Positions 1-64,000 of a stretch of 64,000 nt of DNA are shown here, one piece after another. Position numbers and translations under genes: made by a program. The notes under the pieces are model-generated. The model did no database searches. It was not told where the DNA came from and saw nothing but the letters and a program-made list of their open reading frames with translations. The stretch is from Stenotrophomonas sp. 169. GTDB taxonomy: Bacteria; Pseudomonadota; Gammaproteobacteria; Xanthomonadales; Xanthomonadaceae. The stretch is from contig NZ_CP061204.1 of NCBI RefSeq assembly GCF_014621775.1, positions 1,570,501 to 1,634,500 on the forward strand, read 5' to 3'. How positions within the stretch are numbered: the stretch's first letter is position 1; each line of letters begins with the position of its first letter.

Positions 1-184
1 GTGGCTGTTCATCAAGGTCTTCTTCTTCGCCAGCGCCTACATCTGGTTCCGTGCCAGCTTCCCGCGTTTCCGCTATGACCAGATCATGCGGCTGGGCTGG
101 AAGGTCTTCATCCCGCTGACCATTTTCTGGATCGCGGTCACCGCCTTGATGGTGTTCTTCGGCGTGATTCAAAAGGGTGTCTAA
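1..184 (+). CDS. nuoH: NADH-quinone oxidoreductase subunit H, C-terminal end (partial)
   Basis: Only the last 60 codons are present; the frame opens at base 2 and stops at 182-184. NuoH is the membrane subunit of respiratory complex I that joins the peripheral arm to the proton-pumping arm and helps form the quinone site. The visible tail has the [19 protein letters not shown] stretch typical of the NuoH C terminus, then a last hydrophobic helix. It lies just upstream of nuoI in the usual nuo order. The 5' part is outside the window. Confidence 0.95.
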
Positions 185-188
185 CGTA

Positions 189-677
189 ATGAACAGGATT
201 ACCCATTACTTCAAGAGCCTGCTGCTGCTGGAGCTGTTGGCCGGTCTGTGGCTGACGCTGAAGTACAGCTTCAAGCCGAAGTACACGATGATGTACCCGA
301 TGGAAAAGTTCCCGCAGTCCCCGCGCTTCCGCGGCCTGCACGCCCTGCGCCGTTATCCGAACGGTGAAGAGCGCTGCATCGCCTGCAAGCTGTGCGAGGC
401 GGTCTGCCCGGCGCTGGCCATCACCATCGATTCGGCCAAGCGCGAGGACGGCACCCGCCGCACCACGCGTTACGACATCGATCTGTTCAAGTGCATCTTC
501 TGTGGCTTCTGCGAAGAAAGCTGCCCGGTGGACTCGATCGTCGAGACCCACATCCTCGAGTACCACTTCGAGAATCGTGGCGAGAACATCGTTACCAAGC
601 CGCAGCTGCTGGCCCTGGGTGATCGGCTTGAGTCCGAAATCGCCGAGCGCCGTGCCGCCGACGCCGCTTACCGCTGA
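189..677 (+). CDS. nuoI: NADH-quinone oxidoreductase subunit I (two 4Fe-4S clusters)
   Basis: Encodes 162 residues of the ferredoxin-like peripheral subunit of complex I that carries clusters N6a and N6b and passes electrons towards quinone. Two cysteine motifs are visible, [12 protein letters not shown] and [12 protein letters not shown], the paired 4Fe-4S pattern. The N terminus [17 protein letters not shown] is the amphipathic helix that anchors it to the membrane arm. I chose ATG 189, four bases after the nuoH stop. A GTG at 177 in the same frame would add MSNV and overlap nuoH, but family members begin at the later Met. Confidence 0.95.
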
Positions 678-686
678 GGTCGAGAC

Positions 687-1358
687 ATGGATTGGGTAAA
701 TATCGCTTTCTGGGTTTTCGCCATCGCAGCCAGTGTGTCGGCAGCGGCGGTGATCAGTGCGCGCAGCCCGGTCAACGCCGTGCTCTGCCTGGTGCTGACT
801 TTCTTCTCCGTCGCCTGTATCTGGATCCTGGTTGGTGCCGAGTTCCTCGGCGTGGCGCTGGTGCTGGTGTATGTCGGCGCGGTGATGGTGCTGTTCCTGT
901 TCGTGGTGATGATGCTGGACATCGACACCGACAACCTGCGCGAGGGCTGGGTGCGTTACCTGCCGGTCGGGCTGGTGGTCGCGGTGGTGATGCTGGTGCA
1001 GATCGTCACCCTGATCGGCGTGCGGGGCAGGGCGGTGACGCCGTTCCCGGCCGACAACGCGGCGGCGCTGGCGGCTGACACCTCCAACATCACCTGGTTG
1101 GCACGCAGCCTGTTCACTGAATACCTGCTGCCGTTCGAGTTCGCTGCGGTCATCCTGACCGTCGCCGTGGTCGCCGCTGTGATGCTGACCCTGCGCCAGC
1201 GCACCGGCATCAAGACGCAGAACCCGGGCGAGCAGACGATGGTCAAGTCGCGTGACCGCCTGACGGTGGTGAAGATGGACGTCGAAACGCCGTTCGTGCA
1301 CAGCAACACCAAGGCTGCCGTCGACATGCCGGCCGCCGGCGAGGAGACCAAGCCATGA
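687..1358 (+). CDS. nuoJ: NADH-quinone oxidoreductase subunit J
   Basis: Encodes 223 residues of a small membrane subunit of complex I. Four to five hydrophobic segments are visible, with the conserved [20 protein letters not shown] helix that carries the pi-bulge in this family. The C-terminal tail after about residue 170 is polar and longer than in E. coli NuoJ (about 184 residues). It starts 9 bases after nuoI and its stop overlaps the nuoK start (ATGA), which fits translational coupling inside the nuo operon. Confidence 0.95.
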
Positions 1359-1660
1359 TCACGTTGGGCCATATCCTGGCGCTGGGCGCGGTGCTGTTCT
1401 GCATCAGCCTGGCCGGCATCTTCCTCAACCGGAAGAACGTCATCGTCCTGTTGATGTCCATCGAGCTGATGCTGCTTTCGGTGAACATCAATTTCGTCGG
1501 GTTCTCGCGGGAACTGGGTGACACGGCCGGCCAGCTGTTCGTGTTCTTCATCCTGACCGTGGCAGCCGCCGAGGCCGCGATCGGCCTGGCGATCCTGGTG
1601 ACCCTGTTCCGTACACGTCGAACGATCAATGTCGGCGAAGTCGATTCGTTGAAGGGCTGA
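1355..1660 (+). CDS. nuoK: NADH-quinone oxidoreductase subunit K
   Basis: Encodes 101 residues, close to the usual length for this three-helix complex I subunit. The second helix has the conserved glutamate in [14 protein letters not shown] and the third has the [11 protein letters not shown] segment; both glutamates are on the proton path in this family. The ATG overlaps the nuoJ stop by four bases. Confidence 0.97.
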
Positions 1661-1667
1661 TTAACAG

Positions 1668-3878
1668 ATGGAAATCACACTCGCCAAGAGTCTGTTGATC
1701 GCAGTGGTGCTTGCACCGCTGTTCGGCAGCATCATCGCCGGCCTGTTCGGTCGTCAGGTCGGGCGCCTCGGCGCGCAGACCATCACCATCCTCGGCGTGG
1801 CCGTCAGCTGCGCCCTGTCGATGTACACCTTCTACCAGCTGCTGTGGGGCGGCGCGCAGCCGTTCAACGAAAACCTGTACACCTTCTTCGAAGTGGGCCA
1901 GTACTCGGCACACGTCGGCTTCATGGTCGACAAGCTGACCGCGATGATGATGGTGGTGGTGACCTTCGTGTCGCTGCTGGTGCACATCTACACCATCGGC
2001 TACATGGAAGAAGATCCGGGCTACCAGCGCTTCTTCAGCTACATCTCGCTGTTCACCTTCTCCATGCTCACGCTGGTGATGAGCAACAACTTCCTGCAGC
2101 TGTTCTTCGGCTGGGAAGCGGTGGGTCTGGTGTCCTACCTGTTGATCGGCTTCTGGTTCAAGCGCCCGACCGCGATCTTCGCCAACATGAAGGCCTTCCT
2201 GGTCAACCGTGTCGGTGACTTCGGCTTCCTGCTCGGCATCGGCGGCGTGATGTGGGTGTTCGGCACCCTCGACTACGCCACCGTGTTCGCCAAGATCATG
2301 GATCCGGAACTGGCCAACGGTGCGCTGCAGGTCTGGTCCGGCTCGATCAGCCTGTTCGGCCTGCACACCATCCAGGTACTCGACCAGCCGGTCATCTGGG
2401 GCAGTGCCACGGTGATCTGCATCTGCCTGTTCATCGGCGCCATGGGCAAGTCTGCCCAGGTCCCGCTGCACGTGTGGCTGCCGGACTCGATGGAAGGACC
2501 GACGCCGATCTCGGCGCTGATCCACGCCGCGACCATGGTCACCGCCGGCATCTTCATGGTGACGCGCATGTCGCCGCTGTTCGAGCTGTCGCCGACCGCG
2601 CTTAACTTCGTGCTGTTCATCGGTGCGACCACGGCGTTCTTCACCGGCCTCATCGGCATTGTGCAGAACGACATCAAGCGCGTCGTCGCGTACTCCACGC
2701 TGTCCCAGCTGGGTTACATGACCGTTGCGCTGGGTGTGTCGGCGTACTCGGCCGCCGTGTTCCACCTGATGACCCACGCCTTCTTCAAGGCACTGCTGTT
2801 CCTCGGCGCGGGCTCGGTGATCATCGCCATGCACCACGAGCAGGACATGCGCAAGATGGGCGGCCTGCGCAAGTACATGCCGATCACCTTCATCACCATG
2901 TGGATCGGTACGTTGGCCCTGGTCGGCACGCCGTTCTTCTCCGGCTTCTACTCGAAGGACACCATCATCGAGGCCGCCGAGATCCACGCGCACATGTCCA
3001 ACAGCTGGGTTGCGACCTATGCCTACTGGGCGGTACTGGGCGGCGTGCTGGTCACCAGCTTCTACAGCTTCCGCCTGCTGTTCCTGACCTTCCATGGCAA
3101 GGAGCGCTTCCGTGACGTGGCGCATGACGACCATGGTCATGGCCACGGTGCGACTGCGCACCATGACCATGACCATGCGCATGCCGCCGACGCGCATGCG
3201 GTCGATGCCCATGCAGGTCATGACGACCACGGCCATGGCCACGGTCCGCACGAGCCGCACGAAACCCCTTGGGTGGTGACGCTGCCGCTGATCCTGCTGG
3301 CGATCCCCTCGATCCTGATCGGCTTCTTCAGCATCGGTCCGATGCTGCACGGCACCGATTGGGCCGGGCATCACGCGCACGAAGGCATCAAGGGCCAGGC
3401 CACCAACTTCTTCACCGGTATCGTCGATTTCTACGACCCGGCAAAGAACACGGTCGGCTTCCTCGGCGAGCACTTCCATGGCCCGGTGGCGTTCGCGCTG
3501 CATGGCATGACGGCCTGGCCGTTCTTCCTGACCGTGGCAGGCTTCCTGCTGGCCGTGATCTTCTACCTGTGGAAGCCGGACCTGTCGGGCAAGGCCCGCA
3601 GGACGTTTGCTCCGATTGTTTCGGTACTGGAAAACAAGTACGGCATGGACACGCTGTGGATCGACGGCTTCGCCGGCGGCAGCGTCAAGCTGGGCAAGGT
3701 GGCGCGCTGGATCGACACGAACATCGTCGACGGCACCGTCAACCTGGTCGCACGTGGGGCGGACGTAGCAGCCAATGTGCTGCGTCGTACCCAATCCGGT
3801 TTCCTCTATCACTACGCCTTCGCGATGATCATCGGCCTGATTGCCCTTCTGGGCCTGCTGATGCATTACCTGCGTTGA
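1668..3878 (+). CDS. nuoL: NADH-quinone oxidoreductase subunit L (proton pump), with a His-rich insert
   Basis: Encodes 736 residues, an antiporter-like proton-pumping subunit of complex I. The core has FFGWEAVGLVSYLLIGFW, the MGKSAQVPLHVWLPDSMEGP motif (lysine and tryptophan region) and a C-terminal lateral helix. E. coli NuoL is about 613 residues. Much of the extra length comes from a loop at about residues 484-532 (3118-3264) made almost only of His, Asp, Gly and Ala, with HGHGHG-like runs. Such loops often bind metal ions, but no role is shown here. It starts 7 bases after nuoK. Confidence 0.96.
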   Translation: MEITLAKSLLIAVVLAPLFGSIIAGLFGRQVGRLGAQTITILGVAVSCALSMYTFYQLLWGGAQPFNENLYTFFEVGQYSAHVGFMVDKLTAMMMVVVTFVSLLVHIYTIGYMEEDPGYQRFFSYISLFTFSMLTLVMSNNFLQLFFGWEAVGLVSYLLIGFWFKRPTAIFANMKAFLVNRVGDFGFLLGIGGVMWVFGTLDYATVFAKIMDPELANGALQVWSGSISLFGLHTIQVLDQPVIWGSATVICICLFIGAMGKSAQVPLHVWLPDSMEGPTPISALIHAATMVTAGIFMVTRMSPLFELSPTALNFVLFIGATTAFFTGLIGIVQNDIKRVVAYSTLSQLGYMTVALGVSAYSAAVFHLMTHAFFKALLFLGAGSVIIAMHHEQDMRKMGGLRKYMPITFITMWIGTLALVGTPFFSGFYSKDTIIEAAEIHAHMSNSWVATYAYWAVLGGVLVTSFYSFRLLFLTFHGKERFRDVAHDDHGHGHGATAHHDHDHAHAADAHAVDAHAGHDDHGHGHGPHEPHETPWVVTLPLILLAIPSILIGFFSIGPMLHGTDWAGHHAHEGIKGQATNFFTGIVDFYDPAKNTVGFLGEHFHGPVAFALHGMTAWPFFLTVAGFLLAVIFYLWKPDLSGKARRTFAPIVSVLENKYGMDTLWIDGFAGGSVKLGKVARWIDTNIVDGTVNLVARGADVAANVLRRTQSGFLYHYAFAMIIGLIALLGLLMHYLR

Positions 3879-3901
3879 TGACCTGTACGGAATAAGAAAA
3901 C

Positions 3902-5410
3902 GTGTCGAACTGGCCCCTACTTAGTGTCCTCATCTGGCTGCCGATCATCGGTGGCGCCCTGGTCCTTGCCATCCGTGATGCGCAGACCGCCCGCTGGGCG
4001 TCGCTGGGTGTCGCGCTGCTGACCTTCGCCCTGAGCATCCCGCTGCTCACCGGTTATGACCCGGGTATCGACGCGCTCCAGTTCGTCGAAACCCGCGCCT
4101 GGATCCCGGCTTACGACATCGGCTACAACCTCGGCGTCGACGGCATCGCCATCGCGCTGATCGCGCTGACCACGCTGGTCAGCGTGTTGGCCCTGATCGG
4201 CGCATGGAGTGCCATCGACAAGCGCGTGAACCAGTACGTTGCCGCCTTCCTGATCCTGGAAGGCGTCACGGTCGGCATCTTCGCCGCCACCGATGCGATG
4301 CTGTTCTACGTGTTCTTCGAAGCGATGCTGATCCCGATGTTCCTGATCATCGGTGTCTGGGGCGGCCCGCGCCGCATCTATGCCGCGCTGAAGTTCTTCC
4401 TCTACACCTTCCTCGGCTCGGTGCTGATGCTGGTGGCGCTGGTCTACCTGTACCTGAAGGGCGGCAGCTTCCAGCTGGCCGACCTGTACGCACTGCAGCT
4501 CACCGCGACCGAGCAGACCTGGATATTCTTCGCCTTCCTGATCGCCTTCGCGGTCAAGGTGCCGATGTTCCCGGTGCACACGTGGCTGCCCGATGCCCAC
4601 GTGGAAGCCCCGACCGCCGGTTCGGTGATCCTGGCGGCCATCGCGCTGAAGATCGGTGGCTACGGCTTCCTGCGCTTCAACCTGCCGATCGTCCCGGACG
4701 CGTCGCAGGAATGGGCGTGGCTGGTCATCGCCCTGTCGCTGATCGCGGTGATCTACGTGGGTCTGGTCGCGCTGGTCCAGGACGACATGAAGAAGCTGAT
4801 CGCCTATTCCTCGGTCGCCCACATGGGCTTCGTCACCCTGGGTACCTTCATCGCCCTGTGGCTGGTGCGTGAGGCCGGCAATGCCGACGCCGCCCGCCTG
4901 GGCCTGCAGGGTGCGATGGTGCAGATGATTTCGCACGGCTTCGTGTCCGGCGCGATGTTCTCGTGCGTGGGCGTGCTGTACGACCGCATGCACAGCCGCC
5001 GCATCGCCGATTACGGCGGCGTGGTGAACGTGATGCCGTGGTTCGCCACCTTCGCCATGCTGTTCTTCATGGCCAACGCCGGCCTGCCGGGTACCTCCGG
5101 GTTTGTCGGTGAATTCATGGTCATCCTGGCCGCCTTCCAGCGTAATCCGTGGATCGCACTGGGCGCTGCCACCACCCTGATCATCGGCGCGGCCTACACG
5201 CTGTGGCTGTACAAGCGCATCTTCTTCGGCGAAGTGGCCAATGCGCACGTCGCCGAACTGAAGGACATCAACGGCCGCGAGTGGCTGGTGCTGGGGGTGT
5301 TCGCCATCGGCGTACTGGCCCTGGGCATCTACCCCAAGCCGCTGACCGACCTGATGGAGCCGTCGATCGCCAAGCTGGCGATGCAGATTGCTTCCAGCAA
5401 ATTGCTCTGA
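3902..5410 (+). CDS. nuoM: NADH-quinone oxidoreductase subunit M (proton pump)
   Basis: Encodes 502 residues, the second antiporter-like subunit of the membrane arm of complex I. Visible family features include MLFYVFFEAMLIPMFLIIG (the conserved glutamate of helix 5), VKVPMFPVHTWLPDAHVEAP (lysine motif), and many hydrophobic helices. The start is GTG at 3902, 23 bases after the nuoL stop; no closer ATG gives the standard N terminus. Confidence 0.96.
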   Translation: MSNWPLLSVLIWLPIIGGALVLAIRDAQTARWASLGVALLTFALSIPLLTGYDPGIDALQFVETRAWIPAYDIGYNLGVDGIAIALIALTTLVSVLALIGAWSAIDKRVNQYVAAFLILEGVTVGIFAATDAMLFYVFFEAMLIPMFLIIGVWGGPRRIYAALKFFLYTFLGSVLMLVALVYLYLKGGSFQLADLYALQLTATEQTWIFFAFLIAFAVKVPMFPVHTWLPDAHVEAPTAGSVILAAIALKIGGYGFLRFNLPIVPDASQEWAWLVIALSLIAVIYVGLVALVQDDMKKLIAYSSVAHMGFVTLGTFIALWLVREAGNADAARLGLQGAMVQMISHGFVSGAMFSCVGVLYDRMHSRRIADYGGVVNVMPWFATFAMLFFMANAGLPGTSGFVGEFMVILAAFQRNPWIALGAATTLIIGAAYTLWLYKRIFFGEVANAHVAELKDINGREWLVLGVFAIGVLALGIYPKPLTDLMEPSIAKLAMQIASSKLL

Positions 5411-5446
5411 TCGGCCTGCCGAGCGAACTGATTCCAGGATTTGATA

Positions 5447-6907
5447 ATGACCACCTCGCCGTTGCTGCCACTGACCGCCGCTGACCTGCCCCCGCTCGCT
5501 CCCGAGCTGGTGCTGGTTGCGAGCGCCTTCGCCCTGATGATCCTCGATCTGTTCGTCAGCAAGCAGAACAAGCTGATCACCCATCTGTTCTCGCTCGCCG
5601 CCCTGGCGGTGGTGCTGGTCATGCTGGCCACCGGAACGGGCGGGCAGGGCGAGGTCTTCCACGGCATGTTCGTGCGCGATACCGCGGCCGACGTGATGAA
5701 GGTGGTGATCGTGCTGTGCAGCGGGCTGAGCCTGGTGTACGGCTGGAGCTACCTGCGCGAGCGCAATCTGTTTCAGGGGGAGATCCCGGTGCTGGTGCTG
5801 TTCGCCACGGCCGGCATGATGATCCTGGTGTCCGCCGGCAGCCTGCTGATGGTCTACCTGGGCCTGGAACTGCTTGCGCTGTGCTCGTACGCACTGGTGG
5901 CCAGCAACCGTGACAACGGCCTGGCGTCCGAAGCGGCGATGAAGTACATCGTGCTGGGTTCGCTGGCATCGGGCCTGCTGCTGTACGGCATGTCGCTGAT
6001 CTACGGCGCAACGGGCTCGCTGCACCTTGATGCGATCAATGCGGCCATCCCGCATTCCGACGAGAAGATGCTGCTGCTCACCGGCGCGGTCTTCATGATC
6101 GCCGGCGTGGCGTTCAAGCTGGGCGCGGCGCCGTTCCACATGTGGCTGCCTGACGTGTACCAGGGCGCTCCGGCGCCGGTCGCACTGTTCATCAGTTCGG
6201 CCCCGAAGCTGGCGGCGTTCGGCATGGCCTACCGCCTGCTGGAAGTGGGCGTCGGTCCGCTCTCGGATGAGTGGAAGATCCTGATCGGTGGCCTGGCGGC
6301 CTTGTCGCTGGTGATCGGCAACCTGATGGCGGTCGCCCAGCACAACCTGAAGCGCATGCTGGCGTTCTCCACCGTGTCGCACATCGGTTTCCTGCTGATG
6401 GGCATCGCCGGTGGCGGCTCGCAGGGCTACGCGGCCGCGCTGTTCTATGCGCTCAGCTACGCGATCATGTCTACTGCCGCGTTCGGCGCGATCATCGCGA
6501 TGTCCCGCAATGGCTTCGAGGCTGAGAACATCAACGATTACAAGGGTCTCAATGCCCGTAATCCGTGGATGGCGGCGCTGATCCTGTGCATCATGGCGTC
6601 GATGGCCGGTATTCCCCCGTTCCTCGGTTTCTGGACCAAGCTGGCGGTGCTGGGCGCAGCGGTCAACGGCGGCATGCTGTGGCTGGCGATCCTGGGTGTG
6701 CTGTGTGCCGTGATCGGTGCGTTCTACTACCTGCGGGTCATCAAGGTCATGTACTTCGATGAGCCGGTGGGCGAGCCGCTGCCGCGCAACACCGACCGCG
6801 TGCTGGGTGTGGTGCTGGGCGTGAATGCGTTGGCACTGCTGGCGTTGGGCCTGGCCTGGAACCCGATCATGGTGTGGTGCCAGCAGGCATTTGCACATAT
6901 TTCTTAA
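5447..6907 (+). CDS. nuoN: NADH-quinone oxidoreductase subunit N (proton pump)
   Basis: Encodes 486 residues, the third antiporter-like subunit and last gene of the nuo operon. The motif FKLGAAPFHMWLPDVYQGAP and the helix YLGLELLALCSYALVA are typical. ATG 5447 is chosen because AGGA lies at 5436-5439, seven bases upstream; an in-frame TTG at 5441 would add two residues. No clear terminator hairpin follows directly, and transcription could run towards the tRNA at 7030. Confidence 0.96.
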   Translation: MTTSPLLPLTAADLPPLAPELVLVASAFALMILDLFVSKQNKLITHLFSLAALAVVLVMLATGTGGQGEVFHGMFVRDTAADVMKVVIVLCSGLSLVYGWSYLRERNLFQGEIPVLVLFATAGMMILVSAGSLLMVYLGLELLALCSYALVASNRDNGLASEAAMKYIVLGSLASGLLLYGMSLIYGATGSLHLDAINAAIPHSDEKMLLLTGAVFMIAGVAFKLGAAPFHMWLPDVYQGAPAPVALFISSAPKLAAFGMAYRLLEVGVGPLSDEWKILIGGLAALSLVIGNLMAVAQHNLKRMLAFSTVSHIGFLLMGIAGGGSQGYAAALFYALSYAIMSTAAFGAIIAMSRNGFEAENINDYKGLNARNPWMAALILCIMASMAGIPPFLGFWTKLAVLGAAVNGGMLWLAILGVLCAVIGAFYYLRVIKVMYFDEPVGEPLPRNTDRVLGVVLGVNALALLALGLAWNPIMVWCQQAFAHIS

Positions 6908-6935
6908 AAAACGATACAAAACTGCGTTAATCGTG

Positions 6936-6941
6936 TAATAT
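6936..6941 (+). promoter_or_regulatory. Possible -10 box for the first initiator tRNA gene
   Basis: TAATAT at 6936-6941 is the best -10 candidate upstream of the tRNA at 7030. The hexamer 17 bases before it (GATACA, 6913-6918) is a weak -35, so this is tentative. Confidence 0.35.
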
Positions 6942-7029
6942 TCATCTCCTGAGTTGTGACTGCAGCGGTTCTGCCAGAACATCGTTGCAAGAGGCCTCCC
7001 TCGCGGGGCAGCAATTCAACCACTTCTGA

Positions 7030-7106
7030 TGCGGGGTGGAGCAGTCTGGCAGCTCGTCGGGCTCATAACCCGAAGGTCGCAGGTTCAAATCCTGCCCCCG
7101 CTACCA
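7030..7106 (+). tRNA. Initiator tRNA-fMet (CAT), copy 1
   Basis: A 77-base cloverleaf with encoded CCA. The anticodon loop reads CTCATAA (CAT). The anticodon stem ends in three consecutive G-C pairs (GGG/CCC), the mark of initiator tRNA. Positions 1 and 72 are both T, so the top acceptor pair is open, as required for formylation and initiator use; the E. coli gene has C-A there. The whole gene is identical to the copy at 7777. Confidence 0.97.
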
Positions 7107-7114
7107 AGACGAAC

Positions 7115-7144
7115 AAGCGACTCCGGAAACGGGGTCGCTTTTTT
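7115..7144 (+). terminator. Intrinsic terminator of initiator tRNA copy 1
   Basis: Ten-base-pair stem 7115-7124 / 7131-7140 with loop GGAAAC, followed by a run of T. It lies 8 bases after the tRNA CCA end. Confidence 0.9.
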
Positions 7145-7188
7145 CGTTATGGGGGTTTGGATGCGCTGGCCGCGCAGGCAGAAGCCAA

Positions 7189-7231
<43 letters not shown>

Positions 7232-7259
7232 TCAAAAGCTGCAGGGCTGCTGGTTGGGC

Positions 7260-7377
7260 GGGACGGGGTGGGTTGGCGGGGGACGGCAAGGGCCGCATCC
7301 ATGCGGGCCTCGTTTCGCGCCATCCATGGCGCTCAACGCCCCCGCCAACCCACCCCGTCCCACCTTCGACAGGTTCC
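7260..7377 (-). repeat. Large hairpin element A with two GGA-loop hairpins (minus orientation)
   Basis: Two perfect 23-base arms (7260-7282 and 7339-7361) enclose a 56-base loop. Read on the minus strand the loop holds two small hairpins, 7317-7332 (GCGCCA, loop UGGA, UGGCGC) and 7293-7306 (CCGCA, loop UGGA, UGCGG). GGAACCTGTC, also found before element B, lies just outside the arm at 7368-7377. Its loop half 7309-7338 is the reverse complement of part of element B at 7566-7595. There is no credible protein. It is probably a structured RNA or a mobile palindrome; function unknown. Confidence 0.75.
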
Positions 7378-7412
7378 TGGTGGCCATGGAGCCTTTGGCG
7401 TGCGCCACATCC

Positions 7413-7489
7413 GTAGCGCCGACCCGTGGTCGGCGGATGTTGAAGGGGAGGGGGTCTGATGGTTTCCGCCGAGCATGGCTCGGCGCTAC
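7413..7489. repeat. Pair of SMAG palindromes facing each other
   Basis: GTAGCGCCGACCCGTGGTCGGCGG at 7413-7436 (given here as one palindromic unit) is followed by an inverted unit at 7466-7489 that ends in CTAC. They form a head-to-head dimer of the GTAG-bordered REP class known from Stenotrophomonas (SMAG). Confidence 0.85.
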
Positions 7490-7526
7490 CGCTTTTTTTC
7501 TTTTTTCATACGCGGCGGGCGGCCAC

Positions 7527-7648
7527 GGAACCTGTCAGGGGCCGGGCGGTGGGGCTGGGCGGGGGCGTTGAGCGCCATGGATGGCGCGAAACGAGCGCTA
7601 CATGGACGTACTCGTGCGCGTCCCCCGCGCAGCCCCACCGCCCGGCCC
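7527..7648 (+). repeat. Large hairpin element B with two GGA-loop hairpins
   Basis: Arms of 27 bases (7539-7565 and 7622-7648) pair at 26 positions and enclose a 56-base loop. Inner hairpin 1 is 7572-7587 (GCGCCA, UGGA, UGGCGC). Inner hairpin 2 is 7591-7615, with outer pairing ACGAG/CTCGT and TAC/GTA around the loop AUGGAC. GGAACCTGTC lies at 7527-7536, and a T-rich tract (7491-7508) precedes the element as it does element C. The arms differ in sequence from elements A and C but still pair. Confidence 0.78.
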
Positions 7649-7736
7649 GGCCCGAGCTCCGGCTTCGCAGCAGCCAGCCGCGAGGGGGTTTCCACCCGTT
7701 CGACCACCCAAACCAACAGGAAAAGCTGAGCGGGGG

Positions 7737-7765
7737 TTGCGCGGCGCAGCAGAATGCTGCATAAT
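7737..7765 (+). promoter_or_regulatory. Promoter of initiator tRNA copy 2
   Basis: TTGCGC (7737-7742), a 17-base spacer and CATAAT (7760-7765) lie just upstream of the tRNA at 7777. This is a sigma-70-like arrangement. Confidence 0.7.
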
Positions 7766-7776
7766 TCCGCTTCTGG

Positions 7777-7853
7777 TGCGGGGTGGAGCAGTCTGGCAGC
7801 TCGTCGGGCTCATAACCCGAAGGTCGCAGGTTCAAATCCTGCCCCCGCTACCA
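7777..7853 (+). tRNA. Initiator tRNA-fMet (CAT), copy 2
   Basis: Identical over all 77 bases to the copy at 7030, including the GGG/CCC anticodon stem, the open T1-T72 position and the encoded CCA. Its own promoter and terminator are visible, so both copies look functional. Confidence 0.97.
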
Positions 7854-7871
7854 ACTAGGCATCAGACGAAA

Positions 7872-7901
7872 AAGCGATTCCGGAAACGGGGTCGCTTTTT
7901 T
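7872..7901 (+). terminator. Intrinsic terminator of initiator tRNA copy 2
   Basis: Ten-base-pair stem 7872-7881 / 7888-7897 with two G-T pairs, loop GGAAAC, then T6. It is nearly the same hairpin as after copy 1, so the tRNA and its terminator were duplicated together. Confidence 0.9.
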
Positions 7902-7953
7902 CGTTGGAGCCTTGCAGGGAAGGGCCTCCGCAGGCACAGGCAGCATCCGCAGC

Positions 7954-7982
7954 TTGCACCAACCCGGTGCAAGGTCTATCAT
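7954..7982 (+). promoter_or_regulatory. Candidate promoter of the rimP-nusA-infB operon
   Basis: TTGCAC (7954-7959), 17-base spacer, TATCAT (7977-7982). It lies about 230 bases before rimP in a stretch with no gene (7854-8210), leaving a long untranslated leader. Confidence 0.6.
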
Positions 7983-8125
7983 CAGCGGGCTGGCGGTATA
8001 TCTGATGGTGGGCTCTGCAATGAGTGCGACCATCCCGCCACCGGCTTCGACCAGAAGTTGGGCTTCGCAGGGGATCGCGTCAGCGCGCCCTGCGGCCGGA
8101 ATCCAATGACCGGATTTCACCGGAC

Positions 8126-8148
8126 AAAGGGCCCAGCGGGCCCTTTTT
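8126..8148 (+). terminator. Terminator-like hairpin in the rimP leader
   Basis: AAAGGGCCC (8126-8134), loop AGC, GGGCCCTTT (8138-8146), followed by T to 8148. It sits between the candidate promoter at 7954 and rimP, so it may act as an attenuator rather than a final stop. Confidence 0.75.
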
Positions 8149-8210
8149 CGTTTCCGGAACGGGCCCACTGCGGGTCCGGACACCATCCACATTCAACAAC
8201 AAGGCAGGCT

Positions 8211-8795
8211 GTGAGCGACAAGGCAACCGAAATCGCGAATCTGCTCGGCCCCACCGTCGATGCGCTGGGCCTGGAACTGCTGGGCGTCGAGTATCTGCCC
8301 GCACCCGGCGGCGCCACGCTGCGTCTGTACATCGACGTGCTGATCGCCGAGCAGGACGAGCGCACCATCAACGTCGAGGACTGCGAGCGCGTCAGTCGCG
8401 AAGTGTCCGCGCAGATGGACGTCGAAGATCCGATCAGCGGAAATTACACGCTGGAGGTTTCATCGCCTGGCGTGGACCGTCCGCTGTTCAACCTGCAGCA
8501 GTTCGGCCAGCACCTGGGGCAGAACGCCAAGGTGCAGCTGAAGCTGCCGCAGGAGAATCGTCGCCGTCTGCAGGGCCGTATCGATTCGGTCGACGCAGAG
8601 CAGGGCACGATCAGTTTCACTGTCGACAAGACCACGCTGGTGGTGTCGGCCGACAACATCGACAAGGCACGCATCATGCCGGACTGGGTGGCGCTGGGGC
8701 TGGCCCCGAGCAAGCCGACCGGTCCTGCCAAGCAGCCGAAGCCGAACAAGAATCCATCCAACGAGCCTGCGGCCAAGAAGCCGCGCGCGGAGTGA
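8211..8795 (+). CDS. rimP: Ribosome maturation factor RimP
   Basis: Encodes 194 residues of the 30S maturation factor that acts late in small-subunit assembly. The N-terminal half has [16 protein letters not shown] and the middle has the [20 protein letters not shown] motif that defines RimP. The C terminus carries a Lys/Pro/Asn-rich tail not found in the roughly 150-residue E. coli protein. The start is GTG 8211, with AAGG seven bases upstream. The same frame stays open further upstream across the tRNA at 7777, which cannot be coding. It heads the rimP-nusA-infB operon. Confidence 0.95.
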
Positions 8796-8799
8796 GCCA

Positions 8800-10311
8800 A
8801 TGAGCAAGGAACTTCTGCTGGTAGTTGACGCGGTCGCCAATGAAAAAGGCGTGCCGCGTGAAGTGATTTTCGACGCGATCGAAGCCGCTCTGGCGTCGGC
8901 CGCGAAGAAGCGCTACCCCGACGAGGAAGTGCTGGCGCGCGTGGTCATCGACCACAAGGACGGCACGTACGAAACCTTCCGCCGCTGGGAAGTGGTCGCT
9001 GACGACGTGGTCATGGAGTCTCCGGACCGCCAGATCCGCCTGATGGATGCCATCGACGAACAGGAAGGTGCTGAAGTCGGTGACTACGTCGAAGCACAGA
9101 TCGAAAACCCGGACTTCGGCCGCATCGCCGCCCAGGCCGCCAAGCAGGTCATCGTGCAGCGTGTGCGCGAGGCCGAGCGGCAGCAGGTGGTGGATGCATG
9201 GAAGGATCGCGTCGGCGAGCTGATCACCGGTGTGGTCAAGCGTGCCGAGCGCGGCAATATCTTCGTTGACCTGGGCGGCAACGCCGAGGGCTTCATCCCG
9301 AAGGACAAAGGCATCCCGCGCGACGTGCTGCGTGCCGGTGACCGCGTCCGCGGCTATCTGGCTGAAGTGCGCTCCGAGCCGCGTGGCCCGCAGCTGTTCA
9401 TCAGCCGCGCCGCGCCGGAGTTCATGATCGAGCTGTTCAAGCTCGAAGTGCCGGAAGTCGGCCAGGGCCTGGTGGAAATCATGGCCTGCGCACGTGATCC
9501 GGGCGACCGCGCCAAGATCGCCGTGCTGGCCCACGACACCCGTACCGACCCGATCGGTGCCTGCATCGGCATGCGCGGTTCGCGCGTGCAGGCCGTGTCC
9601 AACGAGCTCAATGGCGAGCGCGTGGACATCGTGCTGTGGAACGAAAATCCGGCCAACTTCGTCATCAATGCGATGGCGCCGGCCGAAGTGCAGTCGATCA
9701 TCGTCGATGAAGACAAGCACTCCATGGATCTGGCCGTGGCGGAAGACCGCCTGGCCCAGGCCATCGGCAAGGGCGGACAGAACGTTCGCCTGGCCAGCCG
9801 CCTGACCGGGTGGCAGTTGAACGTGATGACCCAGGATCAGGTGACCGCCAAGTCCGAAGCCGAGCAGACCTCGGCCCGCCAGCTGTTCATGGACAAGCTG
9901 GAAGTGGACGAAGAGATCGCCAGCATCCTGGTAAGCGAAGGCTTCGGCACTGTCGAAGAAATCGCGTATGTACCCGTCGGCGAGCTGCTGGCGGTGGAAG
10001 GCTTCGACGAGGACATCGTCGAGGAACTGCGCGCACGAGCCCGTGACGCGCTGCTCAACGAGGCGCTGGCCGTTGAAGAAGGCCTGGAAGACGGCGTTCC
10101 TGCCGACGACCTGCTGGCCCTGGAAGGCATGGACGAGGTTACCGCCTACGCCCTGGCCAGCCATGGCGTGCGCACCGGTGAGGACCTGTCGGACCTGGCT
10201 GCCGACGAGGTGGTTGAATTCGGCATCGAGGGGCTGGACCAGGAGCGCGCCGCGGCGCTGATCCTGTCCGCCCGTGCCGAGGAAATCGCCCGATTGGAAC
10301 GCGGCGAATGA
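8800..10311 (+). CDS. nusA: Transcription termination/antitermination factor NusA
   Basis: Encodes 503 residues, similar to E. coli NusA (495). In order: the N-terminal RNA polymerase-binding domain, an S1 domain at about 135-200 (VKRAERGNIFVDLGGNAEGF), two KH domains (IGMRGSRVQAVSNELNGE and AIGKGGQNVRLASRLTGW), and two C-terminal helix-hairpin-helix repeats (LVSEGFGTVEEIAYV and LALEGMDEVTAYALA). It modulates pausing, termination and antitermination. It begins 4 bases after rimP. Confidence 0.97.
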   Translation: MSKELLLVVDAVANEKGVPREVIFDAIEAALASAAKKRYPDEEVLARVVIDHKDGTYETFRRWEVVADDVVMESPDRQIRLMDAIDEQEGAEVGDYVEAQIENPDFGRIAAQAAKQVIVQRVREAERQQVVDAWKDRVGELITGVVKRAERGNIFVDLGGNAEGFIPKDKGIPRDVLRAGDRVRGYLAEVRSEPRGPQLFISRAAPEFMIELFKLEVPEVGQGLVEIMACARDPGDRAKIAVLAHDTRTDPIGACIGMRGSRVQAVSNELNGERVDIVLWNENPANFVINAMAPAEVQSIIVDEDKHSMDLAVAEDRLAQAIGKGGQNVRLASRLTGWQLNVMTQDQVTAKSEAEQTSARQLFMDKLEVDEEIASILVSEGFGTVEEIAYVPVGELLAVEGFDEDIVEELRARARDALLNEALAVEEGLEDGVPADDLLALEGMDEVTAYALASHGVRTGEDLSDLAADEVVEFGIEGLDQERAAALILSARAEEIARLERGE

Positions 10312-10403
10312 GCCGGCAATGAACAGGGCCCTGAGCCGATCAGGGCGTAGAATCCGCGCTACCTCCAAAAACGGGGGGGCGCCCTCAAGATCATAGGATC
10401 CGA

Positions 10404-13046
<2,643 letters not shown>

Positions 13047-13056
13047 CGGCTGCAAG

Positions 13057-13086
13057 GGACCGGGCCGAAAGGCCCGGTCCTGCTTT
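13057..13086 (+). terminator. Hairpin after infB
   Basis: Ten perfect pairs (13057-13066 / 13071-13080) around a GAAA tetraloop, then TGCTTT. The T tract is short, so read-through into rbfA is likely. Confidence 0.75.
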
Positions 13087-13141
13087 CAGGCACCACCCGT
13101 TAGACTGCTGTCATTACTCCAAATACAAAGAGCCCTGCCGC

Positions 13142-13525
13142 GTGCCCAAGACTTTCCATCGAACCGACCGTGTCTCCGCCCAGATCCGCCGCGAGCTCGG
13201 CACCCTGGTGCACAACGCCGTGCGTGTACACGGGTTGCCCTCGGTGAGCGTGTCCGATGTGGAAATCACCCGCGACATGTCTCATGCCAAGATTTTCGTT
13301 ACTGCGCTGATGGCGGAACGATCCGAAGAAGCAATGAAGGGCCTGAAGGAACTGGCCTGGCAGCTGCGCATGGACCTGGCGCGCGCGATGAAGCTGCGCC
13401 ACGTGCCCGAACTGCACTTCCACTACGATGATTCAGTCGATCGCGGCGAACGCATCGACAACCTGCTGCGCGAGCTGCCCGATACGCTGGCGGCGGAAAA
13501 GAAGCGCGAAGGCAACGAAGAATAA
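13142..13525 (+). CDS. rbfA: 30S ribosome-binding factor RbfA
   Basis: Encodes 127 residues of the small KH-fold protein that binds immature 30S subunits and is needed for 16S 5'-end processing. The N terminus is KTFHRTDRVSAQIRRELGTL and the C-terminal half has the MKLRHVPELHFHYDDSVDRG signature. GTG 13142 gives the usual N terminus; the open frame continues upstream into infB without family similarity. It lies between infB and truB, the standard order. Confidence 0.96.
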   Translation: MPKTFHRTDRVSAQIRRELGTLVHNAVRVHGLPSVSVSDVEITRDMSHAKIFVTALMAERSEEAMKGLKELAWQLRMDLARAMKLRHVPELHFHYDDSVDRGERIDNLLRELPDTLAAEKKREGNEE

Positions 13526-13532
13526 GGACTCC

Positions 13533-13604
13533 GTCGCGTCGAGCGCTGCTCGGCGACTGCCTGCGGGCACGGATCCTGCCCGCCGAGCATGGCTCGGCGC
13601 TCCC
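13533..13604. repeat. Degenerate SMAG pair between rbfA and truB
   Basis: A partial unit (GAGCGCTGCTCGGCG at 13540-13554) and a fuller one at 13579-13602 (CGCCGAGCATGGCTCGGCG core) occupy most of the 96-base gap. The expected terminal CTAC reads CTCC. Confidence 0.6.
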
Positions 13605-13621
13605 AACGTTGGCGTTCCACA

Positions 13622-14533
13622 ATGAAACCCCGTATTCAATTCCGTCGCCTTGACGGCATTCTGCTGCTCGACAAGCCGACCGGCATGAGCTCCAACGCTG
13701 CGCTGCAGAGTGCGCGCCGCCTGTTCCGGGCAGAGAAGGGCGGCCACACCGGCAGCCTGGATCCACTGGCTACCGGGCTGTTGCCGCTGTGCTTTGGCGA
13801 AGCGACCAAGATCGCCGGCCTGCTGCTGGGCTCGGCGAAGGCGTATGACGCCGACATCGTGCTGGGGCAGAGCACCGACACCGACGACGCCGAGGGCCAG
13901 GTACTGCTGCAACGGCCGGTGCCGTCCATCAGTGCCGATACGCTGCAGGCTGCGCTGGCTCCGTTCGTGGGTCACATCCGCCAGCGCGCGCCGGTGTATT
14001 CGGCGTTGAAGCAGGGCGGCGAGCCGCTGTATCTCAAGGCGCGGCGTGGCGAGGTGATCGATGCGCCCGAGCGCGACGTCCATGTCCAGTCGATCACGGT
14101 GCTTGAGCAGCAGGCTGATCGCCTGCGCCTGCGCGTGACCTGTGGCTCCGGGACGTATATCCGCAGCATCGCCCGTGACCTTGGCGAGGCGCTGGGGTGT
14201 GGCGCGCACATCGGCGCGTTGCGACGCCTCTGGGTGGAACCCTTCCTCGATCCGGTGATGGTGACCCTGGACCAACTGCGTACGCTGGCCGATGCCGGCG
14301 ATGAGGCGGGGATGGAAGCCCATCTGTTGCCCTTGGCGGCCGGCCTGGTTGCGTATCCGCCTGTACATCTGGATGAACAGCAGGCTGCGCGATTCTGCAT
14401 GGGCCAGCGGCTGCGCGATACGTCATGGCCGAGCGGGCTGGTCGTGGTGCATGACGCAGCCGGCGGCGTATGCGGCCTGGGCCAGGTAGACGAAACCGGC
14501 CTGTTGGCCTCGCAGCGACGCTTCAATCCGTGA
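13622..14533 (+). CDS. truB: tRNA pseudouridine(55) synthase TruB
   Basis: Encodes 303 residues. TruB makes pseudouridine 55 in the T loop of tRNAs. The N terminus has [15 protein letters not shown], then [19 protein letters not shown] with the catalytic aspartate, and the [18 protein letters not shown] motif. The C-terminal part is a PUA-like domain. ATG 13622 is chosen because the in-frame ATG at 13589 lies inside the SMAG palindrome and adds residues absent from the family. Confidence 0.96.
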
Positions 14534-14562
14534 CATGCAACCGGGCGATTCAGCCCAGGTCC

Positions 14563-14591
14563 TTGTTCCGGGAGGTCGCTCCCGTTACAAT
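14563..14591 (+). promoter_or_regulatory. Promoter of rpsO
   Basis: TTGTTC (14563-14568), 17-base spacer, TACAAT (14586-14591). It lies in the 171-base gap between truB and rpsO and should start transcription near 14598. The spacer contains a small inverted repeat, GGGAG/CTCCC. Confidence 0.75.
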
Positions 14592-14704
14592 TTTGCGGCC
14601 CTTTACAGGGTAGCCTGCGTCCTGCAGGTTCATCATCAGCCTACGGCGAGCCAAGCGGTGCGTGAACACGTTCCTGCTGGCCCCGCATCAAAAGAGAAAA
14701 AGCA

Positions 14705-14965
14705 ATGTCGATCGACACCCAGAAGGTAATTGAAGACAACAAGCGCAGCGCCACCGACACCGGTTCCCCGGAAGTCCAGGTCGCCCTGCTGACCGCACGC
14801 ATCGAACTGCTGACCGGCCACTTCAAGACCCACAAGAAGGATCACCACAGCCGTCGTGGCCTGCTGCAGATGGTCAACCGCCGCCGCAGCCTGCTCGACT
14901 ATCTGAAGAAGAAAGACGTTGCCCGCTACAAGGGTCTGATCGAAAAGCTTGGCCTGCGTCGCTAA
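14705..14965 (+). CDS. rpsO: 30S ribosomal protein S15
   Basis: Encodes 86 residues, close to the family length (E. coli 89). S15 binds the central domain of 16S rRNA early in assembly. The sequence has [19 protein letters not shown] and the conserved [20 protein letters not shown] segment. It has its own promoter at 14563 and a strong hairpin behind it, as in other gamma-proteobacteria where rpsO and pnp are adjacent. Confidence 0.98.
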
Positions 14966-14977
14966 GCAAGAAATCCT

Positions 14978-15005
14978 CCGCGGCGCAGTGATGCGCCGCG
15001 GTTTT
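14978..15005 (+). terminator. rpsO terminator
   Basis: Nine pairs (14978-14986 / 14993-15001) with a six-base loop, then TTTTG and a further TTTT. It separates rpsO from pnp. Confidence 0.85.
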
Positions 15006-15114
15006 GTTTTGCAGCATCGTTTTTCATCGCATTCAGACCGGGACACCGGTCACCCGCAGGCGGCATGGGTCGCCGACGGTCCATTCGCAGACAGCATCCC
15101 CAAGGACACCCTCC

Positions 15115-17222
15115 GTGGCAAAAATCACCAAAACCTTCCAGTACGGCAAACATACCGTCACGCTTGAGACCGGCGAAATCGCGCGCCAGGCCGGCGGCGC
15201 GGTCATCGTCAAGTTCGACGACACCGTACTGCTGGTCTCCGCCGTTGCTGCAAAGAGCGCGCGTGAGGGCCAGGACTTCTTCCCGCTGACCGTTGATTAT
15301 CAGGAGAGGTTCTACGCCGGTGGCCGTATTCCGGGTGGCTTCTTCAAGCGCGAAGGCCGCTCGACCGAGAAGGAAACCCTGATCTCGCGTCTGATCGATC
15401 GTCCGATCCGTCCGCTGTTCCCGGAAGACTACAAGAACGAAGTGCAGATCATCGCCACGGTCATGTCGCTGAACCCGGACATCGACGGTGACATCCCGGC
15501 CCTGATCGGCGCCTCCGCTGCCCTGGCCCTGGCCGGCACCCCGTTCAAGGGTCCGATCGCCGCTGCCAAGGTCGGTTACAAGAACGGTGAGTACATCCTC
15601 AACCCGACCGTGACCGAGCTGAAGGATTCGGAGCTGGAACTGGTGGTTGCCGGTACCTCCAACGCCGTGCTGATGGTGGAATCCGAAGCCGCGCTGCTGT
15701 CCGAAGACGTGATGCTGGGCGCCGTGACCTTCGGTCACCGCGAAATGCAGAAGGTCATCCACATCATCAACGAGCTGGTCACCGAAGCCGGTACCAAGCC
15801 GTCGACGTGGGTTGCCCCGGCCAAGAACGATGCGCTGATCAGCGCCCTGCAGGAAGCCATCGGCCCGCGTCTGGGCGAAGCCTTCCAGGTGCGTGACAAG
15901 CTGCAGCGCCGTGACGCCATCTCGTCGATCAAGAAGGACGTGGTCGAGTCGCTGGCAGGCCGCGTGGCCGCTGAAGGCTGGAACCCGGCCGAACTGTCGA
16001 AGGAATTCGGCGAGCTGGAATACAGCACCATGCGCAACTCGGTGCTGGACACCAAGGTCCGCATCGACGGCCGTGCGCTGGACACCGTGCGCCCGGTTTC
16101 GGTGCGCACCAGCGTGTTGCCGCGTACCCACGGCTCGGCGCTGTTCACCCGCGGTGAGACGCAGGCCCTGGTCGCGATCACCCTGGGCACCGCTCGCGAC
16201 GGTCAGGTCATCGACGCCGTGTCCGGTGAGTACAAGGACAACTTCCTGTTCCATTACAACTTCCCCCCTACTCGGTGGGTGAGTGCGGCCGCATGATGGG
16301 CCCGAAGCGTCGCGAAATCGGTCATGGCCGTCTCGCCAAGCGCGGCGTGCTGGCAGTGATGCCGTCGCTGGAATCCTTCCCGTACACCATCCGCGTCGTG
16401 TCGGAAATCACCGAGTCGAACGGCTCCTCGTCGATGGCATCGGTCTGCGGTTCCTCGCTGGCCCTGATGGACGCCGGCGTGCCGGTCAAGTCGCCGGTTG
16501 CCGGTATCGCCATGGGCCTGGTCAAGGAAGGCGAGCGCTTCGTCGTCCTGTCCGACATCCTGGGCGATGAAGATCACCTGGGTGACATGGACTTCAAGGT
16601 CGCTGGTACCGCTGAGGGCATTTCCGCCCTGCAGATGGACATCAAGATCGAAGGCATCACCGAAGAGATCATGAAGCAGGCACTGCAGCAGGCCAAGGCC
16701 GGCCGTCTGCACATCCTGGGCGAGATGGCCAGTGGCCTGTCCGCGCCGCGTCAGGAGCTGTCGGACTACGCTCCGCGCCTGCTGACCATCAAGATCCACC
16801 CGGACAAGATCCGCGAAGTGATCGGCAAGGGTGGTTCCACCATCCAGGCCATCACCAAGGAAACCGGTACGCAGATCGACATCCAGGATGACGGCACGAT
16901 CGTCATCGCTTCGGTCAATGCCATCGCTGCCCAGGCCGCGAAGGCACGCATCGAGCAGATCACCTCGGACGTCGAGCCGGGTCGCATCTACGAAGGCAAG
17001 GTCGCCAAGATCATGGACTTCGGTGCATTCGTCACCATCCTGCCGGGCAAGGATGGCCTGGTGCACGTGTCGCAGATTTCCAGCGACCGCGTCGAGAAGG
17101 TCGGCGACGTGCTGAAGGAAGGCGATGTGGTCAAGGTCAAGGTGCTGGAAGTGGACAAGCAGGGCCGTATCCGCCTGTCCATGAAGGCCGTCGAAGAAGG
17201 CGAGGGTGTGTCTGCCGAGTAA
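15115..17222 (+). pseudogene. pnp: Polynucleotide phosphorylase, split by a one-base frameshift
   Basis: Two adjoining frames together encode a full 702-residue-type PNPase. The first (GTG 15115) reads the first RNase PH domain and fails after HYNFPP, stopping at 16294-16296 (393 residues, the last ten out of frame). The second frame resumes at [20 protein letters not shown] (from 16269) and carries the second RNase PH domain with the catalytic aspartates ([14 protein letters not shown]), the KH domain ([16 protein letters not shown]) and the S1 domain to 17222. The break is one missing C in the run 16263-16268. PNPase is a 3'-5' exonuclease of the degradosome. It may be a true mutation or a sequencing error. 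Confidence 0.9.
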
Positions 17223-17300
17223 TCGGCCGAAACTCGATCGCGGTGGGTGGCGACCAGGAGTTGTCGCCCACGGCGCGTCGCGGCACTCCATCTGCTCCAG

Positions 17301-17335
17301 ACAAACAACGCCCCGTCAGGGGCGTTGTTTGTTTT
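17301..17335 (+). terminator. pnp terminator
   Basis: Perfect 14-pair stem 17301-17314 / 17319-17332 with loop GTCA, followed by TTT. The stem could also end transcription from the opposite-strand gene at 17349, because it begins with a short A run on that strand. Confidence 0.92.
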
Positions 17336-17348
17336 GGGCATTGCCTGT

Positions 17349-18788
17349 TCAGCTCGTCAGCCAAGCTAGCAGGGATCTCGGCAAGTGAGGGCGGACGCGA
17401 TCCAGTACCTCCACGGACGGTCCCCGTCGGGCCTGGTGGACCAATTGGAAGCCCAGCACACAACCGCTGACCATACCGTCGACGTGATCTTTGCCGCGGC
17501 CAATGGCGCGCACCGACGACAGCCGATGCTGGTCAACAGCGCTTGTCACGGTGCGGTCATGACGCCCGGGCTCTCTCCCCAGCAACGTCTGTCGTCCACC
17601 GGGCTGGCTGCGCACCTCGATTCCACCCATTGCGGCCGATACATGGCTCCGGACCTGATCAACGGTGAGAAATGCCGCGCCCAGGTCGCGCGTTTGGACC
17701 TCGCCCTTCAACGTGCCCGTTTTCGTCTCATTGCCATCACTGTACCGGCAGCTGAATCCGGTCAGATACCTGGCGTCCGGCCTCCCGTCACTCCATGCGC
17801 TGATCTGGTCAAGGCTGCCCGCTGGTGCGGGCCAGGCAGGCAGTTCAGTTGGAGGCGTGGAGGCGGAATCCCACCACCCAATCACCGGAGTAAACACTTC
17901 TCTGGTGAGATAGACCTCTGTACGACCGGGGTGTTTCCTGCTGTCGAATGCATACCATGTGTCCCGCTGATCGAGTACGGTCAAGTAGAGCGAGGTTCTT
18001 TTCTCCAGCATGGCGCTCATCGGCTGGTTGCGGCGATCAGGCTCACTGCCGGTCGGATTATCGTCGCGGACTTTTTCCAGCGCCCTGCGCTGGCATAGGT
18101 CGGCATGGCGGGTATAAGACGCGATTCGTGTGGTTAATTCCTCTGCCACGAATTGCACGTACGCATCCTCGAATCCAACGGCTTTTCCTGTCAGGGCGAT
18201 GTCCCGCAGCAGCGCCAGGTGCAGCGTCGCGCCAATGGCAAACAGGGGAAGCAACTCGAGCGCCTCTGCGGGAATCTGGAACCGCGGCAGCAGTGCAGTC
18301 ATCAGACTGTTCGCTGCAATGCTCTGCGCCTGCACTGCCTTTGCATCACCTGAGGCTACCGTCCTGATGTACAGAGAGACGACGTCGCTCAGGCCGACCA
18401 GGTCGGCACGCACACTCGCAAAGAGTGACTCCGATATTTTCTGGTCGGTGTAGCGGCGCCATGTTGCTTCAGGCGATTCGCCAGCTGCCGGGATGACAAG
18501 GGCGCCGATGTAGGAAAGAAATCCGCCGACCGTAGGTACCAGATTGAGCGAGGCGAGGATGCCGTCGCGCAGCAGGCCATAGGCATCGTCTGACGAAACA
18601 GCACGCGGTGGCTGGGGGCGGTGCTGCAAGAGCAGGGCGTGTCCATCGGCTGGCAGTGCCAACGCGTTGGGAACGATCAACATGCCTGCGGTGGCAAGTG
18701 CAGTGGTCTGCATCCAGCGCCTTCTGCTGCATCCATCAGGCGAGGGGGCACCGGGTGCATTGCTGTCCGGCTTGAGCGGGATACGCAT
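17349..18788 (-). CDS. Exported protein related to Bacillus Cry delta-endotoxins
   Basis: Encodes 479 residues. Residues 21-45 form a twin-arginine-like signal (SRRRWMQTTALATAGMLIV). Residues about 70-245 look like the helical pore-forming domain I of Cry toxins, with the helix-5 pattern LLPLFAIGATLHLALLRD. Residues 268-301 match the block that ends domain I: LYLTVLDQRDTWYAFDSRKH, then RTEVYLTREVFTP. The remaining part (304-479) is Gly/Ser-rich and may be a beta-prism, jacalin-like. ATG 18788 is used because AAGGA lies seven bases upstream; the frame opens at 18845. The gene stands alone between terminators. Target unknown. Confidence 0.7.
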   Translation of the reverse strand: MRIPLKPDSNAPGAPSPDGCSRRRWMQTTALATAGMLIVPNALALPADGHALLLQHRPQPPRAVSSDDAYGLLRDGILASLNLVPTVGGFLSYIGALVIPAAGESPEATWRRYTDQKISESLFASVRADLVGLSDVVSLYIRTVASGDAKAVQAQSIAANSLMTALLPRFQIPAEALELLPLFAIGATLHLALLRDIALTGKAVGFEDAYVQFVAEELTTRIASYTRHADLCQRRALEKVRDDNPTGSEPDRRNQPMSAMLEKRTSLYLTVLDQRDTWYAFDSRKHPGRTEVYLTREVFTPVIGWWDSASTPPTELPAWPAPAGSLDQISAWSDGRPDARYLTGFSCRYSDGNETKTGTLKGEVQTRDLGAAFLTVDQVRSHVSAAMGGIEVRSQPGGRQTLLGREPGRHDRTVTSAVDQHRLSSVRAIGRGKDHVDGMVSGCVLGFQLVHQARRGPSVEVLDRVRPHLPRSLLAWLTS

Positions 18789-18945
18789 GGCAGGGTCCTT
18801 TCGAAGCGGCGACACCCTGTCGCCGAGTTCTAAGGATCCTCTCACTGTGCGGACACTGACCCCATCGGTGGACCAAGCCGATAGCCGTCAGGCTTGCCCG
18901 CTGGAAGTCGCCGCAGCCGCTCGCCCGGCCACACCTCTGCGTTGA

Positions 18946-20508
18946 TTACGCGTCGGCCCAGACACTGTTCGGGTCGCCGTCACGCGCGCGCCGTGCGGTC
19001 GCGCGTGCAATCACCGCAAAACCAACCGCCATCGCCACAGCGACCGCGTCCACCCAGAACAGCGGCCAGTAGCCCTGGCCGGCGCTGGTCCACCACCAGT
19101 ATCCGGTAAGCGCACCATGCGCTACCGGCACTGCAGCGGTCACGATCGCAGCCGCCCACAGCAGTTCACGTGCTGCCTGCGCCGGGCGCCGCAGCGCAGC
19201 CCACAGTACACAGGCTGCCCAACTGCCGAAGCACACCCAGCGGATGCCCGCGTCGACGCTGTGCGGAGCGAACCGTTCCACTAGCTGTGCCGCGACGAAG
19301 GCCGCGGAGATAGCGACCACCAGGCCGATGCACACGCCGACGGTCGCTCGCGCCATGTTGACCTGCGCGCGCCCCTGCTCGACCTGCCGCCGCTTGCGCC
19401 GCGATTCGATCCACAACAGGTTGCCGGAGTAGAACAGGAAGGCGCCGCCCAGGCCCATCAGGAAATACAACCAGGCGACCAGTCCATTGCCGAATTCCCC
19501 GAAGTGCAGGGCATAGGCCGCGCTGAGGGTGGCATGGTTCGCATCACGCTGGCCCGGCAGCTGGCTGGCCAGCAGTCTGCCACTGGCGACGTCGAAGGCC
19601 ACCGCGCCTGCCGGCCCCAGTGTGCCCTCCGATTCACCGGTGATCTCAATCGTGGCCATCGCGTCGCCGGCATTTGCCAGCTTCAGATAGGCCGGTTCAA
19701 AGCCCTGCACACCTTGGTCGCGGGCGGCTTGCAATGAACGGGCATGCAGGTCGGCCAGGTCCACGCCTCGTCCGGTGGTGCCGCTGGGGGCACGGACGGG
19801 CGCGGTGTCCATCGCCGCCGGCACGGCCTGCAGCAGCTTGCCGTCGTAGACCAGCGGGTTGAGCAGGGCCATCTGGAGGAAGACCAGGCACAACAACGCC
19901 CCGGTCACCGCGAACATCAGGTGGAAGGGAAGGCTGAGCACACCGACCACATTGTGGGCGTCCTGCCAGAACTGCTTCAGGTTGCGGCCCGGCCGCAGCG
20001 CGAACAGATCGCCGGCCAGCTTGGGCAGGTGGATCACCAGTCCGCTGAGCAGGGCCACGCCATACAACAGGCTGACGATGCCCATCAGGTAGATGCCGGC
20101 CACCGGCAGGCCCAGCGTGTAATGCAGTTCATTGACCAGCTCAGCCAGGCCGGTCTGCGGCGGGGTGACACTGCCGTCGTAGTGATCCAGCCAGGCGTAC
20201 TGCCAGACGCCTTTGGCGTCCTGCCAGTAGGCGATCGGCTGCGGGTGGTCGCCGCCGGGGAAGGTCATGCCCACGTGCGTGCGTGCAGCCGGATGGCGCT
20301 CCAGCACCCCGTCAAGCAACCGCTGGGTGTCCGCCAGCGTGGCGGGCGCCTGGGTCACGGCCTGCGGGGTCTGCCACAACGGCACGTCATGGTGGAATAC
20401 CGTCAGGGCTCCGGCATAGAACGCCACGAACAGCGCGAAGCCTGCCACCAGCCCAACCCAGGTGTGCAGCGTGGTGAACGTACGCAGGGTCTGCGAGCTG
20501 AACTTCAT
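18946..20508 (-). CDS. PepSY-associated membrane protein
   Basis: Encodes 520 residues of an inner-membrane protein of the PepSY-associated TM helix family. The first helix has LHTWVGLVAGFALFVAFYAG; further membrane spans lie at about 140-170, 200-225 and in the C-terminal third. HTWVG and LHYTLGLP histidines are typical of this family, often tied to iron and ferri-siderophore reduction. It is the last gene of a three-gene run with DUF3649 and DUF3325 proteins behind a Fur-box-like site. The role in iron reduction is inferred. Confidence 0.85.
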   Translation of the reverse strand: MKFSSQTLRTFTTLHTWVGLVAGFALFVAFYAGALTVFHHDVPLWQTPQAVTQAPATLADTQRLLDGVLERHPAARTHVGMTFPGGDHPQPIAYWQDAKGVWQYAWLDHYDGSVTPPQTGLAELVNELHYTLGLPVAGIYLMGIVSLLYGVALLSGLVIHLPKLAGDLFALRPGRNLKQFWQDAHNVVGVLSLPFHLMFAVTGALLCLVFLQMALLNPLVYDGKLLQAVPAAMDTAPVRAPSGTTGRGVDLADLHARSLQAARDQGVQGFEPAYLKLANAGDAMATIEITGESEGTLGPAGAVAFDVASGRLLASQLPGQRDANHATLSAAYALHFGEFGNGLVAWLYFLMGLGGAFLFYSGNLLWIESRRKRRQVEQGRAQVNMARATVGVCIGLVVAISAAFVAAQLVERFAPHSVDAGIRWVCFGSWAACVLWAALRRPAQAARELLWAAAIVTAAVPVAHGALTGYWWWTSAGQGYWPLFWVDAVAVAMAVGFAVIARATARRARDGDPNSVWADA

Positions 20509-20518
20509 GTGCGGTTAC

Positions 20519-20782
20519 TCACTGCACCGCGCCGGACAGGCGCAGCAGCCATAGAAGAAGGAAGATGCCTGCCGCACTTGCGCCCAACAGCGCCCATGCG
20601 CGTGCCGCAGTGCGGAAGCTGAAGGCCCAGATCGCTGCAAGCATCCACAGCGGGATGAAGGCGATGAGGCTCGGCACCAGAGCGGCCTGCCAGTGCCCGG
20701 GGGGCAGCCAGGCGACCAGACCGGTCAGTCCGGCGGCGACCAGGAAGCCGACGACGATGCCCGCCGATGCGCGGCCCCACAT
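20519..20782 (-). CDS. DUF3649 small membrane protein
   Basis: Encodes 87 residues, mostly three hydrophobic helices, with the central SLIAFIPLWMLAAIWAFSFR typical of DUF3649. Its ATG overlaps the stop of the DUF3325 gene by one base (20782), and it ends 10 bases before the PepSY gene. DUF3649, DUF3325 and PepSY proteins commonly occur together next to siderophore uptake genes. No biochemical function is known. Confidence 0.8.
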   Translation of the reverse strand: MWGRASAGIVVGFLVAAGLTGLVAWLPPGHWQAALVPSLIAFIPLWMLAAIWAFSFRTAARAWALLGASAAGIFLLLWLLRLSGAVQ

Positions 20783-21099
20783 CAGCGCCGCGCCTTGGCG
20801 GGGTGTGCGTGCGGCCGGTGCCAAGCGGCCAGGGCGGGCAGCAGCATCGCCATGGCCATCCAGCTGCACAGCATCACCACCAGGCCTGCGCCGACACCCA
20901 GGTTGGCCATCCACAACCACAGCGAAGCCACCGCTGCGACCGTGCCGATCTCGCGGCCGAGCCGGCCGGCACGGTGCACGCGCGGCCACCGGCAGTGCCG
21001 GGAGGCGGCATAGAAGGCCATCGTGGAGAATATCGACGCTGCCAAGGCAAGCGAACAGAAACCCAACGAAGACAATCCGATGGTGGGAACCTGGATCAT
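20782..21099 (-). CDS. DUF3325 small membrane protein
   Basis: Encodes 105 residues with three predicted membrane segments (about 8-30, 50-70, 75-95) and a basic loop HCRWPRVHRAGR. It is the first gene of the minus-strand run that continues with DUF3649 and PepSY. A 14/19 match to the Fur box lies about 90 bases upstream. The start is taken as ATG 21099; no strong ribosome site was seen. Confidence 0.75.
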   Translation of the reverse strand: MIQVPTIGLSSLGFCSLALAASIFSTMAFYAASRHCRWPRVHRAGRLGREIGTVAAVASLWLWMANLGVGAGLVVMLCSWMAMAMLLPALAAWHRPHAHPAKARR

Positions 21100-21187
21100 G
21101 CGGCGATCAAGCCCATGGCGCGTGTGGACGGACGATCAGAAGAGGGGGTCATGGGGGAGCCGGAAGGAAAGGCAGGGCCGATTGCCT

Positions 21188-21206
21188 GAGCATGGTAATC
21201 ATTGCC
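21188..21206. promoter_or_regulatory. Fur-box-like operator
   Basis: GAGCATGGTAATCATTGCC matches the 19-base Fur consensus GATAATGATAATCATTATC at 14 positions, including the core TAATCATT. It lies upstream of the minus-strand DUF3325-DUF3649-PepSY genes and fits iron repression. Confidence 0.6.
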
Positions 21207-21254
21207 ATTTGCCGCCGCCAGCCTGGGCTATTCAGGCCGGACACGGTGTTGACC

Positions 21255-21283
21255 TTGGGCTTTGCGGCAGGCTGGTTTAAGAT
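21255..21283 (+). promoter_or_regulatory. Candidate promoter of the thrS leader
   Basis: TTGGGC (21255-21260), 17-base spacer, TAAGAT (21278-21283), about 60 bases before the leader peptide. The -35 match is weak. Confidence 0.45.
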
Positions 21284-21345
21284 CAGCGTGGATACCCTGA
21301 CTGGAACCAAGGTGGCCCGCGCCCAGCGCCGGCCGAGCGTGTGAC

Positions 21346-21372
21346 ATGAGCACTACCACCGCCCACCGCTGA
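21346..21372 (+). CDS. Threonine-rich leader peptide (MSTTTAHR) of thrS
   Basis: ATG 21346 opens an eight-codon frame with three consecutive threonine codons (ACT ACC ACC) and stops at 21370-21372. A terminator hairpin starts 22 bases later and thrS follows. This is the layout of ribosome-mediated attenuation: stalling at Thr codons when charged tRNA-Thr is low would favour read-through into threonyl-tRNA synthetase. A weakness is that no clear ribosome-binding site is visible. Confidence 0.55.
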
Positions 21373-21394
21373 CCTGCCCCGACGGCCCACTTGC

Positions 21395-21417
21395 AGGCGC
21401 CTTCGTGGCGCTTTTTT
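21395..21417 (+). terminator. Attenuator-like terminator before thrS
   Basis: AGGCGCC (21395-21401), loop TTCGT, GGCGCTT (21407-21413), followed by T to 21417. An upstream AGCGCC (21325-21330) could pair with the 3' arm as an alternative structure. Confidence 0.75.
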
Positions 21418-21484
21418 ATTATCCGGGCGCTGCCCGGATCCGCATTCCAGCCCCTGCGCGGGCCTTGCCAGAAAAAATATCCCG

Positions 21485-23386
21485 ATGATCACGATCACCC
21501 TTCCCGACGGCAGCCGCCGCGAATTCGAACATCCCGTCAGCGTCATGGACGTCGCCCAGTCGATCGGCGCCGGCCTGGCCAAGGCCACCCTCGCCGGCTC
21601 GGTGGATGGCGTGCTGGTCGATGCCAGCGACGTGATCGATCATGACGCGACCCTGCGCATCATCACCGCCAAGGACGAGGAGGGCGTGGAGATCATCCGC
21701 CACTCCAGCGCGCATCTGGTCGGCCACGCGGTGAAGCAGCTGTACCCCGACGCCAAGATGGTGATCGGCCCGGTCATTGCCGAAGGGTTCTATTACGACA
21801 TCCAGTCCGAACGTCCGTTCACCCCGGATGACCTGGCCGCGATCGAAAAGCGCATGGGCGAGCTGATCGCGCAGGACTACGACGTGGTGAAAAAGGTGAC
21901 CCCGCGCGCCGAAGTCGTGGAAATCTTCAAAGCGCGTGGTGAGGACTACAAGCTGCGCCTGATCGAAGACATGTCCGACGACATCCAGGCGATGGGCATG
22001 TATTACCACCAGGAATACGTGGACATGTGCCGTGGTCCGCACGTGCCGAACACGCGCTTCCTCAAAGCGTTCAAGCTGACCCGCATTTCGGGCGCATACT
22101 GGCGCGGCGATGCGCAGAACGAGCAGCTGCAGCGCATCTACGGCACCGCGTGGGCCGACAAGAAGCAGCTGGATGCCTATATCAAGCGCATCGAAGAAGC
22201 GGAAATGCGCGACCACCGCCGCATCGGCAAGCAGCAGGACCTGTTCCACCTGCAGGAAGAGGCGCCGGGCCTGGTGTTCTGGCACCCGAAGGGCTGGGCG
22301 CTGTGGCAGGTGGTGGAGCAGTACATGCGCAAGGTCTACCGCAACAGTGGCTATGGCGAGGTGCGCTGCCCGCAGATCCTGGACGTGTCGCTGTGGAAGC
22401 AGTCCGGCCATTGGGACAACTACAAAGAGAACATGTTCTTCACCGAATCGGAGAAGCGCACCTACGCGGTCAAGCCGATGAACTGCCCGGGCCACATCCA
22501 GGTGTTCAACCAGGGCCTGCACAGCTACCGCGACCTGCCGATCCGCTACGGTGAGTTCGGTTCCTGCCATCGCAACGAGCCCTCCGGCGCGCTGCACGGC
22601 ATCCTGCGCGTGCGCGGTTTCACCCAGGACGACGGCCATGTGTTCTGCACCGAATCGCAGATCGAAGACGAAGTGACGGCGTTCCACCAGCAGGCGCTGG
22701 CGGTGTACCAGCACTTCGGTTTCGAGGACATCCAGATCAAGATCGCACTGCGCCCGGAATCGCGCCTGGGCGACGACGCCACGTGGGACAAGGCCGAAGG
22801 CGCGCTGCGCTCGGCGCTGTCCAGCTGTGGCGTGGAATGGCAGGAGCTGCCGGGCGAGGGCGCCTTCTACGGGCCGAAGATCGAGTACCACCTGAAGGAC
22901 GCGATCGGCCGTACCTGGCAGCTGGGCACCATGCAGGTCGATTTCATGATGCCGGGACGCCTGGGGGCGGAGTATGTGGACGAGAACAGCCAGAAGAAGC
23001 ACCCCGTCATGCTGCACCGGGCGATCGTGGGGTCGATGGAGCGTTTCATCGGTATCCTGATCGAGCACCACGCCGGCCAGTTCCCGGCATGGCTGGCGCC
23101 GACGCAGGTGGTGGTGGCCAACATCACCGATGCACAGGCTGAATACGTGAGCGAGGTGCGCAAATCCCTTGCGGATCAAGGCTTCCGCGTTACCGCCGAT
23201 TTGCGTAACGAGAAGATCGGTTATAAGATTCGCGAGCACACGCTTCAGCGCGTGCCGTACCTCCTGGTCATTGGTGACCGTGAGAAGGAAAACGGCGCGG
23301 TCGCGGTGCGTACGCGCTCCGGCGAGGATCTGGGCAGCATGAGTCTCCAGGCCTTCGTTGAGCGGCTGCAGGCCGAAGGCGCGTAA
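21485..23386 (+). CDS. thrS: Threonyl-tRNA synthetase
   Basis: Encodes 633 residues, near the usual 642. In order: TGS domain (1-61), editing domain with the HxxxH motif in [20 protein letters not shown], class II catalytic core ([15 protein letters not shown], the zinc Cys; [20 protein letters not shown], motif 2; [13 protein letters not shown]), and the anticodon-binding domain (about 535-633). A Thr-codon leader and terminator precede it, suggesting control by threonine charging. infC follows 64 bases later. Confidence 0.98.
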
Positions 23387-23450
23387 TCAAAAGGTCCGAC
23401 CCGTGCGCAAAGGCGCGCGGGTCGGTTCAACCCCCTTGGGAGATCGCAAT

Positions 23451-23978
23451 ATCAGTACCCCTGACAACAAACAGAATCGCAGGAATCAGGAAATCCGTGT
23501 CCCGCGCGTCCGCGTGATCGGTAGTGACGGTGAGATGATCGGCGTGCTGACGCGCGACGAAGCACTGTCCATGGCCGAAGACGAGGGCTTGGACCTGGTC
23601 GAGATCCAGCCGCAGGCCGATCCGCCGGTGTGCAAGATCATGGACTTCGGCAAGTTCAAGTTCGAAGCCCAGAAGAAGGCCAGCGAGGCCAAGAAGAAGA
23701 GCAAGCAGGTCGAGATCAAGGAAGTGAAGTTCCGTCCGGTCACGGATGAGGGCGACTACCAGATCAAGCTGCGCAAGATGCGCGGTTTCCTCGAAGAGGG
23801 CGACAAGATCAAGGTCAACATCCGCTTCCGTGGCCGCGAAATGAGCCATCAGGAACTGGGTCGTGAAATCGCCAGCCGGATCGAGACCGATCTGGGCGAG
23901 GACATCGTGATCGAATCCCGTCCGCGCCTGGAAGGCCGTCAGATGGTGATGATGATTGCTCCGAAGAAGAAGACATAA
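23451..23978 (+). CDS. infC: Translation initiation factor IF-3, ATC start codon
   Basis: Encodes 175 residues. IF-3 binds the 30S subunit and checks the start codon and initiator tRNA. It has the N-domain [21 protein letters not shown], the Lys-rich linker [16 protein letters not shown] and the C-domain [14 protein letters not shown]. The family N terminus begins at [15 protein letters not shown], which places the start at ATC 23451, preceded by GGGAG eight bases upstream. Non-standard starts in infC (ATT in E. coli) allow IF-3 to repress its own translation. A GTG at 23403 in frame is the alternative. Confidence 0.93.
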
Positions 23979-24028
23979 AGCCTGACGGGCTGCCCTGCGG
24001 GGCGCCTGGCGGCTGAATCGTCACGGTG

Positions 24029-24058
24029 GAAAGGCGCTCATGGCGCCTTTCTGCTTTT
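24029..24058 (+). terminator. First hairpin after infC
   Basis: Nine perfect pairs (24029-24037 / 24043-24051), loop TCATG, followed by TGCTTTT. It is a moderate terminator, or the first half of a double terminator. Confidence 0.7.
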
Positions 24059-24070
24059 CCGGGGATGACG

Positions 24071-24109
24071 AGCGGGCAGGCATCTGCTTTGCCCGCTTTT
24101 CTTTTTTTC
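24071..24109 (+). terminator. Second, strong terminator after infC
   Basis: AGCGGGCA (24071-24078) pairs with TGCCCGCT (24090-24097) and is followed by TTTCTTTTTTTC. The T-rich tract continues into hairpin element C. Confidence 0.85.
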
Positions 24110-24128
24110 TGCGCGGCCGGCGGATTGC

Positions 24129-24250
24129 GGAAACCGTCAGCGGGCCGGGCGGGGCAGGTTGCACGGGGCCCTTGGAGCCCCGGACGGGCGGAAAGGAGCT
24201 TACATGGACGTACTTGCAGCGTGCCCCGTGCAGCCTGCCCCGTCCGGCCC
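24129..24250 (+). repeat. Large hairpin element C with two GGA-loop hairpins
   Basis: Arms of 28 bases (24142-24169 and 24223-24250) pair at 26 positions plus two G-T pairs, enclosing 53 bases. Inner hairpins are GCCC-CGGAC-GGGC (24177-24189) and TAC-ATGGAC-GTA (24201-24212). GGAAACCGTC at 24129-24138 corresponds to GGAACCTGTC beside elements A and B. As in B, a T-rich tract precedes it and GAGGGGGT...CACCCGTTCG follows (24282-24302). The element sits between the infC terminators and the rpmI promoter. Confidence 0.78.
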
Positions 24251-24317
24251 AGCCCCGGCAACCGCGTTGCATGCGTCGGCGCGAGGGGGTGTCACCCGTT
24301 CGCTGACATCAATCGCG

Positions 24318-24346
24318 TTGCCCGAGGCCCATTTCCCCTGTATGAT
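24318..24346 (+). promoter_or_regulatory. Promoter of rpmI-rplT
   Basis: TTGCCC (24318-24323), 17-base spacer, TATGAT (24341-24346). It follows element C and explains how rpmI and rplT are expressed downstream of two terminators. Confidence 0.75.
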
Positions 24347-24463
24347 TGCCGGCTCGACCCATCAGGAGGGGTCGTACGCGGATCATGGCAGGACGGAAAG
24401 AGTGGCCACGGCCACCGCCAGATCAGTCAGAAACCAGGGTCATATCCCATCAAGGACATTGCA

Positions 24464-24661
24464 ATGCCCAAGATCAAGACCAACCGGGCGGCGGCCAAGC
24501 GTTTCCGCAAGACCGCCTCGGGCAAGTACAAGTGCGGCCACGCAAACCGTAGCCATATCCTCACGAAGAAAGCGACCAAGCGGAAGCGTAACCTGCGGCA
24601 GACGAATCACGTCCGCGCAGAAGACGCCGGCCGTCTGGACCGCATGCTCCCTTACCTCTGA
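24464..24661 (+). CDS. rpmI: 50S ribosomal protein L35
   Basis: Encodes 65 residues, the normal length of this basic protein. [20 protein letters not shown] and the [15 protein letters not shown] segment are conserved. It is in the standard infC-rpmI-rplT order, but here it is separated from infC by 485 bases with terminators, a large hairpin and its own promoter. In E. coli L20 represses rpmI by binding mRNA; the leader here is long enough for similar control, but no L20 site was identified. Confidence 0.97.
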
Positions 24662-24672
24662 GGAACTGACAC

Positions 24673-25032
24673 ATGGCACGAGTAAAGCGTGGCGTACAGG
24701 CGCGTCGCCGCCACAAGAAAATCCTGACTCTGGCGAAGGGCTACTACAATGCCCGTCGTAAGGTCTTCCGCGTTGCCAAGCAGGCCGTCATCAAGGCCCA
24801 GCAGTACGCGTACATCGGTCGTAAGCAGAAGAAGCGTAATTTCCGCTCGCTGTGGATCGTCCGCATCAACGCAGCAGCCCGCATCAACGGCCTGAGCTAC
24901 AGCCGTTTCATGAATGGTCTGCTGAAGGCGGGCATCACCCTTGACCGTAAGGTCCTGGCTGATATCGCCGTGCACGACGAGGCAGCTTTTGCCGCGTTGG
25001 CTGAAAAGGCCAAGGGCGCACTGGCGGCATAA
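24673..25032 (+). CDS. rplT: 50S ribosomal protein L20
   Basis: Encodes 119 residues (E. coli 118). L20 binds 23S rRNA early in 50S assembly. Conserved blocks are [37 protein letters not shown] and the C-terminal [19 protein letters not shown]. It starts 11 bases after rpmI. Confidence 0.98.
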
Positions 25033-25077
25033 GTCCCCATCCCGCCGTTGACGTTCGCGCGCAACGGTGGTGGTTGA

Positions 25078-26220
<1,143 letters not shown>

Positions 26221-26229
26221 TCCCGATCC

Positions 26230-26253
26230 GTAGCGCCGAGCCATGCTCGGCGG
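26230..26253 (+). repeat. SMAG palindrome between pheS and pheT
   Basis: A GTAG-bordered palindrome (GTAGCGCCGAGC, CAT, GCTCGGCGG) fills much of the 71-base gap inside this operon. As RNA it forms a stable hairpin between the two genes. Confidence 0.88.
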
Positions 26254-26291
26254 CTGTTGCTCGGTTGCTCCATTCAACCAGGTTGAACCTC

Positions 26292-28673
26292 ATGAAATTC
26301 TCCGAAAACTGGCTGCGCAGCCACGTCCCGACCGCCGCATCGCGCGATGAGCTCAGCGCGGTATTGACGGCCATCGGCCTGGAAGTGGAAGCGGTCGACG
26401 CGCTGGGCGCGGGCCTGGACCACGTGGTCGTGGCCCGCATCGTCGAGGCCGTGCGCCATCCAGAAGCCGACCGCCTGCAGATCTGCCAGGTCGATGCGGG
26501 GCAGGGCAGCCTGCTGCAGATCGTCTGCGGCGCGCCGAACGCGCGCCCCGGCCTGGTCGCGCCGCTGGCGCTGGTCGGTGCGCAGATCGGCAGCCTGAAG
26601 ATCAGTGCCGCCACACTGCGCGGCGTCGACTCCAATGGCATGCTGTGCTCGGCCAAGGAACTGGGCCTGGACAGCGATGCGTCCGGCCTGTTCGAACTGC
26701 CTGATGACGCACCGATCGGCCAAGGCCTGGTCGAGTACCTGGGCCTGCCCGACGCCAGCATCGAGATCAAGCTGACCCCGAACCGTGCCGACTGCTTCAG
26801 CGTGCGCGGCATTGCCTTCGACGTGGCCGCTGCCACCCGCAGCGACGTAGTGCCGTTTGCCGCTGATGCGGTACCGGCCACCGCCACGCGCGAGCTGTCG
26901 ATCTCGCTGGATGCCGGTGCCGAAGCGCCGCGTTATCTGGGTCGTGTCATCGAAGGCGTCAACGCGGCCGCCAAGACCCCGCTGTGGATGGCCGAGCGCC
27001 TGCGTCGCAGCGGTGTGCGGCCGGTGTCGCTGCTGGTCGACATCACCCAGTACGTGATGCTGGAACTGGGCCAGCCGATGCATGCCTATGACCTGGGCAC
27101 GTTGCAGGGCAGCATCGCCGTGCGTCGCTCGCGTGCCGGCGAATCCCTGAAGCTGCTCGACGGCCGCGACGCCGCGCTGGATGACAGTTTCCTGGTGGTC
27201 ACCGATGCAGACCGTCCGGTCGGCCTGGCCGGCCTGATGGGCGGCTTCGACACGCGCGTCACCGACGCCACCACCGACGTATTCCTGGAGGCCGCGCACT
27301 TCGCGCCGGCCGCCATCATGGGCCGCGGCCGCAAGCTGGGCCTGCATACCGATGCCGGGCACCGCTTCGAACGCGGCGTGGATCCGGCGCTGCCGCGCAC
27401 CGCCATCGAGCATGCCACCGCGCTGGTGCTGGAGCTGGCCGGTGGCACGGCCGCCCCGGTGACCGAAGCGGTGCGTGCGTCCGACCTGCCGTCGCCGGCG
27501 GTGATCGGCCTGCGCCGTGCGCGCATCACCCGCGTGCTTGGCATCACCATCGCTGATGCGGAAGTCGAGCGTATCCTGCGCGCGCTGGGCATGGAGGTCG
27601 CCGCCGCAGCCGATGGCTGGCAGGTCACTTCGCCGAGCCGCCGCTTCGATGTGGCCATCGAAGAAGACCTGATCGAAGAGCTGGCGCGCATCCACGGCTA
27701 CGAGCAGATCCCGACCACGTTGCCCGGTGGCGCCGCGCGCGTGGCGATGCCCAGCGAGACCCGTCTGGAAGAGCTGAGCGTGCGTCGCCAGTTGCTGGCG
27801 CGCGAACTGCAGGAAACCATCAATTTCGCGTTTGTCGACGCGCAGCTGCTGCAGCAGTGGCAGCTCAATGACAGTCTGGTGCCGCTGGCCAATCCGCTGT
27901 CGGCCGAGCTGGCGATCATGCGTCCGGCGCTGCTGCCGGGTCTGGTCGCCACGTTGGGCCGCAACGTGGCGCGTCAGGCCGGTCGCGTACGGCTGTTCGA
28001 AATCGGCCGCGCGTTCGCCGCGCAGGCCGGCGAGGGCGCTCCCGCACCTCTGGAAACGCAGCGCGTGGCCGTTGCGGTGTGCGGCGACGCCGATGCCGAG
28101 CAGTGGGGCGTGGCGGCGCGCAAGGTCGATTTCCACGACCTGAAGGGCGATCTGGAAGCGCTGGCCGCTGCCAGCGGGGCTGAGCTGACCTTCAAGCCGT
28201 CCGTGCAGCCCTTCGGTCACCCGGCGCGATCGGCCGATGTGTACCGCGGTGAGGTGCGGCTGGGGTGGATCGGACAGATGCATCCGCGGCTGGCCAAGGC
28301 GATGGAGATCGACGTGGACGTGTACGGTCTGGAGCTGGATCTGGCGCCCTTGGCGGCCCGTGAACTGCCGCGTGCCGGCGAGCTGTCGCGCTTCCCGGCG
28401 ATGCGTCGCGACCTGGCCGTGCTGGCGCCCGACGCCGTCGACTGGGCCGATCTGGCGGCCACCGTGCGACGGGCCGCCGGCCCCTTGCTGCGCGAGCTCA
28501 ACCTGTTTGATCGATACGTCGGACAGGGGGTAGAGCCGGGCTTCAAGAGTCTCGCTATGGGCTTGATTTTGCAGGACAAGTCGCGCACTCTGACGGACCG
28601 CGACGTGGACGCGGTGGTGGCCGAGGTGGTCACCGCCATCGAGCGTGAACACCACGCCCGGATCCGCGGTTGA
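26292..28673 (+). CDS. pheT: Phenylalanyl-tRNA synthetase beta subunit
   Basis: Encodes 793 residues (E. coli 795). In order: tRNA-binding OB domain at about 39-148 ([21 protein letters not shown]), B3/B4 editing domain, B5 domain, the inactive class II-like core, and the C-terminal ferredoxin-fold anticodon-binding domain (about 700-793, [18 protein letters not shown]). ATG 26292 matches the family start [12 protein letters not shown]. Confidence 0.98.
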
Positions 28674-28701
28674 GCGGGCAGCACCAAGGGGTAAGCAGGC
28701 G

Positions 28702-29001
28702 ATGGCACTGACCAAGGCCGAAATGGCCGAAAAACTGTTCGACGAAGTGGGCTTGAACAAACGTGAAGCCAAGGAATTCGTCGATGCGTTCTTCGATGTG
28801 CTGCGTGACGCCTTGCAACAGGGACGTCAGGTAAAGCTGTCCGGCTTCGGCAATTTCGATCTGCGGCGCAAGAACCAGCGCCCAGGTCGCAATCCGAAAA
28901 CCGGTGAGGAAATTCCGATTTCCGCCCGCACGGTAGTCACCTTCCGTCCAGGCCAGAAGCTCAAGGAAAGGGTGGAAGCGTATGCTGGATCCGGGCAGTA
29001 A
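28702..29001 (+). CDS. ihfA: Integration host factor alpha subunit
   Basis: Encodes 99 residues, the size of E. coli IhfA. This nucleoid protein bends DNA as a heterodimer with IhfB. It has [20 protein letters not shown], the GFGNFDLR strand and the DNA-contacting arm [20 protein letters not shown] lies upstream. It follows pheT by 28 bases and overlaps the next gene by 20. Confidence 0.97.
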
Positions 29002-29338
29002 CCGAGAACTTCCGCCGATACCGGCCAAGCGCTACTTCACCATTGGTGAGGTCAGCGAGCTGTGTGACGTCAAGCCGCATGTGCTGCGCTACTGGGAGAC
29101 GGAATTTCCCAGCCTGGAGCCGGCCAAGCGACGCGGCAACCGCCGGTATTACCAGCGCCATGACGTGCTGATGATCCGGCAGATCCGCAGCCTGCTGTAC
29201 GAACAGGGCTACACGATCGGCGGCGCGCGGCTGCGCCTGGATGGTGCCGATGCGCGCGGCGAAGCCGCGTTGAGCCAGCAGATCATCAAGCAGGTACGCG
29301 TGGAACTGGAAGAAGTGCTGCAACTGCTTCGCCGCTGA
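28982..29338 (+). CDS. MerR-family transcriptional regulator
   Basis: Encodes 118 residues. The N-terminal winged helix ([20 protein letters not shown], then [10 protein letters not shown] and [13 protein letters not shown]) is the MerR DNA-binding domain, followed by a dimer helix. No cysteine pattern for metal sensing and no ligand domain are present. The gene overlaps the end of ihfA by 20 bases, a conserved arrangement in gamma-proteobacteria. Its targets are not known. Confidence 0.93.
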
Positions 29339-29360
29339 TTCCTTTTTCGCGCTGATCCGC

Positions 29361-29366
29361 TATACT
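29361..29366 (+). promoter_or_regulatory. -10 box of tRNA-Pro
   Basis: TATACT at 29361-29366 lies 40 bases before the tRNA. The -35 region (TTCCTT, about 16 bases upstream) is weak. Confidence 0.55.
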
Positions 29367-29406
29367 TCACGGCCCGCATCAACGGCGGGGCAACATCGCA
29401 GATATT

Positions 29407-29483
29407 CGGGGCGTAGCGCAGCCTGGTAGCGCATCTGCCTGGGGGGCAGAGGGTCGTCGGTTCGAATCCGGCCGTCCCGACCA
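29407..29483 (+). tRNA. tRNA-Pro (GGG)
   Basis: A 77-base cloverleaf with encoded CCA, acceptor CGGGGCG/CGTCCCG and anticodon loop CTGGGGG (anticodon GGG, reading CCC). It ends the pheST-ihfA-merR block, as in related genomes. Confidence 0.95.
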
Positions 29484-29502
29484 CTGTTGATGTAAACGAA
29501 GA

Positions 29503-29531
29503 GGCTCGTGCAGCAATGCGCGGGCCTTTTT
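29503..29531 (+). terminator. tRNA-Pro terminator
   Basis: GGCTCGTGC (29503-29511), loop AGCAAT, GCGCGGGCC (29518-29526), then T5; nine pairs including two G-T pairs. Confidence 0.88.
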
Positions 29532-29561
29532 CGTTTTCGGAGTTTCTACTACCGCTGCGCT

Positions 29562-29650
29562 CGCCGAGCCATGCTCGGCGGACTTCGTCCGGCACCGCGA
29601 TGTTGGACACAGGCCGCGCTTCGCGCTCGCCGAGCATGGCGCGGCGCTAC
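29562..29650. repeat. Two degenerate SMAG units
   Basis: One unit at 29562-29581 lacks its GTAG end; a second at 29613-29650 is the reverse complement of the longer unit used at 61525, ending in CTAC, with one arm mutated (CATGGCGCGGCG). Confidence 0.65.
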
Positions 29651-29669
29651 CCGGTGAGCAGCGGGGGCG

Positions 29670-31436
29670 TTACCCGCCGATGCCCACCATCGTCGCCAGC
29701 TCATCAGCCGACAGGGGGGCGGCAAACAGGAATCCCTGCAGCTGGTCGCAGTGCAGGTCAGTCAGCACGTCCCGCTGCGCTGCGGTTTCCACGCCTTCGG
29801 CCACGGTCGTATAACCCAGGCCCTTGGCGAGCTCGATGATCGCCTTCGCCTTCAAACGTGCACCCGGATCATCCGCCAGGTGATCCACCAGCGACTTGTC
29901 CATCTTGATCGTGGAAATGGGCAGCCGTGAGAGATACCCGAAGTTGCTGTAGCCGCTACCGAAGTCATCAATTGCAATCCGCACGCCCACGCCCGCCAGG
30001 CGCGCCAACTGCTCGCCCGCAACGGTATTGGCTCGCAGCCATTCTCCCTCGGTAATCTCGATTTCCAACAGCGAAGGCGCCAGCTCACGCACGGCTAGTT
30101 TCTGCAGCAGCCGCTCGGCCATGCCCTCGGTGGACAGGTCCGACGCGGCCAGGTTGACCGACAGCGACAGCGACAGGCCGGCCAGCTGCCACGCCGCCAG
30201 CTGGTCCAGCGCTGCATCGACGACCCAGCCGCTGACTGCCGGCATCAGCGCCGTACGCTCGAAAACGGGAATGAACTCGGCCGGGCCTACCGGCCCCAGG
30301 CGGGGATGGTTCCAGCGGATCAGCGCTTCGGCCGAAACGATCTTCTGCGTGATCGCCTCCACGCGTGGCTGGAACAGCAGGTAGAACTCCTCGCGCCGCA
30401 GGCCGCGCTCCGCATCCGCTGCCAGACGGTAACCGCGCCGCAGCAGCTCATCGCGGCGCTCGGAGTACCAGCAGAAGTCCAGGCGCCCGGTGATGGCCGC
30501 CTGCAGGCTGACCAGCAGCTTGCGCAGCACATCGTTGCTGCTGTCCTTGGCCGGATCGAACGTGCAGATGCCGGCATGGAACTGCGGTGACATGGGCACG
30601 GCGGCGGCCATCACCGGGCGGGTGATGCGCTGCTTCAGTTCCAGCAGCAGCGTCTCTACATCCTCCGCCAACGGCTGATCGACCAGAAAAACAAAGCGGC
30701 TGGTGCCGACGTGGTAGATATCGGCGATGTCCTCCAGGGCGACGCGCAGGCGAACGCCGGAGCGGTGGATCATCGCCTCCAGCGGCGGCATGCCCAACGC
30801 CTGGCCTGCTTCTTCCAGCCGCGGTACATCCAGCACGTCCAGCAGCACGGCGTGCACGGGGCCCCGCGCACGCGATACCAGGCCGTCGTAATCAATATGG
30901 AACTGGTGCCGGTTGGGCAGGCCGCTGACCGGATCCTGCCGCCCGGACAGGCGCCGCAGCTCCAACTGGCTCATGGCCATGGCGGCGAGGGTCTTGAGGT
31001 GCTGGCGGTCGTCTTCGCTCAGCTCGCGCGGCTCGCGCGCCATCACGCAGATCGCGCCGATCGGCACCCCGTTCTTGGCCACCAGCGGGGCACCGGCATA
31101 GAAGCGCAGGTGCGGCGGACCGCACACCAGGCCGTTACCCGCAAAGCGGGGATCTGCGCGCAGGTCCGGCACTACCATGACGTCGGCAGCGGTGATGGTG
31201 TAGGAGCAGACAGACGAGCGGATATCGGTTCCGGGAATGTCCAGACCGACTTTGGAGATGAAGCGCTGGGAGTCCGTACCCACGATCGAAACGAACGCGA
31301 CCGGCGCATTGAACGCGAATGCAGCGAGCTGCGTGATGCGGTCCAGCGATGCGCCCGCCGCCGCATCGAGCACCTGCAGGGCACCCACGGCGGCCATCCG
31401 TTCCTGGGTTTTCAGTTCCTCTGACATCGGCGTCAT
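29670..31436 (-). CDS. GAF / degenerate GGDEF / EAL domain protein
   Basis: Encodes 588 residues, a likely c-di-GMP phosphodiesterase. A GAF sensor (about 10-165) is followed by a degenerate GGDEF domain (GTSRF replaces the GGDEF motif, so no cyclase activity is expected) and an EAL domain (about 335-580). The EAL site looks complete: AEALIRWNHP, the Asn of SVNLAASDL, EITE, AIDDFGSGYS, IKMDKSLV, AEGVET and DQLQGFLF. No membrane segment is seen, so it is cytosolic. The start is uncertain: TTG 31463, ATG 31436 or ATG 31427. Confidence 0.9.
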   Translation of the reverse strand: MTPMSEELKTQERMAAVGALQVLDAAAGASLDRITQLAAFAFNAPVAFVSIVGTDSQRFISKVGLDIPGTDIRSSVCSYTITAADVMVVPDLRADPRFAGNGLVCGPPHLRFYAGAPLVAKNGVPIGAICVMAREPRELSEDDRQHLKTLAAMAMSQLELRRLSGRQDPVSGLPNRHQFHIDYDGLVSRARGPVHAVLLDVLDVPRLEEAGQALGMPPLEAMIHRSGVRLRVALEDIADIYHVGTSRFVFLVDQPLAEDVETLLLELKQRITRPVMAAAVPMSPQFHAGICTFDPAKDSSNDVLRKLLVSLQAAITGRLDFCWYSERRDELLRRGYRLAADAERGLRREEFYLLFQPRVEAITQKIVSAEALIRWNHPRLGPVGPAEFIPVFERTALMPAVSGWVVDAALDQLAAWQLAGLSLSLSVNLAASDLSTEGMAERLLQKLAVRELAPSLLEIEITEGEWLRANTVAGEQLARLAGVGVRIAIDDFGSGYSNFGYLSRLPISTIKMDKSLVDHLADDPGARLKAKAIIELAKGLGYTTVAEGVETAAQRDVLTDLHCDQLQGFLFAAPLSADELATMVGIGG

Positions 31437-31830
31437 GGGTGGTGCAAGGCTCTTGGACTGCAATGAACGATTCGATAGTGCCGCACTGAGGGCAGAAGCG
31501 GCAGATGCAGGCGCACATCATCGGCAAGCCGGCTAAATCGTTCAGTGCACAGACGTGGTGCAGAGGCAGATCGCATGTTTCGCTGCAGCATCCCGCCACC
31601 CCCGGTCACGTCCCGGTGCCATGCGCACAGCGTGCACCCTGCGACATCAACGCCGCGTCACGCCGATAGTCCAGATCAGAAAGTGCTGCGTATTCAGGGG
31701 CTTCACCGGACAGGTGTTATTGACGTGAGGTAAGGTACCGCGTTGCCTGCGCTCACCTGTGTCGTTTGAAACGCCGTGTGACGTGGGCCGAAAGGACCAT
31801 CTGTTTTTCATCCGAGGGCATGATCCACCC
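31437..31830. other. Divergent intergenic region
   Basis: No convincing gene in 394 bases between the EAL gene (minus) and the transporter (plus). An inverted repeat, ACAGGTG near 31707 and CACCTGT near 31752, flanks TTGACG at 31718-31723 and may mark a regulator site. Confidence 0.4.
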
Positions 31831-33153
31831 ATGAGCAATTCCCCCATCCCCCTGGCGCCCGGTGCTCTCCGGCGCTCGGTATCCAATACCCTGAAAGGCT
31901 CTGCCGGCAATCTGGTCGAGTGGTACGACGTTTACGTCTACTCGGTGTTTGCCAAGTATTTCGAATCCCAGTTCTTCTCGGCCGACGACAAGAACTCCAA
32001 CATGTACATCTGGGGCATCTTTGCCGCGACCTTCCTGATGCGCCCGATCGGTGCGTGGTATTTCGGTCGTTTCGCCGACCGTTACGGCCGCCGGCTTGCG
32101 CTCACCGTGTCGGTCAGCGTGATGGCTGCCTGTTCGTTCCTGATCGCCATCGCGCCTACGGCGGCCTCCATCGGCATCTGGGCGGCGGTGATCCTGTTGT
32201 TTGCCCGCCTGCTGCAGGGCTTCGCCACCGGCGGCGAATACGGCGCCAGTGCGACGTACATGTCCGAGGCGGCCGTTCCCGGCTGGCGCGGTTTCCTGTC
32301 CTCCTTCCATTACGTCACCCTGGTCGGCGGCCATGTGCTCGCACAGGCGGTACTGCTGGTGATGCTGCTGTCCTGGGACGCGACGCACGTGTCTGAATGG
32401 GGCTGGCGTGTGGCCTTCGGTATCGGCGGCATCGGCGCGCTGGTCGTGTTCTGGCTGCGACGCACGATGGACGAATCGCTGAGCGCGGAATCGATCGAAG
32501 CAGCGAAGGACGGCAAGGCAAAGGCCACGGGCTCCATGCGTGAGCTGTTCGTCAACCAGTGGCGTCCGCTGCTGTTGTGCTTCCTGATCACGGCCGGCGG
32601 TACGGTGGCGTTCTACACCTACACCATCAATGGCCCGAAGATGATCCAGACCGCTTTCGCTGGCGATGACGTGATCACCGGTACGCTGATCAACCTGGGC
32701 GTGCTGACGTTCCTGATGCTGCTGCAGCCACTGGGCGGGCTGTTGTCCGACCGGATCGGCCGCAAGAGCCTGCTGGTGTTCTTCGGCATCGGTGGCGTGC
32801 TCTACACCTGGTACCTGATCACGGCACTGCCGCAGCAGACTTCGGCCCTGTCGGCGTTCCTGATCCTGGCCACCGGCTTTGTCATCCTGACCGGTTACAC
32901 CTCGATCAACGCCGTGGTGAAGGCCGAGTTGTTCCCGGCACACATCCGTGCGCTGGGCGTCGGCCTGGGTTATGCACTGGCCAACTCGTTGTTCGGTGGC
33001 ACCGCGCCGCTGCTGTACCAGGGCGCGCTCGCGACGGGCCGCGTGGATGAATTCATCATCTACATCACGGCGGTCATTGCCGTGTCGTTGGTGGTCTATA
33101 TCTTCTTCCTGAAGAACAAGGGCCCGAACTGGCTGGATGGCACACGCAGCTGA
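31831..33153 (+). CDS. MHS-family MFS transporter (alpha-ketoglutarate/dicarboxylate-type)
   Basis: Encodes 440 residues with about twelve membrane helices. The N terminus GSAGNLVEWYDVYVYSVFAK, the first MFS loop motif GRFADRYGRRLAL, and the GFATGGEYGASATYMSE segment are those of metabolite:proton symporters such as KgtP and ProP. The second repeat has GGLLSDRIGRKSLL. The substrate cannot be fixed by eye; dicarboxylate or alpha-ketoglutarate is most likely from the overall pattern. ATG 31831 is chosen over an upstream in-frame ATG at 31759. Confidence 0.9.
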   Translation: MSNSPIPLAPGALRRSVSNTLKGSAGNLVEWYDVYVYSVFAKYFESQFFSADDKNSNMYIWGIFAATFLMRPIGAWYFGRFADRYGRRLALTVSVSVMAACSFLIAIAPTAASIGIWAAVILLFARLLQGFATGGEYGASATYMSEAAVPGWRGFLSSFHYVTLVGGHVLAQAVLLVMLLSWDATHVSEWGWRVAFGIGGIGALVVFWLRRTMDESLSAESIEAAKDGKAKATGSMRELFVNQWRPLLLCFLITAGGTVAFYTYTINGPKMIQTAFAGDDVITGTLINLGVLTFLMLLQPLGGLLSDRIGRKSLLVFFGIGGVLYTWYLITALPQQTSALSAFLILATGFVILTGYTSINAVVKAELFPAHIRALGVGLGYALANSLFGGTAPLLYQGALATGRVDEFIIYITAVIAVSLVVYIFFLKNKGPNWLDGTRS

Positions 33154-33184
33154 CCGCGCTGAGCCAGCAATGATGAAATGAGAA

Positions 33185-33215
33185 GGGCCCGTGCAGCGAT
33201 GCGCGGGTCCTTTTT
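33185..33215 (+). terminator. Terminator after the MHS transporter
   Basis: GGGCCCGTGC (33185-33194), loop AGCGAT, GCGCGGGTCC (33201-33210), then T5. The stem is close to that after tRNA-Pro. Confidence 0.88.
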
Positions 33216-33334
33216 CATGGTGCGGAGCGGACAGGTGTGGCTCGTCGATGCTGACGCGCCCTGCACGCGGCGTGCACCTTGCGGATGCTGCCACTCACGC
33301 ACTCTGGGAATGTCCTTCACCTGATCGGAGCCAC

Positions 33335-33445
33335 ATGAATACTCCCGGCAAGCCCAAGCCCTCGTGGCGTCAGGGCCGCTACCTCTGGGTCGCCTTTGCA
33401 GTCGTACTGGTGATCGTGTTCATCACCATGTTCAATCCCTGGTAA
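33335..33445 (+). CDS. Small membrane protein, 36 residues
   Basis: ATG 33335 with GGAG just upstream (33327-33330) opens 36 codons: a basic N terminus (MNTPGKPKPSWRQGRYLW) and one hydrophobic helix ending in MFNPW. It stands alone after a terminator. No family is recognised. The ribosome site and clean one-helix design make it a plausible real small protein. Confidence 0.55.
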   Translation: MNTPGKPKPSWRQGRYLWVAFAVVLVIVFITMFNPW

Positions 33446-33458
33446 CGCGCGGTCTCCT

Positions 33459-34238
33459 TCAGTCGAAGTAGACCGCCAGCCCCACGCCTGCCTGCAGATC
33501 CGGGCTGTCAGCGTCCAGACCGGCATCGAGTGACGCATCCAGCTGGATGCGTTCGCTCCACAGGAAGGTGACACCGCCGCCCGCGACCGATTCATTGGGC
33601 TCGCCACGCGTATGAGTGAAACCCGCTTCAATGAAAGCTGACCAGCGCGGCCCCAAGGCCAGCGACAGGCTGGGTGACCATACCGTTGAGCGCTGTCCGT
33701 CGCCACGACTATGGCTGACATACAGATCGCTGGTCAGATCCTCAGTGAAATCATGTTCCCAGCTACCGGCGAGCGCGTACTGCCTGCCCTCACTGAACGC
33801 GGCATCCCCGCGTGCCAGGGTCGCAGACGCCAGCACGGCAAAGCGGTCGTTCTCGGTGCGCAGTGGGGCGAGCCACTTCAGTGCGATCTGGGTATCGCCG
33901 GTACCACGCTCACGAAGACTCGGTTCCGCCGGTGCACGCATGCGCTCGCGTTGCCAGGGTGACCCCGACAGTTGCAGTTCCAGTCGCGGCGCCAGGCCCG
34001 TGCGCAGGGTGACGTCGCTGCCGAACTGTTCGCTGCGGACGCCGTCGCGATCGGTATCGCGCGTGTAGGACGGCAGGCCCAGTTCCAGTGCCATGGCGCC
34101 ACGCGGCACGATACCGGTCCCCAGCCCGAGACCCGGACGATCAAACGCGGGGACGTCCTCATCGTCTGCCTGTTGCGCGGCGGCGGTGCCGCTCAGCAGC
34201 AGGCCCAGCAAGGAGGCGACGAACAGGGGAGTGCGCAT
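33459..34238 (-). CDS. Predicted outer-membrane beta-barrel (transporter/MetA-type)
   Basis: Encodes 259 residues. A signal peptide (RTPLFVASLLGLLLSGTAAA) is followed by alternating beta-strand patterns and a C-terminal strand ending in VGLAVYFD, the aromatic end typical of outer-membrane barrels. The repeats ALKWLAP and AFIEAGFTHTRG resemble the family annotated as putative phenol-degradation MetA or transporter. ATG 34238 has AGGA six bases upstream; the frame is open to 34376. Function unknown. Confidence 0.75.
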   Translation of the reverse strand: MRTPLFVASLLGLLLSGTAAAQQADDEDVPAFDRPGLGLGTGIVPRGAMALELGLPSYTRDTDRDGVRSEQFGSDVTLRTGLAPRLELQLSGSPWQRERMRAPAEPSLRERGTGDTQIALKWLAPLRTENDRFAVLASATLARGDAAFSEGRQYALAGSWEHDFTEDLTSDLYVSHSRGDGQRSTVWSPSLSLALGPRWSAFIEAGFTHTRGEPNESVAGGGVTFLWSERIQLDASLDAGLDADSPDLQAGVGLAVYFD

Positions 34239-34291
34239 GGGATGTCCTGCAGGAACGGTGCGCGGATGATGCGACCGCCGCGATAGCCGGG

Positions 34292-34525
34292 TCAATCGAC
34301 CAGGCGGGCAAAGCGGGGCTGCGGACCCTCTGCGCCGGCGATCGTTTCGACGAACATGTCGTACGGGCGTACCCACAGACCGCCTTCGCCGTACAGGGCG
34401 CGATACAACACCATCGGCTGCAGCGACTCGCTGCTGCGCACGACGTCGACCACCTCATAGAGGCCGCCCTTGAAATGACGGTAGCGCCCCGGTGTCAGGT
34501 GAGGCAGGGCGGGGAGGTCGGACAT
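34292..34525 (-). CDS. DUF1653 protein
   Basis: Encodes 77 residues with the DUF1653 signature: LTPGRYRHFKGGLYEVVDVV, then MVLYRALYGEGGLWVRPYDM. These small soluble proteins are common in proteobacteria and have no assigned role. ATG 34525 gives the family start; the frame is open to 34771 but upstream codons show no similarity. Confidence 0.85.
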   Translation of the reverse strand: MSDLPALPHLTPGRYRHFKGGLYEVVDVVRSSESLQPMVLYRALYGEGGLWVRPYDMFVETIAGAEGPQPRFARLVD

Positions 34526-34605
34526 GGCGGCACCGGTCAACGGGGAAGAAGAACCGGGATTGTTCAACGGCCCGGTCGCCACGTCCACTGCGGTTGCAGC
34601 GCGGG

Positions 34606-34707
34606 TCAGAACACCGTGGCGCGCAGCAGCTCTTCGACCAGGACCAGATAGCTGGCGACGAAGTAGAACTTGATCAAGGACGGACGTTGAGCGAAGTAGG
34701 TGCGCAT
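34606..34707 (-). CDS. Possible 33-residue membrane peptide
   Basis: ATG 34707 opens 33 codons: MRTYFAQRPSLIKFYF, then a hydrophobic segment and an acidic turn (VEELLRATVF). It lies 80 bases upstream of the DUF1653 gene on the same strand. No clear ribosome site was seen and no family is recognised. Confidence 0.35.
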   Translation of the reverse strand: MRTYFAQRPSLIKFYFVASYLVLVEELLRATVF

Positions 34708-34937
34708 GTGGAAGGGGCCCCCTGTGGTGTACGCAGTGTGAAATAAAACACCAGTGCGTGACAAGCATCACGTAGCGTTCACGGTGAACGGACTCAGGGA
34801 TGTGATTTCCCGGCAGGGCGGGCCTTTCAGACCGGACCGATGGGGTAGGGGAAGGCCGGCACCTAGCATCTGCTCAACGGCTGGGCTGTCGTCATCAGCC
34901 TTGACCCGACCCTCACCCACCTGCCAGGAGCTCCCGC

Positions 34938-35155
34938 ATGGTCATCGTCGTAGAAAAGGTCGAACGCCGCTGGCGTGTCGTCCACCCCAGCATCCCTTGC
35001 ACCAGGATTTCGCCAGCGGCAGAGATGCATTCGACGTGGCGGCTGCACTGGCCCGCTCCTGCCACCGTGAGGGTGGCCAGGATGTCGTGGTGCGTGTCGA
35101 AGCGTTCCAGGCGGGCGTGGAGGCGCTGCGTATCAGTGGCAGTGGCCGCGCCTGA
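34938..35155 (+). pseudogene. Frameshifted paralog of the 67-residue gene at 35320
   Basis: AGGAG (34926-34930) seven bases before ATG 34938 marks a real start. The frame reads MVIVVEKVERRWRVVHPSIP, then the similarity continues one frame over as LHQDFASGRDAFDVAAALAR and ends at 35155. Joined, the product is a 72-residue homolog of the next gene (WRVVHP / WRVLHP; FDVAAALAR / FDFADALAR; VVRVEA / AVRVET). The break is one missing base at the CCC near 34993-34995. The family is not recognised. Confidence 0.65.
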
Positions 35156-35319
35156 AAATCAGAAAACCCTGATGGAGTCCGAGACAGACATCCCCTAGTC
35201 TCGGTGGTTGGCGGGGGCCATTGGTGCCAGGCACAGGGCAGGACGGCGAGGGCAGCGCGAAGGCTTCCCTCCCGTGCCGTATGTCGTGGCATCCCGTTTG
35301 CTCATGGAGAGAGACCGAC

Positions 35320-35523
35320 ATGTTGATCCGCGTCCAGAACGAGCAGCGCCACTGGCGCGTGCTCCATCCCCAGAAGACTGAAACCGTTTCGTTCCACGAA
35401 GGCACGGCCGCGTTCGACTTCGCCGATGCGCTTGCGCGCGATCTGCACGCACGTACCGGCCAGGCCTGCGCGGTACGCGTGGAGACCCCCGACAGTTACG
35501 TTGACACCGTCCGCTACGGCTGA
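35320..35523 (+). CDS. Small conserved-looking protein, 67 residues
   Basis: ATG 35320 is preceded by GGAGAG. The product begins MLIRVQNEQRHWRVLHPQK and has AAFDFADALARDLHARTGQA, a layout vaguely like DUF2188 (a strand, an amphipathic helix, a final strand). The upstream gene at 34938 is a damaged tandem copy, which supports this being a real family. Function unknown. Confidence 0.7.
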   Translation: MLIRVQNEQRHWRVLHPQKTETVSFHEGTAAFDFADALARDLHARTGQACAVRVETPDSYVDTVRYG

Positions 35524-35673
35524 AATCGCAGTGCAGCGTGAGGCAGGCGTGCCCCAAGGCTGAACAGGGCGTAGGGGTAGTACAACTGAGGCTGACCGGT
35601 TCCGCCCGTGGAGGCTTTGCGTCGGGCTGAACTTGCGCCATGCTCGGCCTACCGATCGATCAGGACGCTTCAC

Positions 35674-36267
35674 ATGACCCAGGAACTGTCTTCCTCACGC
35701 CGCCCCGTGGCCTCCTTGTGGGCGATCTGCCTGCCGCTGCTGGTCGGTGCCGGCATCGCCGGCACGGCACACGCGCAGTATCGTGACAACGATCGCTACG
35801 CGGAGGATCGGTATGGCAACAGCAACACCACCATCCGCTGCGAATCGGTGAAAAACCGCAACAAGGAATGCCGACTCGACGGCCGTGCACGGCTGGTACG
35901 CCAGCTGTCCGGCGCGGCCTGCGTTGAAGGGCGGAGCTGGGGCCAGTCGCGCGGCGGCGTGTGGGTCAGCAATGGGTGCCGTGCAGAGTTCGTTGGCGAG
36001 CGGGGACGTCCCTCACGCCCGGGCCACGGCGGCGGCAACTGGGGCGGCGGCAATGGCAATGGTAACGGCTGGGGCTCGGCAGGGCAGGTGATCGACTGCG
36101 ACTCGAATGATCGCCGCCAGCGCCGCTGCAACGTCACCATCCGGCAGGACGCGCGCCTGATCAAGCAGAAATCCGGTACCGCCTGCATCGAAGGGCAAAG
36201 CTGGGGCTGGGATCGCAACGGTGTGTGGGTCAGCAACGGCTGCCGCGGCCAGTTCCAGGTCCGCTGA
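35674..36267 (+). CDS. Exported DUF3011 protein with two repeats
   Basis: Encodes 197 residues. A signal peptide (LWAICLPLLVGAGIAGTAHA) is followed by two copies of the DUF3011 unit: TIRCESVKNRNKECRLDG to WVSNGCRAEF, and VIDCDSNDRRQRRCNVTI to WVSNGCRGQF. Each carries three cysteines and the SWGxxxxGVWVSNGC motif, and a Gly/Asn-rich linker separates them. It is probably periplasmic or outer-membrane associated. ATG 35674 has AGGA eight bases upstream. Confidence 0.88.
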   Translation: MTQELSSSRRPVASLWAICLPLLVGAGIAGTAHAQYRDNDRYAEDRYGNSNTTIRCESVKNRNKECRLDGRARLVRQLSGAACVEGRSWGQSRGGVWVSNGCRAEFVGERGRPSRPGHGGGNWGGGNGNGNGWGSAGQVIDCDSNDRRQRRCNVTIRQDARLIKQKSGTACIEGQSWGWDRNGVWVSNGCRGQFQVR

Positions 36268-36285
36268 GCCAGCGGATACAGGGGC

Positions 36286-36400
36286 CCGCCGAGCATGGCT
36301 CGGCGCTACGGACTGCGTGACGATCCATCGAAATGCGTGTAGCGCCGAGCCATGCTCGGCGGGGCCACGCGACACGCCACCGACCCGGGGTCGGCGCTAC
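36286..36400. repeat. Cluster of three SMAG palindromes
   Basis: Units at 36286-36309 (ends in CTAC), 36339-36362 (begins with GTAG) and 36380-36400 (CCGACCCGGGGTCGGCGCTAC) lie between the converging DUF3011 and dxs genes. Confidence 0.88.
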
Positions 36401-36404
36401 CCGA

Positions 36405-38315
36405 TCAGCCTGCCGCGCTCAGCGGCGTACTGCCCGCCGCCAACGTCGGCCAGCGCTTGAGCACCGCCGCCCGGATCCCGGCGGCATCGATGCCGGCTTC
36501 GCCCAGCAGATCTTCGCGGCTGGCGTGATGCTGGAAGGCATCCGGCAGCCCGAGGTGCAGGAACGGCTTCAGCACCTCTTCTGTGCTGAGCAGCTCAGCC
36601 ACGGCAGACCCGGCACCACCGGCCACCACGTTGTCTTCGATGGTCACGAAGCCCTCGTGGCGCGCAGCCAGCTGCAGAAGCAGATCGCGGTCCAGCGGCT
36701 TGATGAAGCGCATGTTGACCACCGTCAGGCCCAGTGCGCGGCCGACGGCCTCGGCATCGTTGACCGTGCTGCCGAAGGCCAGCAGCGCGATCCGGCTGCC
36801 CTCCACGCGGACCTCGCCCTTGCCGATCGGCAGGGTGGACAGATCGGTGCCGGCGGCCACGCCGGTGCCACTGCCGCGCGGGTAACGCACGGCGGCGGGG
36901 CCCGTGTGCTGCAGGCCCGTGCTCAGCATCTGCCGGCATTCGGCTTCGTTGGACGGCGCCATCACCACCATGTTCGGCACGCAGCGCAGGAAGCTCAGGT
37001 CCAGGTTGCCGGCATGCGTGGCACCGTCCGGACCCACTACGCCGGCGCGATCGATGGCGAACAGCACGTCAAGGTTCTGGATCGCCACGTCATGCACCAG
37101 TTGGTCATAGGCGCGCTGCAGGAAGGTGGAATAGATCGCCACCACCGGCTTGGCGCCCTGCGTAGCCATGCCGGCTGCGAGTGTCACCGCGTGTTGTTCG
37201 GCGATCGCTACGTCGTTGTAGCGGTCGGGATACTCACGGCTGAAACGCACCAGGCCGGAGCCCTCGCGCATCGCCGGCGTGATGGCGTGCAGGCGCGGCT
37301 CTGCGGCGGCGGCATCGCACAGCCAGTCGCCGAAGACATCGGTGTAGGTGGGCTTCTTCGCGCCGCCCTTGGCCACCAGGCCCTTGATCGGATCGAACGG
37401 GCCCACTGCGTGGTAACCGATCTGGTCACCCTCGGCCGGCTCGTAGCCCTTGCCTTTGGTGGTCAGCACGTGCAGCAGCTTGGGGCCCTTCAGCGTGCGC
37501 AGGGTCTTCAGCGTGGACAGCAGCGCTGGCATGTCATGGCCATCGATGGGGCCGGTGTAATGGAAGCCCATCTCTTCGAACATCGTGGACGGCACGAACA
37601 TGCCTTTCCAGTGTTCTTCCCAGCGTTTGACGAAGCGCGCGGGATTGTTGCGTTTGTCGCCGAGGATCTTCTTGCCGCCTTCGCGCAGGGCATTGAGCGT
37701 GCGGCTGCCCGTTGCGCGGCCAAGCACTTTGGTCAGTCCGCCCACGGCTTCGGAGATCGACATATTGTTGTCGTTGAGGATCACCAGCAGGTTCGGCTCC
37801 GGTTCCATGCCGCCGGCGTGCATCAGGGCCTCGAAGGCCATGCCTGCCGTCATCGCGCCATCGCCGATCACAGCCACCACGCGGCGATCATCGCCTTCAC
37901 GCTGGCGGGCGATCGCCATGCCGAGCGCGGCCGAAATCGAGGTCGACGAATGGCCGACGCCAAAGGTGTCGTACTCGCTCTCTTCGCGCTTGGGGAACGG
38001 AGCGACGCCGTCTTTCTGCTTTACCGTATGGATCTCATCGCGCCGTCCGGTCAGGATCTTGTGCGGATAGGTCTGGTGGCCCACGTCCCATACCAACTGG
38101 TCGTGCGGCGTCTGATAGAGGTAATGCAGGGCGACAGTGAGCTCGATCACGCCCAGGCCGGCGGCGAAATGCCCCCCGCTGCGGCCTACCGATTCGATCA
38201 GATAGGCGCGCAGTTCGTCGGCGACCGCCCTCAGTTCGGATTCTTCGAACGTGCGCAGGTCATCCGGTGTCTGGATGCGCGAGAGACGGGGATAGCGGGC
38301 AGAGTCGATCATCAT
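36405..38315 (-). CDS. dxs: 1-Deoxy-D-xylulose-5-phosphate synthase
   Basis: Encodes 636 residues. DXS joins pyruvate and glyceraldehyde 3-phosphate, the first step of the MEP isoprenoid pathway, using thiamine diphosphate. Visible are the [19 protein letters not shown] segment, the ThDP/Mg motif [18 protein letters not shown] to NDNNMSIS, the transketolase pyrimidine-binding domain ([15 protein letters not shown]) and the C-terminal domain. ATGATG at 38310-38315 gives two equivalent starts. No MEP-pathway gene is adjacent. Confidence 0.97.
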
Positions 38316-38416
38316 GTTCGTACTTGTGCTGACCGTCTATTTTCGCGCTCATTCCAAGGTGGAGCAAGCAGACGCCGACATCCGTGATCGCCCAGTGAGT
38401 TCTGATGCCTGCCGGT

Positions 38417-39082
38417 TCACGCCGAGAGCTTGGATTTCTTCGGCAGCTGCGCTTTCAGGAAGGCCATCTGATCGGCCAGGATATTGCGGTTGGACAGGAT
38501 CAGGTGTTCGATCCAGCTCGGCCGGAAAGGCACGGCCAGCAAGGGCATGCCCGCTTGCTGCGGGGTGCGGTTGCTCTTGCGCGAGTTGCAATGGAAGCAG
38601 GCGGTGACCACGTTTTCCCAGACATCCAGGCCGCCCTTGGACAGCGGCATCACATGGTCGCGGGTGAGAACCGGACGTGAATGCTGTTGCCCGCAGTACA
38701 GGCAAAGATGGGCATCACGCGCGAACAGCGCGGCATTGGTGAGGTTGGGCGTGGGAGCGGGCGACCGCGAACGCGCGTGCCCGCGGGTGGCGATGATGGG
38801 GTGCAGGTCCATCCCGCTGCGCAGGCCGCTGAGCCGGTTGACGCCGCCGTGAATGTGCAGGCAGGGGTCGCCCAGCGTCCACGACACCGCACCGCGGGCA
38901 TACAGGCACGACGCGTCCTGCCAGTTGATCCAGTCCAGGACCCGGCCGTGGGCATCAAGGGAAAGCAGGCGGACGGTGCCGGGGCGATGCAGTGCGCTGG
39001 CGAGCGGCGATGACCCGGCCTCCGGAGCGGATGAGGCAGCTCCGGTAGTGATCAGACCCAGGCGTGTAGTGTCTGTCTCCAT
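38417..39082 (-). CDS. HNH endonuclease-family protein
   Basis: Encodes 221 residues. The C-terminal half has the HNH module: CLYCG (first zinc pair), LTRDHVMPLSKGG (catalytic His-Asp-His region), WENVVTACFHCNSRKSNRTP (second zinc pair, Asn). The N-terminal part (VRLLSLDAHGRVLDWINWQD) is shared with a widespread McrA-like family that stands alone in bacterial genomes. There is no sign of a restriction or phage neighbourhood, so a housekeeping or defence role is open. Confidence 0.9.
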   Translation of the reverse strand: METDTTRLGLITTGAASSAPEAGSSPLASALHRPGTVRLLSLDAHGRVLDWINWQDASCLYARGAVSWTLGDPCLHIHGGVNRLSGLRSGMDLHPIIATRGHARSRSPAPTPNLTNAALFARDAHLCLYCGQQHSRPVLTRDHVMPLSKGGLDVWENVVTACFHCNSRKSNRTPQQAGMPLLAVPFRPSWIEHLILSNRNILADQMAFLKAQLPKKSKLSA

Positions 39083-39154
39083 CGGAATAACAGCTTATAC
39101 CCGAAAGATGACGCTTTGTGTAACAGCCCCCCGCACGGTCATGACGGCCGCTGC

Positions 39155-39206
39155 GCTCGCCGAGCATGGCTCGGCGCTACCGGGTAGTGACGGCCGCTGG
39201 CCGTCA
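39155..39206. repeat. Two SMAG units of different subfamilies, one reaching into a stop codon
   Basis: A unit of the GCCGAGC type (39155-39180, ending CTAC) is followed by GTAGTGACGGCCGCTGGCC (39184-39206, TGACGGCC/GGCCGTCA palindrome). The end of the second supplies TCA at 39204-39206, the stop codon of the minus-strand acyl-CoA dehydrogenase. Confidence 0.85.
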
Positions 39207-40991
39207 GCCGAAGCGCGCGTCGTCCATCGCCATCAGCGTGTCGGCGCCGGCCTGGATCGCGGCGGCGTGGGCCAGGGTGCGTGGCAGCACGCGCGCGAAG
39301 TAGAAACGTGCCGTTTCGCGCTTGGCCTGCTTGAACGCAGCGCTCTGTGCGCTGGCATCAGCGGCGGCCACGCTGCGGGCCCACCAGTAAGCCAGCACCA
39401 CATACCCGGAGTAGAACAGGTAGTCGTGGCTGGCTGCGCCGAGTTCGTCGGGATTGCCGGCCGCACGCTGCAGGACGTCCATCGTCAATGCGCCCCACTC
39501 ACTGGCCTTCGCGCGCAGCGGTGCGATGAACTCCGCCAACGCGTCATCCCCTTGGTGCGCCTGCGCGAAGGTTTCAATTTCCGCCAGGAACAGTTTCAGG
39601 CCTGCGCCCTGGCTGGAGGCGGTCTTGCGGCCGATCAGGTCCAAGGCCTGGATACCGGTCGTGCCTTCATACAGCGTGGTGATGCGGGCATCGCGGGCCA
39701 ACTGCTCCATGCCGTGTTCGCGGATATAGCCGTGGCCGCCGAAGCACTGCAGGGCGTTGTACGTATTCTCGATGCCCCATTCGGTCTGGCATGCCTTCGA
39801 AATGGGAGTCAGGAAGCTCACCAGCGTGTCGGCACGCTCGCGCTCGGCGGGGTCCTGCGCGCCGTGGGCGATGTCGATCAACGTGCCGGCATGCAGCGCC
39901 AGCAGGCGGCTGCCTTCCAGCAGCGACTTGATGGTCAGCAGCATGCGGCGCACATCGGGGTGCACGATGATCGGATCAGCCGGCTTGTCCGGGAACTTCG
40001 CGCCGCTCAGCGAGCGCGACTGCAGCCGCTCACGCGAATACTTCAGCGCATTCTGATACGCGCGCTCGGACAGGCCGATACCCTGCAGGCCCACACCCAG
40101 GCGCGCGGTGTTCATCATGGTGAACATTGCCTGCAGGCCCTTGTGCGGCTGGCCGACGAGATACCCCTCGGCGCCGTCGAAGTTCATCACGCAGGTGACC
40201 GAGCCCTTGATGCCCATCTTGTGTTCGATCGAGCCACACCGCAGCGCGTTGCGTTCGCCGACCTGGCCCTCGCGGTCGACCTTGAACTTGGGCGTCACGA
40301 ACAACGAAATGCCCTTCGCGCCGGCCGGTGCGCCGGGCAGCTTGGCCAGCACCAGGTGCACGATGTTGTCGGTCAGGTCGTGCTCGCCGGCGGTGATGAA
40401 GATCTTGGTGCCGGTGATCGCGTAGCTGCCATCCGGATTCGGCTCGGCCTTGGTCTTCAGCAGGCCCAGGTCGGTGCCGCAGTGGGGTTCGGTCAGGCAC
40501 ATGGTGCCGGTCCAGCGGCCTTCGATCAGCGGCTTCAGGAACGCTTCGTGCTGCCACGGTTCGCCATGGTGCTTCAGCGCCTCGATCGCACCGTGCGACA
40601 GCAGCGGGAAATTGCCCCAGGCCAGGTTGGCCGCGTTGATCATTTCATTGAGCGGGACCCCCAGCGTATGCGGCAGACCTTGTCCGCCAACGTCGGGCGA
40701 CGCGGTCAGGCCTGTCCACCCGCCCTCGACGAACTGGTCGTACGCCTGCTTGAAGCCCGGCGGCGTGGTGACTTCACCGCTTGCCTGGTCGAGCACGCAG
40801 CCCACCTCGTCGCCGACGCTGTTCAAGCGCGCCAGCACCGAGCCACTGAAGCGGCCTGCCTCTTCGAGTACGGCATCCACCACGTCGGCGGTGGCATCAC
40901 TGAAGCCCAGGCGGGCGAACAGTGCCTCCACCTTGAGCACGTCATGCAGGGCGAAGCGCAGGTCGGAAAGCGGTGCGGTATAGCTGCTCAT
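39204..40991 (-). CDS. Acyl-CoA dehydrogenase with C-terminal extension (DmdC-like)
   Basis: Encodes 595 residues, longer than classic acyl-CoA dehydrogenases (about 380). The FAD-binding core has GTMCLTEPHCGTDLGLLKT, GTKIFITAGEHDL and CFGGHGYIREHGMEQLARDA, then YEGTTGIQALDL. The last 130 residues form the extra helical domain of the family that includes 3-methylmercaptopropionyl-CoA dehydrogenase (DmdC) and long-chain AcdB-type enzymes. The substrate cannot be told from sequence alone. Its stop codon lies inside a SMAG palindrome. Confidence 0.9.
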   Translation of the reverse strand: MSSYTAPLSDLRFALHDVLKVEALFARLGFSDATADVVDAVLEEAGRFSGSVLARLNSVGDEVGCVLDQASGEVTTPPGFKQAYDQFVEGGWTGLTASPDVGGQGLPHTLGVPLNEMINAANLAWGNFPLLSHGAIEALKHHGEPWQHEAFLKPLIEGRWTGTMCLTEPHCGTDLGLLKTKAEPNPDGSYAITGTKIFITAGEHDLTDNIVHLVLAKLPGAPAGAKGISLFVTPKFKVDREGQVGERNALRCGSIEHKMGIKGSVTCVMNFDGAEGYLVGQPHKGLQAMFTMMNTARLGVGLQGIGLSERAYQNALKYSRERLQSRSLSGAKFPDKPADPIIVHPDVRRMLLTIKSLLEGSRLLALHAGTLIDIAHGAQDPAERERADTLVSFLTPISKACQTEWGIENTYNALQCFGGHGYIREHGMEQLARDARITTLYEGTTGIQALDLIGRKTASSQGAGLKLFLAEIETFAQAHQGDDALAEFIAPLRAKASEWGALTMDVLQRAAGNPDELGAASHDYLFYSGYVVLAYWWARSVAAADASAQSAAFKQAKRETARFYFARVLPRTLAHAAAIQAGADTLMAMDDARFG

Positions 40992-41035
40992 CGTGAAGCG
41001 TCTCGATCAGGGGCGGGGGGCAGGGAAGGCGGGAA

Positions 41036-41512
41036 TCAGCGCAGCACGCCGGGCAGGCCCGGTGCGGGGTTGAGGGTGCTGCGGTTGTTGATCTGGAACG
41101 TGCGCTGCTTTTTCTCTTCCGGCGTGGCTGAGACCGATCCTTCCAACGTGTAGGAAAGGGTGTGGTTGCCGGCCAGTGCATCGGCCACCATCAGGCGCGC
41201 CTGTGCAGCGGGCTGTACCTGCAGTTCGATCACGTCGGCCGATGTGCCGCCGATGGACACGCCGGGTTTGGCGCTGAGCGTCCCGGCGTCGGCGTCGCCG
41301 ACCGAAAGCTTCAGTTCCACGTCATCGAAGTGCATCGGCATCGAGCTGAAGTTCTGCAGGCGCAGCGCGATCTTCCAGCTCCCGTCGGCATTGACGGTGA
41401 GCTGCTGCAGGCGCGTGGCGGGTTCGGAAACGCGCTTCACCACGCCCTCGCCGCAGGCGGTCAGGGCGAGCAGGGAAAGCAGAATCAGGGCAGTACGGAA
41501 GCGGCGGAACAT
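41036..41512 (-). CDS. LEA-type-2-like lipoprotein
   Basis: Encodes 158 residues. The N terminus RTALILLSLLALTAC is a lipoprotein signal with a lipobox (LTAC). The mature part, with LQNFSSMPMHFDDVELKLSV and a repeating beta pattern, resembles the LEA14/WHy fold of YajG- or LEA2-type lipoproteins. Function unknown, probably outer membrane. ATG 41512 is taken, with GAGGA nine bases upstream; the frame is open to 41650. Confidence 0.8.
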   Translation of the reverse strand: MFRRFRTALILLSLLALTACGEGVVKRVSEPATRLQQLTVNADGSWKIALRLQNFSSMPMHFDDVELKLSVGDADAGTLSAKPGVSIGGTSADVIELQVQPAAQARLMVADALAGNHTLSYTLEGSVSATPEEKKQRTFQINNRSTLNPAPGLPGVLR

Positions 41513-41686
41513 GGGCGCAGGTCCTCGCGGAAGAGAGTGCGTGGGAAGGAAGATACTACGGCGTATGGTGCCGTGCACAGGGCTTCGGCTGAACGCCAAT
41601 CCTAATCGGTACGCACGACGACGGGGCCAGCGCCCTCTGCAGTGCCGCAAGCGGTATCCGGCCCCTGGATCGTCGTGGCGAGCCCG

Positions 41687-42238
41687 TTATTCGATGGGCG
41701 CCAACACCCGCAGTGGCGCCAGGTCGTAGCCCATCGATTCGGCACGTGCCTTCAGGGCGTCCAACTGCGCCCGCGGCATGCTTGGCGAGCGCGAAAGGAT
41801 CCACAGGTATTTGCGATCCGGCTCGCCGACCACCGCCCACTGGTAGTCCGGGTCCAGCGCGATCACCCAGTAATCCGCCCATACCAGCGGTACCCACGAC
41901 AGCCAGTCTGGCGCAAAGCGCACCTGCAGCTGTCCGGGCTCGCCGGTGACCGGGCGCGCCACGCCCTCGGCCTGCAGCCGGCTGCCATCTTCCACGCGGC
42001 AGCCGTTCAGCACGCTGATGCGCCCGTCGCTGCGCAGGCTGTAGGTCGCGGTGATGTCACCCACGCACTTTTTCTGGAACGACACGGGCAGGTGCGCGAT
42101 CTCATGCCACTGGCCGGCATAGCGGTCGATATCCAGCGCTGCAACCGAGCGCACCGGCTCGGCAGCGTAAGCGCTCACGGTGAGGCACAGCAGCGCAGCG
42201 GATGCCAGCAGGCGGGGCAGGGCATGACGATTTTTCAT
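41687..42238 (-). CDS. Lipocalin-family protein (Blc-like)
   Basis: Encodes 183 residues with a cleaved signal (ASAALLCLTVSAYAAE). The lipocalin GxW motif is in DIDRYAGQWHEIAHLPVSFQ, and WVIALDPDYQWAVVGEPDRK with LWILSRSP is the typical strand pattern of Blc proteins. Blc binds lysophospholipids in E. coli. There is no lipobox cysteine here, so it is probably periplasmic rather than an outer-membrane lipoprotein. Confidence 0.93.
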   Translation of the reverse strand: MKNRHALPRLLASAALLCLTVSAYAAEPVRSVAALDIDRYAGQWHEIAHLPVSFQKKCVGDITATYSLRSDGRISVLNGCRVEDGSRLQAEGVARPVTGEPGQLQVRFAPDWLSWVPLVWADYWVIALDPDYQWAVVGEPDRKYLWILSRSPSMPRAQLDALKARAESMGYDLAPLRVLAPIE

Positions 42239-42368
42239 GGTGGGGGCCCAAGGTCGTAGGGGTCGATCTTAGCCATGCCGGCAGCTCCACCGATGTGAAG
42301 TGCGCGATCCGCCTCCGCCCCGGATGTGCCATGCTCCGGCCGTCGCTACCGACAAAGGGAATGCCGTA

Positions 42369-42485
42369 ATGAGCAAGGGTATGAACCAGAAGAAAGACCA
42401 GAAGAAGAAGCCGGCGAAGACGGCCAAGGAAAAGAAGGCGGAAAAGACCGAAAAGAAGGCAACCCGCAGCTTCGCGCCGACCTGA
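42369..42485 (+). CDS. Lysine-rich 38-residue protein
   Basis: ATG 42369 opens 38 codons: MSKGMNQKKDQKKKPAKT, then more Lys/Glu/Ala-rich residues ending in RSFAPT. It is soluble, strongly basic and probably disordered. Similar short Lys-rich proteins are found in related genomes, but function is unknown. It lies between the lipocalin and map genes on the opposite strand. Confidence 0.6.
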   Translation: MSKGMNQKKDQKKKPAKTAKEKKAEKTEKKATRSFAPT

Positions 42486-42520
42486 TCCGCGCGAACTGCC
42501 GGCAGGTGCGGGCGCTGCGC

Positions 42521-43288
42521 TCAGGCGGGAGCGCTCTCGCCTTGTCGCAGGGTCAGTACCTGCACACCCTCGCGTGTCACCGCCACGGTGTGTTCGAACT
42601 GCGCTGACAGTTTGCCGTCGCGCGTATGCACGGGCCATGCGTCCGGGCGGTGCCGGATCGCGGCCTTGCCCTGGTTGAGCATCGGTTCGATGGTGAACAC
42701 CATCCCCTCTTCCAGTTCCACGCCGGTGCCGGCATGGCCGTAATGCAGGATCTGGGGTTCCTCGTGCATCTCCGTACCGATGCCGTGACCGCAGTATTCC
42801 TTGACCACGCTGTAGCCCATTTCGCGCGCGAAGCGGGCGATGGCGTGGCCAATGTCGCCGGTGTGTGCACCCGGCCGCACCGCCGCGATGCCTTTCCACA
42901 TCGCCAGGTACGTCGCGCGCACCAGGCGACGCGCCGGATAGGCAACTTCGCCCACCAGATACGTCGTGCTGGAATCGGCGATGTAGCCATTTTTTTCCAG
43001 GGTGATATCGAGGTTGACGATCTGCCCGCTGCGCAGCACGTCATCTGCTGACGGCATGCCGTGGCAGACGATGTCGTCAATGGACGCATTGAGCACGAAC
43101 GGGAAATCGTACTGCCCCTTGCTGGCCGGTCGCGCCTGCAGGTCGTCGACGATCATCCGTTCGACCAGATCATTGATCTCCATCGTGCTGCGGCCCTCGA
43201 GGGGCAGCCGGTCCAGGCGATCGAACACCTGCGCGAGCAGGGCGCCGGACGTGCCCATCAAGGCGATTTCCTGCGCACTCTTGATCAT
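42521..43288 (-). CDS. map: Type I methionine aminopeptidase
   Basis: Encodes 255 residues (E. coli 264). It removes N-terminal Met from new proteins. All five metal ligands are visible: two Asp in VNLDITLEKNGYIADSSTTY, His in YCGHGIGTEMHE, Glu in MVFTIEPML and Glu in QFEHTVAVT. The gene overlaps the upstream ParD-like gene by four bases (ATGA), unlike the usual map next to rpsB. It is probably a second, accessory copy in this genome; that is inferred, as the rest of the genome is not seen. Confidence 0.95.
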   Translation of the reverse strand: MIKSAQEIALMGTSGALLAQVFDRLDRLPLEGRSTMEINDLVERMIVDDLQARPASKGQYDFPFVLNASIDDIVCHGMPSADDVLRSGQIVNLDITLEKNGYIADSSTTYLVGEVAYPARRLVRATYLAMWKGIAAVRPGAHTGDIGHAIARFAREMGYSVVKEYCGHGIGTEMHEEPQILHYGHAGTGVELEEGMVFTIEPMLNQGKAAIRHRPDAWPVHTRDGKLSAQFEHTVAVTREGVQVLTLRQGESAPA

Positions 43289-43497
43289 GTGCGCGGTTCA
43301 CTGAGTCGCTTCGGCTGCACGCCGGCAGCGCGCAGCTCGCTGGCGACGATGTCCTGGAAGCTCGTCTCCGGGTGCATTTCGCACAGCATGCCCCCCTTGA
43401 TCCAGAAGTTGGCCTGCGCATTGATCGAGCGGTGGCTGACGGTGCACGCGCGACGCAGCTGATCGTGCAGTTCGTCGTCGATGTTGACGATGCCCAT
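43285..43497 (-). CDS. ParD-like antitoxin-family protein
   Basis: Encodes 70 residues. MGIVNIDDELHDQLRRACTV is a ribbon-helix-helix-type N terminus and the remainder (AQANFWIKGGMLCEMHPETS) matches the ParD-like family, thought to be antitoxins. Its stop overlaps the start of map by four bases, so the partner in this operon is a methionine aminopeptidase rather than a ParE toxin. A palindromic site lies just upstream and could be its operator. Confidence 0.85.
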   Translation of the reverse strand: MGIVNIDDELHDQLRRACTVSHRSINAQANFWIKGGMLCEMHPETSFQDIVASELRAAGVQPKRLSEPRT

Positions 43498-43516
43498 GGA
43501 AGTACCTGATTACGGA

Positions 43517-43544
43517 ATATACGAATCGTATATGTATCGTATAT
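43517..43544. promoter_or_regulatory. AT-rich palindromic operator upstream of the ParD-like gene
   Basis: ATATACGAATCGTATAT (43517-43533) is a near-perfect palindrome around one base; an extra half-site TCGTATAT follows at 43537-43544. On the minus strand TTGCTT, 17 bases and TACGAT overlap these repeats, so binding would block transcription. Ribbon-helix-helix antitoxins often repress their own promoter in this way. Confidence 0.6.
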
Positions 43545-43558
43545 CTCAAGCAACGGGC

Positions 43559-43590
43559 AAAAAAAAAGGGCCTGCATGTACGCAGACCCT
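43559..43590 (-). terminator. tRNA-Phe terminator
   Basis: On the minus strand AGGGTCTGC, loop GTACAT, GCAGGCCCT (nine pairs with one G-T) runs into nine T residues. Confidence 0.92.
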
Positions 43591-43600
43591 TCGAAACTAA

Positions 43601-43676
43601 TGGTGGCCGAGGACGGAATCGAACCGCCGACACGGGGATTTTCAATCCCCTGCTCTACCAACTGAGCTACTCGGCC
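43601..43676 (-). tRNA. tRNA-Phe (GAA)
   Basis: A 76-base cloverleaf with encoded CCA: acceptor GGCCGAG/CTCGGCC and anticodon stem-loop GGGGATTGAAAATCCCC, anticodon GAA. Promoter and terminator are both visible. Confidence 0.97.
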
Positions 43677-44013
43677 ACTTGTTTCGTTGCAGCGATGTCG
43701 CTGCCGAGGAGGCGCATATTACGGACGTCGAAGCAGTTCGGCAAGCCTTTTGCAGAAAAAACTTCACATTCGTGTCTGCGCGCTGCGGATGCGCATGCAA
43801 GTGGTTGATCCTGCGTCGCTGCAACCCGCCTTCTGCGCGTGCGATGCCCTGCGTGGAAAACTGGCGCGACGCGTGCGTGGGCAATGCTGCTGTGACAGGC
43901 GCCGCACGCGTGCAGATGCACAGCACGCCATGGAACGCTGTTTTCGTGTCGCACTCTGCTGCGGCCGAGGAGCGTAACGTCGGTGGTCTCCTTTCAGAAA
44001 ATGGATATGAACG
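43677..44013. other. Gap upstream of tRNA-Phe and of the oxidoreductase
   Basis: This stretch holds the tRNA-Phe promoter at 43716-43744. I see no gene, repeat or further hairpin in the rest, and no clear promoter for the gene at 44014. Confidence 0.5.
43716..43744 (-). promoter_or_regulatory. Promoter of tRNA-Phe
   Basis: On the minus strand TTGCCG, a 17-base spacer and TAATAT, ending about 40 bases before the tRNA. Confidence 0.75.
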
Positions 44014-45042
44014 ATGAGCGTTTCTGTCAGCAGTACCGACCGCATCGTGCTTGCCTCGCGACCCAACGGGGCGCCGGTGGCGGCCAACTTCCGTCGTGAG
44101 CAGGCCGCACTTCCTCCGCTGCAACCGGGGCAGGTGCTGTTGCGCAATCGCTATCTCTCATTGGATCCGTACATGCGCGGTCGGATGGAAGAGGGACCAT
44201 CGTATGCACCGCCGGTTGCGCTGGATGCCGTGATGGAGGGGAGCACGGTAAGCGAGGTGGTGGCGTCAGCCGACGATGCGCTGACGGTCGGCACGCTGGT
44301 GATCGCGCCCGGTGGCTGGCAGACCCATGCCGTGGTGGATGCCGCATCGATCAGCCGCCGCTTGAATCCCGCGGGATTGCCGCTGAGCACCGCGCTGGGC
44401 GTGCATGGCATGCCGGGTTTCACCGCTTACGCGGGGCTGCAGGAAATCGGCCGTGTGCAGCCCGGCGAAACCCTGGTGGTTGCCGCCGCCAGTGGCCCGG
44501 TGGGCGCTACGGTGGTGCAGTTGGCCAAGCAGCAGGGCGCGCGCGTGGTGGGCATCGCCGGTGGCGAGGCCAAGCGCGCGTATGTGGAAACACTGGGCGC
44601 GGATGTGGCACTGGACCACCGTGCGGATGACTTCGCCGAGCAGCTCCGCCACGCTGCGCCCGACGGCATCGATGTCTATTTCGAAAACGTCGGCGGCAAA
44701 GTGTTCGATGCGGTGCTGCCGCTGCTCAACGACTTCGCCCGCGTGCCCGTGTGCGGCACCATCGCCACCTACAACGCGCGCGGTGTGCGGGTGCCGGGAC
44801 CGGACCGGCTGCCCGGCTTTTTCAGCCAGGTCCTGCGTCAGCGCTTGAACGTGCGCGGCTTCATCCAGTCCGACTTCAACGATCTGTTCCCGCGCTTTGA
44901 ACAGGACATGGCGCAGTGGCTGCGCGAAGGCCGCATCCAGTACCGCGAAGACATCGTGCAGGGGCTGGATGCGGCCCCGGATGCCTTCTTCGGACTGCTG
45001 CAGGGACGCAACTTCGGCAAGCTGGTGGTGGAGCTGGATTGA
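44014..45042 (+). CDS. NADP-dependent oxidoreductase, zinc-free MDR family (CurA-like)
   Basis: Encodes 342 residues, the usual size. The N terminus (RIVLASRPNGAPVAANF), LSLDPYMRGRM, AAASGPVGATVVQLAKQQGA (nucleotide-binding loop) and YFENVGGKVFDAVLPLL mark the prostaglandin-reductase/CurA branch of the medium-chain dehydrogenases. These reduce activated C=C bonds with NADPH; the natural substrate is not known. No zinc-binding cysteines are present. Confidence 0.93.
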   Translation: MSVSVSSTDRIVLASRPNGAPVAANFRREQAALPPLQPGQVLLRNRYLSLDPYMRGRMEEGPSYAPPVALDAVMEGSTVSEVVASADDALTVGTLVIAPGGWQTHAVVDAASISRRLNPAGLPLSTALGVHGMPGFTAYAGLQEIGRVQPGETLVVAAASGPVGATVVQLAKQQGARVVGIAGGEAKRAYVETLGADVALDHRADDFAEQLRHAAPDGIDVYFENVGGKVFDAVLPLLNDFARVPVCGTIATYNARGVRVPGPDRLPGFFSQVLRQRLNVRGFIQSDFNDLFPRFEQDMAQWLREGRIQYREDIVQGLDAAPDAFFGLLQGRNFGKLVVELD

Positions 45043-45055
45043 TCAGCCGCCGCGA

Positions 45056-45517
45056 TCAGGGGGCGAAGCGGGCCTGGCGCGGGTCACTCAGGCGCACATG
45101 CGTCTGGTAGTAGTACTTGTCGCTGGGCACGCCATCGCGGCTGAAGACGATCTTCTCGCGGCGGGCGGTGCCCTGTACCAGCAGGCGGCGGTTGACCAGC
45201 CGGTCCAGCGGCAGATTGTCCAGCCGTGCCCGCAGCGCATCGGCCTGCTCGGGCGCCAGCCACACGGTCAGGTTGGCCTGGTGGCGGTAGTCCGTTTCGC
45301 TGTTGAGGTACAACCCGTGGTCGGTCAGATCGACCGTGCGCACGTGGATCACGAAGGTGCCACTGATGCCGCGCTGCGGATCATCGTTGGCGGCGTGCAC
45401 CGCTTCGGCAGGGGTGATCCAGCCAGCCATCGCTGGCGGCGGTGGCGGCGCAACGCTGCCGTGATGGGCACAGCTGGCGCACAGCAGCAGGGCAGGGAGC
45501 AGCAGGGTGATGCGCAT
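45056..45517 (-). CDS. Predicted lipoprotein of unknown function
   Basis: Encodes 153 residues. MRITLLLPALLLCASC is a lipoprotein signal with a Cys at residue 16. The mature part has no recognised domain; HGLYLNSETDYRHQANLTVW and RLLVQGTARREKIVF suggest a small beta fold, perhaps OB-like. ATG 45517 is taken; the frame is open to 45595. Confidence 0.7.
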   Translation of the reverse strand: MRITLLLPALLLCASCAHHGSVAPPPPPAMAGWITPAEAVHAANDDPQRGISGTFVIHVRTVDLTDHGLYLNSETDYRHQANLTVWLAPEQADALRARLDNLPLDRLVNRRLLVQGTARREKIVFSRDGVPSDKYYYQTHVRLSDPRQARFAP

Positions 45518-45687
45518 GGGACGTCCGTGTTCGATGGCAGGCGCCCAGTGTGACGCGGTCATGCGGCCGCGCCAAGCGACGCTGCACGGCGCCATCGCGT
45601 CGTCGTGATGTGCGGCTCACGAGCACGTCGCTAGCGTGGTCGGCAGGCGGGGGCATCGTGCCGCCGCAGCAGCACAGGGCAGCACTC

Positions 45688-45858
45688 ATGGTGGATGACA
45701 AGCAGAACCAGGACGACAAGGCCGGCGTGCAGGAAAGCCAGCAGGACCAGCGCCACGACGACGTGGCCAAGCAGCGCCCAGGCCAGCAGGACGAGAAAGT
45801 GCGTGACGCGCACTCGAAAAAACCGGAGCGCAAGGATGGCGGCGGCGAGCCGGCCTGA
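45688..45858 (+). CDS. Hydrophilic 56-residue protein
   Basis: ATG 45688 opens 56 codons of Gln/Asp/Lys-rich sequence (MVDDKQNQDDKAGVQESQQD, then HDDVAKQRPGQQDEK) ending at 45858. It has no hydrophobic segment and is probably disordered. No family is recognised and no strong ribosome site was seen. A terminator follows 22 bases later. Confidence 0.45.
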   Translation: MVDDKQNQDDKAGVQESQQDQRHDDVAKQRPGQQDEKVRDAHSKKPERKDGGGEPA

Positions 45859-45880
45859 GCCGTGCCGGCCGCGACAACAA

Positions 45881-45909
45881 AAAACCCCGGGATCGCTCCC
45901 GGGGTTTTT
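45881..45909. terminator. Bidirectional terminator before tRNA-Ala
   Basis: Twelve perfect pairs (45881-45892 / 45897-45908) with loop TCGC, A-rich on one side and T-rich on the other, so it can serve both the gene at 45688 and the minus-strand tRNA-Ala. Confidence 0.92.
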
Positions 45910-45920
45910 CGTTGTAATCA

Positions 45921-45996
45921 TGGTGGAGCCAAGGAGGATCGAACTCCTGACCTCGTCGATGCGAACGACGCGCTCTCCCAGCTGAGCTATGGCCCC
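45921..45996 (-). tRNA. tRNA-Ala (CGC)
   Basis: A 76-base cloverleaf with encoded CCA: anticodon loop TTCGCAT (anticodon CGC, reading GCG). Acceptor GGGGCCA/TGGCTCC contains one G-T pair. A promoter and a terminator are visible. Confidence 0.95.
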
Positions 45997-46008
45997 ATGT
46001 CGTGGTCG

Positions 46009-46037
46009 AGTCTATCCAACCGCTGAATACTTGCCAA
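46009..46037 (-). promoter_or_regulatory. Promoter of tRNA-Ala
   Basis: On the minus strand TTGGCA, 17-base spacer, TAGACT, ending 12 bases before the tRNA. Confidence 0.7.
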
Positions 46038-46155
46038 GCATCCACACCTCACCCGGAAGGGCGCACATCGCGGTGATGTAACCGGTTACACGGCTATTTC
46101 GATTCCGATCAACAGCTTGCAGATGAATCGCAGACTCCTTGGATCGATCCAAGGC

Positions 46156-46182
46156 TAAAGAGGACCGAAATGGTGCCGATAG
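46156..46182 (+). promoter_or_regulatory. Sigma-28 (FliA) promoter of the chemoreceptor
   Basis: TAAA (46156-46159), exactly 15 bases, GCCGATAG (46175-46182) matches the flagellar sigma-28 consensus TAAA-N15-GCCGATAA at all but the last base. It lies 50 bases before the chemoreceptor gene. Confidence 0.82.
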
Positions 46183-46232
46183 AAGTGTGACGCGCAACAC
46201 GCGCCTTCCCCTTCCAACCAAAGTGCCTCTCG

Positions 46233-48767
46233 ATGACGACTTCTGCCGCCACCGGTTCCACGATGTCCATTTCCAGCCGCTTGGCGCTTCTGCTCGCCGC
46301 GATCACGGCCACGGCCTTCATCCTGCTCGCCCTGCTGATCTACCGGCAGACAGCAGCCAGCTACCAGCAGCGGGTAGAGGCGGGACTCACCACGTCGGCC
46401 AGCCTGATGCGCGACTCCGTGGCGCTGTATGACCGCAGCCTGGGTGAGAGCACGCGCCATATGGCCGAGTTGTTCCGCAGTGCGTTGCCGCCCGGCGATC
46501 CCTCGGTCGACGCCGAGCAGCGTGTCGAGGTGGCCGGCCAGTCCGCGCCGCAGCTGCGCTTCGGCGCTACGCCGCTGGCCCTGGATGACGCATCGGTGGA
46601 CCGATTTGCCTCCTCTACCGGCGGCGTCGCCACCATCTTCGTGCGCGAAGGGGATGACTTCATCCGCGTGGCGACCTCGCTGCGCAATGCGGCGGGCGAG
46701 CGTGTGCTGGGTACCAAGCTGGACCACGCCCATCTGGCCTACCCGAAGATCATGGCCGGTGAGGCCTTCAGCGGCCCGGCGCATCTGTTCGGCACCGATT
46801 ACATGACGTATTACATGCCGATGAAGGACGCCGCAGGCGAGGTCGTCGGCATCGCCTTCGTCGGCCAGGACCAGTCCGCCGGCCTTGCCGCCCTCAAATC
46901 CAGCCTGCGCGAATCCACCCTGGGCCGCGAAGGCTACTTCATGGCGGTCGACACCCGCCCGGGCGAAAGCTTCGGCAAGGTGATCGCTGCGGCTGCCGGA
47001 GAAGGCACCGCGCTCAGCGAGCGGGTGGCTGTGGAGGACCGCCCCGTGCTGCAGGCGCTGCTGGAAGGCCGCGAGGCCTCGGCGACGCTGCGCCTGCGCA
47101 CCGCCGATGGTGCCGGCACGCGCGACTATTTCGTTTCCGCGCAGGCGCATGGGCCGTGGCGCTGGATGGTGCTGGGGCTGGAACCGGTGTCGGTCCTGCA
47201 GGACGTGCTGCGCACGCTGCTGCTGCAGATCGCCGGCATTTCCGCACTGGCCCTGCTGGCGGTGATCGCGGCCACCGTGCTGGCCATGCGCCGCCTGCTG
47301 GGACGCCCGCTGCAGGAGGCCGAACAGGTCGCTGTCGATGTGTCCGCCGGGCGTCTGGACCGCCACATCCCGCAACGCCGTGCCGACGAGGTCGGGCGCC
47401 TGCTGGCGTCGATGCGGCGCATGCAGTCCACCCTGCGCGCCGTCTCCGCCGCGCAGGACCAGATGGCGCAGCAGCACACCGACGGCACCATCAGCTATCG
47501 CATCGATGCCGCCCCGTTCGAGGGCGCCTTCCGCAGCATGGTGGAAGGCACCAATGCACTGGTGGATTCCCATGTGCGCACCAAGCTGGACATGGTCGAA
47601 CTGGTGCAGCAGTACGCGGCCGGTGACCTGTCTGCGTCGATGGCCGAACTGCCGGGTGAAAAAGCAAAGATCAGTACGGCCGTCAACGGCGTGCGTTCAC
47701 GGCTGCTGTCCATCAACGGTGAGATCAAGCGCCTGGTCGCGGCCGCGGCGGCCGGTGACTTCAGTGCGCGCGGTGATGCGCAGGCGTTCGAGAACGATTT
47801 CCGCGAGATGGTGGAAGGCCTCAACACGCTCATGACCACCGCCGACCACAACCTGTCGGCGCTGTCGGACCTGCTGCGCAACCTGGCACGTGGCGACCTG
47901 CGCAGCCGAATCGAAGGCGATTTCCAGGGCGTGTTCGCCGAGATGCGCGACGATGCCAATGCCACGGTGGACAGCCTGGGCGGCATCATTGCCGGCATCC
48001 AGCGCTCGGCCGACGGCGTATCGGCGGCGGCAGCGGAAACCGCAGCCGCCAGCGAAGACCTGTCGCGGCGTACCGAACAGCAGGCCGCGAACCTGGAGGA
48101 GTCGGCCGCGTCGATGGAAGAAATGACGGCGGCCGTGCGGCAGAGCGCCGATCATGCCGCGCGCGCGGACCGGTTGGCGCTGCAGGCATCGGCCGTGGCG
48201 ACCCAGGGCGGGCAGGCGGTATCGCAGGTGGAGCAGACGATGGCGCTGATCGAGGCGTCGTCGCGGCGGATCGCCGATATCACTACGGTGATCGACGGCA
48301 TCGCGTTCCAGACCAACATCCTGGCACTCAACGCAGCGGTGGAGGCCGCCCGCGCCGGCGAAGAGGGACGGGGCTTCGCCGTGGTGGCCAGCGAGGTGCG
48401 CACCCTGGCACAGCGTTCGGCGCAGGCCGCGCGCGAGATCAAGGGCTTGATCGATGATTCAGTGGAGCAGGTGGGCACGGGCACCACGCTTGCCGCGCAG
48501 GCCGGGCAGACGCTGCAGCAGGTCGTCGCCGCGGTGGGTGAGTTGGGCGGTGTGATCGGCGGCATCGCCGCCGCCTCGCGGGAGCAGGCCGCGGGCATCG
48601 AACTGGTCAACCAGAGCATCGTGCAGATGGACGGGGTGACCCAGCAGAATGCCGCGCTGGTGGAGGAAACCTCCGCTTCCGCGCAGGCGATGACGGCGCA
48701 GGCGCAGGCCCTTCGCGAGGCGACCGCACGTTTCATGCTGGCGCGCGGGAGCATGGCGGCGGCGTAG
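46233..48767 (+). CDS. Methyl-accepting chemotaxis protein
   Basis: Encodes 844 residues. TM1 at about 16-36, a large periplasmic Cache-type sensor domain (40-320, with [20 protein letters not shown]), TM2 at about 325-350, then HAMP and additional HAMP-like units (347-600) and the MCP signalling domain (600-840). The hairpin tip [20 protein letters not shown] and the flanking methylation helices are present. There is no C-terminal pentapeptide for CheR docking. The ligand is unknown. A sigma-28 promoter ties it to the flagellar regulon. ATG 46233 is used; ATG 46263 is possible. Confidence 0.95.
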
Positions 48768-48927
48768 TTCCGGCACGACAGGCGGCGCCGCGCCCTGCGC
48801 GGCGCCTTCAGGGGGCGGGGTTGCCACCAAATTGAAACGCAATCGCCATACTGTGCGCCTGCGCGCTTTGATTTCCTCATCCGCCCGGCTCGCGCAGGCC
48901 GCACGGACGCTCACTCGAATCCTCTCC

Positions 48928-51228
48928 ATGCACCCCAATTACCGATCCTTCCGTCGCCACCCGCTGGCGCTGGCCTGCGCTGCATTGTCACTGGGCATGG
49001 CGGCACCGTCTTTCGCCCAGCAGGCCGGCGGGGCCCCCAGCGCCACGGCGCTGGACGCCATCACCGTGACCGCCGAGCGGCGCGAGCAGAACCTGCAGGA
49101 GGTGCCCGTATCGGTGGGCGTAGTGCAGGGCGAGAAGCTGCGCGACTACACCGCAGGTGGCGATGACACCCTGCTGGCGCTGTCCGGCCGCGTGCCGAGC
49201 TTCTATGCCGAAACCACCACGGGCCGCATCTTCCCGCGCTTCTACATCCGTGGCCTGGGCAACATCGACTTCTACCTGGGTGCCTCGCAGCCGGTATCCA
49301 TCATCCAGGATGACGTGGTGCTGGAGCACGTGGTGCTGAAGTCCAATCCGGTTTACGACGTGGACCAGATCGAGGTGCTGCGCGGCCCGCAGGGTACCTT
49401 GTTCGGCCGCAACACCACCGCCGGCATCGTCAAGTTCGACACCATCAAGCCCAGCCAGGATCCGAGCGGGCGCGTCAATGCCAGCTACGGCACCCACAAC
49501 AGCGTGGCCGTCGATGCCGGCTTCGGGGCGCCGATCAACGACATCGCGGCGTTCCGAGTGTCGGCGCTTTACCAGCACCGCGATGACTACGTCGACAACA
49601 CCTACGCCGGCTCCAGTGCGGATGGCACGGTAGCGCCGCGCAAGAACGCGATGGGGGGCTTCGACGATCGCAACGTGCGCGCGCAGCTCCTGCTGACCCC
49701 GACCGACGCGTTCTCGGTGCTGGCCTCGGCCCATGCGCGTGATTACGAAGGCACCTCCACGCTGTTCCTGCGCAATGCGATCAGCAAGGGCTCCAACCAG
49801 CCCACCGCGCCGCGCGATCGGGTGGCGTATGACGAGGCCGCCAACAATCCGCAGGCGTACAAGACGTACGGCGGATCGGTGAAGGCCACCTACGATTTCG
49901 GCAATGTCGAGCTGACCTCGATCACCGCCTACGAGACCACCTCCGGCTACAGCCGTGGCGACACCGATGGCGGCGCGGCGGCCAACTTCCCGGTCAACGG
50001 CGTGCCCAACGGCTTTGGCCAGTCGATGGGCCAGGTGCGCGACCTGGACCAGTGGACCCAGGAAGTACGGCTGGCCAGCGTCGGCGAAGACCGCCTCAAG
50101 TGGCAGGTCGGTGCGTTCTACTTCGATGGCCGTGACACCACCGATTTCTACCAGCGGGCGTGGTTCCTGCAGGGTGCGGCGCGCAACCCGAACAACTGGG
50201 TGCGCCTGCGCAATACCAATACGTCCTTCGCGGGCTTCGGCCAGCTCAGCTATGCCGCTACCGACAAGCTGACCCTCACCGCCGGCCTGCGCCAGACCCG
50301 TGACGAAAAGCGCACACGCCTGTTGAAGACCGCTGATACGGCGGCCGGGCTGGTCACCTATCGTGGCCGCACCGACGTGGAAATGAGCGACACCACGCCC
50401 AGCTGGGACCTCAGTGCGATGTACCAGGTCAACGACCAGGTGGGTGTCTACGCCAAGGTCGCGCGGGGCTTCCGGGGCCCGACGATCCAGGGTCGCTCGG
50501 CGGTGTTCAACTCGGACTTCACCACCGCCGAGTCGGAAACCATCCTGTCCTGGGAAGCCGGCGTGAAAAGCAGCCTGTGGGACAATCGCCTGCGCCTGAA
50601 CGCTACGGCCTTCACCTACGCGGTCAACGATATCCAGCTCAACGGCAACGATTCGGACGGCAACGGCGTGCTGTTCAACGCCGACAAGGCGCGCGCCTAC
50701 GGCCTGGAGGCGGACATGGAGCTGCGCCCGATCCCGAACCTGACCCTGAGTGCCGGCCTGAGCCTGCTGCACAGCGAGATCCAGGACGACCGCGTGTATG
50801 CACAGGTCTGCGCCCTGAACGGCGTGGTGGTGTGTACGGTGGCCGACCCGACGATCAAGGTGGGGGCCAACACGTTCGCGCAGATCAACGGCAATCCGCT
50901 GCCGAACGCGCCGAAGTACGGGATCAACCTTGCCGCGCGCTACGACATCCCGCTCAACGACGCCGGCACGCTGTTCGTATCGACGGACTGGAACAAGCAG
51001 GGCTATACCAGCTTCGTGCTGTATGACTCGGCGGAGTTCAATTCCAAGGGCGACTTCGAAGGCGGCCTGAAGCTGGGCTACTCCGGCAACTACGGCGCGT
51101 ACGAAGTGGCGCTGTTCGCGCGCAACATCACCAACGAGAAGAATCTCAAGGGTGTGATCGAGAACTACATGGCTGCGGTGTACAACGAGCCGCGCACCGT
51201 CGGCGTGTCGTTGAACATGAACTGGTAA
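48928..51228 (+). CDS. TonB-dependent outer-membrane receptor
   Basis: Encodes 766 residues. A signal peptide (LALACAALSLGMAAPSFAQ) is followed by a TonB-box region (LDAITVTAERREQNLQ), the plug domain to about 190 (VDQIEVLRGPQGTLFGRN, then TAGIVKF) and a beta-barrel ending in an aromatic residue (LNMNW). The substrate is not apparent: iron-siderophore or a sugar/vitamin are all possible in this family, and no transport or enzyme genes lie next to it. ATG 48928 is chosen for the signal peptide; the frame is open to 48832. Confidence 0.93.
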   Translation: MHPNYRSFRRHPLALACAALSLGMAAPSFAQQAGGAPSATALDAITVTAERREQNLQEVPVSVGVVQGEKLRDYTAGGDDTLLALSGRVPSFYAETTTGRIFPRFYIRGLGNIDFYLGASQPVSIIQDDVVLEHVVLKSNPVYDVDQIEVLRGPQGTLFGRNTTAGIVKFDTIKPSQDPSGRVNASYGTHNSVAVDAGFGAPINDIAAFRVSALYQHRDDYVDNTYAGSSADGTVAPRKNAMGGFDDRNVRAQLLLTPTDAFSVLASAHARDYEGTSTLFLRNAISKGSNQPTAPRDRVAYDEAANNPQAYKTYGGSVKATYDFGNVELTSITAYETTSGYSRGDTDGGAAANFPVNGVPNGFGQSMGQVRDLDQWTQEVRLASVGEDRLKWQVGAFYFDGRDTTDFYQRAWFLQGAARNPNNWVRLRNTNTSFAGFGQLSYAATDKLTLTAGLRQTRDEKRTRLLKTADTAAGLVTYRGRTDVEMSDTTPSWDLSAMYQVNDQVGVYAKVARGFRGPTIQGRSAVFNSDFTTAESETILSWEAGVKSSLWDNRLRLNATAFTYAVNDIQLNGNDSDGNGVLFNADKARAYGLEADMELRPIPNLTLSAGLSLLHSEIQDDRVYAQVCALNGVVVCTVADPTIKVGANTFAQINGNPLPNAPKYGINLAARYDIPLNDAGTLFVSTDWNKQGYTSFVLYDSAEFNSKGDFEGGLKLGYSGNYGAYEVALFARNITNEKNLKGVIENYMAAVYNEPRTVGVSLNMNW

Positions 51229-51239
51229 CGGATAACCGG

Positions 51240-51295
51240 CAGTGACGGCCGCTGGCCGTCACTGCCACTGTTTGACGGCCAGCGGCCGTCACTAC
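51240..51295. repeat. Head-to-head SMAG pair of the TGACGGCC type
   Basis: GCAGTGACGGCC-GCT-GGCCGTCACTG (51239-51264 region) is followed by an inverted unit 51273-51295 ending in CTAC. The pair fills the gap between the converging TonB receptor and rnd genes and may act as their terminator. Confidence 0.85.
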
Positions 51296-51303
51296 CGGGT
51301 TCG

Positions 51304-52377
51304 TCAGGGCAGCAACGGCTGCAGCTTCGGCTCCAGCACCTGCTGGCGCCAGCCGGCCAGCGGGGCAGGCCAGGTGCGGCGCTCCAGGTAGCTTTCCAGG
51401 TGCTTGCGCGATGCCAGCACGCCGTCCGGCAGGTCCAGTTCGCGGCTGCATTCGGCAACGGCATCCTGCAGTTTCTTCAGTGCCTGTTTGTTGGTGTCGG
51501 TGGCCGGCAGGATCCGTGGTGCCTCGGCTTCATCTGCCAGCGGGGTATTCAGTGCCTGCCATACCGCGCCGGCCAGCTTGCGCGGCGCCTTCGGGAACTG
51601 GTCGAACAGCCGGCCCAGCGCCGCTTCGTCGACAGGCGGGACGCGTGCCAGCGTGGCCGCCAGCTCGTTGTCCAGGATCCAGCTGCGCGGGCGATCGCTT
51701 GCCCGGGCCTGCACGTCACGCCAACGCAGCAGGCGCAGCAGCCGATGCTGGGCAGCCACATCGAGGAACTGCGCGGAGCGCATGCCCAGGTGCGGCCAGA
51801 GGTCTTCGTCGTTGGCCACGCTGGCCAGCAGGCGCTCGCCGTCGTCAGCCAGCCACTGCAGGCGACCCTGTGCCTCCAGCTTGGAGCTGATGGCATCGTG
51901 CAGGGCGAACAGGTGCTCGACATCGTCGGCGGCGTACTGCAGCTGGGAGTCCGACAGCGGGCGGCGCATCCAGTCCGAGCGGGTCTCGCCCTTCGCCAAC
52001 GCCACGCCGGTGATTTCCTGCACCAGTTTCTGGTAGCCCATGCCACCGCCGATGCCCGCCAGTGAGGCGCCGATCTGGGTGTCGAACAGTGGTCGGGGCA
52101 GGGCACCACAGGTGTGCTTGAACGCCACCAGGTCTTCGCTGGCGCTGTGCATCACTTTCACGATGGAGGTATCGGTGAGCCACGGCGCAAGGGCCTCGGC
52201 CATGCCGGGGGCGAGCGGATCGATCAGCAGGATCTCTTCGCCGACCGCCATCTGCACCAGGGCCAGTTGGGGCCAGAAGGTGCGTTCGCGGATGAACTCG
52301 GTATCCAGGCCGATGCGGGTGGGGCGCTGCGCATGGCGCGCCTGCAGGTCTGCGGGGGTGGTGATCCAGATTGCCAC
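51304..52377 (-). CDS. rnd: Ribonuclease D
   Basis: Encodes 357 residues (E. coli 375). RNase D trims tRNA 3' ends. The DEDD exonuclease motifs are seen as GLDTEFIRERTFWPQLALVQ, VKVMHSASEDLVAF, LFDTQIGASL and YAADDVEHLFALHDAI, followed by an HRDC domain (about 210-290). The start is GTG 52377 (MAIWITTPADLQ). Confidence 0.96.
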   Translation of the reverse strand: MAIWITTPADLQARHAQRPTRIGLDTEFIRERTFWPQLALVQMAVGEEILLIDPLAPGMAEALAPWLTDTSIVKVMHSASEDLVAFKHTCGALPRPLFDTQIGASLAGIGGGMGYQKLVQEITGVALAKGETRSDWMRRPLSDSQLQYAADDVEHLFALHDAISSKLEAQGRLQWLADDGERLLASVANDEDLWPHLGMRSAQFLDVAAQHRLLRLLRWRDVQARASDRPRSWILDNELAATLARVPPVDEAALGRLFDQFPKAPRKLAGAVWQALNTPLADEAEAPRILPATDTNKQALKKLQDAVAECSRELDLPDGVLASRKHLESYLERRTWPAPLAGWRQQVLEPKLQPLLP

Positions 52378-52445
52378 GGGGCGTTCGACTTCTCGCGTTT
52401 GCTCAGGCAGGGGAGAATAGCCTAACGTCGGCCGTCACCCCCGGC

Positions 52446-54341
52446 ATGAAGGAGATGGTTTTGCGTTTGCCGCGCCTGCACCTGCTGTTGACCGCCCTGT
52501 GGCTGCTGGGCGCGACCGGCTGCGGAGAGCCACCACCGCCCCCGGCGCAGACGCCGCCGGGCAAGGCCGCACCGCCTGCCCCGGCGCCGGATGCGCAGGA
52601 GGCCAGCAGCGGCACGGTCACCATAGGGGGCGAGGACGAGGCTGAGACGGTGCAGCGTTGGACGCCGCCGTCGGTACAGATCGATGCCGCCGATCGCGCT
52701 GCGGCGCGCCGGGCCGCCGATGAGGCCCTGCGTGAGGGGCGTCTGTACGAATCCGCCGAGGATGCCATTCCGATCTGGCTGGCGCTGCTGCAACAGGATC
52801 CGGACGACCGCCGTGCGCGGCAGGGACTGCAGCGTGCACGTGGTGCGTTGCTGGCGCAGGCCGATGCGCTGTTGGCGCAGCCGCTGCAGCAGCGCATGGC
52901 CCTGGCCGAAGCCACCCAGCTGGCGCTGGTCCTGATGACCATCGCGCCCGATGATGAAAAGGTGCGCGCGCTGCAGCAGCGTGTAGAGCGTGCCCAGCGT
53001 GTCGTGGCCTTCAACCGCGCGGGCGAGGATGACCTGCGGGCCGGGCAGATCGGCGAAGACGGCGACGGCGCGATCGTCAATTTCCGCGAGGCACTGGCCC
53101 TGGACAAAGACAATGGACGCGCTCGCCAGGGTCTCGCCGCGGCGGAGAGCGGGCTGATCGGCCGTGCCGAGCGTGCCGCCCGGTCAGCGGACTTCGCCGC
53201 TGCTGGGCGCTGGCTGGCCGAGGCGAGCAAGGTCCATGACGCGTCCCCCACCATTTCCGACGCCTTCGAGCGGATCGAGGCGATCCGCGCCGCCACGCTG
53301 GCCACGCTGCGCGACCAGGGCCTGCGTGACCTGGTCACCCCGCAGGGCCTGAAGCCGGCACGGGAGAAGCTGGAAGCCGCGATGCGCATCGCGCTGCCCG
53401 GTGACCCGGCGGTAGCCCTGCTGCGCGAGCGCATTGAACTGGCCACCCACTACGGGAGCTTCCGCCCGGGGCAGGTGTTCAGCGACGCGCTGCGGGATGG
53501 GGGGCGCGGGCCGCAGATGACCGTCGTGCCGCATGGCGGCTTCCAGATGGGCGCCGGGCCGACCGAGCCTGGTGCCACCGATGCCGAACGCCCGTCGCAT
53601 TACGTCCGCTTCGAGCGCGGCTTTGCGATGGCGATCACGGAGGTCACGGTGGACGATTTTGCGCGCTTCGTGAAATCGGCCAATGCACGTCCGCGCGCGA
53701 CCCGGCGCGGCCATTCCATCGTCTATGACGAGCGCAGTGGCAACTTCATCCGCCGCAGCGGCGTGGACTGGCAGTCCGATTACGATGGCGGCCGCGCGTT
53801 GGCCAACCAGCCGGTGATGCACGTCAGCGTGCGCGACGCAGAAGCCTATGCCAGCTGGCTGAGCGAACAGACCGGCCGCTCGTATCGGCTGCCCAGCGAA
53901 GCCGAGTTCGAATATGCAATGCGTGCGGGCAACGCCGGGCGCTATCCCTGGGGCGATGGCGGGAAGCCGCCGGAGGACTCGGGCAACTTCACCGGCAGCC
54001 TGGACGTGTCGCCGTCCGGTCGACGCTGGGCGAATGCGTTCATCGGGTACGGCGACGGGTACTGGGGCGCGGCGCCGGTGGCAATGTTCAAGCCCAACGC
54101 CTGGGGCCTGCATGACATGGCGGGCAACCTGAGCGAGTGGGTGGCCGACTGCTGGCACGCCAGTTACCGCCGCGCGCCCGCCGATGGCGCGGCCTGGTAC
54201 AACCCGGGCTGCCGGGCACGCGTCATACGCGGCGGCAACTGGGCCAACTCGCCTGAACAGACCCGTGCGGCATGGCGGCAGTCCCAGGATTCGGACACCA
54301 CCAGCGCGCGTATCGGCTTCCGCCTGGTGCGCGGCATCTGA
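52446..54341 (+). CDS. SUMF1/FGE-domain lipoprotein with repeat N terminus
   Basis: Encodes 631 residues. The N terminus (LHLLLTALWLLGATGCGEPP) is a lipoprotein-like signal, then a Pro/Ala linker and a helical repeat region (about 80-335) that looks TPR-like (GDGAIVNFREALALDKDNGR). The last 270 residues form a formylglycine-generating-enzyme/sulfatase-modifying fold: PHGGFQMGAG, ITEVTVDDFARFVKSA, YRLPSEAEFEYAMRAG, WGLHDMAGNLSEWVADCW, RVIRGGNWANSPEQTRAAWR. The catalytic cysteines of true FGE are not obvious, so a binding role is likely. ATG 52446 is used. Confidence 0.85.
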   Translation: MKEMVLRLPRLHLLLTALWLLGATGCGEPPPPPAQTPPGKAAPPAPAPDAQEASSGTVTIGGEDEAETVQRWTPPSVQIDAADRAAARRAADEALREGRLYESAEDAIPIWLALLQQDPDDRRARQGLQRARGALLAQADALLAQPLQQRMALAEATQLALVLMTIAPDDEKVRALQQRVERAQRVVAFNRAGEDDLRAGQIGEDGDGAIVNFREALALDKDNGRARQGLAAAESGLIGRAERAARSADFAAAGRWLAEASKVHDASPTISDAFERIEAIRAATLATLRDQGLRDLVTPQGLKPAREKLEAAMRIALPGDPAVALLRERIELATHYGSFRPGQVFSDALRDGGRGPQMTVVPHGGFQMGAGPTEPGATDAERPSHYVRFERGFAMAITEVTVDDFARFVKSANARPRATRRGHSIVYDERSGNFIRRSGVDWQSDYDGGRALANQPVMHVSVRDAEAYASWLSEQTGRSYRLPSEAEFEYAMRAGNAGRYPWGDGGKPPEDSGNFTGSLDVSPSGRRWANAFIGYGDGYWGAAPVAMFKPNAWGLHDMAGNLSEWVADCWHASYRRAPADGAAWYNPGCRARVIRGGNWANSPEQTRAAWRQSQDSDTTSARIGFRLVRGI

Positions 54342-54397
54342 GCTAGGATGGCGGCGTTCCCGCCCGTTCCGGCGGGTCTTGGCCAGGACGCTCGGTG

Positions 54398-55291
54398 ATG
54401 CGCAACGATCCCTTTTCCCGATCCCCGCAGCAGCGTCCGCGTCGCGGCCTGTTCGGCAACATCCGCTGGTGGGTGCTGCTGGCCTTCGCTGGTTACGCGG
54501 CGTTCTACTGGTTTTCCAACCGCACGGTGGATCCGTACACCGGCGAATCGGTGCTGATCGACAGCGCGCTGGATGCCGATCAGGAAAAGGCCCTCGGTCT
54601 GCAGGCCTACCAGCAGATCCTCGCGCAGGAGCGGCCGCTGGATCCCAACGCGCCGATGTCGCGCGACGTGCGTGACATCGCCCAGCGCCTGATCGCCAAG
54701 GTGGACGTGGTGGAAACCGCGCTGGCGCAGGAACACGGCCTGCAGCCGGGTCATTTTTCGCGCGGGTTTGATTGGGAAGTGAACGTCATCGAGTCCGAGC
54801 AGGCCAATGCGTTCTGCCTGCCCGGCGGCAAGATGGCGGTCTACACCGGGCTGGTACCGGTCGCGCAGACGCGCGATGCCATGGCCGTGGTGATGGGCCA
54901 TGAGATCGCCCATGCATTGCTGCGCCATGGCGCACAGCGCATGGCGCAGCAGAAGCTGACCCAGATCGGGCAGATGGCCGGCGCAGCCAGCGGCATGGCC
55001 CCGCAGCAACAGCAGATGGTGATGGCGGCAATGGGCTACGGTTACCTGCTGCCGTATGCGCGTGGCCATGAAACACAGGCCGACGAAGTGGGCCTGATGC
55101 TGGCGGCGGCCGCGTGTTTCGACCCGCGCGAAGCCGTGCCGCTGTGGGAACGGATGGGGCAGGCCAGCGGCGGCCAGTCGCAACCGGAGTTTTCCTCCAC
55201 CCATCCCAATCCCGGCACCCGTATCCAGAACCTGCAGGCGCTGATGCCCAAGGCGATGGAATACCGGCAGACGTTCTGCGAACAGAAATGA
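54398..55291 (+). CDS. M48-family metallopeptidase (LoiP/YcaL-like)
   Basis: Encodes 297 residues. One membrane helix (about 25-45) precedes a periplasmic zinc protease with HEIAH in VVMGHEIAHALLRHGAQRMA and the third ligand in HETQADEVGL. Family members (LoiP, YcaL, BepA group) degrade misfolded outer-membrane proteins. GTG 54395 is adjacent and in frame; ATG 54398 is preferred. Confidence 0.93.
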   Translation: MRNDPFSRSPQQRPRRGLFGNIRWWVLLAFAGYAAFYWFSNRTVDPYTGESVLIDSALDADQEKALGLQAYQQILAQERPLDPNAPMSRDVRDIAQRLIAKVDVVETALAQEHGLQPGHFSRGFDWEVNVIESEQANAFCLPGGKMAVYTGLVPVAQTRDAMAVVMGHEIAHALLRHGAQRMAQQKLTQIGQMAGAASGMAPQQQQMVMAAMGYGYLLPYARGHETQADEVGLMLAAAACFDPREAVPLWERMGQASGGQSQPEFSSTHPNPGTRIQNLQALMPKAMEYRQTFCEQK

Positions 55292-55297
55292 CCGGGT

Positions 55298-55319
55298 TGT
55301 GACGGCCGCTGGCCGTCAA
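55298..55319. repeat. Single TGACGGCC-type palindrome
   Basis: TGACGGCCGCTGGCCGTCA (55300-55318) lies between the converging M48 protease and xseA genes. Its GTAG end is replaced by GTTG. Confidence 0.8.
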
Positions 55320-55339
55320 TCCTTGCCGTCGATCTGGAC

Positions 55340-56683
55340 TCAGCGCTTGACGGCGGTCACCTGCACATCCAGCACGCCATCGCCCACGCGCGCCTGCAGC
55401 GCGTCGCCGGCCTGCACCTGCTCCACGCTGCGTACCAGCGTGCCATCGTCATGGCGGGTCAGAATGCTGTAGCCACGCGCAACAGTCGCCAGCGGGCTGA
55501 CCGCCTCCATTGAACGCGCAAGTCCCCGCAGGCGCAGCGCGTCGCGCTGCAGTTGGCGCTGCATTGCCGCATCCGGACGCCCGCGCAGTGCGAGCAGTCT
55601 CTGGCGCAGGGCATCAAGCTGGCGCTGCGGGTGATGACCGCGCAGCACCGCGGATGCGTGGCGCAGACGCGCCGTGCGCTGGTGCCGCTGCTGCGCCGCT
55701 ACCGCCTGCAGGCGCCGCCCCAGATCGGCATGGCGACGTTGCAGCAACTGCAGGCGGGCCTGTGGACTGCATGCGTTCAACCGCAGCATCAGCCGGTCCG
55801 CGCGCTGCATGGCCTGCGTCATCGTCTGCCGGTGCAGCTGCTGCAGGCGTGCGGCATCGCGGCGCAGGCGTCGCGCCAGGTCCTGCTGGTCAGGTACCAG
55901 CAGCTCGGCCGCCACCGACGGGGTGGGCGCGCGCAGATCGGCGGCGAAGTCGGTCAGGCTGAAGTCGGTCTCGTGGCCGACCGCCGACACGACCGGCGTG
56001 GTGCTGGCGGCCACCGCACGGGTCAGCGCCTCGTCGTTGAACGCCCACAGGTCTTCCAGCGATCCGCCACCGCGGGTCAACAGGATCACGTCGTAGCGGC
56101 CACTGGCATCGGCTGCCTGCAGAAGGCGGGTGATCTGCGCTGCTGCCGTCGCGCCCTGCACCAGGCTGGGCAGAACATCCACCTGCAACAGCGGGAAGCG
56201 GCGGGCGAGCACGCTGACCACGTCACGCACCGCGGCTCCGGTGGGCGAGGTGATCACCGCCAGCCGGCCGACGTGTGCGGGCAACGCGCGCTTGCGTTCG
56301 CTGGCGAACAGACCTTCGGCTTCCAGCCGCGCCTGCAGTTCCTCGAACGCACGGCGCAGGGCCCCTTCGCCGGCTTCCTCCATGTGATCGAGCACCATCT
56401 GGTACTCGCCGCGCGCGTCGTACAGCGTCACCCGGCCACGCACGAGCACGCGCATGCCCTCGCGCGGCACGAAGCGCAGCGCGCTGGCTTTCATGCGGAA
56501 CATCGCCGCGCGCAGCTGCGCCCGCGCATCCTTCAGCGTGAAGTACATATGGCCTGATGACGGCCGCGCCACGCTGCCCAGTTCGGCTTCCACCCAGATG
56601 GCCGGGAAGCTGCCTTCCAACAGGTCGCGCGCCAGCGTGTTGAGCTGGCTCGGAGTAAGCACATCGATGCTGCGTTGTTGCAT
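55340..56683 (-). CDS. xseA: Exodeoxyribonuclease VII large subunit
   Basis: Encodes 447 residues (E. coli 456). An N-terminal OB fold ([20 protein letters not shown]) precedes the catalytic domain ([53 protein letters not shown]) and a long coiled coil (about 270-385). The enzyme degrades single-stranded DNA together with XseB, which is not in the window. ATG 56683 is preferred over GTG 56692. Confidence 0.97.
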
Positions 56684-56740
56684 GGGAATCACGGACCAGC
56701 GTGGATCAGGCGCTCATGGTCGCACGTCACCCCGTGTGGA

Positions 56741-57811
56741 TCATCCCGCGCCGTGCTGGGCCAGCGCCCAATGCACGTGTTCGCGCACCATCTCGGACGG
56801 GTCGGCTGCGCGCGTGCGCAGGCTGTCCACCACCGGCGCGGAGGTGGGCGCATTGCCCAGCGCGACGGCGATGTTGCGCAGCCAGCGCTGGTGGCCGCTG
56901 CGACGGATCGGGCTGCCCTCGGTACGCTGCAGGAACTCCGCTTCGTCCCAGGCAAACAGTTCGTCCAACCGCGCCCGGTCGAGATTGTTGCGGGCACGGA
57001 AATCGGCTTCGTCGGTACGTTTGGCGAACTTGTTCCAGGGACAGACCAGTTGGCAATCGTCACAGCCGTAAATGCGATTGCCGATCAGCGGACGCATGTC
57101 CTCTGGTATCGCACCGTCATGCTCGATGGTCAGGTAGGAGATGCAGCGGCGCGCGTCCAGCCGCTGCGGCGCGATGATCGCCTGGGTGGGGCAGACCTCG
57201 ATGCAACGGGTGCAGGTGCCGCAGTGCGCACTCGCGGGCGTATCGATGGGCAGCGGCAGGTCGATGTAGATCTCGCCCAGGAAAAACCACGAGCCGCCGT
57301 TACGATCGATCAGGCAGGTGTGCTTGCCGATCCAGCCCAGCCCCGCATTGCGGCCCAGAGCGCGTTCCAGCACGGGCGCCGAATCCACGAAGACGCGGAA
57401 TCCCAGCGGTGCGACCTCATCGCTGATCTGCGTTGCCAGCTTCTGCAGCCGGTTGCGCATCAGCTTGTGGTAATCACGCCCCAGTGCATAGCGCGCGACA
57501 TAGGCGCGGCCCGGGTCGGCCAGGGTCGCCCAGGCTTCGGTGTCATCTTTGTGGCTGTAATCCATGCCCAGCGAGATCACCCGGACGGTGCCCGGCAGCA
57601 ACTCGGCAGGGCGCGCGCGCAGGGTGCCGTGGCGGGCCATCCAGTCCATCGTGCCGTACAGGCCCTGGCCCAGCCAGTCCGCCAGATGCGCTTCGTCTTC
57701 GGCCAGATCGACGCCCGCGATGCCACAGCGCTGGAAGCCATGCGCGCGGGCGAGGGCGCGGATGCGCTGTACGGCCAGGTGGGGATCGACGGGGGCAGGG
57801 GCGGGGGACAT
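56741..57811 (-). CDS. queG: Epoxyqueuosine reductase QueG
   Basis: Encodes 356 residues (E. coli 379). QueG performs the last step of queuosine synthesis in tRNA, using cobalamin and two 4Fe-4S clusters. The cluster motifs are CGTCTRCIEVCPTQA and CDDCQLVCPWN, and GLGWIGKHTCLI is conserved near the active site. Start ATG 57811 is chosen; the frame is open to 57880. It is divergent from nnr, 23 bases away, and in other bacteria queG, nnr and tsaE are also neighbours. Confidence 0.96.
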   Translation of the reverse strand: MSPAPAPVDPHLAVQRIRALARAHGFQRCGIAGVDLAEDEAHLADWLGQGLYGTMDWMARHGTLRARPAELLPGTVRVISLGMDYSHKDDTEAWATLADPGRAYVARYALGRDYHKLMRNRLQKLATQISDEVAPLGFRVFVDSAPVLERALGRNAGLGWIGKHTCLIDRNGGSWFFLGEIYIDLPLPIDTPASAHCGTCTRCIEVCPTQAIIAPQRLDARRCISYLTIEHDGAIPEDMRPLIGNRIYGCDDCQLVCPWNKFAKRTDEADFRARNNLDRARLDELFAWDEAEFLQRTEGSPIRRSGHQRWLRNIAVALGNAPTSAPVVDSLRTRAADPSEMVREHVHWALAQHGAG

Positions 57812-57834
57812 GGGGGCAAGTATAGAATCCCTGC

Positions 57835-59322
57835 ATGCATGAGCTTTCCGATCTGTTCGATTCCGCTGCGGCCCGTTCATTGGACGCGCGCGCTTCCGCC
57901 ATGGCGGGCGACGATGGCCAGACGCTGATGGCGGCTGCTGGACACGCCGCCTGGCAATGCCTGATGCAGCAGTGGCCGGAAGCGCGGCACGTCTGCGTCG
58001 TGGTCGGCGCAGGCAACAACGGCGGCGATGGCCTGGTGCTGGCCCTGCATGCGCTGCAGGCCGGGCACCACGTCACGGTGATGGGGCTGAGCGGAAAGCC
58101 GCCAGCGACCGCCCTGGCTGCGTGGGCGGCGTCCGCGTTCTTCGAAGCAGGCGGTGTGATCAACGCGTTTTCCGGCTCGTTACCCGTGTCCGACGTGCTG
58201 GTGGATGCGTTGTTCGGCATCGGCCTGCAGGACGCGCCGCGCGCCGATGCCGCCGCGCTGATCGAGGCGATGAACGCGCATCCGGCCCCGGTATTCGCGC
58301 TGGACGTGCCCAGTGGCGTGGACGCCGACCGCGGCAGCGCGCGCGGTGCAGCGGTGCGCGCGAAGCTGACGCTGCAGTTCATCGTGGCCCACCGTGGGCT
58401 TTATACGGGGGACGGGCTCGAGCACGCCGGCGAACGCAGGCTGGCGCCGTTGTCGGTGCCCGACAGCGTGCGTGCCAGCGTGCCGGCGGCTGCGGCGCTC
58501 TGGCACCAGGACCGTGCGGCTGCGTTGCTGCCCCCACGCCGCCTCAACGCCCACAAAGGCAGTTCGGGCCACGTGCTGTGCGTGGGCGGGAATCATGGCA
58601 GCGGTGGCGCGCTCCTGCTGACCGCGCATGCAGCGCTGCGAGCGGGTGCGGGCCTGGCCAGCCTGGCCACGCGGGCCGAGCACGTGGCGGCGGCCCTGGC
58701 CCGCCTGCCCGAAGCGATGTGTCATGCCGTGGACAGCGACGCGGCACTGCAGGACGTGTTGCAACGCGCGAGCGTCGTCGCGATCGGCCCCGGGCTTGGC
58801 CAGGACGACTGGGCGCGTGCCCTGTGGCGAGGCGTGCGTGACAGCGGCAAGCCGCTGATCGTGGACGCCGATGCACTGAACCTGCTCGCGCAGGATCCGC
58901 AGCCCCTGCCGCAGGCCGTGCTGACCCCTCACCCCGGTGAGGCGGCACGCCTGCTGCACTCGACGACGGCGGCGGTACAGGCCGATCGCTTCGCCGCCGC
59001 CGCTGCGTTGGCCGATCGCTTCCACGCTGTCGTGGTGCTGAAGGGGGCAGGCAGCCTGGTCGCCGCGCCCGGTCGGTGCCCTGCGGTGATTGCCGCCGGC
59101 AACCCCGGCATGGCCGTGGGCGGCATGGGAGACCTGCTGACCGGCATCATCGCCGCCCTGCGTGCGCAAGGCCTGGAGCCGTTCCCTGCGGCGGCGGGCG
59201 GCGCCCTCCTGCATGGCCTGGCCGGCGATGTCGCGGCACGCGACGGCGCGCGGGGCCTGCTTCCCACTGATCTGCTGGCGCCCCTGCGCCGGCTCTGCAA
59301 CCCGGAACCGCGTGATGTTTGA
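57835..59322 (+). CDS. nnr: Bifunctional NAD(P)HX epimerase/dehydratase
   Basis: Encodes 495 residues. It repairs hydrated NADH and NADPH. The N-terminal epimerase (YjeF-N, about 1-210) has VVVGAGNNGGDGLVLALHAL and the LDVPSGVDADRG motif. The C-terminal ribokinase-like dehydratase (about 220-490) has KGSSGHVLCVGGNHGSGGAL, TPHPGEAARL and the NPGMAVGGMGDLLTGIIAAL loop. Its last eight bases overlap tsaE, so the two are probably translated together. Confidence 0.96.
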   Translation: MHELSDLFDSAAARSLDARASAMAGDDGQTLMAAAGHAAWQCLMQQWPEARHVCVVVGAGNNGGDGLVLALHALQAGHHVTVMGLSGKPPATALAAWAASAFFEAGGVINAFSGSLPVSDVLVDALFGIGLQDAPRADAAALIEAMNAHPAPVFALDVPSGVDADRGSARGAAVRAKLTLQFIVAHRGLYTGDGLEHAGERRLAPLSVPDSVRASVPAAAALWHQDRAAALLPPRRLNAHKGSSGHVLCVGGNHGSGGALLLTAHAALRAGAGLASLATRAEHVAAALARLPEAMCHAVDSDAALQDVLQRASVVAIGPGLGQDDWARALWRGVRDSGKPLIVDADALNLLAQDPQPLPQAVLTPHPGEAARLLHSTTAAVQADRFAAAAALADRFHAVVVLKGAGSLVAAPGRCPAVIAAGNPGMAVGGMGDLLTGIIAALRAQGLEPFPAAAGGALLHGLAGDVAARDGARGLLPTDLLAPLRRLCNPEPRDV

Positions 59323-59797
59323 ACTGTATCTTCCCGAGCCTGACCACACTGATCTGCTCGGTGCGGCGCTGGCCACCACGCGCCCAGCCCACGCGCTGTT
59401 GGAACTGCAGGGCGACCTGGGAGCGGGCAAGTCCACCACGGCGCGTGCCCTGCTGCGCGCGCTGGGCGTCACCGGCGCCATTCGCAGCCCGACCTATACG
59501 CTGGTGGAGCGCTACCCATTGGCCGACGGCCGCGAGGCGTGGCACATGGATCTGTACCGGATCGCTGGCGCCGGCGAACTGGATTTCCTGGGCTTGGACG
59601 ACGACGTCGCATCGCTGTGGCTGGTGGAATGGCCCGAACGCGGTGCAGGCTCGCTGCCACCCACCGATCTGCGCGTCGAGCTGCGCATTGAAGGGGCCGG
59701 GCGGCATGCCCGTCTCATTCCGCTGAGCGATTCAGGTGAAGGCTGGGTGACGCGTTTGCGCGAGCAGGATCAGTTGCGTGTCCTTTCTGTCGATTAA
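59315..59797 (+). CDS. tsaE: tRNA threonylcarbamoyladenosine ATPase TsaE
   Basis: Encodes 160 residues (E. coli 153). TsaE is the ATPase of the t6A37 tRNA modification complex with TsaB and TsaD. The Walker A loop is GDLGAGKSTTARALLRALG, with SPTYTLVERYPL and the downstream HMDLYRIAG motif. ATG 59315 lies inside the end of nnr. Confidence 0.96.
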   Translation: MFELYLPEPDHTDLLGAALATTRPAHALLELQGDLGAGKSTTARALLRALGVTGAIRSPTYTLVERYPLADGREAWHMDLYRIAGAGELDFLGLDDDVASLWLVEWPERGAGSLPPTDLRVELRIEGAGRHARLIPLSDSGEGWVTRLREQDQLRVLSVD

Positions 59798-59877
59798 CCA
59801 GAACAAACCGATGAAAGTTACGGATTATTAAGGGAAAAGGTTTGCATTTCGTTCAGCGCAGTGATTGAATCCTGAGC

Positions 59878-61509
59878 ATGCGATCTGGACCCCTCTCTCT
59901 TGCCGTCTGTGCCGCCATCGGTTTCGCTTTGGCGAGCGCAGCCGCGTGGGCGGGCGAGATTCATCAGGTTCGGCTGGACACCGGCTCTACCGGCACGCGC
60001 GCCGAGATCGCGCTGGCGGGCAAGGGCGGCTACAAGACCATCGCCCTGTCCGCGCCGAACCGGCTCGTGGTCGACTTTCCGGATTCCAGCGCGGTGCGGG
60101 GGCTGAAGCTGCCTGCCGCGCAGGGCGTGGTGACTGCCGTGCGTACGGGCCAGCCCGTGCCGGGCACGTTCCGTGTGGTGTTTGATCTGGCCGACAACGT
60201 GGCACCGTTCAAGCCGCAGATGCTGCAGCAGGGCAACGAGTCGAAGCTGGTCATCGAATGGCCAGGCGATGCGCCGGGCAGCACGTCTGCGCCTGTGGCG
60301 TCGGCTGCGCCGACCCCGACCCCGACACCGGCACCTGCCCCTGCGGCCACGGTTCCCGTTTCAGGCGCCGTCACCCCGGCACAGTCGCGCAGCGATGCCG
60401 CCCGGGCCACGGCCCTGCTGACCGCGCAGGTACAGCAGCAGGCGAGCGCCACGGCGGCCGTCTCCGCCGCACCGGCGCCGGTACCCACTGCCGCGACCGC
60501 CAACGTGGTCGCGGCTGGCACTACTGCCAGCAGCGGCACTGCCGCCGCATCGCCGGCTGCCATTCTCGCCGGCCAGCCCACCGGCCAGCGACCGCCCAAC
60601 ACCACCATCGCCGGTACGATGCCGACCCGCACCGGCGCGGCCGCGGCCGCCGTGGCCACTGCACCGCCTGCACCCACCCCGGACGCCGCACCACCGCCGC
60701 GCCCGGCGATGCCGAGCGAGGCATCGCGTGTGCGCATGCAGGCGGGCATGCGCCCGCTGGTGGTGGCGATCGATCCGGGCCACGGTGGCCAGGATCCGGG
60801 TGCCGTCGGACCCAGTGGCAAGCGTGAGAAGGACATCACCCTCGCGGTAGGCCGTGAACTGGCGCGCCAGGTCAACGCCATGCCGGGGCTGAAGGCCTAC
60901 ATGACCCGCGACAGCGACGTCTTCATCCCGCTGCCGATGCGCGCGCAGAAAGCACGCGCTGCGAAAGCGGACATCTTCATTTCGATCCACGCCGATGCCG
61001 CGGAGAACCGCGCAGCGCGCGGTTCGTCGGTGTACGTGCTGTCGACCAAGGGCGCGTCCTCGCAACGCGCCCGTTGGCTGGCCGACAAGGAGAACGCGGC
61101 GGATCTGATCGGTGGCGTCAGCCTGCAGCGTACCGAAGGCACGCTCGCGAACGTGCTGCTCGACCTGGCACAGAGCGGCTACATGAAGGCATCCGAAGAT
61201 GCGGCCAGCCACGTACTGGGTGGCCTGAAGCGCATCGGCAACAACCACAAGCCGAACATCGAGCGCGCGAACTTCGCGGTGCTGCGCACCTCGGACATGC
61301 CGGCGATGCTGGTGGAAACCGCGTTCATCTCCAACCCGGACGAAGAGCGGCGGCTGATGGACCCGGCCTACCAGCGCAAGATCGCCGCAGCGGTGCTGGA
61401 CGGTGTCAATGTGTTCTTTACCCGCCAGCCGCCCCCGGGCACGCTGTACGCCGCACGCGCACAGGCGGAAATGGAAGCAGCCAGCACCGTCGCCGGCGGC
61501 AGCAAGTAA
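59878..61509 (+). CDS. N-acetylmuramoyl-L-alanine amidase with AMIN domain (AmiC-like)
   Basis: Encodes 543 residues. A signal peptide ([15 protein letters not shown]) precedes an AMIN domain (about 25-130) that targets peptidoglycan at the septum, then an unusually long Ala/Pro/Thr-rich linker (about 135-285) and the Amidase_3 domain. Zinc and catalytic residues are in [28 protein letters not shown] and [12 protein letters not shown]. It cleaves peptide stems during cell separation. It follows tsaE by 80 bases, the common tsaE-ami-mutL order. Confidence 0.94.
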
Positions 61510-61524
61510 CACCCGACAACGCAG

Positions 61525-61762
61525 GTAGCGCCGAGCCACGCTCGGCGAGCGCGCAGCGCGGCCCGCGTCAGGCATCCCCCCCGGTAGCGCCGAGCCACGC
61601 TCGGCGAGCGCGCAGCGCGGCCCGCGTCAGGCATCCACACCCCCCGGTAGCGCCGAGCCATGCTCGGCGAGCGCGCAGCGCGGCCTGCGTCAGGCATCCG
61701 CACCCCCCGGTAGCGCCGAGCCATGCTCGGCGAGCGCGCAGCGCGGCCTGCGTCAGGCATCC
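61525..61762 (+). repeat. Tandem array of four 53-base SMAG units
   Basis: Four units begin with GTAG at 61525, 61584, 61647 and 61710, each 53 bases, separated by 6, 10 and 10 bases of C-rich spacer. Each has the GCCGAGC/GCTCGGC palindrome, a GCGCGCAGCGCGGCC segment and the end CGTCAGGCATCC. Units 1-2 read CCACG and units 3-4 CCATG in the palindrome loop. The array fills most of the 332-base gap between the amidase gene and mutL. Confidence 0.95.
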
Positions 61763-61841
61763 GCTATCATCAGCAGATGAAGTCAGATCTCCGTTTCCCC
61801 TCTTTTTCGTTCCCGCCCGCATCATGCCGCCGGGGGCCTGC

Positions 61842-63713
61842 ATGAGCGCCACCATCCGGCCCTTGCCGGACATCCTGATCAACCAGATCGCCGCCGGCGA
61901 AGTCGTCGAGCGGCCGGCATCGGTGGTCAAGGAACTGGTCGAAAACGCGATCGATGCCGGTGCGACCCGGGTGGACATCGACCTCGAAGAAGGCGGTGTG
62001 CGGCTGATCCGCATCCGCGACAACGGCAGCGGTATCGCGGCCGATCAGTTGGCGTTGGCCGTGTCGCGCCACGCCACCAGCAAGATATTCAGCCTCGACG
62101 ACCTGGAAGCCGTGGCCACGCTTGGTTTCCGGGGGGAGGCCCTGCCATCGATCGCCTCGGTCAGTCGCTTCACCCTGTCCTCGCGTCGCGCCGATGACGA
62201 GCACGGTGCCGCGCTGCAGATCGAAGGCGGCAAGCTGGGCGAGGTAATGCCGCGCTCGCACGCACCGGGCACCACGGTCGAGGTGCGCGAGCTGTTCTAC
62301 AACGTGCCGGCGCGGCGCAAGTTCCTGCGCGCCGAGCGCACCGAGCTGGGCCACATCGAAGAATGGCTGCGTTCGCTGGCGCTCGCCCGCCCCGATGTGG
62401 AACTGCGCGTGTCGCACAACGGCAAGGCCTCGCGCCGGTACAAACCGGGTGATCTGTATTCCGATGCGCGCATCGGCGAAACACTGGGCGAGGACTTCGC
62501 CAATCAGGCGGTGCGTGTCGATCACAGTGGCGCCGGCCTGCGCCTGCACGGTTGGATCGCCCAGCCGCATTACTCGCGTGCCAGTACCGATCAGCAGTAC
62601 CTCTATGTCAACGGCCGCTCGGTGCGCGACCGCAGCGTCGCCCATGCGGTGAAGATGGCCTATGGCGATGTGCTTTTCCACGGCCGGCAGCCGGCGTACG
62701 TGCTGTTCCTGGAGCTGGACCCCACCCGGGTGGACGTCAATGTGCATCCCGCCAAGCATGAGGTGCGTTTCCGTGATGCGCGCCTGATCCACGACTTCGT
62801 CTACCGCACGTTGAAGGACGCGTTGGCCGACACCCGCGCTGGCATGTCGGTGCAGGAGATCGGTGCTGGCGGCGGTGCGGCCATCGCAGCAGGTGCGCCG
62901 CTGCAGCAAGGCGCAGGGTGGGGCCTGGCGCGGAGTGGATCGGGCGCTGGCGGCGGCTCCTGGGGGGCGCAGCAATCACCGCTCGGCCTGCAGGTCGCTG
63001 ATGCGCCGGCCGCCTACGCTGCCCTGTATGGCGGGCCTGCGGAGCCGGGGATGGGCCCGCAGGGCGACACGATGCTGCAGACCCGTTCCGGCGAATACGG
63101 TCTGCCGGTGACCAGCGCCGACGCGGGCGTGCCGCCGCTGGGGTACGCGATCGCGCAGTTGCACGGTATCTACATCCTGGCGGAGAACGCCGAAGGCCTG
63201 ATCGTGGTGGACATGCATGCCGCCCACGAGCGCATCGGCTACGAGCGGTTGAAGACCGCGCACGATGGGATCGGCCTGCACGCGCAGCCGCTGCTGGTGC
63301 CGATCACCTTGGCCGTAGGAGAGCGCGAAGCGGACACCGCCGAGCGCGAAGTCGATACGCTGGTCGCGCTGGGCTTCGACATCACTCGCGCCGGCCCCGG
63401 CGCGCTGCATGTGCGCAGCATTCCCGCGCTGCTGGCCAACGCCGAGCCGGAAGGACTGCTGCGCGATGTGCTGGGCGACCTGCGTGAGCACGGGCAGTCG
63501 CGCCGCATCGCCACGGCCCGCGATGAGCTGCTGTCCACGATGGCCTGCCACGGTGCGGTACGTGCCAATCGGCGGTTGACGGTGCCGGAAATGAACGGCC
63601 TGCTGCGCGACATGGAGATCACCGAGCGCTCGGGGCAGTGCAACCATGGACGCCCGACCTGGGCGCGTTTTTCACTGGCAGAAATCGACCGCTGGTTCCT
63701 GCGCGGTCGTTGA
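61842..63713 (+). CDS. mutL: DNA mismatch repair protein MutL
   Basis: Encodes 623 residues. The GHKL ATPase domain has [28 protein letters not shown] and [15 protein letters not shown]; the transducer has [16 protein letters not shown] and [14 protein letters not shown] Gly/Ala linker (about 340-395) leads to the C-terminal dimer domain, which carries [21 protein letters not shown] and CNHGRPTW, close to the endonuclease motifs DQHA(X)2E(X)4E, ACR/ACH and C(P/N)HGRP of nicking MutL proteins, which E. coli MutL lacks. ATG 61842 is used; the open frame reaches back through the SMAG array, which is not coding. Confidence 0.97.
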
Positions 63714-63724
63714 AGGGGGCGGCA

Positions 63725-64000
63725 ATGGGGATGCAGCACAAGGGCAGGCCGCGGGGAGTGGCGTCCATGGCGGTCATCGCGATGGCGATGCTTCTGGCGG
63801 GGTGCGGCGGCAAGGCACCGGAACCGGCTGCCGCCGTGCCGGACGATCCCGCGTTCGCCGCACAGCAACAGCAATGGCGCATGCAGCGTTATACCGAGCT
63901 CACCGCCGCTGACGGCTGGACCGCCCTGGTCGGACTGCATTGGCTGGAACATAAAGCGCACTACATCGGTCGCGGGCCCGGCAGCGGCATTCGCCTCGCC
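63725..64000 (+). CDS. DUF1684 lipoprotein (N-terminal part)
   Basis: The first 92 codons are present; the gene runs off the window. A lipoprotein signal (AVIAMAMLLAGC) is followed by WRMQRYTELTAADGWTALVG and LHWLEH, the start of the DUF1684 domain. Function unknown. It begins 11 bases after mutL and may be co-transcribed. Confidence 0.88.
   Translation, partial: MGMQHKGRPRGVASMAVIAMAMLLAGCGGKAPEPAAAVPDDPAFAAQQQQWRMQRYTELTAADGWTALVGLHWLEHKAHYIGRGPGSGIRLA

Follow-up and report, generated by a model that had tools for sequence, protein, structure and literature searches.

The window, that is, the whole 64-kb stretch of DNA that was analysed, lies within a single 4.157-Mb contig and carries three long hairpins, here termed elements A, B and C. 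A and B lie on opposite strands on either side of an inverted REP pair, which we named for its GTAG end, SMAG being a GTAG family of REPs (PMC3733652). C lies downstream of infC. The features are as follows.

7257..7364, minus strand: element A, outer stem-loop (arms 7257-7282/7339-7364, 96% complementary; loop of 56 nt)
7317..7332, minus strand: first inner hairpin of A, loop CATGGATG (sequence; covariation)
7293..7306, minus strand: second inner hairpin of A, loop CATGGATG (sequence; covariation)
7365..7377, minus strand: conserved box of A, GGAACCTGTCGAA, preceding the 5' arm (sequence, printed copies)
7413..7489: SMAG-type (GTAG) REP inverted pair between A and B (arms 7413-7437/7465-7489; GTAG end)
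7493..7506, plus strand: T-rich run 3' of the REP pair, terminator-like on this strand (sequence)
7526..7538, plus strand: conserved box of B, CGGAACCTGTCAG (sequence, printed copies)
7539..7648, plus strand: element B, outer stem-loop (arms 7539-7565/7622-7648, 96% complementary; loop of 56 nt)
7572..7587, plus strand: first inner hairpin of B, CATGGATG at 7576-7583 (sequence; covariation)
7599..7610, plus strand: second inner hairpin of B, TACATGGACGTA, with CATGGACG at 7601-7608 (sequence; covariation)
7679..7702, plus strand: 3' tail of B, CGCGAGGGGG...CCCGTTCG, a short imperfect hairpin common to many printed copies
24072..24109, plus strand: terminator-like hairpin and T-run 5' of element C (sequence)
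24142..24250, plus strand: element C, outer stem-loop (arms 24142-24169/24223-24250, 93% complementary; loop of 53 nt)
24177..24189, plus strand: first inner hairpin of C, CGGA loop (sequence)
24201..24212, plus strand: second inner hairpin of C, TACATGGACGTA, with CATGGACG at 24203-24210 (sequence; the motif is the core motif of alignment A2, described below)
24280..24302, plus strand: 3' tail of C, motif as 3' of B (sequence)

The first-pass annotation had described A, B and C as long hairpins on one plan, and this is confirmed by arms that are 93-96% complementary around loops of 53-56 nt (the arms of A came out at 23 nt in a second measurement). It was also correct that all six inner loops contain GGA, but they divide into five of the form AUGGA(U/C) and one CGGA, not into four and one as stated. 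UACA...GGA had been cited as the consensus; the loops fit better to CANGGAYG, which is given as the RsmA consensus in PMC7705225 and PMC9308961. Strict CANGGAYG loops number two in A, two in B and one in C, the remaining loop of C being CGGA.

Two types of unit are found among the printed copies. Type 1, represented by B, runs from a REP pair through a T-rich run, the box GGAACCTGTC, an outer arm, the loop and the second arm to the tail CGCGAGGGGG..CCCGTTCG. Type 2, represented by A, has different arms, no T-run and a TTGCCG-like hexamer array behind it. We note a GGCAAC hexamer array of 7.8 copies at 7189-7235, and GTTGCC-like arrays trail several printed type-2 elements. The block formed by A, the REP pair and B is flanked by two very similar tRNA genes (7030-7103 and 7777-7850; anticodon CAT by eye), each of which is followed by a similar hairpin with a T-run. 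The terminator-like hairpin 5' of C gives a partial match to the Rfam family L20_leader of 22.8 bits against a cut-off of 58.7.

Two covariance models were used to look for further copies. R1 was built from 48 copies, with A, B and C among its training rows, and R2 from alignment A2, which contains no sequence of this genome. The elements score 142.3 (A), 134.4 (B) and 88.2 bits (C) with R1, for which all three are training rows, and 46.2, 53.9 and 66.0 bits, respectively, with R2, for which C is the best of the three. Over the 64-kb window at E <= 10, R2 returned just three places, which are the three elements themselves, each on its GGA strand. A BLAST search with B gave 104 rows, some of which are hairpins matching their own opposite arm, and one with C gave 35. 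With R1 the whole genome gave at least 127 rows in at least 104 distinct places from the best 150 of 3156 candidates scored; after removal of 20 half-elements and one partial match, at least 83 (about 83) full copies were retained, divided between the strands as 41 plus and 42 minus. R2 found 32 places in the genome, of which R1 had already given 30; the other two are at 164818 and 2560432. What had been presented as a family of three members is therefore far larger, and the proposed search by covariance model in this and related genomes found many further copies.

R1 matches of about 42-57 bits were considered as possible copies lacking GGA and were rejected as such, since 20 of the 22 places of this or otherwise weak kind are half-elements. 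These are joined at the palindrome of the first hairpin to another module, and many retain GGA loops; they are the result of mosaic recombination at that palindrome. In L023, L027, L052 and others the partner is always one module, CACGGTTTGCGAAGC...GTGGACC, and in L027 a unit of roughly 316 bp is repeated.

A scan of GTDB genomes for the core of the second hairpin gave at least 120 stretches, of which 80 were analysed for arms, strand and neighbours and the other 40 for loop counts. The 80 named stretches come from Xanthomonas, Stenotrophomonas, Pseudomonas, Halopseudomonas, Cellvibrio, Shewanella, Rheinheimera, Marinobacter, Luteimonas, Lysobacter and others. A mechanical search found outer arms, a few of them odd, in 97 of their 108 core sites and none at the Shewanella core site. 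The fold is common to Xanthomonas, Halopseudomonas, Cellvibrio, Marinobacter, Luteimonas and others, with arm sequences that differ between genera; many of the 97 armed sites are related Xanthomonas copies. In other Stenotrophomonas genomes the plan is retained on stems of quite different sequence. At least 35 of 185 genomes of the class match R2 at E 1e-3 (own genome included; at most 26 best candidates scored per genome). R1 matches at least 22 of 41 genomes, again including this one, with per-genome counts that vary among species of the genus from 0 to at least 83. A search of plasmids, phages and E. coli genomes with an 81-nt core taken from one relative (L136) gave no match.

The paired-loop pattern CATGGAYGN{8,30}CANGGAYG occurs 61 times in this genome against two for the reversed control. 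It has a match in 186 of 198 genomes of the family sample (maximum 249), where the reversed control gives 0 to 6 per genome, so that the many genomes with one to five matches overlap the control range. Of 229 genomes in the class sample, 152 contain the pattern, in most cases only a few times. The highest count among the 198 family genomes is that of G196, with 249 matches against 0 in the control.

In the common plan, a long outer stem whose sequence is almost free to vary leads into a three-way junction and two hairpins with CANGGAYG loops; in the core set (A2) the outer stem is closed by GAC/GUC. The folding z-scores of A, B and C are -7.3 to -7.8, and all of 200 shuffles fold less well. 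For B, the z-score of the reverse complement is -7.4, equal to that of the forward strand, and stability thus does not indicate the strand. In the free minimum-energy RNA folds, A retains both inner hairpins, while B and C each have one inner hairpin displaced by rival pairings.

The covariation that the first-pass annotation had seen in the arms proved to be strong in both alignments. In alignment A1, which consists of the copies of this genome, the covariation score is 0.326, compared with 0.128 for shuffled and at most 0.078 for slid alignments, and 22 of 33 pairs have changed on both sides against a shuffled mean of 12.2 (none of 500 shuffles reaches 22). Alignment A2 comprises 37 non-redundant sites left after sites without arms, of odd loop length or with arms more than 75% similar were dropped; four rows are from Stenotrophomonas maltophilia (L182, L183 twice and L204) and 33 from other genera. 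Here the score is 0.659, whereas shuffled alignments give 0.147 and slid ones no more than 0.123; paired cells make up 94.7% (67.9% after shuffling), and 240 cells have changed on both sides (65.9 after shuffling). Taken alone, the number of A2 pairs changed on both sides (18 of 26) does not stand out from the shuffled alignments, which average 16.4 and attain 18 in 44 of 500 cases. In the first hairpin, which is absent from the scan pattern, all seven pairs vary on both sides. The junction bases GAC, GAGC and GCGUGUC are invariant in all 37 rows, but GAGC and GCGUGUC form part of the scan pattern, which leaves GAC and the first loop as the only unbiased features. We also note a YTYR linker 3' of the second hairpin: in 107 of 107 core sites (L152-L231) its first Y is matched by the complementary base at R (C..G or T..A). 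This spans only two bases and may reflect two lineages rather than pairing.

The first loop of A2, absent from the scan pattern, matches CANGGAYG strictly in 28 of 37 rows; the nine others, as printed, still contain GGA. Any of the four bases may stand at the N of the second loop. The loop most often seen is AUGGAY, and its second position can also be G, A or C. Among the 97 armed elements of other genomes, many of them related Xanthomonas copies, 86 have two CANGGAYG loops and 11 have one; the remaining 40 stretches contribute 44 armed sites out of 53, 41 with two such loops and three with one. The sets from this genome (80 elements) and from other Stenotrophomonas (51) were pre-filtered for two GGA or TCC, so that the presence of two GGA in 80 of 80 is true by construction and is not used. 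Within these sets, two strict CANGGAYG loops are found in 51 of the 80 elements and one in 29, and in other Stenotrophomonas two are found in 43, one in six and none in two. It had been expected that GGA would be kept wherever the arms are kept. This is nearly so, but in the copy at 2358295 of this genome (G000:C1:2358295) the first GGA is lost with the arms intact, and in a Halopseudomonas copy (L160) the first loop is inverted. By sequence, the repeat as a rule presents two CANGGAYG hairpin loops, two being the least number of sites that we take to mark an RsmA/CsrA-binding RNA. One csrA match is found in this genome.

At gathering scores, Rfam reports only five tRNAs in the window and no family at A, B or C; likewise, no family reaches the gathering cut-off at 18 loci of other genomes. 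Matches at relaxed thresholds were rejected as chance hairpin matches, mostly to microRNA families. The repeat is thus a large, strongly covarying structured family that is not recognised by the Rfam copy used, and no earlier name for such a repeat was found in the titles and abstract starts of the open-licence literature. The closest known family is TwoAYGGAY (RF01731), which at E <= 10 gives at least eight matches in this genome, all of those listed being these elements on the same strand. The best score, 25.2 against a cut-off of 43 bits, falls short of membership; among 14 control genomes one has matches, also below the cut-off. As tabulated in PMC2864571, TwoAYGGAY resembles the repeat in having an outer stem and two hairpins with AYGGAY-like loops; the repeat differs from it in being multi-copy and in having long free arms and a conserved three-way junction. 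TwoAYGGAY was predicted to bind CsrA by Gardner and Eldai (PMC4333381), which provides a precedent for a possible function of the repeat.

The sponge RNAs RsmX/Y/Z, RsmV and CsrB share GGA hairpin loops and the CANGGAYG consensus with the repeat, RsmV being described with four CANGGAYG-type sites (PMC9308961). They are, however, single-locus genes, whereas the repeat occurs as dispersed copies with two predicted sites each. A CsrB/RsmYZ-type sRNA gene would occupy a single conserved locus; with at least 83 dispersed places the elements are not the CsrB/RsmZ-type RNA that had been suggested. SMAG/GTAG REPs and BIMEs are likewise interspersed and intergenic, but REPs are palindromes of 20-40 bp with a GTAG end (PMC3733652), whereas the repeat is about 110 nt long, has an internal junction and lacks the GTAG. 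The SMAG-like pairs adjoin the 110-nt hairpin. ERIC-type repeats, which are intergenic palindromes of roughly 130 bp present in many copies, also resemble the repeat; they are not known to have paired conserved GGA loops.

In this genome, 68 of the 80 elements have a SMAG-like GTAG end no more than 250 nt away. The same is true of only eight of the 97 elements of other genomes, which indicates that the core does not depend on SMAG. Of 16 neighbour pairs less than 700 nt apart in this genome, 14 run minus then plus (head-to-head). The C site was the sole one compared with relatives: in 22 of these (15 of the genus and seven of the order) neither R1 nor R2 finds an element there, although a very divergent copy could escape, and the nearest relative carries unrelated sequence. 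C therefore shows presence and absence, without a clean empty site or a duplication. The repeat is accordingly both multi-copy and variably present at an orthologous site, as expected of a mobile repeat, the latter at one site, C. The earlier alternative of a non-autonomous mobile palindrome or large REP variant thus also fits an interspersed repeat that here lies mostly beside SMAG-type REPs.

Orientation relative to genes was counted with gene calls from a home-made codon scorer. In this genome, where 60 of 80 elements could be placed, 18 tandem sites are sense and 14 antisense, with 21 convergent and seven divergent; 46 of 73 elements have an antisense gene as their 3' neighbour. In other genomes (64 of 97 placed; 11 overlap a predicted gene and 22 have no neighbour) 26 tandem sites are sense and 15 antisense (p 0.12), with 20 convergent and three divergent. 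A run of T4 or longer lies within 70 nt upstream of 52 of the 80 elements of this genome, so that many could be transcribed by read-through only; in other genomes a T5 run lies within 60 nt upstream of eight of 97.

Read on the GGA strand, G.U mismatches outnumber A.C mismatches by 52 to 5 in the 80 elements of this genome, by 34 to 4 in 51 elements collected by BLAST and by 46 to 6 in other genomes (43 non-redundant arms). In 50 other Stenotrophomonas elements the excess falls short of significance (21 to 10; p 0.07). The 53 SMAG pairs intended as a control are also skewed (25 to 7), and the G.U excess is therefore not specific to the elements. It could arise from a strand-specific mutation bias or from an effect on single-stranded DNA.

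The repeat is a family with a defined fold and strand, with conserved loops and with a multi-copy presence that differs between species. That it is a real, widely distributed and strongly covarying RNA-like family is well supported. In our view, RsmA/CsrA binding is a plausible and the best functional reading: two RsmA-type loops are usually kept while most other letters change, which suggests that the repeat may serve as a dispersed decoy or docking site. To the following reading, taken as a whole, we assign a rough probability of one half. A, B and C, as copies of an interspersed repeat widespread in Gammaproteobacteria, would encode an RNA-like module with predicted RsmA/CsrA sites. A transcript of an element would arise from a promoter or by read-through of the REP or terminator hairpin that precedes it; its long stem would protect the RNA and present the two loops to an RsmA/CsrA dimer. 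Each copy would then be a local docking site, and dozens of copies together would constitute a dispersed RsmA titrator with a possible effect on host transcripts. In Stenotrophomonas the repeat would have spread as a composite with REP-type repeats.

In favour of the RsmA/CsrA reading we count the loop conservation, the covariation, the excess of the paired-loop pattern, the R2 matches on the GGA strand, the G.U excess, the csrA match and the TwoAYGGAY matches on the same strand. Against it we count the 29 of 80 elements with a single CANGGAYG, the A2 pair count that shuffles can match, the non-significant G.U excess in other Stenotrophomonas elements, the skewed SMAG control, the equal folding of the two strands and the inner hairpin that is disturbed in the free folds of B and C. 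The near-neutral gene orientation in this genome and the frequent T-runs directly upstream argue against a simple sponge. The RsmA/CsrA interpretation of the first-pass annotation is thus partly supported, with binding and transcription putative.

The main rival to RsmA binding is a role of single-stranded DNA in the spread of the repeat, and both could hold together. Taken by itself, a non-autonomous REP-like palindrome whose folded single strand is recognised by a transposase such as RAYT, with stems and GGA loops kept for that enzyme and no RNA function, seems to us possible but doubtful. It would account for match counts that range from 0 to at least 83 within the genus, for the absence of C at the same site in 22 relatives, for the GTAG ends beside 68 of 80 elements, and for the head-to-head pairs and the nearly neutral orientation. 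A paper on RAYTs (PMC2817692) reportedly mentions Stenotrophomonas and Xanthomonas, which we count on the same side. The mobile palindrome does less well with a core that is common to many families on unrelated arms, with variable loop positions that coincide with the variable positions of the RsmA consensus and with the near absence of SMAG-like ends (8/97) elsewhere; moreover, the C site, the only one compared, showed no target duplication, the nearest relative carrying unrelated sequence there.

The placement of the elements relative to genes could instead point to an RNA-processing or transcript-end element, in which the stem protects 3' ends or stops read-through between convergent genes; the GGA loops would then be bound by some protein that is not RsmA, or by no protein at all. 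Of 64 placed elements of other genomes, 46 follow a co-directional gene (several copies share a locus) and only three lie between divergent genes, and REPs are reported mainly downstream of genes (PMC3733652). A simple stem, however, needs neither two conserved hexaloops nor invariant junction bases, and we regard this explanation as distinctly unlikely. The nearly perfect outer arms, freely different between genera, might also result solely from correction of palindromes during replication, with no selection on structure; this leaves unexplained why CANGGAYG is kept on different stems and why the three-way junction is conserved, and we consider it highly improbable.

A stronger form of the RsmA/CsrA reading, which we put forward as a speculation with the odds well against it, is that an unnamed RNA repeat in many families of Gammaproteobacteria would set the level of free RsmA/CsrA, its expansion retuning a global post-transcriptional network. 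In that case tens to more than 100 copies would act together in some genomes. If RsmA/CsrA were bound, the amount of free regulator in Stenotrophomonas, Xanthomonas and other genera would depend on a dispersed repeat besides a few sRNAs. A global regulon would then be coupled to the expansion of that repeat, whose copy number differs widely between species, and these repeated hairpins would gain a concrete role at the RNA level. Even without a role for RsmA, the covariance models make the family easy to annotate and to test. We finally note a different double-CANGGAYG form in other gammaproteobacteria (L145 and L146), which consists of a hairpin, a TTATGCCGTG-like linker and a second hairpin and is located 3' of a hairpin with a T-run that resembles an intrinsic terminator.
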